Shown: one piece after another, positions 1-28,940 of the stretch
How positions within the stretch are numbered: position 1 is the first letter of the stretch
Layout: each line of letters starts with the position of its first letter
NCBI GenBank assembly: GCA_016783505.1
Contig: JADHWK010000028.1
Coordinates: forward strand, 1-28,940
DNA from: Candidatus Zhuqueibacterota bacterium
Lineage (GTDB): Bacteria; BS750m-G25
Reading direction: 5' to 3'
Length of the DNA stretch: 28,940 nucleotides
Notes under the pieces: model-generated
Told to the model about the DNA's origin: nothing
What the model saw: the letters and a program-made list of their open reading frames with translations, nothing else
Databases searched by the model: none
Position numbers and translations under genes: made by a program

Positions 1-1842
1 TCCAGCCAGTCCGACGCCGTGGCCAAGCTGATTGAAGAGAAGATCAAATCCAATGAATATACTTATAAGGATTTTGCTATCTTAGTGCGGGCCAACGCCG
101 ACGCCGACCCCTTCCTCCGGTCGCTGAACATGCGGGAGATCCCCTATCGCTTCTCCGGCAGCCGGGGGCTTTATGCCCGGGAAGAGGTGCGGCTGATGAT
201 CTCCTTCCTAAAGACGATCTCCGATTTTGACGATTCCCTCAGTCTCTACCACCTGGCCAGCTCCGACATCTATCAGCTCAAAATGAAAGACCTCACCCGC
301 TGCATGAACCTGGCCCATCGGCAGAACCGGGGTTTACATTACATCTTTGAACATTTTGCCGATTATTCGGAGAACCTTGGAGATCTGACCGACGAGAGCC
401 GGGCCACCATTGACAAACTGATGAAGGATATGGAGAAATACCTGGAGATGTCGAGGGATCATCCCACCGGGGTTGTTCTCTATCAGTTTTTGCAGGGAAG
501 CGGTTATTTAAAGAGATTAACCCACCAGGACAGCATAGAAGCCGAATCCAAGGTTCAAAATCTGGCCAAATTCTTCGAGATCGTGAAGAACTTCGGCTCC
601 TTAGCCGTGCAGGACCGGGTGTCCCAGTTCGTCTCATATCTGGACCTGTTAATCCAGGCCGGGGATGATCCCCCCTCTGCTGAGGCCGACTTCGACGTGG
701 ATGCAGTGAATGTGCTCACCGTACACAAGGCCAAGGGACTGGAGTTTCCGGTGGTGTTCATGGTCAGCTTGGTGGGCCGGAAGTTCCCCTCCCCCCACCG
801 TTCCGACCCCTTAGAGCTTCCCGAACCTTTGGTTAAAGATATTCTGCCCAGCGGGGATTTCCATCTTCAGGAGGAGAGGCGGCTGTTTTATGTGGGGATG
901 ACCCGGGCCAAAAAAGAGCTTTTTTTGACCAGCGCCCGTGACTATGGGGGCGTTCGGCCCCGGAAGGTGAGCCCGTTTGTGCTGGAGGCCGTGGATAAAC
1001 CCCAGGCTGATGAGACTTATTTAAAAGCTTCAGCCTTAGAGGCCATTAAGAGGTTTGCTCCACCGTCCAAAGAGGGACCCCGGGCCCCAGCGGCCATTCC
1101 TGAAGATCAGGTGCTGAACCTCTCCCACTTTCAGGTAGATGACTACCTCACCTGTCCGTTGAAATATAAATTTGTCCACATCCTGCGGGTGCCCCTGCTT
1201 CCCCATCATTCGATCATCTACGGCAAGGCCCTGCACGAGGCGGTCAAAGAATATCACCTGCGGAAGGTGAACGGTCAACCCGTTTCCTTAGAGAATCTGA
1301 TTGATGTTTTCGAGAGAACATGGAGATCGGAGGGCTTCCTCACCAGGGAGCACGAAGAGCAGCGGCTTCAGGCTGGTCGTGAAACCCTGCGGCTTTTCTA
1401 CCAGGAGCAGGAGAGATCGGGTCTAATTCCCACCCTCATAGAGCAGGACTTTAGTTTCATACTGGAGAATAACCGGCTGGTGGGTCGCTGGGATCGGGTG
1501 GACGTTAAGGACGGGTCGGCTACCATTATTGATTTCAAGTCCTCTGAGATCAGGCAGCAAAAGGATGCAGACAGAAGGGTCAGGGAAAGCCTTCAGCTCT
1601 CCATCTACGCCTTGGCTTACAGAGAGGCTTACGGCCAGGTTCCAGAGTCAGTGGAGCTGCACTTTCTGGATTCGGGGCTGGTGGGGAGAGCCCCGGTGAC
1701 CCAAAAGATGCTGGAGAAGACGGTGGGAAAAATCAACGAGGCGGCCCGGGGCATCCGTGCCCGGGACTATACCCCCAAACCTGGATACATGGCCTGCCAG
1801 TATTGCCCCTATTCTGGGATTTGCCCCAGTACGGTAACTTAG
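1..1842 (+). CDS. UvrD/Rep-family helicase fused to C-terminal 4Fe-4S PD-(D/E)XK nuclease (5' end outside window)
   Basis: The frame is open from base 1, so the start and the N-terminal motor half lie upstream. The 613 residues seen begin in the second motor domain of a superfamily 1 helicase. Motif V region TVHKAKGLEFPVV is near residue 240 and motif VI EERRLFYVGMTRA near 292. From about residue 370 comes a RecB/AddB-type nuclease domain: a first Cys in TCPLKYKF (~385), His in GKALHEAV (~411), GRWDRVD (~495), IDFKSS (~510) and QLSIYALAY (~531). It ends with CQYCPYSGIC, a CxxC-x5-C set that with the first Cys would ligate a 4Fe-4S cluster, as in AddB and Cas4. By family knowledge such enzymes unwind and cut DNA ends for recombination repair. 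Which complex it belongs to cannot be told. It is clearly distinct from the PcrA helicase at 15237. Confidence 0.9.
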   Translation, partial: SSQSDAVAKLIEEKIKSNEYTYKDFAILVRANADADPFLRSLNMREIPYRFSGSRGLYAREEVRLMISFLKTISDFDDSLSLYHLASSDIYQLKMKDLTRCMNLAHRQNRGLHYIFEHFADYSENLGDLTDESRATIDKLMKDMEKYLEMSRDHPTGVVLYQFLQGSGYLKRLTHQDSIEAESKVQNLAKFFEIVKNFGSLAVQDRVSQFVSYLDLLIQAGDDPPSAEADFDVDAVNVLTVHKAKGLEFPVVFMVSLVGRKFPSPHRSDPLELPEPLVKDILPSGDFHLQEERRLFYVGMTRAKKELFLTSARDYGGVRPRKVSPFVLEAVDKPQADETYLKASALEAIKRFAPPSKEGPRAPAAIPEDQVLNLSHFQVDDYLTCPLKYKFVHILRVPLLPHHSIIYGKALHEAVKEYHLRKVNGQPVSLENLIDVFERTWRSEGFLTREHEEQRLQAGRETLRLFYQEQERSGLIPTLIEQDFSFILENNRLVGRWDRVDVKDGSATIIDFKSSEIRQQKDADRRVRESLQLSIYALAYREAYGQVPESVELHFLDSGLVGRAPVTQKMLEKTVGKINEAARGIRARDYTPKPGYMACQYCPYSGICPSTVT

Positions 1843-2212
1843 TAGGGGTTAGAATTTAAGTATCAGAATGAAAGAGCAGGGGAGCAAGGGGGCAGAGGAG
1901 CAAGGGAGAATCGGTCAAGTTATTCGGGTCGATCAGGCGCCCGACTGAAAGGTTTTTTGGTTTAGGGCATTGGGATTTTGGTCATTGGAATTTGTTTAGG
2001 ATTTCGATATTTGAATTTCGGATTTTCTTACTGATATTGTGTCTCGTCGGTTTGCCTGCCCGGCCAGGGAGGCGTGGCTGCGATAGCTAAAAATTGCAAG
2101 ATCTCCCTTAACTGTCAGGTCAAGACAATGAACTCTAAGAGGAGTCGCTCCGAATATAAACCCGTCCATATGGTCTTCCTGAAAAGATAGTGAGGGAAAC
2201 AAAGGTCTCATT
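1843..2212. other. Intergenic region with simple repeats, no gene seen
   Basis: This 370-base stretch holds a purine-rich G tract (1871-1910) and then a run of degenerate TTTGG/ATTTGG-like units (about 1964-2026) of the kind that accumulates between genes in many candidate-phylum genomes. The only open frame of note is an 87-codon minus-strand frame with no recognisable content, and it runs into the toxin pseudogene. No convincing terminator for the helicase gene is visible. Confidence 0.5.
1871..1910 (+). repeat. G-rich purine repeat, copy 1 of 3
   Basis: A GGGGAGCAAGGGGGCAGAGG-type tract begins 29 bases after the helicase stop. Related tracts lie after mltG (14775-14842) and after pcrA (17480-17505), always on the plus strand just downstream of a stop codon. 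Several G runs of 3-5 bases could support a G-quadruplex in DNA or transcript, less perfectly here than at 17480. Confidence 0.5.
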
Positions 2213-2491
2213 TTATTCAAGAAATATGGGATAATTATAAATTTTGTTATGATGCCCAATAAAACGGAATTCGGCTATGTCTTTTTCGGTGAACTTGAAT
2301 ACAATACGATAGTTTATATCAACCCGAAAGCTCCAGATATCGTGTCCCTTGGGATGCAATTTTTCGGTTCTGAGAATGGGATCGAAAGGATTTTCTTTAA
2401 AAAGTTCTGTTTTTTCAGCCGCTTTCTTTTAAATTCTGGGGTCGAGTTTTTCAAACAGCTTATCAAATGTTTTGGTGGTTACTATTCTCAT
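2213..2491 (-). pseudogene. RelE/YoeB-like mRNA interferase toxin, broken by an in-frame stop
   Basis: Read from the ATG at 2491 leftwards, this 93-codon frame starts MRIVTTKTFDKLFEKLDPRI, then has TAA at codon 21 (2429-2431), then continues without frameshift as KKAAEKTELFKENPFDPILR and onwards to a natural stop at 2213. The second part carries the RelE-fold pattern HDIWSFRVDINYRIVFKF followed by FRFIGHHNKIY. A single C-to-T change (CAA to TAA) would explain the stop. The start codon overlaps the antitoxin stop by one base (TAATG), typical of translational coupling in toxin-antitoxin operons. No in-frame ATG follows the stop, so a functional restart is unlikely. The family name rests on this pattern by eye; the nonsense codon is seen directly. 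Confidence 0.8.
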
Positions 2492-2697
2492 TATTTCTTA
2501 AGAAGTTCATAGAGTGAATTTCTTTCGGTGATCCGACCTTCCCGGTGCTCTTTCTCAGAAGCATCCAAAAGTTTTATGAATTCCTTTTTAAAAAGCCCGC
2601 AGGCGTTACAAAAGGTTTCAAAATCCTCTCTGTCAATTTCGATGGTAATCTTGTGCGAGCTGGTTTTTTTAACTCTCATGTTCAGACCTGTGCTCAT
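2491..2697 (-). CDS. Antitoxin of RelE-like toxin-antitoxin pair
   Basis: This 68-residue protein begins MSTGLNMRVKKTSSHKITIE and ends NSLYELLKK. The ATG at 2697 is chosen because GGAG lies 6 bases upstream (2704-2707); an upstream TTG at 2709 has no such site. A short beta-strand-like segment (KITIEID) followed by helices would suit a small DNA-binding N-terminus and a toxin-wrapping C-terminus, but I do not recognise a named antitoxin family. The frame is intact while its partner toxin is broken, so it may persist as a solitary antitoxin or regulator. It is divergent from the gene at 2779, with 81 bases between the two starts. Confidence 0.7.
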   Translation of the reverse strand: MSTGLNMRVKKTSSHKITIEIDREDFETFCNACGLFKKEFIKLLDASEKEHREGRITERNSLYELLKK

Positions 2698-2778
2698 TTT
2701 ATACTCCAAATATTTTCTGTATGTACCCTTTTGTTTGTAAAGTTAATAAATTAATGGATAAAAATCAAATAAAATAAT

Positions 2779-3018
2779 ATGATGATCCAAAACTTCGACC
2801 AAAATTTTTATTGGTTTGTCCTGAGCCGAACGAACGGCGTGGGGAATAAAACGCTGTTGGAGATCTTCAAACGAAACCGAGAACTGGACATGAGCATCGG
2901 GGATTTCTGGAAACTGCCGGAATCGGAAATGACGATGTTGTATGGACTAAAACCCCCGGTAATTCAGTCCATTCTGAATCTAAAGGGTAGTCTTAAAGAG
3001 ATAAAAAGTCTATACTAA
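2779..3018 (+). CDS. Stand-alone DprA/Smf N-terminal-like domain (possible gene remnant)
   Basis: This 79-residue protein has FYWFVLSRTNGVGNKTLLEI near its N-terminus, which matches the start of DprA (Smf), where a helix-hairpin-helix-like region precedes the Rossmann-fold domain that binds single-stranded DNA and loads RecA. The frame ends at KGSLKEIKSLY*, exactly where the Rossmann domain should begin, and the next 48 bases contain nothing resembling it. It is therefore either a truncated dprA or a free-standing domain. No strong ribosome-binding site precedes the tandem ATG ATG start. Codons look normal for the window. Confidence is moderate for the similarity and low for function. Confidence 0.5.
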   Translation: MMIQNFDQNFYWFVLSRTNGVGNKTLLEIFKRNRELDMSIGDFWKLPESEMTMLYGLKPPVIQSILNLKGSLKEIKSLY

Positions 3019-3066
3019 GTGAAGTAATGGATAGGGTTAAAGAGGGATAAAACAAAGGGTTTTTTA

Positions 3067-3777
3067 ATGCATGAAACGACGCTAATCGTTCTTCTGGGCA
3101 CGGCGTTGTCCATCGGGTTTATCCATACCTTGATCGGCCCCGACCATTACCTGCCCTTCATTCTGTTGGCAAAGGCCCGTGGCTGGCGGCTGGGCAGGAC
3201 GCTGGCCATTACCCTCTGGTGCGGGTTAGGCCACGTGTTAAGCTCCGTTCTTATCGGATTGGTGGGGATTGCGGCAGGAATCGCCATCAGCAAATTGGAG
3301 GGAATCGAGTCGGTACGGGGTGGATTGGCCTCATGGCTCTTGATCGGCTTTGGGTTAGCCTACGGGATCTGGGGGCTACGGCGGGGGCTCAGGGGTAAAG
3401 TCCATACCCATCGTCACTTTCACGATGACGGCATCTCCCATGCCCATGATCACGCTCACATTAAGGAACACAGTCACATTCACGAAGACAAGGGAAAAAT
3501 TACTCCGTGGGCCCTGTTCATCATCTTCGCTTTTGGTCCCTGCGAACCTCTGATCCCCCTGGTCATGGTTCCGGCTTCCCAGCATTCCTGGTGGGGGGTA
3601 GCCTTGGTGGCCTTGGTATTCGGGGTGGCTACCATCGGCACAATGATGGTCATCGTTGGTTTGAGCTCTTATGGCCTGTTACGCTTGCAGGTCAGGCCGT
3701 TGGAACGTTATGTCCATGCCCTGGCTGGAGGGATGATCGCCCTTTCAGGAATGGCGATTATGGTGCTGGGGGTTTGA
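3067..3777 (+). CDS. NicO/UreH-type metal permease with His-rich cytoplasmic loop
   Basis: This 236-residue membrane protein has about six hydrophobic segments. HTLIGPDH (H20, D26, H27) in the first segment resembles the metal-binding HX4-5DH signature of nickel/cobalt permeases. A loop at about residues 112-142 is packed with histidines (HTHRHFHDDGISHAHDHAH), as in RcnA-like exporters and NicO proteins. FGPCEPLIPL opens the second half. By family knowledge it moves Ni, Co or a similar divalent metal across the inner membrane; direction and substrate cannot be read from sequence. It starts 48 bases after the DprA-like fragment, possibly in one transcript. No metalloenzyme gene sits nearby to hint at its client. 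Confidence 0.8.
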   Translation: MHETTLIVLLGTALSIGFIHTLIGPDHYLPFILLAKARGWRLGRTLAITLWCGLGHVLSSVLIGLVGIAAGIAISKLEGIESVRGGLASWLLIGFGLAYGIWGLRRGLRGKVHTHRHFHDDGISHAHDHAHIKEHSHIHEDKGKITPWALFIIFAFGPCEPLIPLVMVPASQHSWWGVALVALVFGVATIGTMMVIVGLSSYGLLRLQVRPLERYVHALAGGMIALSGMAIMVLGV

Positions 3778-3864
3778 CAAGTCAAGTTTTACCAATAAAA
3801 CCTTTTTTTGTGTAGTAAATTATATGAATTACAGTTCGGCTCCTTTAATTCGAATAAAAAATTT

Positions 3865-3892
3865 CCGCCACAAAGATACGAAAACACCAAAA
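3865..3892 (-). repeat. Dispersed CTTTGTG...GTGGC repeat, decayed copy
   Basis: The minus strand reads TTTTGGTGTTTTCGTATCTT then TGTGGCGG, related to the plus-strand copy at 28548-28574 (CTTTGTGTCTTGGTGCC then TTAGTGGC). Both lie in gene-free DNA. Confidence 0.4.
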
Positions 3893-4035
3893 TTTTTTGT
3901 GATCAATAAAATTTTACATTATTTAAGTGGGTAATCAAATATTCGTTAACTGTACTTATAAGGTCTCAAAAGTTCTTTCTTCTTAATGAAACTTGGAAAG
4001 TTTCCTATTCCTGGATGGTGAGGGGTGGAATGGTT

Positions 4036-4057
4036 GTCCCTCCTTAATAGGGGGGAC
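4036..4057. repeat. Small palindrome (8-bp stem, 6-base loop)
   Basis: GTCCCTCC pairs with GGGGGGAC (one G-T pair) around the loop TTAATA. It lacks a following T-run, so it is not a clear terminator. A weaker relative with CCCCT/AGGGG arms sits at 4096-4109. Confidence 0.5.
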
Positions 4058-4204
4058 TTGTAGAAATGATGACAGTATATGCTTAGTGATAATCACCCCT
4101 TCATAGGGGGTTAATCAAATTATAAAATAATTCATATGAATATTGCTATCCGCACTGATCCGGGAAGAGCCTAATTTTTAAAATTCTGGCAATCTTTGAA
4201 CTCT

Positions 4205-4232
4205 TTGAAATTTAAACAATTCGGTGTATCTT
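4205..4232 (+). promoter_or_regulatory. Probable rmuC promoter
   Basis: TTGAAA, 16 bases, TATCTT. The initiation point would be about 4239, and AGGGTGA (4241-4247) lies 6 bases before the rmuC ATG, so the leader would be very short. Confidence 0.4.
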
Positions 4233-4253
4233 TTAAGTTTAGGGTGACTAAAA

Positions 4254-5312
4254 ATGAATTTATTATATGCAGGCATTGCCGTCTTAATTGTCCTTCTCTT
4301 CGGCGGTCTGTGGCTGTTGGTTCGCAGGCAGGATAAACAGTGGAAGGAGTTTCTGGAGAGGCAAAGGGACGATCCGACGTTTAAGGTAATCACTGATTGG
4401 CTTAAAGATATGCGGGAGGGGCTGGATCGGAGCAGCGATTCCCTGCAAAAGCGGCTGGATGCTACCAACAAGGCCATTAGTGACAGATTGGACAGCGCCG
4501 CCCGGGTGATCGGGGCGGTGTCCAAAGAACTGGGTCAGGTGCAGGAGATCGGTCGGGCGATGAAGGATTTTCAGGATTTTCTAAGGTCACCTAAGCTGCG
4601 GGGAAACATCGGCGAGCAGATCTTAAGGGATCTGTTAACACAGGTGTTACCCAAGGAGAATTATCATATCCAGCACCGCTTCAAGGCCGGGGAGACGGTG
4701 GATGCCGTAATCTCCACGGACAAGGGTTTGATCCCCGTTGACGCCAAGTTCCCGATGGAGAACTTCCGCCGCATCCTGCAGGCGGAGTCCGAGGAGCAGA
4801 AGAATTCCCTGGTTCGTGAATTCACCCGGGACGTGAAAAAGCACATTGACGACATCAGCAAGAAATACATCCTGCCCCAGGAGGGGACGGTAGATTTTGC
4901 CATCATGTATATTCCTGCTGAGGCCGTTTATTACGAGATCGTAATGGGTGACGGGGCTCTTAACACCTACGCTTACGACAAGAAAGTGCTCTTGGTTTCC
5001 CCTAATTCGTTTTATTATTTTCTGAAGGTTATTCTGATCGGCCTTGAGGGCAAAAAGATTGAACAGGCAACCCGTTACATTCTGGAGACCCTGTCAGCCA
5101 TCCGCCAGGATTCGGTGAAGTTCGGGGAAAACCTGAGGGTATTGACCACCCATCTGACCAACGCCAAAAACACGTTGGACCGGGTGAACACCGACTTCTC
5201 CAGGCTCTCCAGCCGGATCGAGGACACCCGTCTCCTCAAAGCGGGGGCAGCAGGAGATATTGAAGGGGGGAAACAGGAGAGTCTTTTGGGGGTGGGGGAA
5301 GATAGTAAATAA
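4254..5312 (+). CDS. rmuC: DNA recombination protein RmuC
   Basis: This 352-residue protein has the RmuC layout. An N-terminal membrane segment (about residues 3-24) is followed by a charged coiled-coil region (about 30-105), then the RmuC domain with its restriction-nuclease-like fold: SPKLRGNIGEQILRDLL near 123, IPVDAKFPMENFRRIL near 160 and VDFAIMYIPAEAVYYEI near 212. RmuC proteins are linked to limiting inversions and rearrangements at short inverted repeats; the biochemical activity is not firmly established. The start is supported by AGGGTGA 6 bases upstream. It is followed by guaA after 45 bases with no terminator visible, so the two may be co-transcribed. Confidence 0.93.
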   Translation: MNLLYAGIAVLIVLLFGGLWLLVRRQDKQWKEFLERQRDDPTFKVITDWLKDMREGLDRSSDSLQKRLDATNKAISDRLDSAARVIGAVSKELGQVQEIGRAMKDFQDFLRSPKLRGNIGEQILRDLLTQVLPKENYHIQHRFKAGETVDAVISTDKGLIPVDAKFPMENFRRILQAESEEQKNSLVREFTRDVKKHIDDISKKYILPQEGTVDFAIMYIPAEAVYYEIVMGDGALNTYAYDKKVLLVSPNSFYYFLKVILIGLEGKKIEQATRYILETLSAIRQDSVKFGENLRVLTTHLTNAKNTLDRVNTDFSRLSSRIEDTRLLKAGAAGDIEGGKQESLLGVGEDSK

Positions 5313-5357
5313 ATATAATTCTCTTCAAACCTGTGTGGGTAATGTCAATTAATTTTT

Positions 5358-6905
5358 ATGAAGCAATCATTTGAAGAAACAATTTTAATCCTTGACTTCG
5401 GTTCCCAGTACACCCAGCTCATCGCCCGGAGGGTGCGGGGGATCGGGGTCTACTCCGAAATTTACCCCTTCAACGTGCCTACCGAAAAAGTTCAGGCATT
5501 AAATCCTAAGGGATTGATTCTTTCGGGAGGGCCGGCGTCAGTCTACGATAAAGGGGCCCCTTTGCCGGACCTGGAAATTTTCGAACTGGGAATTCCCGTC
5601 CTGGGAATCTGCTATGGGCTGCAGGTATTGGCCTACCTGATGGGGGGGGAGGTCAGTCGGGCGGCCCGCAGGGAATACGGCCATGCTGAGCTTTCCATTT
5701 TAAGGGATGATGACCTCTTTGCGGGACTTTCCGGAAAAACCCCGGTCTGGATGAGCCACGGGGATCTTCTGACGAAGCCCCCGGAGGGATTTGGGGTCAT
5801 CGCCCGAACGGATAATTCCGCCGTTGCCGCTATTAGGCATCCCAAGAAAAAATTCTATGGAGTGCAGTTTCATCCCGAGGTCGTCCACACCCCGAAGGGA
5901 GAAGAAATCCTGAAGAACTTTGCTTATCTGGTCTGTAAATGTCAGGGAGGATGGACGGCACGGTCATTCGTTCAGCGTGCGGTCGCAGCCATTAAAAATC
6001 AAGTAGGCCGGGGCCGGGTGATCTGCGCCCTGTCGGGAGGGGTGGATTCTTCGGTTGTCGCCATGCTCGTGCAGCGAGCGATCGGGGATCGGCTGACCTG
6101 CATCTTTGTGGACAATGGACTTCTGAGAAAGGGCGAATTTAAGCAGGTTATTCAGACCTTCGGGGACCATTTTCATTTGAACTTGGTGGCCGTGGATGCC
6201 TCCCAGCGTTTTCTACAAAAGCTGCAAGGAGTGGTTGATCCCGAGGAGAAAAGAAAAATCATCGGCGGGGAGTTTATCTCTATTTTTGAGGAGGAAGCCA
6301 GAAAGCTGGGTCGGGTGGACTTTCTGGCCCAGGGAACCCTGTATCCAGACCTGATTGAAAGCACCCCATTTAAGGGCCCGTCGGCCACCATCAAGTCCCA
6401 CCACAACGTGGGGGGGCTGCCGGAAAAGATGGGGTTGACGTTAATCGAGCCCTTAAAAGAGCTATTCAAGGACGAGGCGCGGGAGGTAGGTCGGGAGTTG
6501 GGTTTGCCGGAAGAAATCATTGGTAGGCATCCCTTTCCGGGTCCAGGGCTGGGTGTTAGGGTGGTGGGCGAAGTAACTGAAGATCAGTTGAATGTACTCC
6601 GGGAAGCGGATGCCATTTTTACCGAAGAACTGAAAAAATCAGGCTGGTACGGAAAGGTCTGGCAGGCACTGTCCTTGCTTTTGCCCGTCCAGTCAGTGGG
6701 GGTTATGGGTGACGAGCGGACCTATGAAAATGTGATTGCCTTACGGGCGGTGGACTCGATGGACGGGATGACCGCCGACTTTTCCCCCCTGCCCCATGAC
6801 CTGTTGAGTCGGATTTCTAACCGGATCATCAACGAGGTAAAAGGGGTCAATCGGGTGGTCTACGATATCTCGTCCAAGCCGCCCAGCACTATTGAGTGGG
6901 AATGA
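5358..6905 (+). CDS. guaA: GMP synthase (glutamine-hydrolysing)
   Basis: This 515-residue protein is full length. The N-terminal class I glutamine amidotransferase has the nucleophile Cys85 in VLGICYGLQ and the His172/Glu174 pair in VQFHPE. The ATP-pyrophosphatase domain has the P-loop SGGVDSS at 226-232. The C-terminal dimerisation domain ends [11 protein letters not shown], the invariant tail of the family. It converts XMP to GMP using glutamine and ATP in the cytoplasm. It lies between rmuC and glmS, another glutamine-dependent enzyme. No strong Shine-Dalgarno is seen ahead of the ATG. Confidence 0.98.
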
Positions 6906-6983
6906 AATTTATTAGGTCCGATATCATTTAATATTTATTAAAACTATTGTAAAAATCCTAAACCGTTAGCCATTTGAATAAAA

Positions 6984-7071
6984 CCTGTCATTCCTGTCCC
7001 GAAACTTCGGGATTATCAGGAATCCATAGGTTTGGAAATAGATTCCCGCTTAAAGATTGCGGGAATGACAT
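6984..7071. repeat. Palindromic element with TGTCATTCC ends (MITE-like)
   Basis: The element starts CCTGTCATTCCTG and ends CGGGAATGACA, giving inverted ends, with internal GGAATC/GATTCC pairs and an inner tcccgaa-ac-ttcggga hairpin (6997-7012). It resembles the TGTCATTCCCGC...GCGGGAATGACA intergenic elements found in many bacterial genomes. It lies between guaA and glmS. No coding capacity and no clear target duplication are seen. Confidence 0.65.
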
Positions 7072-7132
7072 TGGGTATAAAACACAACAAACTGAAAAAT
7101 ACAATAGTTTAATATTTATATAAGAAAAGGAC

Positions 7133-8959
7133 ATGTGCGGCATTATCGGTTACGTTGGGGACAGGCCCGCCCTGCCCATTCTGATTGAGGGGTTGAAGCG
7201 GATGGAGTACCGGGGTTATGATTCGGCGGGGGTGGCCCTTTTAGAAGACGGTAGGATGAAGGTTGTCAAACGGGCTGGTAAGATTCGGGAGCTGGAGCTT
7301 AAGCTGTCGGGGATGTCCCTTTCCGGAACCGTGGGGATCGGGCATACCCGCTGGGCCACCCATGGTGAACCCAATGAGACCAACGCCCACCCCCATTGGG
7401 ATTGCGGGGGGGAAATTGCTGTTATCCACAACGGGATAATCGAGAATTACGTCTCGCTGAAGGAGGAGCTGGTCAAGAAAGGTCATTCCCTCCGAACGGA
7501 GACGGATACGGAAATCCTGGCCCATCTGATCGAGGAATTTTACGAGGGCGACCTCGAGCAAGCGGTCCGTTATGCCCTGCAGGAAGTTGAAGGGACGTAT
7601 GGGATTGCCGTGCTCTGCCGCAAAGAGCCCGATCGGATTCTGGCCGCCCGGATGGGTAGCCCTTTGATCGTGGGACGGGGGAAAGGGGAAAACTTTGTGG
7701 CTTCGGATGCCGCTGCGGTAATCGGACACACCCGGAACGTCACCTATTTAGACGACGGGGAGATGGTCACCATCACCCGGGGGGAAGCCATCCATAAGAC
7801 CCTGGCTAACGAGCGGATTCCCAAGAAGGTGGAAGAAATCGGTTTTGACATCGAGCAAATTGAAAAAGGTGGGTACTCCCACTTTATGTTGAAGGAGATC
7901 TTCGAGCAGCCGAGGACGGTAGCCGATGCCATGAGGGGACGTCTTTTAGAGGAGGAGGGAATAGCCCGGCTGGGGGGGGTCCGGGACTACATACAAAGGC
8001 TCAGCCAGGCGCGGAAAATTTTTATCACCGCCTGCGGCACCTCCTGGCATGCCGGGTTGATAGGGGAATACATGCTGGAGGAGTACGCCAGGATCCCGGT
8101 GGAAGTGGAATATGCCTCGGAATTTCGGTATCGGAACCCGGTCATCCGGGACAACACCTTCGTTATTGCCATAAGCCAGTCCGGGGAGACTATTGATACC
8201 TTAGCGGCGGTGAGGGAGGGAAAGCGCAAGGGGGCGACGACCCTGGGCATCTGCAATGTTGTGGGATCTACCATTGCCCGGGAGACGGATGGAGGGGTTT
8301 ACATCCATGCCGGCCCCGAGATCGGGGTGGCATCAACCAAGGCCTTCACCGCCCAGGTGACCGCGCTGGCCCTCTTAACCATGGCCCTGGCCCGGCAAGC
8401 GGAGATGGGCAGCTCCACCGGACGGTTTATCATCAATGCCCTCAAAAGCCTTCCCTCACAGGTGGAGAAAGTTCTGAGGACTGATGATCAGATTCTTGAG
8501 ATCGCCAGTGAATTTAAGGATATGAAGAATTTTCTTTATCTCGGTCGCGGTTATAACTTTCCCGTGGCCCTGGAGGGAGCCCTGAAATTGAAGGAAATCT
8601 CCTACATTCACGCCGAGGGGTATCCGGCCGCCGAGATGAAACACGGTCCCATCGCCTTGATTGATGAGAACATGCCGGTGGTGTTCATCGCTACCCAGGA
8701 CGGGACCTATGATAAGGTGATGAGTAACATTGAAGAGGTGAGAGCCCGCCGCGGGCGAGTAATTGCCATCGCTAACGAAGGGGATGTTGAGATTCGAAAA
8801 AAGGCGGAGCACGTTATTTATATCCCCAAGACGTTAAATCTATTGATGCCCATTCTGGCCGTCATCCCATTGCAACTTTTAGCCTATCATATCGCCGTAC
8901 TCAAGGAGCTGGACGTGGACCAACCCCGTAACCTGGCCAAGAGTGTAACCGTGGAGTGA
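7133..8959 (+). CDS. glmS: Glutamine--fructose-6-phosphate aminotransferase (isomerising)
   Basis: This 608-residue protein is full length. Met1 precedes the N-terminal nucleophile Cys2 (MCGIIGYVG), and YRGYDSAGVA, HTRWATHG and HNGIIENY mark the glutaminase domain. Two SIS sugar-isomerase domains follow (ITACGTSWHAG near 300, AISQSGETIDT near 347, LGRGYNFPVALEGALKLKEI near 470). The tail PRNLAKSVTVE is the standard GlmS ending. It makes glucosamine-6-phosphate, the first step toward UDP-GlcNAc for peptidoglycan and lipopolysaccharide, linking it to uppP, mltG and the LpoA-like gene downstream. AAGG lies just before the ATG. No glmS ribozyme was recognised in the leader, which instead holds the palindromic element at 6984. 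Confidence 0.98.
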   Translation: MCGIIGYVGDRPALPILIEGLKRMEYRGYDSAGVALLEDGRMKVVKRAGKIRELELKLSGMSLSGTVGIGHTRWATHGEPNETNAHPHWDCGGEIAVIHNGIIENYVSLKEELVKKGHSLRTETDTEILAHLIEEFYEGDLEQAVRYALQEVEGTYGIAVLCRKEPDRILAARMGSPLIVGRGKGENFVASDAAAVIGHTRNVTYLDDGEMVTITRGEAIHKTLANERIPKKVEEIGFDIEQIEKGGYSHFMLKEIFEQPRTVADAMRGRLLEEEGIARLGGVRDYIQRLSQARKIFITACGTSWHAGLIGEYMLEEYARIPVEVEYASEFRYRNPVIRDNTFVIAISQSGETIDTLAAVREGKRKGATTLGICNVVGSTIARETDGGVYIHAGPEIGVASTKAFTAQVTALALLTMALARQAEMGSSTGRFIINALKSLPSQVEKVLRTDDQILEIASEFKDMKNFLYLGRGYNFPVALEGALKLKEISYIHAEGYPAAEMKHGPIALIDENMPVVFIATQDGTYDKVMSNIEEVRARRGRVIAIANEGDVEIRKKAEHVIYIPKTLNLLMPILAVIPLQLLAYHIAVLKELDVDQPRNLAKSVTVE

Positions 8960-9134
8960 TATCACACCGCGAAAACTTTTGGGAAGAAAGGGATGATTAA
9001 TGGATAAATGGATAGATGGATCCGACGTTTGCTGGACAATTATGCAACTGTTCTTTTTAACCAACATTCGGAATTCATTTTTCGCTAAAATCTTGCTTAT
9101 ACAGAAATCCTTTTATATTAGTCCCGTGAAATAA

Positions 9135-9392
9135 TTGTTAACTCAATCTTCTGACACCAATCCCAAAGCGGAGAAGGTCCAGATATCATTGATCCGTAGG
9201 GCAAGCGTAGCCAAAAGAATCTCACGAATGAGGTCCCTTTCTCAGACTACTATTCAGCTTTCACGGCGAGCGATCTTGCGAGCCAATCCAGGATTGAGCG
9301 ATCAAGAACTAAGCTTGATTTTCGCAGCGTATCATTATGGTGAAAACTTGTCGGATTCTCTACGCAAATACTTGAATCAGCGAAAACCATGA
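9135..9392 (+). CDS. Small helical protein paired with nucleotidyltransferase, function unknown
   Basis: This 85-residue, Ser/Arg-rich, helix-prone protein contains ASVAKRISRMRSLSQTTIQL near residue 24 and ANPGLSDQELSLIFAAYHYG near 50. Its stop overlaps the ATG of the nucleotidyltransferase gene by four bases (ATGA), showing tight coupling. The start is uncertain: a TTG at 9135 follows an in-frame stop directly, and an internal ATG at 9228 would remove the first third. I recall similar small proteins next to similar nucleotidyltransferases in other genomes but can name no domain. The arrangement recalls two-gene toxin-antitoxin modules; that role is inference. Confidence 0.6.
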   Translation: MLTQSSDTNPKAEKVQISLIRRASVAKRISRMRSLSQTTIQLSRRAILRANPGLSDQELSLIFAAYHYGENLSDSLRKYLNQRKP

Positions 9393-9973
9393 AAAATCCA
9401 GATATTTTAGCCGCATTAGAACCTGTGGTAAAAACCTTTGAGAAGCTAGGCGTGAAATATTATATTGGCGGCTCCGTAGCCAGTTCCGCCTATGGAATAG
9501 CTCGCGCAACTTTGGATGTTGATCTGGTCGCCGATTTAATACCCCAGCATGTTAGTTCCCTTGTAAAAGCTCTTAAATCAGAGTATTACATTGACAAAGA
9601 TATGATATTGGACGCAATTCATAGACGTTCTTCATTCAACCTGATTCACCTTGAAACTATGCTCAAGGTTGACGTTTTTATCGTTAAGGACGGGTCTTAT
9701 CATGTTGAAGCCTTTCGGAGGAGAAGAAAGGACACCCTGGATGAGGAGCGGGAAGACCTCAAATTTTACATTGCGTCCCCAGAAGATGTTATTCTCAACA
9801 AACTTGATTGGTTTCGCAAGGGAGGGGGCGTAGCAGATCGTCAATGGGGCGATGTTTTGGGGGTGTTGAAGGTTCAAGGAGATCAATTGGATATTGAATA
9901 CATTCGACGTTGGGCTTTAGAACTGGGCCTTGCCGATTTGTTGGATCAGGCGTTTCGGGAGGCGGGGATTTAA
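9389..9973 (+). CDS. Nucleotidyltransferase-fold protein (MNT/AbiEii-like)
   Basis: This 194-residue protein has the polymerase-beta nucleotidyltransferase pattern: YYIGGSVASS (GG at 27-28), the paired acidic residues in LDVDLV (D43, D45) and a third acid in KVDVFI (D95). SPEDVILNKLDWF (about 130-142) matches a segment typical of the AbiEii-like and related stand-alone transferases. All three catalytic acids are present, so it could move a nucleotide onto a tRNA, protein or small molecule; the substrate is unknown. It overlaps the small upstream gene by ATGA, and the LpoA-like gene starts 35 bases later. It could be a toxin-antitoxin or phage-defence component or a housekeeping modifier. Confidence 0.8.
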   Translation: MKNPDILAALEPVVKTFEKLGVKYYIGGSVASSAYGIARATLDVDLVADLIPQHVSSLVKALKSEYYIDKDMILDAIHRRSSFNLIHLETMLKVDVFIVKDGSYHVEAFRRRRKDTLDEEREDLKFYIASPEDVILNKLDWFRKGGGVADRQWGDVLGVLKVQGDQLDIEYIRRWALELGLADLLDQAFREAGI

Positions 9974-10008
9974 ATATAAAAGTAGTTGTTTCAGTTTTTG
10001 GGGTTCAC

Positions 10009-11805
10009 ATGAACCGTTGGCACGGACGATTATGTGGGATCATCATTGCCCTTCAATTGGGTTTTAGCCCAGGGTTGACCCGGGCGGGTGAGTATTCCAC
10101 CAGCCAGGTGGAGGACCGTTTTAACCAGGCGCTGGACTTTTATCTTCAGGAAGATTATAAAGGGGCAGAAAAGGCATTCAAAAAGTTGATAAAGCTCTCC
10201 CTCCCGGAGCCCTGGGGTTCGGCCTGCTATTTTATGTTGGGTAAAGCCTATTACCGGCAAGGGCGCTATCGGAATACCCTTTCCGTTTTGAAGAAACTGG
10301 AGCGGTTGTTCCCCGGGTCTGACTACTATGACGATGCCCAATACCTGAGGGCGGGGGTTTCTTATCAGGAGGGCGACTATTTACGGGCCGCCACCGACTA
10401 TCTTCAAGTGATAGAAATTACCCCTGATCCCCGGTTAGAAGCCCGGGCAAAGGCAGTGGTGAGAAAACTGATTGAGGAAAGCCTTTCCCCTGGGGAGCTG
10501 AAGGAACTAGCCGGGCGAGCCGGGGAGAAAAGCGGCTCATTTTTGACTGAATATATAAGCTATCGGGATGCCATCCGAATTGGGGTAGTCCTGCCCTTAA
10601 GCGGGGAGCTTGAGGATGTGGGGGAAAGCCTTCTATACGGGATTGAATTTGCCGCGGGGGCCTTTAATCAGCACAGCGAAACCAAGGTTAAGGTGATCCC
10701 TGCGGACGGGCAGGGGGAGGTATTACAAACTGTTCTGGCCGTGCAGGGGCTGGTTGATAATGGGGTGGTAGCGTTGATCGGCCCTATTACGGGGGAGACT
10801 ACAGCAGCGGCGGCAGGGATGGCTTGCGCCTATGGGGTGCCGCTTTTGGCCCCGCTGGCGGCCGCTAGCGAGTTGGCCACCATTGGGGATTGGGTCGTTC
10901 AATTGAATCCGAACAGACACACCCGGGCGGCGGCCATCGCCGAATACGCCTTGAATAATTTAGGCCTTTCCACCTTTGCCATCCTGGCCCCGATGGACGA
11001 TTATGGCAAAGAAATGTCGGGGGTGTTTCGACAGACGATCAGCCAGGGGGGGGACACCGTGCTGGTCTGGGAATGGTATTACCAAGGGGCGATGAATTTT
11101 AGCAAGCAATTTAAAAAGCTGAGGGGGGCGGGCTTCCGAAAAGCCTTCTGGGATTTCCTCCGGACCGACAGCACCTTCTTTGATAGTCTTTGGATTGACA
11201 GCATGTACGTAAGCAGCCCCATACAGGACACTTTACTTAAGGCCCCCTGGGTGGATTCCCTGTGGGTGGCCTTTCAGGACTCCGCCCGATTAAAAGCCCA
11301 ACTAAAAGGGACTCAGATTGATTCGATAGAGATTCCACTTACCGTTTACGGTGGGATTTACCTGCCTGTCCGTACGGAAGACATTCAATATGTGGGCCGC
11401 CAATTTGCCTACTTTAACTTCCAGACCCAGGTGCTGGGTGATAAGTCCTGGGGGGACAGGGAAGCATTGGAAGAACATGGGAATTACGTGGACGGCATCA
11501 TCTTTACCACCGATTATTACCTGAATGAAGAGGATTCGACCTATGTCCATTTCCGGAATCGGTTCCGAGTGGCCCGGGGGAAGACCCCGGGAAAGATGGA
11601 GATCATCGGATATGATGCCATGAATTTTCTCCTCACCGCCATCCAGGAGGGGTGCTGCAGCCGTGAAGATGTCAGGAAATGGTTCTCTCAAGCCCATCAG
11701 TACCAGGGTATCGGGAGGAGGGTAGTGTTGGAAGATGGGGGCCGAACTAATAAGGCGGTGGGCATCCTGCGGTTTAAGGATGGGAAAATATACCGATTGG
11801 AATAG
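10009..11805 (+). CDS. TPR plus periplasmic-binding-fold protein (LpoA/LppC-like penicillin-binding protein activator)
   Basis: I choose the ATG at 10009, which gives a 598-residue protein with a clear export signal (MNRWHGRLCGIIIALQLG..., cleavage near residue 25). The longer frame from 9910 would overlap the nucleotidyltransferase and hide the signal. Residues about 30-180 form TPR-like helices (FYLQEDYKGAEKAFKKL, AYYRQGRYRNTLSVLKKL). From about 189 (IRIGVVLPLSGELEDVGESL) a type 1 periplasmic-binding fold follows, as in LivK-type receptors. TPR plus this fold is the LpoA/LppC plan, an envelope protein that stimulates peptidoglycan synthases, but the class also includes amino-acid-binding receptors. 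There is no clear lipobox. A segment at about 377-440, rich in DSLWIDS-like motifs, appears inserted in the receptor domain. A strong terminator follows. Confidence 0.75.
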   Translation: MNRWHGRLCGIIIALQLGFSPGLTRAGEYSTSQVEDRFNQALDFYLQEDYKGAEKAFKKLIKLSLPEPWGSACYFMLGKAYYRQGRYRNTLSVLKKLERLFPGSDYYDDAQYLRAGVSYQEGDYLRAATDYLQVIEITPDPRLEARAKAVVRKLIEESLSPGELKELAGRAGEKSGSFLTEYISYRDAIRIGVVLPLSGELEDVGESLLYGIEFAAGAFNQHSETKVKVIPADGQGEVLQTVLAVQGLVDNGVVALIGPITGETTAAAAGMACAYGVPLLAPLAAASELATIGDWVVQLNPNRHTRAAAIAEYALNNLGLSTFAILAPMDDYGKEMSGVFRQTISQGGDTVLVWEWYYQGAMNFSKQFKKLRGAGFRKAFWDFLRTDSTFFDSLWIDSMYVSSPIQDTLLKAPWVDSLWVAFQDSARLKAQLKGTQIDSIEIPLTVYGGIYLPVRTEDIQYVGRQFAYFNFQTQVLGDKSWGDREALEEHGNYVDGIIFTTDYYLNEEDSTYVHFRNRFRVARGKTPGKMEIIGYDAMNFLLTAIQEGCCSREDVRKWFSQAHQYQGIGRRVVLEDGGRTNKAVGILRFKDGKIYRLE

Positions 11806-11924
11806 ACCTTATTTATAGTCAAGGGATGGACGAAGAGGAAAAATCCATCAACAGTTGCTGAAGCATTCCAGGTCATCAGAGTATGTCAAAAGTTGGTATG
11901 ATTTTCCAAAATAATTCGACAAAG

Positions 11925-11957
11925 AGAGGCGGAAGGAAAAACTCTCCGCCTCTTTTT
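11925..11957 (+). terminator. Intrinsic terminator after the LpoA-like gene
   Basis: AGAGGCGGA (11925-11933) pairs perfectly with TCCGCCTCT (11945-11953), a 9-bp stem with an 11-base loop, running into TTTTT (11953-11957). Confidence 0.85.
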
Positions 11958-11963
11958 ATTTTC

Positions 11964-11992
11964 TTGCAATTTTCTTTTAAAATAGTTATATT
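11964..11992 (+). promoter_or_regulatory. Probable uppP promoter
   Basis: TTGCAA (11964-11969), exactly 17 bases, TATATT (11987-11992). The uppP ATG is at 12004, so initiation near 11999-12000 would leave only a few leader bases, and no Shine-Dalgarno is seen. Confidence 0.6.
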
Positions 11993-12003
11993 TTCTCCCA
12001 AAA

Positions 12004-12837
12004 ATGGGATCTGCTGTGGGACTTCTGGAATCGGTTGTGTTGGGGTTAGTACAGGGGTTGACTGAATTTCTGCCGGTGTCAAGCTCGGGGCATCTGGTAT
12101 TGGTAAAGGCGCTCTTCGGGGTAAACACCGGGGGGATTACCTTTGAAGTTTTCGTCCATTTCGGCACCTTCTTGGCAGTGGTGTCCGTCTTCTGGAAGGA
12201 CATACGGAACATGTTCAAATCCCTCTGGGGTCGGCTGTTGGCTTTGCCCAAAAAAGAGGGGGGTCGTTCGACCTTCCGTAACGATTATTATTTACGGTTA
12301 GCTATATTTATCCTATGGGGCTCTATCCCGGCGGCAGTGGTGGGACTGGTCTTTGAGGATTTATTCGTGTCCATATTTTCCAATCCTCTGTTAGTGGCCA
12401 TCATGTTGATGGTTACCGGGGGTGTTCTTTTCTTTACCCGGTTTTTTAAAACCCACAGAAAAGGCTTCGGCTGGGCGAACACCGGGTTCATTGGGGTAGC
12501 CCAGGCCCTGGCCATCATCCCTGGTATCTCCCGCTCGGGGACTACCATTGCTATGGGATTTTATCTGGGTATCACCCGGAAAGAGGCAGTGCGATTTTCC
12601 TTCCTGTTGGCCCTTCCCGCTATCCTCGGGGCCACCTTGCTCGAGGTGGGCCATATAGTGGAAACCCCCATCCCATCCTCCCAGATCTTAACCCTGCTGA
12701 TGGGCACCGCCGCCGCATATCTGAGCGGGTATGTGGCCATTCGGGTGCTGCTGGGGGTAGTTCAGCGGGGCAGGTTGGACCGCTTCGCCTATTATTGCTG
12801 GGCCGTTGGAATCCTGGCTCTTTTTTTCCTCCGATAA
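12004..12837 (+). CDS. uppP: Undecaprenyl-diphosphatase
   Basis: This 277-residue protein has about eight membrane segments. Both family signatures are present: GLTEFLPVSSSGHL (Glu21, Ser/His to residue 30) and IIPGISRSGTT (about 171-181). UppP (BacA) removes a phosphate from undecaprenyl pyrophosphate, recycling the lipid carrier for peptidoglycan and other surface polymers; overproduction is associated with bacitracin resistance. The ATG at 12004 fits the usual distance to the first signature; a GTG at 12016 is a possible alternative. It has its own promoter, separated from the preceding gene by a terminator. The next gene starts 35 bases later and may be co-transcribed. Confidence 0.97.
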   Translation: MGSAVGLLESVVLGLVQGLTEFLPVSSSGHLVLVKALFGVNTGGITFEVFVHFGTFLAVVSVFWKDIRNMFKSLWGRLLALPKKEGGRSTFRNDYYLRLAIFILWGSIPAAVVGLVFEDLFVSIFSNPLLVAIMLMVTGGVLFFTRFFKTHRKGFGWANTGFIGVAQALAIIPGISRSGTTIAMGFYLGITRKEAVRFSFLLALPAILGATLLEVGHIVETPIPSSQILTLLMGTAAAYLSGYVAIRVLLGVVQRGRLDRFAYYCWAVGILALFFLR

Positions 12838-12872
12838 AACCTCTCGTTTCGCTAAACAGGATATCAGACGTA

Positions 12873-13610
12873 ATGAACCGGAGACCCATTATTGGCATTA
12901 CCTGTAATCTGATGCCCGGGGAGGATGAACGGTCATTTTCCAGCGGAAGGGATGTTTTTTACAGTAACTTCGATTATCCCCTGGCCGTTGAGGAGGCTGG
13001 GGGGCTGCCGGTGCTGATTCCCCTATTGATTGACCGGTATCTATTGGATCAGATGGCAGGGGAGATCAACGGGCTGGTGGTCAGCGGGGGGGATGATGTG
13101 GACCCCTCCACCTATGGCGAGGAATTAATAGATCCCCGGTGGAAGAGGGATCGGCAGCGGGTGCTTTTTGAAATGGAATTGATAAAAAAATGTCTTTCTC
13201 AAAAAAAACCTATCTTGGGGATTTGTCGGGGAATGCAGGTGCTGAACGTGGCCTTTGGGGGAACCCTATTTCAAGATTTGCCCTCCCAGCGGGGGGGAGG
13301 GATTGACCATAGAATGTCCGCGGCGTTCCCCGCTAAGCGACACCTAATTTCTATACAAAAAGATACCAACCTGCGAAACATATTGGGGATGGATACCCTC
13401 GCAGTCAACAGCTTTCATCACCAGGCAATAAAGACCTTAGGGAATGGGCTGAAGGTGTCCGCCCTGGCTCCGGACGGGGTGTTGGAGGGGCTGGAAAGAA
13501 GGGGAGATCCCCTGATAATGGGGGTCCAATGGCATCCTGAAAGGATGATGGGGGAAGGGGTCCAGAAAAAGCTGTTGCGAGCCTTTGTGCAACAATGCGG
13601 CAACTCCTGA
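12873..13610 (+). CDS. Gamma-glutamyl-gamma-aminobutyrate hydrolase-family protein (PuuD-like, peptidase C26)
   Basis: From the ATG at 12873 the protein has 245 residues and begins MNRRPIIGITCNLMPGED, the normal start of this family. The longer frame from 12795 overlaps uppP and is not needed. The class I amidotransferase triad is complete: Cys118 in GICRGMQVLN, then His221 and Glu223 in VQWHPERM. NGLVVSGGDDVDPSTYG (about 66-82) is also typical. Relatives hydrolyse gamma-glutamyl amide bonds, for example gamma-glutamyl-GABA in putrescine breakdown. No other putrescine gene lies nearby, so the substrate is open. AGGA sits 11 bases upstream, a rather long spacing. A terminator follows at once. 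Confidence 0.9.
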   Translation: MNRRPIIGITCNLMPGEDERSFSSGRDVFYSNFDYPLAVEEAGGLPVLIPLLIDRYLLDQMAGEINGLVVSGGDDVDPSTYGEELIDPRWKRDRQRVLFEMELIKKCLSQKKPILGICRGMQVLNVAFGGTLFQDLPSQRGGGIDHRMSAAFPAKRHLISIQKDTNLRNILGMDTLAVNSFHHQAIKTLGNGLKVSALAPDGVLEGLERRGDPLIMGVQWHPERMMGEGVQKKLLRAFVQQCGNS

Positions 13611-13632
13611 AGCCTTAACCTTAGGGCTTTTT
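13611..13632 (+). terminator. Intrinsic terminator after the PuuD-like gene
   Basis: AGCCTT (13611-13616) pairs with AGGGCT (13623-13628), including one G-T pair, around a 6-base loop and runs into TTTTTC. It begins one base after the stop codon. Confidence 0.6.
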
Positions 13633-13685
13633 CGTTATTGGGTTTTAAGGATTAAAGGGATAATTTAGCCCTGTTGTTGGTTTCT

Positions 13686-14738
13686 ATGAATGCTAAATCC
13701 TTTGGGCTCTTAACATTTTTTGGTTTTTTAGGTGGTCTTTTCCTGGTCGTCGGTGCTACCTATCTGGGCGGGGTAATCTTTCTTCCCCCGGGAAAAGGAG
13801 TCGAAGAAGGCTTTCAGGTGGTGCGAGTAAAGCCGGGAATGACCGTATCTCAGACAGCTAGGATTTTGAAAGAAAAGGGGTTGGTTGAAAGCAAGGACCG
13901 GTTTATCCTTTCAGCGAAGCTGTTGGGATGGGAGGCCGACCTAAAGCCGGGGGATCATTCCATTCCCCATGGGCTTTCCCCCTATGGCGTGTTGTCCCTG
14001 CTTTTAGAGGAGGGGGCGGAGACTAAGGATATTACTTTACCTGAGGGGCTGATGGCTAGGGAGATAGCCTCACTCTTGAAGGCAGGGTTTGATGTGGATT
14101 CGGTTGAATTTATGCAACGAGTGCAGGACACCGCTTTGTGTCGGGACCTGGGGGTTAATGCCAAATCACTGGAGGGCTACCTATTCCCGGATACATACAA
14201 TTTTTATCGCCACATGGTACCAGGGGGGATCATCCGCCGGATGGTGGCCCGGTTTTGGCAGGTTTTTTCCGATACCCTAATTGCTCGGGCCCAGCTCATA
14301 GGCCTTGCCGTTCACGAAGCGGTGACCCTGGCCTCCATCATTCAGGGAGAGGTGATCGTTCCCGGGGAAGGATCTTTGGTCTCAGCGGTTTACCATAACC
14401 GGCTGAAGATGGGAATGCGGCTCCAGGCCGACCCCACCATACAGTATATCCTTAAGGACGGTCCCCGGAGGCTTTTGCAGGATGACCTTTGGATTCCCTC
14501 CCCCTACAATACCTATCGTCACCGGGGGCTGCCACCGGGTCCAATTAATAACCCTGGAGAAGCAGCGCTCCGAACGGCCCTGTTCCCCGCTGATGTGGAC
14601 TATCTGTATTTCGTTGCCCGGGGGGATGGCAGCCATGTTTTCAGCTGCACCAACCAGGAACACCTGCGGGCCAAACGCCGGCTCAACCGGCTGAGGAGGG
14701 AACTAAAAAGAAAGAAGTCGCAGGGGCTGATTGAGTAG
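13686..14738 (+). CDS. mltG: Endolytic murein transglycosylase MltG
   Basis: The ATG at 13686 gives 350 residues; two upstream TTG codons add only four. One membrane segment (about residues 6-30) anchors a periplasmic YceG-like domain. The LysM-like part contains VKPGMTVSQTARILKEKGLV. The active-site segment LASIIQGEV holds Glu222, aligning with the second Glu of the usual ASIIEKET motif, which is the catalytic one. VYHNRLKMGMRLQADPTIQY, YNTYRHRGLPPGPINNPG and YFVARGDGSHVF are further family blocks. MltG cleaves nascent glycan strands and so sets their length at the inner membrane. It is preceded by a terminator and followed by about 500 bases of gene-free DNA. Confidence 0.95.
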   Translation: MNAKSFGLLTFFGFLGGLFLVVGATYLGGVIFLPPGKGVEEGFQVVRVKPGMTVSQTARILKEKGLVESKDRFILSAKLLGWEADLKPGDHSIPHGLSPYGVLSLLLEEGAETKDITLPEGLMAREIASLLKAGFDVDSVEFMQRVQDTALCRDLGVNAKSLEGYLFPDTYNFYRHMVPGGIIRRMVARFWQVFSDTLIARAQLIGLAVHEAVTLASIIQGEVIVPGEGSLVSAVYHNRLKMGMRLQADPTIQYILKDGPRRLLQDDLWIPSPYNTYRHRGLPPGPINNPGEAALRTALFPADVDYLYFVARGDGSHVFSCTNQEHLRAKRRLNRLRRELKRKKSQGLIE

Positions 14739-14774
14739 GGGGGGATGGGAGGATGGATGAATTGTGTATCATCT

Positions 14775-14842
14775 ATTAAAAGCAAGGGAGAAACAGGGGA
14801 GAAGAGGAGCAGGGGAGCAATGGTGCAGAGGGGATGGGGGGA
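14775..14842 (+). repeat. G-rich purine repeat, copy 2 of 3
   Basis: AGGAGCAGGGGAGCAATGG-type sequence followed by GGGGATGGGGGGAC. The next bases, GATAAGACTTCAATTTC, resemble those after copy 3 (GATAAAACTGTAATTTC, 17512 onward), so the repeated unit extends beyond the G tract. Confidence 0.55.
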
Positions 14843-15003
14843 CAAGATAAGACTTCAATTTCTTTTTGTAAAACTGGAGTGCAACGGCTCTGCTGTTGCA
14901 AGTGCAAAAGTAGGAATTTTTCACTCCACGGTTTGAATTGTTAAGTTATAGAATTCCTTAAACTTTTCGATAATGGAGGGACACTAGGTAAAAATATGGT
15001 TTT

Positions 15004-15188
15004 CGGATCGGTCGGGCGGGTCTGTGGCACAACTCTGAAATCGCTGGTTTCCCCTTTGGCTATCTCAAAGAAAGTCCCGAAACTTCGGGACTAATAACAG
15101 TATGTTTCAACATACTTTCTTAGAGTTAGTATAGTAATTTATTCCTATGCGATAGTTCTGCAACAGGCCCGGGCGCCTGACCGATCCG
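15004..15188. repeat. Nested imperfect palindrome (MITE-like) before pcrA
   Basis: The left arm from 15004 (CGGATCGGTCGGGCGGG...) is an imperfect inverted match to the right arm ending at 15188 (...GGGCGCCTGACCGATCCG). Inside, CTCAAAGAAAGT pairs with ACTTTCTTAGAG, and two local hairpins occur: GTCCCGAA-AC-TTCGGGAC (15074-15091) and AGTATG/CATACT just after it. No open reading frame fits inside. It may be a non-autonomous element or a regulatory structure for pcrA. Confidence 0.5.
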
Positions 15189-15236
15189 TTATTAATTTCA
15201 CATAGCTAAACTGATACAAGGGAAATTTAATTCGTT

Positions 15237-17459
15237 ATGGCTTTATCGAGCGTTGAGGATATTCTGGGAAAATTGAACCCGGTTCAGCGGGAGGCGGTGG
15301 AATATAACGGAGGTCCCATCTTGATTCTGGCCGGGGCGGGCAGCGGTAAGACCCGGGTGATCACCCACAAGATCGCCTACATCATCGCCACCCGACAGGC
15401 CAAGCCATGGGAGATCCTGGCGCTGACCTTTACCAACAAGGCCGCTGGGGAGATGAAGGAACGTATCCGGACGCTGGTGGGCAAGGGGGCGGATCTGATT
15501 TGGATGGGGACCTTTCACTCCATCTTTGCCCGAATCCTGAGAAAGGAAGGGGAGCGGATCGGCCTTTCCCGGAACTTTACCATCTACGACGAAGAGGACC
15601 AGCAGGGGGTGATCAAGGGGGTGATGAAGGAACTGGACCTGTCAGCACAGGAGTTGACCCCGAGGACGGTTCGTTCCCGGATCAACCGGGCTAAGGATGC
15701 CCTATTGGGCCCAGGGGCTTATGCTGAGGGGGCCGAGGACTTCATCGCTCAACGGGTAGCCCAAATATATTCTGAGTATGAAAAACGCCTCCAGGCAGCC
15801 AACGCCTTAGACTTTGCCGACCTTCTGCTGAAGCCGGTTCGAATGTTTAGGTCCCACCCCGACTTGTTGGGGGTTTACCAAAAACAGTTTTCTGCTATCC
15901 TGGTGGACGAATACCAGGATACCAACCACGCCCAGTCCGTCCTTACGGACCTTTTAGCCGCCCGGCACCGGAACATCTGTGTGGTGGGTGACGATGACCA
16001 GTCCATCTATTCCTGGCGTGGGGCGGATGTGGGCAACATCCTCGGTTTTGAGCAGAATTACCCTAATTGCAAGATATTCCGTTTGGAACAGAACTACCGT
16101 TCTACGAAGACCATTCTGGGAGCCGCTGGGGCGGTGGTGAGCCACAATCGCCGCCGCAAGCCAAAAACGCTGTGGACGAGCCGGGGGGACGGCGAGGTGG
16201 TAACCCTGATGAAGATGCCCGACGAGCGGGAAGAGGTCCTTGGGGTCGTCCGTAAGATCGAAACCTTTATGGCGGAGGATAAGCGTCAGCCCCGGGATTT
16301 CGCCGTTCTTTATCGCACCAACGCCCAGTCACGGGGACTGGAGGAGGGGCTCAGACGGGCGGGGATTCCCTACACCATCGTGGGGGGGATCCGCTTTTAC
16401 GAACGCCGAGAGATTAAGGATGTCTTAGCCTACCTCCGGGTGGTGGTCAATCCCCAGGATGATTTCTCACTATTGCGGATCATCAACGTCCCCCCCCGGG
16501 GGATTGGGGCTGTCACCCTGTCCAGGCTTAAGGAGCTGGCCCGCCAGCAAGGTTTAAGTCTATTCGGAGCTTTGAAGTTGGCCGGAGAAGAGGTATCCAT
16601 CCTCCCGGAAAAAAGAAAACGATTAAAGCAACTTAACAGCGTTTTAAAGAAATATGGCTCTTCCCGAAAAAAAGTGTCCCCGGGGGAACTGGCCCGGGGC
16701 CTTCTGGATGATGTGGGCTACTGGGAATATCTGGAGCAGGATAGTACACCAAAAGGGGAGGATCGAGTCGAGAACGTGAAGGAGTTGCTGCGGGGGATGG
16801 AAGAATTTAGCACACTCCATGCGGAAGGGAACCTGGAGGCCTTTCTGGCCGAGGTCTCCTTATTGACCGATATTGATAGCTGGGATGATCGAAAGAACGG
16901 GGTGACCATGATGACCCTCCACGCTGCCAAGGGGTTGGAGTTTCCGGTGGTCTTCATCACCGGTTTAGAAGAGGGGCTTTTTCCCTTAGCCTCTAACCTG
17001 GATGATCCGGCCCAGTTGGAAGAGGAGAGGCGCCTTTTCTATGTGGGGGCCACCCGGGCCGAGGAAAGATTGCTTTTGTCCTGTGCCTTCAGGCGCAGGC
17101 GCTTCGGAGGCCAATATGGCATCCCCTCCCGCTTTATTGACGAGGTCCCCACGGAATACCTGGAGACAGAGGGAGAGGATGTCACCTGGGGGGCGGCCTT
17201 CAGCCCTGAAGATATAACCGGGACCGAAAAAACCTACCAGAGGATAGAAGACGAATATTCCATGGGGGAGGAGGGGGATTTTCGCTTGAAAGTAGGACAA
17301 ACGGTTCATCATTCCCGATTCGGCCGCGGTCGCATACTAGGAAAATCGGGCTTTGGGGAGATGACCCGGCTGGTTGTGGATTTTGAAAAGAGCGGGCGTA
17401 AACGCCTTCTGCTTAAATACGCTCATCTTCAGGTTTTGTATGAGGATGAAGATAGTTAA
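15237..17459 (+). CDS. pcrA: ATP-dependent DNA helicase PcrA/UvrD
   Basis: This 740-residue protein is a full-length superfamily 1A helicase. LNPVQREAV Q-motif is followed by Walker A AGAGSGKT (32-39), TFTNKAAGEMKERI (motif Ia), VDEYQDT (motif II, ~223), GDDDQSIYSWRG (motif III, ~251), EQNYRST (motif IV), TLHAAKGLEFPVV (motif V, ~560) and EERRLFYVGATRAEERL (motif VI, ~596). The C-terminal 60 residues (VGQTVHHSRFGRGRILG, LVVDFEKSGRKRLLLKYAHL) form the Tudor-like domain by which PcrA/UvrD contacts RNA polymerase. It acts in excision repair, replication restart and removal of RNA polymerase or RecA from DNA. The leader contains the palindrome at 15004. A G-rich tract follows the gene, as it does the other UvrD-type gene at 1-1842. 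Confidence 0.97.
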   Translation: MALSSVEDILGKLNPVQREAVEYNGGPILILAGAGSGKTRVITHKIAYIIATRQAKPWEILALTFTNKAAGEMKERIRTLVGKGADLIWMGTFHSIFARILRKEGERIGLSRNFTIYDEEDQQGVIKGVMKELDLSAQELTPRTVRSRINRAKDALLGPGAYAEGAEDFIAQRVAQIYSEYEKRLQAANALDFADLLLKPVRMFRSHPDLLGVYQKQFSAILVDEYQDTNHAQSVLTDLLAARHRNICVVGDDDQSIYSWRGADVGNILGFEQNYPNCKIFRLEQNYRSTKTILGAAGAVVSHNRRRKPKTLWTSRGDGEVVTLMKMPDEREEVLGVVRKIETFMAEDKRQPRDFAVLYRTNAQSRGLEEGLRRAGIPYTIVGGIRFYERREIKDVLAYLRVVVNPQDDFSLLRIINVPPRGIGAVTLSRLKELARQQGLSLFGALKLAGEEVSILPEKRKRLKQLNSVLKKYGSSRKKVSPGELARGLLDDVGYWEYLEQDSTPKGEDRVENVKELLRGMEEFSTLHAEGNLEAFLAEVSLLTDIDSWDDRKNGVTMMTLHAAKGLEFPVVFITGLEEGLFPLASNLDDPAQLEEERRLFYVGATRAEERLLLSCAFRRRRFGGQYGIPSRFIDEVPTEYLETEGEDVTWGAAFSPEDITGTEKTYQRIEDEYSMGEEGDFRLKVGQTVHHSRFGRGRILGKSGFGEMTRLVVDFEKSGRKRLLLKYAHLQVLYEDEDS

Positions 17460-17479
17460 TTGTTTGGGCATTTAAAAGA

Positions 17480-17505
17480 GGGGCAGGGGGGCAGAGGGGG
17501 CGGGG
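17480..17505 (+). repeat. G-quadruplex-forming tract, copy 3 of the G-rich repeat
   Basis: Four G runs (4, 6, 5 and 4 bases) separated by CA, CAGA and C fit the strict G4 pattern with very short loops. It lies 20 bases after the pcrA stop on the coding strand. Confidence 0.7.
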
Positions 17506-17533
17506 AGGTAAGATAAAACTGTAATTTCTCTTT

Positions 17534-18238
17534 GTGCCCTTCGAAAGGGGGCGTTTTAACTTGACCATGGATTGCAAATTATCACACCTGAAGGTTCTTG
17601 TAGACTTAATAGGTTTTATAGTTTTGGGAAAATTTCTCTTTATTTTTTCTCCAAAGTTTCTTATAATGATAGATAGGATTAATAAAAGAGAAAAAACGGG
17701 AGTATTTTGTGTGAGGGCAAAAATATCAAATCCTGATATGGGGGCAAATTTATTCGCACAGTTTACCCCGTCAATCTCGGGGCCTGACACCCTGTGGACA
17801 AAGACCTTCGGGGGAAGTGATACTGATGTGGGACGCTCTGTCCAGCAGACCACTGATGGGGGATATATCATCACTGGATATACCAGGTCTTACGGTGCAG
17901 GTAATTATGATGTCTGGCTCATTAAACTCATGGCAGAAACAGGGATTATTGAGGAAGTTAATCCGCCCGCTCCAATGGCCTTTTCCCTTTCCCAGAACTA
18001 CCCCAATCCCTTCAACCAAGCGACCACCTTCCGCTATGGTCTGCCCAGGGCCTCTAAAGTGACACTTAAGATTTACAATCTAGTTGGCGAAGAAGTTGCC
18101 ACCCTTGGGGGTCAACATCAAGGGACCGGGTTTCATGAAATCCAGTGGGACGCTTCCGGGTTCTCCTCGGGCGTCTACTTCTACAGAATTGAAGCGGATG
18201 AATCTCAAACCATTAAAAAGATGGTTCTGCTGAAGTGA
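17534..18238 (+). CDS. Truncated T9SS-sorted protein (single propeller-like repeat plus sorting domain)
   Basis: The 234-codon frame has three parts. The first ~80 residues (GTG at 17534 or ATG at 17567) do not look like a secreted N-terminus and have AT-rich codons. Residues about 83-140 contain one unit of a repeat common in FCB secreted proteins ([20 protein letters not shown] and [12 protein letters not shown]), normally present many times over. From about 155 a complete type-A C-terminal sorting domain follows ([12 protein letters not shown]..., ending TIKKMVLLK). The missing signal peptide and single repeat suggest a remnant left after deletion of most of a larger gene. The 3' end and its terminator are closely related to those of the gene at 26072. 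Confidence 0.5.
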
Positions 18239-18261
18239 GCCCCGTTAACCGGTAATTTTGG

Positions 18262-18300
18262 AAAAAGCCAGTCTCCTTAAGTATGGGGCTGGCTTTTTCT
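18262..18300 (+). terminator. Intrinsic terminator of the truncated T9SS gene
   Basis: AAAAAGCCAG (18262-18271) pairs with CTGGCTTTTT (18289-18298), with further CTCC/GGGG pairing inside. The same structure, with nearly the same sequence, follows the gene at 26072 (28205-28243). Confidence 0.8.
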
Positions 18301-18324
18301 TTTGGGGTTACCCCATAAATTTCC

Positions 18325-18353
18325 TTGTTTTTTTGTCTATATTATTGTATATT
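18325..18353 (+). promoter_or_regulatory. Probable promoter of the TPR gene
   Basis: TTGTTT, 17 bases, TATATT, giving a leader of about 180 bases. A TATAAT at 18371-18376 is an alternative -10 element but lacks a good -35 partner. Confidence 0.45.
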
Positions 18354-18441
18354 TATTCATTATGTTTTACTATAATTCTCGATAATTCTTGCTACCGGTG
18401 GATGTTGTCATCCGTCGGAATTCCGGGGTTTCAATATAATA

Positions 18442-18497
18442 GTCGAGGATGACCCGCCTGTCCCGAACCTTCGGGACGGGCAGGCAATATCCTCGAC
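18442..18497 (+). repeat. Strong nested hairpin in the TPR gene leader
   Basis: GTCGAGGAT (18442-18450) pairs with ATCCTCGAC (18489-18497); inside, GCCTG pairs with CAGGC and TCCCGAA with TTCGGGA. The core is the same tcccga-ttcggga hairpin seen at 6997, 15075 and 28393. A second hairpin, AACCGTT/AACGGTT (18509-18524), stands between it and the start codon. Confidence 0.6.
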
Positions 18498-18541
18498 GAG
18501 CAGAAAATAACCGTTTCAACGGTTTATTGTCCGGAACATAA

Positions 18542-21500
18542 ATGAGAAATCATCTTAAATTGATGGTTCTTCTGGCTGCTGGTTTATTGGTGGAGCCATT
18601 GCTCTGTTTAGCCCAATCCCAGGGGGAGCAGGACTTCCTGTATGCCAAACGTCTCTACCAGGATGGTATGGACGATGCCTCCGTGGAACAGCTCAGTCGC
18701 TTTCTGGTCAATTTTCCCCGCAGCGTCTGGGTTCCGGAGGCTCAATTTCTTTTAGGTGAGACCTATTTCCGATTGGGGTCGTTTGAGGATGCCCGGCGGG
18801 CCTATCAACGGCTGGCCGGGGAGCATCCCCGCTCGGAATTTGCCGATCGGGCCCTGTACAAGGTTGGCCTCTGCTTCCAGCGAATGGACCGGCTGGCCGA
18901 TGGGGCCTTCGCCCTTATGCGGCTGAAGGATTTTTATCCTAACAGCGGGCTCACCTCAGGGGCCTTTCTGCTGGCGGCCACTTTCTTTGCCCAGAACGAC
19001 GATCTGGAAGAAGCCGAGCGAACCCTTCGGACGATGCTGGCCGAATACCCCCAGAGCGACCAGTACTTCCGGGCCCGCATCACCCTGGGTCAATTGCTGA
19101 GACGAATGGGAAAACCCAACCAGGCCCTGCGAGAGCTGGGAAAGGTGACCGATAACTGCGAGGACCCGACCGAGGTGGCCTGGGCCCACCTGCTGAAGGC
19201 GGAAATTTTCGCCCAGGAGTGGGAGATGGACCGGGCCAGACAGGAACTGACAAAGATAAGATCCGACTTCCCAAACACCCCGTATTACCATCCGGCCACG
19301 CTAAGATTGGGGGAGCTGGCCCTGCATCAGGGGGCCTTTTCCGAGGCGGAAAAGCTGTTCGACCAGCTCACCCGAGAAACGGATCAGGATTCCCTCCGCG
19401 GTCGGGCACACGAACGGAAAGGGGATGGCTTTTATCTGCAGGGCCGCTATCGCCCGGCAGGGTTGGAATATCAAAAGGTTAAGGAAAAATCCCCCCGGGT
19501 GCACTTCAAGCTGGGGTTGGTCTATGATCAACTGGGCCAGTTTGATCGGGCGGTAATGAGCTGGGATCAGGCTGCCCGCAGGGAAAACCCATGGAAGGAA
19601 TGGGCCCTTCTCCGGTTGACCGGCGGCTGTTCAGAAAAGGGGGACCGGGAACGATCCAACCAATATGGTAAGGCATACCTCAGCTCTTTTCACAATGGGG
19701 AGTCCCGGGATCGGGTCCGCTACCTGATGGGTGAAAATTTTCGGATGGCGGATCAATGGGATGCTGCCCTGAATTCCTTTCAACTCCTGCTTCAGGAGAC
19801 TTCGCTCAGTTCCTTAGCCGACGATGCCGCCTTCGCCCTGGCTCAGGTCTATGAGGAAATGGGGGATGTGGACCATGCTCTGACATTTTACCTAACCGTG
19901 GTGGATAGCTTCGGCGCCGGGGAATTCCGAAAGGCCTCCGAGGATAGAGTCCGTTATTTGAAAACGTTCGTCGTAAAGAGTCCAGATTCTGGACTTAAGA
20001 ATCTGAACTTATTGATCACCGAGACGGTGGAGGGGAGAGAGGGGGGAAAGCTGCTTTTTAACCTGGGAATGCTCTACTTTAAGGACCTTAAAGAGTATGA
20101 AAAGGCCATAGTCCAGTTCAAAAAATCCTTGACCTTCAGCCAGGACATTGAGACCGCCGTTGATGCCTGGTATTATCTGGCCAATTCATACCGATTGCTG
20201 GGTTTGAAAAAGGAATATGAAGGGGATCGTCGGAGGGCGCGTAAATTGAAGAAAAAGGCGGTCATCTACTACCAGGATCTGATCAAAAATTACCCCCGGA
20301 ACCGGTGGTCGGCCGATGCAGCCGCCCAACTGTACGGTGTCCAGTTGGAATTAAAAGGTGGCGAGAGGGTATCTCCCTCTGTAATAGAGGGGTTGGTTCG
20401 GCCTCTAAGGGAGCTGGATAAGCGGGGGAGGTTTAGTGACCTGATCTGGTTCCGGCTGGGGGAATCCTACTTTTACCTGGGGAGGAGAACTCGCAAGGAA
20501 TCGAATCGAAGGGAACATTTTCAGAACGCCGTGACCTATTTTGACAGCCTGATCGTTCAGCAACCGGGCAGTCGGTGGGGGGGGCATGCTGTCTATCAAC
20601 GGGGCTTATCCCATCTGGAACTGGGGGATACGGCGGCGGCAAAAAGTGATTTTGAGGGGGTCGTTTACCATCATCCCCGCAGCCAGTGGGTTCTTCCCAG
20701 CTATCTTGAACTGATCCGACTGGCACAATCCAATTTGGATGAACGGATTTCCTACTATAAGATTATTTCGGAAAAATTATATTACACTCCGGAAGCAAAG
20801 GAGGTCCCTCATAAATTGGCTGCCGCCTATGCGCAAGCAGGGCGCTTTCAGAAAGCGTTGGAAATTTACTTAACACTGGGGGCGGGAGAACCGGATCCGA
20901 TCTGGCCGGGGGAGGGTTACAGGTTCGACTACGAGATCGCCGGCTGTTATGAGGGGATGGGGGATAGCTACCAGGCGGAAAAATATTATAAAAAGGTTTT
21001 AAGCAAGGGTCCAGGAGGTCCTCACTACCATAGTGCACTGTATACGCTGGGTGATCTCTATTATGCTGGTTACCAGCTCGAATTAGCCATTAGAATGTTT
21101 TCGGAACTTCTGGGTTCGGTACCTGAAGCCTATGTAGGTCAGAAGGCCAGGGAGAAATTGGCCGATATCCATTTTCAACTACGGGATTATTCTAAGGCCC
21201 GTGCCCTTTACAGCGAGTTGGTCCAACGGGTCTCAAATCCGGAAATCCTGCGGCACTTAAGGACACGACTCATCATCTGCCTCTACCGAACCGGCGAGTT
21301 AAAAGAGGCCAAAAAGAGGGTGAAAGCCTTTAAGAAGGATTATCCTGACACAAAAGAGGAGATGGCCGGGTTTTATCTTGAAAAGGGGATTTTTCTGGGG
21401 GAAAACAAAGAGTTCGATGAAGCGGAAAAAGCGTTTTTAACCTTAGTTAAGCATTACCCCGAGACGGATGCGGTGGCCAAAGCCAAATATCAGATCGGTC

Positions 21501-22237
21501 GCCTTAAGATCATGAGGAACGATCTTGAAGGGGCGGTAAGCTGGCTAAGAGACATCCCCAAGGATCATCCCCACCATTCGGTGCTGCCCGAACTTTACCT
21601 GACCCTGGGGACTCTTTACTATCGCCTTGGGGATTATCCGGGGGCGGTGAAGGCTTACAAATGGGTTGTGGAGAATGGGGGGACGGGGGAAATGGTGCCC
21701 ATCGCCATGAATAATCTGATCGGAACTTACAAAGAGATGAAATACTGGGAAGCCGCTCTGGACCTGACCGAGGATTATCTGGCCCGCTTTCCGGAGTCTG
21801 AGGACGCTTTTCAGAAAAAGATGGAAATTGGGAGTCTCTACCGAAATATGAAGGACTATGACTTTGCCATTTCTACCTACCGGGACCTTTTGCCCGATGC
21901 CGGCAGCGAGGACGAAGCGGCTCTCCAATTCTACATTGGGGAATGTTACTATCATAAAGGCCAGTATGAACAGGCGGTGCTGGAGTTTTTAAAGGTGAAA
22001 TACCTGGGGAAACGGACCAAGCTGGACTGGGCGGTAACCGCTCTGTATAATGCCGGGATGTCCTACGAACGTCTACACAAATACGATCAGGCGGAGCGCA
22101 TCTACAATCAGATCATTGACCAGTACGGGGCCGAATCCAACTACGGCCGCGGAGCCAGGAAACGCCTTCAGGAAATGAAATCGTTGAGGGAAAAAAGGGG
22201 TAAAGATAGTCGGTTATTCCGCAATAAGAATCAGTAG
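18542..22237 (+). CDS. Large exported TPR-repeat protein
   Basis: This 1231-residue protein begins with a signal peptide (MRNHLKLMVLLAAGLLVEPL..., likely cut near LCLAQ). The rest is almost wholly tetratricopeptide-like helix pairs from about residue 30 to 1215, for example FLLGETYFRLGSFEDARRAY, YFKDLKEYEKAIVQFKKSL, YYRLGDYPGAVKAYKWV and YNAGMSYERLHKYDQAERIY. Several units have the YbgF/BamD-like form with FP or YP at the turn (VNFPRS, EYPQS). Such proteins act as periplasmic scaffolds in envelope assembly; the specific partner is unknown. The last 20 residues are basic. A damaged copy of its 3' end lies downstream at 23027-23188, with a toxin-antitoxin module in between. Confidence 0.85.
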   Translation: MRNHLKLMVLLAAGLLVEPLLCLAQSQGEQDFLYAKRLYQDGMDDASVEQLSRFLVNFPRSVWVPEAQFLLGETYFRLGSFEDARRAYQRLAGEHPRSEFADRALYKVGLCFQRMDRLADGAFALMRLKDFYPNSGLTSGAFLLAATFFAQNDDLEEAERTLRTMLAEYPQSDQYFRARITLGQLLRRMGKPNQALRELGKVTDNCEDPTEVAWAHLLKAEIFAQEWEMDRARQELTKIRSDFPNTPYYHPATLRLGELALHQGAFSEAEKLFDQLTRETDQDSLRGRAHERKGDGFYLQGRYRPAGLEYQKVKEKSPRVHFKLGLVYDQLGQFDRAVMSWDQAARRENPWKEWALLRLTGGCSEKGDRERSNQYGKAYLSSFHNGESRDRVRYLMGENFRMADQWDAALNSFQLLLQETSLSSLADDAAFALAQVYEEMGDVDHALTFYLTVVDSFGAGEFRKASEDRVRYLKTFVVKSPDSGLKNLNLLITETVEGREGGKLLFNLGMLYFKDLKEYEKAIVQFKKSLTFSQDIETAVDAWYYLANSYRLLGLKKEYEGDRRRARKLKKKAVIYYQDLIKNYPRNRWSADAAAQLYGVQLELKGGERVSPSVIEGLVRPLRELDKRGRFSDLIWFRLGESYFYLGRRTRKESNRREHFQNAVTYFDSLIVQQPGSRWGGHAVYQRGLSHLELGDTAAAKSDFEGVVYHHPRSQWVLPSYLELIRLAQSNLDERISYYKIISEKLYYTPEAKEVPHKLAAAYAQAGRFQKALEIYLTLGAGEPDPIWPGEGYRFDYEIAGCYEGMGDSYQAEKYYKKVLSKGPGGPHYHSALYTLGDLYYAGYQLELAIRMFSELLGSVPEAYVGQKAREKLADIHFQLRDYSKARALYSELVQRVSNPEILRHLRTRLIICLYRTGELKEAKKRVKAFKKDYPDTKEEMAGFYLEKGIFLGENKEFDEAEKAFLTLVKHYPETDAVAKAKYQIGRLKIMRNDLEGAVSWLRDIPKDHPHHSVLPELYLTLGTLYYRLGDYPGAVKAYKWVVENGGTGEMVPIAMNNLIGTYKEMKYWEAALDLTEDYLARFPESEDAFQKKMEIGSLYRNMKDYDFAISTYRDLLPDAGSEDEAALQFYIGECYYHKGQYEQAVLEFLKVKYLGKRTKLDWAVTALYNAGMSYERLHKYDQAERIYNQIIDQYGAESNYGRGARKRLQEMKSLREKRGKDSRLFRNKNQ

Positions 22238-22275
22238 TTTTACGGATTGACATGGACAACTAAAAATTGCATTTA
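22113..22275 (+). repeat. Direct repeat R1: 3' end of the TPR gene and following bases
   Basis: This segment starts TCATTGACCAGTACGGGGCC and covers the last ~40 codons of the TPR gene plus ~40 bases after it. It matches R2 at 23027-23188 at roughly 85% by eye over the first 100 bases. The cassette between the two copies is the VapBC-type module with its promoter. Confidence 0.8.
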
Positions 22276-22299
22276 ACAAAATGCCTGTTTATTTTTCCC

Positions 22300-22328
22300 T
22301 TGATTATGATTCGTAAATTCAATATATT
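22300..22328 (+). promoter_or_regulatory. Probable promoter of the VapBC-type module
   Basis: TTGATT, exactly 17 bases, TATATT. The leader to the antitoxin ATG would be about 38 bases, with AGGGG 6 bases before the start. Confidence 0.6.
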
Positions 22329-22372
22329 TATGATAGAATGCAAAACAGAAATATAATAACCAGGGGTTTCCA

Positions 22373-22609
22373 ATGAAAGAGAATTCAACAATTACAAAAG
22401 TCATTTTAGAGGAAGTTAAGGGGCTTTCCGAAGAGGAAGGAAAGAAGATTTTAGATTTTATTCAAAGGTTTAAGTACAGTACAAAATTGAAAAAATCACC
22501 CCTTAAACCAAATAGACAGGATCCATTGGAGAATGTGATTGGATGCTGTGATGGTCCCACAGACCTTTCAAAGAAACATGACCTCTATATTTATGGCAAC
22601 AGTTTATGA
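22373..22609 (+). CDS. Antitoxin of VapBC-type module
   Basis: This 78-residue protein contains ITKVILEEVKGLSEEEGKKI and LDFIQRFKYSTKLKK in its first half, resembling the short DUF2281-like antitoxins often found before PIN-domain toxins. The second half (NVIGCCDGPTDLSKKHDLYI) would be the toxin-binding tail. Its stop overlaps the toxin ATG by four bases (ATGA). The start is supported by AGGGG 6 bases upstream and a promoter at 22300. There is no obvious DNA-binding fold, so autoregulation is uncertain. Confidence 0.75.
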   Translation: MKENSTITKVILEEVKGLSEEEGKKILDFIQRFKYSTKLKKSPLKPNRQDPLENVIGCCDGPTDLSKKHDLYIYGNSL

Positions 22610-23025
22610 TATTCATTGATACTTGGGCATGGCTGGGGATGGCTGATAAAAATGACAGTTATCACCAAAAGGCCACTGCTTTATACCGTCGACTCAAAAG
22701 TGAAGCCGTTCAATATGTGACCTCAGATTATGTGTTGGATGAGGTGATTACCGCTTTATTTCGGGCAGTTCCGTTTGAACAGGCTGTTCGATTTATTGAG
22801 GCTATCGTTAAATTGAGAGACGGTAATAAGCTCATCATAGAGCCGGTAACCCCCATTATATTTGATGATGCTTGGACATTACGTAAGAAATATCAGGATA
22901 AACCGGTTATTTCCTCCACTGATTTTACCTCCTTTTCCATCATGCGCAAGCTTAATATTAGCCGGGTTTTTACGGGGGATGTTCATTTTGAGTCGGTGAA
23001 TCTGGGATTTGTATTGGAAAAATAA
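22606..23025 (+). CDS. PIN-domain ribonuclease toxin (VapC-type)
   Basis: This 139-residue protein is a complete PIN domain. The acidic metal-binding residues are all present: Asp5 in MIFIDTWAW, Glu46 in DYVLDEVITAL, Asp106 in SSTDFTSF and Asp125 in VFTGDVHF. PIN toxins cut specific RNAs, often tRNA or rRNA, with Mg2+ when released from the antitoxin. Both genes are intact. The stop codon is one base before the start of direct repeat R2, so the module ends precisely at the repeat boundary. It is coupled to its antitoxin by an ATGA overlap. Confidence 0.9.
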   Translation: MIFIDTWAWLGMADKNDSYHQKATALYRRLKSEAVQYVTSDYVLDEVITALFRAVPFEQAVRFIEAIVKLRDGNKLIIEPVTPIIFDDAWTLRKKYQDKPVISSTDFTSFSIMRKLNISRVFTGDVHFESVNLGFVLEK

Positions 23026-23026
23026 G

Positions 23027-23188
23027 TCATTGACCAATATGGGCCGAATCCAACTATGGCCGCGGGGTCAGGAAACGCCTTCAAGAAATGAAGTCTTCAA
23101 GGGAAAAAGGGGGTGAAGATAACCGGTGAGTCCGAAATAAAAATTACCAGTTTTGCGGATTGACATTAATGACGAAAAATTGTATTAA
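23027..23188 (+). pseudogene. Direct repeat R2: decayed copy of the TPR gene 3' end
   Basis: It starts TCATTGACCAATATGGGCCG and follows R1 closely through AGGAAACGCCTTCAAGAAAT and on to AAAAATTGTATTAA. Relative to R1 one G is missing (GGGCC against GGGGCC), which shifts the frame, and there is no start, so it cannot encode protein. R2 leads straight into a strong terminator, whereas the matching bases after R1 have lost that hairpin. R2 may therefore mark where the TPR gene and its terminator originally ended. Confidence 0.8.
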
Positions 23189-23228
23189 AAAAAGGCCTAT
23201 TCATTCATCTTGAGTAGGCCTTTTTTTT
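23187..23228. terminator. Bidirectional terminator T1 (left copy of a matched pair)
   Basis: AAAAAGGCCTA pairs perfectly with TAGGCCTTTTT around a 15-base loop, with A-run before and T-run after, so it could act on both strands. Bases 23194-23224 match 25849-25879 with a single mismatch in 31. Confidence 0.85.
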
Positions 23229-23252
23229 TGGAAACTGTTAACTTAACTGTCG

Positions 23253-23447
23253 CTAATTTGTATATATAGGAATCTCAACTCCAAGCTCCAGATGGTTTTT
23301 GATATACTCCAGGAACACCGCAAACCGAGCAAATCTAAATAGCCTCCAAAATAACCAGCCCATAATCTCCGCAGGTAAAACCACATAAAAACTAATTATA
23401 TACGGTAGACCCCCAAAAAAATTAATTTTTTTCTTGACAATATCCAA
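23253..23447 (-). CDS. Possible small membrane-associated protein
   Basis: This 64-codon minus-strand frame (TTG start at 23447; an internal ATG gives about 35 residues) encodes aromatic, amphipathic sequence: PYIISFYVVLPAEIMGWLFW followed by RLFRFARFAVFLEYIKNHLE. It converges on the bidirectional terminator T1. Its composition is less AT-rich than the flanking island. The start region overlaps the plus-strand promoter at 23434, and no Shine-Dalgarno is clear. It could be a real small protein, the tail of a deleted gene, or chance. Confidence 0.25.
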   Translation of the reverse strand: MDIVKKKINFFGGLPYIISFYVVLPAEIMGWLFWRLFRFARFAVFLEYIKNHLELGVEIPIYTN

Positions 23448-23462
23448 ATAAATTGTTATCTT
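23434..23462 (+). promoter_or_regulatory. Strong promoter of the AT-rich operon
   Basis: TTGACA, exactly 17 bases, TATCTT. Initiation near 23469 gives a leader of about 400 bases before the first gene at 23878. Confidence 0.65.
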
Positions 23463-23498
23463 ACATCGAAAGATATTACTTAAGATATGAATCTGACC

Positions 23499-23573
23499 CG
23501 ATTAGCCTCTCAAAAAATATCCCTGTTAAACAATGATGCTTGAAAAGCTATCATTGGTTTGCCTATCAAAATA
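23499..23573 (+). ncRNA. Conserved leader element, copy L2 (candidate structured RNA)
   Basis: The shared words ATTAGCCTCT, CCCTGTTAAAC, TGAT, GCTAT, TTGGTT and CAAAAT occur in the same order as in copy L1 at 25969-26046. Here AATGATGCTT (23532-23541) pairs with AAGC-T-ATCATT (23545-23555) around GAA, a 10-bp stem with one bulge. GATTAGC near the start can alternatively pair with GCTATC. It sits about 30 bases after the predicted transcription start. It matches no riboswitch consensus I know. Confidence 0.45.
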
Positions 23574-23877
23574 TCTACCCAAGATGAGGCTTTCAAGGGT
23601 TTATTTATTATCTGCCCTTAAATCTTAACTTGATATTACGAACCCCTAACGGTTGTATTGAAACTGGATGGGGTTTCTTCTTAAAGTATTTTCTTTGAAG
23701 AGATTCTGGATATTTTCGTCTCCTCAACTTCAAAAGAGTTTCTGCCTAACCAGTTTCATCCATCTGTAAAATTAGCGAAAAAATTCTTGTTTTTCTCAGT
23801 GTAATTCATTATTACATCCAATACTGAACGTTTATTCGTGGAACATTCCTAATGGGATCAACCTGAAGGAGGTTTGT
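23574..23877 (+). other. Remainder of the long operon leader
   Basis: No gene is seen in these ~300 bases. AACCCC (23641-23646) can pair with GGGGTT (23670-23675), but the bases after it are TCTTCTT rather than a clean T-run, so it is at best a weak attenuator. A strong ribosome-binding site, AAGGAGG, lies 6 bases before the ATG at 23878. Confidence 0.4.
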
Positions 23878-24432
23878 ATGTATATAATTGCAATTTTGGG
23901 TGCTACAACGCTCTTGTTTTCCATATGGATAATTCAGGGAGAACTAAGATTTAATAAAGTCATTAAAAAAGATGACGGAAATAATGTTAAAAGTTTTTTA
24001 GGAGAAAGTATAATTAAGTTCATTAATAAAGCACATACGGAATTATTAGCTATGTCAGGTCCGACATGCATAAATATTTTGGAGAGAAATGCTAATTTAG
24101 TAAAAAAAGCTCTCTTGTCGAATCCGGAATTGAAAATGAAGATAATTACGAGATCAGACTCAGATTTTGAAAATTCAAACGAACTCAGTGAAATTTTCAA
24201 GCTACCCGAAATAGAAAAAAGGGTCGAAATTTTTAGATTGAAGGAAGGGATAATACCGACTCAACACTTTGTATTGATTGACAAAAAGCACCTTCTGGTT
24301 TCCAATGTTGATAAAAAAGGGGAACCGTTGATAGCATTTTCTATGTTTAGAAATAAGGCGAAAGCTAAACAGTTTCGGGATCAATTTTCCCGATTACATA
24401 AGACACTTGATTTAGTTAAACTCGAGTTCTGA
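23878..24432 (+). CDS. Membrane-anchored protein with degenerate phospholipase-D-like domain
   Basis: This 184-residue protein has one N-terminal membrane segment (about residues 2-20), then a soluble alpha/beta domain. FINKAHTELLAMSGPT (about 48-63), a strand at LKMKIITRSDSD (85-96) and TQHFVLIDKKHLLVSN (128-143) follow the order of a single PLD half-domain, with H130 and D135 where an HKD motif would be. The spacing is H-x4-D and the Lys is missing, so catalysis by the normal mechanism is doubtful; it may sense or bind a phosphodiester ligand. It is the first gene of an AT-rich operon with very strong AAGGAGG. The PLD relation is my reading by eye and needs structure prediction. Confidence 0.6.
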   Translation: MYIIAILGATTLLFSIWIIQGELRFNKVIKKDDGNNVKSFLGESIIKFINKAHTELLAMSGPTCINILERNANLVKKALLSNPELKMKIITRSDSDFENSNELSEIFKLPEIEKRVEIFRLKEGIIPTQHFVLIDKKHLLVSNVDKKGEPLIAFSMFRNKAKAKQFRDQFSRLHKTLDLVKLEF

Positions 24433-24458
24433 ATAAATATCCAAAACATGAGGGATAA

Positions 24459-24815
24459 ATGGAAGAAGTGATTGAGAAAATTGGTTTTCAATTAAGTAAT
24501 TTAATTAATTGGGTTTTGGCCGCAATAGGTGCAGTTGTAATAAACCTGAAAATCCTTACATCAAGAAGAGATGTATATTTGGAGCGGCACTTAATATTGC
24601 TATTCTGGATTGGGACATTTTTTGTCATTACCTTATTTATTTTAGGATTATATTTAATCTTCTCACACAATATAAATAATATTATGGTTTTAATTGTATG
24701 TATTCCTCTCTTTTTATTCATAATAACCTGGTTTGCTTATAAACATTATCCTATAAAGCAAGGAGAAAAAGAAGTTTCACCTAAAGATCCAGAAGAAGCC
24801 CTCCAAACAAATTAA
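24459..24815 (+). CDS. Small multi-pass membrane protein, unknown function
   Basis: This 118-residue protein has hydrophobic segments at about residues 15-32, 45-68 and 76-93, then a charged tail (KQGEKEVSPKDPEEALQTN). It begins MEEVIEKIGFQLSNLINWVL. No family is recognised. It starts 26 bases after the PLD-like gene, on the same strand and with the same AT-rich codon use, so the two are probably co-transcribed and co-acquired. It could hold its neighbours in a membrane complex; that is inference. Confidence 0.65.
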   Translation: MEEVIEKIGFQLSNLINWVLAAIGAVVINLKILTSRRDVYLERHLILLFWIGTFFVITLFILGLYLIFSHNINNIMVLIVCIPLFLFIITWFAYKHYPIKQGEKEVSPKDPEEALQTN

Positions 24816-24912
24816 TTCCTAATGTGAAAATAGTTCTTTTAATTAATCTGTATTATATTGCAACCAAAAGTATCATTGTTTGGGTTGAAATTTAAGATTG
24901 TCGAGAGACGAA

Positions 24913-25602
24913 ATGTATTTTACTGAATTTACAATACGTATATTATTTTTATTTTTACCGGGAATAATTACATATTTAATAATTGAATCTTTAACAGTTA
25001 TTAAAGAACGGAAGGTTTTTTACTTCATTATTTATTCATTTGTTTTAGGATTTATTGCATATTTTACTTTCTATCTCGTTCTCCTTTTATCTACAGTATT
25101 TTATGACTTCTGTATTGAAAGCAAGTTTAAATTTTTTAAAGCTCTTTTAGATCCAAAGGTAAGTTTAGATATTACTGAAATATTTTTTGTTAGTATAATT
25201 GCAATAATTAATGGCTTTATTTTGTCATATATGATAAATAGAAAATCATTACATCGAACCGCACAAAGTCTTCGTATAACAAAAAAATTTGCAGAAATTG
25301 ACGTTTGGGATTTATTGTTTAATTCATCTGACGATGAGATGAAATGGGTTTTAATTAGAGATATTAAAAATGATTTAATTTATGAAGGGTGGATTGAAGC
25401 TTTTTCAGATACTGTGAAAGAAAACGAGTTATTTATTAGAGACGTAATCGTATATCAAAATTCCACTGATCAAGAATTGTATAAAGTCCCAGGCCTATAT
25501 TTAGCACGTAATAGAGATGAAATAACAATTGAATTTCCAGCATTACCGTTTAGCAATGGTTCAATGAGTTCTCATACTAATCAAAAAGAGGGAGTATCCT
25601 AA
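24913..25602 (+). CDS. Membrane protein with soluble C-terminal domain, DUF6338-like
   Basis: The ATG at 24913 is preferred over a TTG at 24898, giving 229 residues. Three membrane segments (about 7-25, 35-60 and 90-108) precede a soluble domain with KKFAEIDVWDLLFNSSDDEM, then a beta-rich stretch DLIYEGWIEAFSDTVKENEL, FIRDVIVYQNSTDQELYKVP and YLARNRDEITIEFP. A membrane half plus a small barrel-like domain with a W-x-E-A-F-S segment recalls DUF6338-type proteins of unknown function; I am not certain of the family. The following 35-codon gene starts one base after the stop, so the two are translationally linked. Codons are strongly AT-rich. Confidence 0.65.
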   Translation: MYFTEFTIRILFLFLPGIITYLIIESLTVIKERKVFYFIIYSFVLGFIAYFTFYLVLLLSTVFYDFCIESKFKFFKALLDPKVSLDITEIFFVSIIAIINGFILSYMINRKSLHRTAQSLRITKKFAEIDVWDLLFNSSDDEMKWVLIRDIKNDLIYEGWIEAFSDTVKENELFIRDVIVYQNSTDQELYKVPGLYLARNRDEITIEFPALPFSNGSMSSHTNQKEGVS

Positions 25603-25603
25603 A

Positions 25604-25711
25604 ATGATTAAAAAAAGACTTACCGAAGGTAAAATTGTAAAGGGAGGTAAAAATAAACCGCCTTCAACACCAAGACCTTCGCATCCCAAAAAACAAGAAC
25701 GCAAAGAATAG
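25604..25711 (+). CDS. 35-residue basic Pro/Lys-rich peptide, last gene of the operon
   Basis: The sequence begins MIKKRLTEGKIVKGGKNKPP and ends KKQERKE; about a third of the residues are Lys or Arg, with five prolines in the centre and no hydrophobic core. It is short enough to be missed by gene finders. Evidence that it is real: GGGAG ends 9 bases before the ATG, it begins one base after the preceding stop, and it ends cleanly before the operon terminator. It is likely disordered and could bind nucleic acid, acidic lipid or a domain of the preceding membrane protein. Confidence 0.55.
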   Translation: MIKKRLTEGKIVKGGKNKPPSTPRPSHPKKQERKE

Positions 25712-25843
25712 AGAAAAAGCGCATAACAGATTTATGGTTTCGCTAACTCTTTCTTACTGAATCCAAATGCAGTTGATCCCAATAGTAGAAGTAGTTGAAC
25801 AAACCAATTAAAAGATTCTCAAATAATTCATCCCGATTTTATT

Positions 25844-25885
25844 AAAAAGGCCTATCCATTCATCTTGAGTAGGCCTTTTGTTTTT
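25844..25885. terminator. Terminator T2 (right copy of the matched pair)
   Basis: AAAAAGGCCTA pairs with TAGGCCTTTTG around the same 15-base loop as T1, with one base difference in the 31-base core (25849-25879). It ends the AT-rich operon. Confidence 0.85.
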
Positions 25886-25897
25886 TAAGTTTTTCTC

Positions 25898-25926
25898 TTG
25901 ATTCTTTCCCATTAATTTTGTAATAT
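25898..25926 (+). promoter_or_regulatory. Promoter of the LVIVD-repeat gene
   Basis: TTGATT, exactly 17 bases, TAATAT, directly after terminator T2. Initiation near 25933 gives a leader of about 140 bases. Confidence 0.6.
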
Positions 25927-25968
25927 AAAGACAAGACAAACCAATTCCTATAGATCTGATTCTGGACT

Positions 25969-26046
25969 GGATAGCCTCTTAAAATTACCCCTGTTAAACT
26001 ACTGATCCTGGTAGGGCTATATTTGGTTAGACCCGCCCTACAAAAT
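25969..26046 (+). ncRNA. Conserved leader element, copy L1 (candidate structured RNA)
   Basis: It carries GATAGCCTCT, CCCTGTTAAAC, CTGAT, GGCTAT, TTTGGTT and CAAAAT in the same order as L2. GTAGGGC (26011-26017) pairs perfectly with GCCCTAC (26035-26041), while ATAGCC (25971-25976) can instead pair with GGCTAT (26015-26020), so two exclusive folds are possible. Its 3' end lies about 25 bases before the start codon and close to the AGGAGG site (26061-26066), a position suited to translational control. Confidence 0.5.
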
Positions 26047-26071
26047 TAAACTAACAAATGAGGAGGTCATA

Positions 26072-28180
26072 ATGTTATTGAAAAATGGTAAAATCTTAGG
26101 GACAGTAATGATTGCAATCTTATTTTGCAGTCTTGCTTTTGGTCAGAATAACAGACCAGCAAATGTGCCCCCGGAACAGCTCCCATCAAGGGATATTCGC
26201 CACCATATAAATTTCACACCGCAGGAGACTTTTCAAGCCTTAGACGATAGTAATACTACACTAATAGGACGGTGGGCAAATGGTCCCTGTTATGCCGTGG
26301 ATGTATCGGGTAACATTGCCTATTTTGGTAATGGGGGCTATCTTGAAGTTGTGGATATTTCTAATCCGGCAAATCCCGTTGAATTAGGAAATATAGTAAC
26401 TCCGTCATTAGTTAGCGGTGTTGCCGTCAGCGACAGTTATGCCTATGTGGCCGATGGGGAGGATGGTTTACGCATCATTGACGTCACCGCCCCTTCCTCC
26501 CCGCAAGAAGTGGGCTTCTTTGACACGGGTGACTATGCTAAAGGCGTTGCCTTCAGCGGCAGTTACGCCTATGTGGCCGATTGGGATGATGGTTTACGCA
26601 TCATTGACGTCTCCACCCCTTCCTCTCCGCAAGAAGTGGGCTTCTTTGATACGGGTGGCGATGCTTTTGGCGTTGCCGTCAGCGGCAGTTACGCCTATGT
26701 GGCCGATGGGGGGGATGGTTTACGCATCATTGACGTCTCCACCCCTTCCTCTCCGCAAGAAGTGGGCTTCTTTGATACGGGTAGCTATGCTTATGGTGTT
26801 GCCGTCAGCGGCAGTTACGCCTATGTGGCCGATGGGTCTGCTGGTTTACGCATCATTGACGTCTCCGCCACTTCCTCTCCGCAAGAAGTGGGCTTCTTTG
26901 ATACGGGTAGCATAGCTAAAGGTGTTGCCGTCAGCGGCAGTTACGCCTATGTGGCTGATGTGTTTGCTGGTTTACGCATCATTGATGTCTCCACCCCGTC
27001 CTCGCCGCAAGAGGTGGGCTTCTTTGATACGGGTGGCAGTCCTAATGACGTTGCCGTCAGCGGCAGTTACGCCTATGTGGCTGATGTGTTTGCTGGTTTA
27101 CGCATCATTGATGTCTCCACCCCGTCCTCGCCGCAAGAGGTGGGCTTCTTTGATACGGGTGGCAGTGCTAATGACGTTGCCATCAGCGGCAGTTACACCT
27201 ATGTGGCCGATGGGTGGGATGGTTTACGCATCATTGACGTCACCATCCCGTCCTCGCCGCAAGAAGTGGGCTTTTTTGATACGGGGTATGACGATGCTGT
27301 AGGCGTTGCGGTCAGCGACAGTTACGCCTATGTGGCCTATGGGTATGATGGTTTACGCATCATTGACGTCTCCAACCCTTCCGCTCCGGGAGAAGTGGTC
27401 TTCTTTGATACGGGTGGCTGGGCTTATGGCGTTGCGGTGAGTGTCAGTTACGCCTATGTGGCCGATGGGTCTGCTGGTTTACGCATCATCGACGTCTCCA
27501 CCCCTTCCTCGCCGCAGGAAGTGGGTTTCTTTGATACGGGTGGCTCTGCTCGCGGTGTTGCCGTCAGCGGCAGTTACGCCTATGTGGCTGATGGGGAGGA
27601 TGGTTTACGCATCATTGACGTCTCCACCCCTTCCTCTCCGCAAGAGGTGGGTTTCTTTGATACGGGTGGCTATGCTTTGGGCGTTGCCGTCAGCGGCAGT
27701 TACGCCTATGTGGCCGATGGGTTGGATGGCTTACGCATCATTGACGTCTCCACCTCTTCCTCGCCGCAGGAAGTGGGTTTCTTTGATACGGGTGGCTATG
27801 CTAAAGGCGTTGCCGTCAGCGGCAGTTACGCCTATGTGGCCGATGGGGAGGATGGTATGTATATTATACAGAACGATCTACTATTAGTTATTAATGAAGA
27901 GTCCAGCTATTCCCCAGAGAGTTTCTTCTTAGCTCAAAATTATCCCAATCCATTCAATCCAATCACCACCATCAAATACGGCCTTCCCAAGGAATCAAAG
28001 GTAACCCTGAAGGTATTTGACATCCTCGGGCGTGAAGTGGCCACATTGGTTGATGAACATCAAACTGCCGGTTACCACCAGATAAATTGGGATGCATCGG
28101 GTCATTCATCTGGAATTTATTTTTATCAAATTAAAGCGGGGGAGTTTCAGAAGATCCGGAAGATGATTCTTTTGAAATAA
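26072..28180 (+). CDS. T9SS-secreted LVIVD-repeat beta-propeller protein
   Basis: This 702-residue protein has a signal peptide (MLLKNGKILGTVMIAILFCS..., cut near FGQ), a divergent first repeat at about 82-122, then eleven highly similar units (residues 123-585) and a partial last one. Each unit is 42 residues (one has 43) with the LVIVD-type core GLRIIDVSTPSSPQEVGFFD followed by GVAVSGSYAYVAD. From about 620 a T9SS type-A sorting domain follows (NYPNPFNPITTIKYGLP, GREVATL, DASGHSSGIYFYQI, ending IRKMILLK), so it should be exported and anchored at or released from the cell surface. Surface adhesion or binding is likely; no catalytic residue set is seen. AGGAGG lies 5 bases before the ATG. The leader contains element L1. 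Confidence 0.92.
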   Translation: MLLKNGKILGTVMIAILFCSLAFGQNNRPANVPPEQLPSRDIRHHINFTPQETFQALDDSNTTLIGRWANGPCYAVDVSGNIAYFGNGGYLEVVDISNPANPVELGNIVTPSLVSGVAVSDSYAYVADGEDGLRIIDVTAPSSPQEVGFFDTGDYAKGVAFSGSYAYVADWDDGLRIIDVSTPSSPQEVGFFDTGGDAFGVAVSGSYAYVADGGDGLRIIDVSTPSSPQEVGFFDTGSYAYGVAVSGSYAYVADGSAGLRIIDVSATSSPQEVGFFDTGSIAKGVAVSGSYAYVADVFAGLRIIDVSTPSSPQEVGFFDTGGSPNDVAVSGSYAYVADVFAGLRIIDVSTPSSPQEVGFFDTGGSANDVAISGSYTYVADGWDGLRIIDVTIPSSPQEVGFFDTGYDDAVGVAVSDSYAYVAYGYDGLRIIDVSNPSAPGEVVFFDTGGWAYGVAVSVSYAYVADGSAGLRIIDVSTPSSPQEVGFFDTGGSARGVAVSGSYAYVADGEDGLRIIDVSTPSSPQEVGFFDTGGYALGVAVSGSYAYVADGLDGLRIIDVSTSSSPQEVGFFDTGGYAKGVAVSGSYAYVADGEDGMYIIQNDLLLVINEESSYSPESFFLAQNYPNPFNPITTIKYGLPKESKVTLKVFDILGREVATLVDEHQTAGYHQINWDASGHSSGIYFYQIKAGEFQKIRKMILLK
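26438..27826 (+). repeat. Eleven tandem 126-bp coding repeats
   Basis: Units start at 26438, 26564, 26690, 26816, 26942, 27068, 27194 (129 bp), 27323, 27449, 27575 and 27701, with a partial one from 27827. Most of each unit is nearly identical in DNA. Variation is concentrated in two short windows, unit residues 7-9 (GED, WDD, GGD, GSA, VFA, GWD, GYD, GLD) and 31-36. Units at 26942 and 27068 differ at only a few bases. Confidence 0.9.
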
Positions 28181-28204
28181 GCTCCTATTAGCCGGAAGTT
28201 TTGT

Positions 28205-28243
28205 AAAAAGCCAGTCCCTCTGAATTGGGGGCTGGCTTTTTCT
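28205..28243 (+). terminator. Intrinsic terminator of the LVIVD-repeat gene
   Basis: AAAAAGCCAG (28205-28214) pairs with CTGGCTTTTT (28232-28241). A second palindrome, TTTGGGG/CCCCAAA (28243-28261), follows. Both have counterparts in the same order after the gene at 17534. Confidence 0.85.
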
Positions 28244-28261
28244 TTGGGGGTTCACCCCAAA

Positions 28262-28596
28262 ATTTATCCAATCTTTTCTTTGGATTCTCTGCGGAATTCT
28301 GCGTTCTCTGTGTTCAAAAAAGTTGTTGACATCCTTCATTTAAATTATTAAATTGTCTGGTGCAAAGTTTTGTCACATTTAGTTCACCACGGTCCCGAGC
28401 ATTCGGGATCACAGAACTACACAGACCTCTTTTATTAATGAATAGTGTTAATCCGATAATGGAGCAATGGAGTGATGGAGAAATGGAATAATTAATACAG
28501 CATTCCAATACTCTGTCTCACGTCTGCCATCTCAAGTATTTTATCTGTCTTTGTGTCTTGGTGCCTTAGTGGCTAAATCGTTACCATTTTTCTAAC
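28262..28596. other. Gene-free region with dispersed repeats before nadC
   Basis: No gene is seen. It contains a TCTCTGCGG/TCTGCGTTCTCTGTG-like stretch (about 28286-28314), a tcccga-gcat-tcggga hairpin (28393-28408), an ATGGAGCAATGGAGTGATGG-type purine repeat (28459-28488) and a CTTTGTGTCTTGGTGCC repeat (28548-28574) related to the one at 3865. No clear promoter or ribosome-binding site for nadC was identified. Confidence 0.5.
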
Positions 28597-28940
28597 ATGC
28601 TGGATTTTACAATCATTGATCCCATCATCAAGCGGGCGTTGGCGGAAGACCTGGGCACTATCGGTGACCTTACAACCCAGGCCATTATTGACAAGGGGAT
28701 GGGAGAAGGGAAAATTTTAGCCCGAGCATCCGGGGTGCTGGCCGGTCTGCCCGTAGCCCGAAGGGTTTTCGAAAAGGTTGATCCCCGGACCATCTTTGAG
28801 ACCCGCTTTCAGGACGGGGATAGGGTGGCTCAGGAAGATACCATCGCCGTTGTGAAAGGTCCACTGCCGGGTCTGTTGACGGCTGAACGAACGGTTCTCA
28901 ATTTCCTTCAGCGCCTGTCGGGCATCGCCACCCTGACGGC
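28597..28940 (+). CDS. nadC: Nicotinate-nucleotide pyrophosphorylase (3' end outside window)
   Basis: The frame opens at the ATG at 28597 and runs off the window after 114 codons. MLDFTIIDPIIKRALAEDLG, GDLTTQAII, SGVLAGLPVA, FQDGDRVAQ and TAERTVLNFLQRLSGIATLT are the standard N-terminal blocks of quinolinate phosphoribosyltransferase. The enzyme makes nicotinate mononucleotide from quinolinate and PRPP in de novo NAD synthesis. The catalytic Arg/Lys positions of the barrel lie largely beyond the window. The preceding leader is packed with dispersed repeats. Confidence 0.95.
   Translation, partial: MLDFTIIDPIIKRALAEDLGTIGDLTTQAIIDKGMGEGKILARASGVLAGLPVARRVFEKVDPRTIFETRFQDGDRVAQEDTIAVVKGPLPGLLTAERTVLNFLQRLSGIATLT

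What the first reader, a model, noticed from the sequence alone, without database searches (positions are those of the whole stretch)
23878..25711. AT-rich four-gene membrane operon of unknown function, possible new envelope-stress or defence system
Seen: four same-strand, closely spaced frames (degenerate PLD-like membrane protein, small multi-pass protein, DUF6338-like membrane protein, 35-residue basic peptide), much richer in A+T than the genes to the left, with their own strong promoter and terminator. Three of the four have membrane segments. Known: PLD-fold, small-membrane and cationic-peptide combinations occur in phage-defence and envelope systems. Inference: a horizontally acquired membrane complex in which the PLD-like domain is a sensor or nuclease and the peptide a partner or effector. 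No transposase or integrase is seen.
Basis: partly seen in the sequence, partly recalled or inferred. Interest (0 to 1): 0.75.

Follow-up and report, generated by a model that had tools for sequence, protein, structure and literature searches.

The report
Membrane protein with conserved proline-rich micropeptide
Two of the four genes form a widespread, mobile pair (a small membrane protein of the unstudied family DUF6338 and a tiny proline-rich protein encoded right behind it) that repeatedly sits inside or beside bacterial anti-phage operons, although a published study had taken such tiny proteins for species-specific new genes.

Summary
The four same-strand AT-rich frames are real, between a promoter-like site and a hairpin terminator, but they are not one conserved system. 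Gene 1 (PLD label unsupported) and gene 2 have no detectable relatives in the collections tested and are absent from every other locus collected. Gene 3 is a genuine DUF6338 protein, predicted as three membrane helices plus a cytosolic Sm/LSm-like barrel. Gene 4 is its dedicated partner: 35 of 51 DUF6338 genes (at least six phyla, plasmids, a phage, an integron-type array) are followed at once by a tiny proline-rich ORF, against 42 of 369 control genes in the same loci (p = 8e-18). These peptide genes are under purifying selection in their own frame only, often tandem, once fused to DUF6338. In several mobile elements the pair lies directly beside CBASS, E2/E1-JAB, TIR-caspase, CHAT, IetAS or restriction genes; elsewhere it stands alone. 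The one paper found that names DUF6338 detected three such peptides and called them possible de novo genes. Most likely reading: an accessory or effector module of anti-phage defence with a micropeptide regulator. The pairing is shown, the defence link suggestive, the mechanism inferred.

The parts
24913..25602 (+). DUF6338 membrane protein, 229 aa (alternative TTG start at 24898)
   Evidence: Pfam PF19865 27.0 bits, cut-off 26.5; start by alignment with L005/L007; 3 TM plus C-terminal five-strand barrel in the model, Sm/LSm-like
25604..25711 (+). 35-aa basic proline-rich micropeptide MIKKRLTEGKIVKGGKNKPPSTPRPSHPKKQERKE, partner of DUF6338
   Evidence: begins 1 nt after the DUF6338 stop, GAGGGAG just upstream; equivalent ORF behind most DUF6338 genes; such ORFs under purifying selection
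23878..24432 (+). 184-aa protein, one N-terminal membrane segment, no recognised family; co-oriented, probably co-transcribed, not part of the conserved pair
   Evidence: AlphaFold model without value, mean pLDDT 36
24459..24815 (+). 118-aa protein with three membrane segments, no recognised family; not part of the conserved pair
23434..23462 (+). promoter-like site TTGACA-17-TATCTT with extended -10 TG
   Evidence: 10 of 12; one site among a chance-level number
25845..25879 (+). intrinsic terminator hairpin that closes the unit; copy of a dispersed genomic repeat
23189..23230 (+). same terminator hairpin, closing the upstream PIN-domain unit

Best explanation
Genes 3 and 4 are one copy of a widespread two-gene module. 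It consists of a DUF6338 inner-membrane protein (three membrane helices, N-terminus out, an Sm/LSm-like barrel in the cytosol) and a disordered, usually basic, proline-rich micropeptide made from the next gene. The module moves on mobile elements and joins anti-phage operons of different kinds, or stands alone, and most likely serves there as an accessory or effector unit. Proposed mechanism: the micropeptide binds the cytosolic barrel of DUF6338 and holds it silent or controls its assembly. When a partner system senses infection (in several loci the neighbour is a caspase-like, CHAT or subtilase protease), the peptide is lost or changed and the membrane protein damages the membrane of the infected cell. 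Shown here: the pairing, the coding nature of the peptides, the mobility, the defence neighbours in part of the loci. Predicted: the topology and barrel. Inferred: peptide-barrel binding, the direction of control and the membrane effect. Genes 1 and 2 are probably co-transcribed passengers or local partners.
For: Pairing; strict test 35/51 against 42/369 control genes, Fisher 8e-18; about eight more loci have a peptide just outside the thresholds, a fused one or a broken one. Coding: pN/pS 0.14-0.39 in frame against above 1 in the other two frames for six pairs. Expression of three such peptides in Pseudomonas stutzeri: PMC10433244. Fusion in L111/L028. Mobility and defence context: L055 Tn7-like cargo plus TIR and caspase, L056 Prok-E2_A and ThiF-JAB, L063 SMODS cyclase plus 2TM effector, L065 and L123 CHAT, L067 AAA plus IetS, L125 HsdR/HsdS, L092 type IIG enzyme, L010 integron-type array, L068 phage. 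Patchy: 7 of 16 genomes of a small phylum. Fold; topology.
Against: Many copies stand alone between ordinary genes: own genome behind gyrB, and most copies in the G113 genus. In the window itself only a PIN-type toxin-antitoxin-like pair lies near. The neighbour statistic is small: 6 of 21 immediate upstream genes look like defence genes (one of them, in L060, only a weak methylase match; the TIR gene of L070 by annotation) against 0 of 20 distant genes; counting generic matches it is 7 of 21 against 3 of 20. No PADLOC model covers the pair. The model rests on three sequences, pTM 0.38, membrane part below 70; Z 8.6 is only slightly above what unmatched models often reach. Some DUF6338-like genes lack a peptide (G528, G596, G113b, G381c, G660, G751).
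Confidence: 0.5

Rival explanations
1. An addiction-type toxin-antitoxin pair: DUF6338 is a membrane toxin and the peptide its antidote (or the reverse); defence neighbours merely reflect shared mobile elements.
For: Two adjacent small genes, frequent overlap, plasmid, integron-type and prophage settings next to known toxin-antitoxin pairs, patchy presence.
Against: No DNA-binding domain in the peptide, 1-3 tandem peptide genes per locus, operon-like spacing with CBASS, E1-JAB, IetS and CHAT genes; peptides well expressed in P. stutzeri without reported effect.
Confidence: 0.2
2. A housekeeping or membrane-homeostasis module unrelated to defence; the Sm-like barrel and the proline-rich peptide form a general membrane scaffold.
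For: Stand-alone copies between ordinary genes in own genome (behind gyrB) and in the G113 genus; DnaK - DUF6338-like - ClpB order in two Planctomycetota.
Against: Rare and patchy: over the Pfam cut-off in 6 of 290 genomes across the domain, 10 of 392 in one phylum, 0 of 82 in another; plasmid, phage and integron-type carriage; the chaperone-linked copies lack the peptide.
Confidence: 0.17
3. One reading: all four genes form one membrane complex with gene 1 as sensor or nuclease.
For: Same strand, 26 and 97 nt gaps, no terminator between them, shared flanking terminators.
Against: Genes 1-2 occur in no other DUF6338 locus, in no plasmid, and gene 1 in none of 290 genomes; no PLD family match.
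Confidence: 0.08
4. The peptide is a proline-rich antimicrobial or ribosome-binding peptide, with DUF6338 as exporter, immunity or sequestration protein.
For: PRP and PP-K motifs in some peptides; an antimicrobial role is raised as a possibility in PMC10433244.
Against: No leader or export signal; motif content varies greatly (GYQP repeats in some, PRP in others, acidic in Streptomyces); DUF6338 has no transporter signature over cut-off.
Confidence: 0.05

Closest known systems
DUF6338 (Pfam PF19865)
   Same: Gene 3 passes the family cut-off and has the same length and membrane layout as other members
   Different: Pfam holds only the membrane protein; no described function, and the partner peptide has no family in Pfam, NCBIfam, PHROGs or PADLOC
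P. stutzeri operon of Pstu14405_12030 with three small proline-rich proteins (PMC10433244)
   Same: DUF6338 gene followed by three proline-rich proteins under 50 aa, detected by mass spectrometry
   Different: The authors judged the peptides not conserved beyond the species and possibly de novo; here the same arrangement is found in at least six phyla
CBASS, TIR-caspase, IetAS, CHAT and E2/E1-JAB defence operons
   Same: DUF6338 plus peptide sit directly inside or beside such operons in several mobile elements
   Different: The window has none of these genes beside the pair, and PADLOC has no model for the pair
Sm/LSm proteins
   Same: Predicted N-terminal helix plus five-strand barrel, residues 125-212, best Z 8.6 over 73 residues, rmsd 2.5
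   Different: Membrane-anchored, no LSM family hit at E up to 10, no RNA partner known

Membership tests
DUF6338 (PF19865) | Profile match over the curated cut-off | tested here: met
   27.0 bits, cut-off 26.5; second copy in own genome 52.7 bits
DUF6338 plus micropeptide module (defined here) | Tiny proline-rich ORF directly behind the DUF6338 gene | tested here: met
   25604-25711, 1 nt after the stop; enrichment
Phospholipase D superfamily (gene 1) | HxKx4D motif or profile match | tested here: not met
   no Pfam, NCBIfam or PDB match; TQHFVLIDKKHLLVSN lacks the lysine
Known anti-phage system (PADLOC-DB 2.0.0) | Model match of at least one of the four proteins | tested here: not met
   no match at E up to 1 for any of the four
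Sm/LSm fold (C-terminal domain of gene 3) | Helix plus five-strand barrel fold | tested here: inconclusive
   predicted; Z 8.6, listed rows are Sm/LSm-type chains, but shallow alignment and only modest Z
Sm/LSm fold (C-terminal domain of gene 3) | Ring assembly and RNA or peptide binding | not testable with these tools
   complex prediction not available
MscS-type channel | MS_channel profile match | tested here: not met
   no such hit for ten DUF6338 proteins at E up to 10; the resemblance in layout (three helices plus Sm-like domain) is from memory only
Toxin-antitoxin system | Toxicity of one gene relieved by the other | not testable with these tools
   needs an expression test

The most novel reading that the evidence does not exclude
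DUF6338 plus its proline-rich micropeptide is a so far undescribed plug-in membrane effector of bacterial immunity, recruited by many unrelated anti-phage systems (cyclic-nucleotide, ubiquitin-like, TIR-caspase, subtilase and restriction systems), whose activity is set by binding of the micropeptide to a membrane-anchored Sm-like barrel: a bacterial barrel-domain and proline-peptide switch.
Probability: 0.25. Interest if true: 0.85.

Novelty: new variant of a known kind. Interest (0 to 1): 0.66.

Why it matters
Tiny proline-rich genes are missed by annotation and by standard proteomics, and the one published sighting called them species-specific, possibly de novo genes. Here they are a conserved partner of a widespread membrane family. 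If the defence role holds, one small two-gene unit would be a shared output module of several unrelated immune systems, directly testable by cloning the pair with and without the peptide next to CBASS, TIR-caspase or IetAS operons.

Tried and rejected
PLD nuclease for gene 1: rejected for lack of any match. AlphaFold of gene 1 alone: worthless, pLDDT 36. Viral collection: no relative with the window protein, only a 30-residue match with an Acinetobacter query; one Klebsiella phage record among annotated phages. E. coli genomes: no DNA match with the Proteus gene. PDB by sequence: nothing. Rfam in the region and tRNAs in the window: nothing. The hairpin repeat was first suspected to be an integron-like cassette mark; its position behind genes of all kinds, nearly always in gene orientation, makes it a dispersed terminator. 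A large PADLOC tally of near against far genes was prepared and dropped because family tallies cannot be turned into counts of genes; a small one was run instead. Literature: only one paper names DUF6338, none names PF19865, and two broader searches gave nothing relevant; the library holds no preprints and few subscription journals.

Full report
OBSERVATION. The window is contig C26 of a 2.5-Mb assembly in 89 contigs, 60% complete and the only genome of its phylum in the collection. The four frames exist as described in an AT-rich stretch that reaches from about 22.24 to 26.0 kb. One good promoter-like site lies at 23434, and the unit ends at a hairpin at 25845-25879. Gene 3 very likely starts at ATG 24913. 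Hydropathy gives one, three and three membrane segments for genes 1-3.

GENES 1 AND 2. No library or collection tested recognises them: Pfam, PADLOC and NCBIfam, PHROGs, PDB sequences for gene 1, plasmids. Gene 1 matches none of 290 genomes sampled across the domain other than its own. Neither occurs in any of the other DUF6338 loci fetched here. The PLD reading rests on a resemblance only; the catalytic HxK is absent. They are probably co-transcribed with genes 3-4, but nothing shows that they act together.

GENES 3 AND 4 ARE A PAIR. Gene 3 is DUF6338. A second, distant DUF6338 gene in the same genome lies behind gyrB and is again followed by a proline-rich 38-aa ORF. The nearest outside relatives, in a KSB1 and a Planctomycetota assembly, carry such an ORF overlapping the DUF6338 stop. 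The same holds for Methylobacterium, Agrobacterium, Acidiphilium, Vibrio, Proteus, Acinetobacter, Fluviibacter, Sphingomonas, Mesorhizobium, Mycobacterium, Curtobacterium, Streptomyces, Paludisphaera, a Klebsiella phage and several unnamed phyla. Tandem peptides occur, for example three in Acinetobacter soli. In one locus the peptide is fused to the DUF6338 C-terminus.

TEST. With fixed criteria (30-110 aa, at least 11% proline, low hydrophobicity, start within -60 to +220 nt of the stop), 35 of 51 DUF6338 genes pass, against 42 of 369 other genes in the same loci, Fisher 8e-18. The control positives look like chance frames in GC-rich DNA. About eight further DUF6338 loci have a peptide just outside the thresholds, fused or broken. 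Several loci come from one genus and are not independent, so the p-value is optimistic. True exceptions exist, including a DnaK - DUF6338-like - ClpB arrangement in two Planctomycetota. Between related pairs the peptide genes show pN/pS of 0.14-0.39 in their own frame and above 1 in the other two frames, so they are translated and kept. Across 40 peptides the median length is 53, proline 17%, net charge +5, and no stretch is hydrophobic enough for a membrane segment. Recurrent elements are GY-x-P or KGG, and PP-K near the end.

PUBLISHED TRACE. PMC10433244 detected three proline-rich proteins under 50 aa in an operon with a DUF6338 gene in Pseudomonas stutzeri by direct sequencing, and stated that they are not conserved beyond the species and may be de novo genes. 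The present comparison shows that the arrangement is conserved; a sequence search can miss it because the peptides are short and diverge fast. I did not have the P. stutzeri peptide sequences.

CONTEXT. DUF6338 genes are rare and patchy: over the cut-off in 6 of 290 genomes, 10 of 392 in one phylum, 0 of 82 in another, 7 of 16 in a small phylum. They occur on plasmids, in a Tn7-like element, an array with DUF3265 genes and toxin-antitoxin pairs that looks like a Vibrio integron (integron reading from general knowledge), a prophage-type plasmid (broken copy) and a phage. Direct neighbours recognised as defence genes: SMODS cyclase plus 2TM effector, Prok-E2_A plus ThiF-JAB, TIR plus caspase twice, CHAT twice, AAA plus IetS, HsdR/HsdS, a type IIG enzyme; identities by PADLOC and Pfam, except the Curtobacterium TIR-caspase pair, taken from its annotation, and the L123 CHAT gene, read by similarity to L065. 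In annotated mobile elements 6 of 21 immediate upstream genes look like defence genes (one weak) against 0 of 20 distant genes; counting generic PADLOC matches as well it is 7 of 21 against 3 of 20. This is suggestive, not proof. Many other copies stand alone, as in this window, where only a PIN-type toxin-antitoxin-like pair lies nearby.

STRUCTURE. AlphaFold on three sequences gives three helices and a C-terminal five-strand barrel with pLDDT mostly 80-89. The PDB matches are Sm/LSm-type chains (VIA-align Z 8.6, 73 residues, rmsd 2.5). Charge distribution puts the N-terminus outside and the barrel in the cytosol, where the peptide would also be. A Pro-Gly in the first membrane helix and a Trp before the barrel are invariant in 13 diverse members. 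The membrane part of the model is not reliable.

MECHANISM. The simplest reading is a membrane effector or accessory unit controlled by its micropeptide, added to various sensors. Caspase-type, CHAT or subtilase proteases beside the pair in five loci (L055, L070, L065, L123, L067) suggest, but do not show, activation by proteolysis. Rivals are an addiction pair, a general membrane module, a true four-gene complex, and an antimicrobial peptide with a partner.

VERDICT. The interesting part is genes 3+4. The pairing is firm within the limits of the sample; a defence function about 0.55-0.6; the peptide-barrel switch about 0.25.

Noticed in passing
window 23193-23221 and 25848-25876; about 30 places in G000: A dispersed intrinsic-terminator repeat (AGGCCTATTCATTCATCTTGAGTAGGCCTTTTGTTTTTT) with conserved stem and loop, behind genes of many kinds, nearly always in gene orientation. 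Why one terminator sequence was copied so often is unexplained.
   Followed up: partly
window 22200-22280 and 23113-23193: 81-nt direct repeat (77% identical) that includes the 3' end of the TPR gene and flanks the PIN-domain toxin-antitoxin-like pair at 22373-23025: looks like an old insertion or duplication.
   Followed up: no
window 23480-23560 and 25952-26028: Leader-like sequence upstream of the four-gene unit is 74% identical to the one upstream of the LVIVD gene at 26072.
   Followed up: no
window 26072-28180: Secreted protein with 13 LVIVD repeats and a sorting tail; its near-identical repeats create long open alternate frames.
   Followed up: no
L099:6190-11634, L100:5950-11372: Two Planctomycetota carry a DUF6338-like gene between dnaK and clpB, without a proline-rich peptide gene: possibly a chromosomal, chaperone-linked branch of the family.
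   Followed up: no
L110 and L108: Orthologous DUF6338 genes of the G113 genus without a peptide gene, in a fixed chromosomal place.
   Followed up: no
window 9389-9973: Nucleotidyltransferase-like protein, weak DUF6036 match below cut-off.
   Followed up: no
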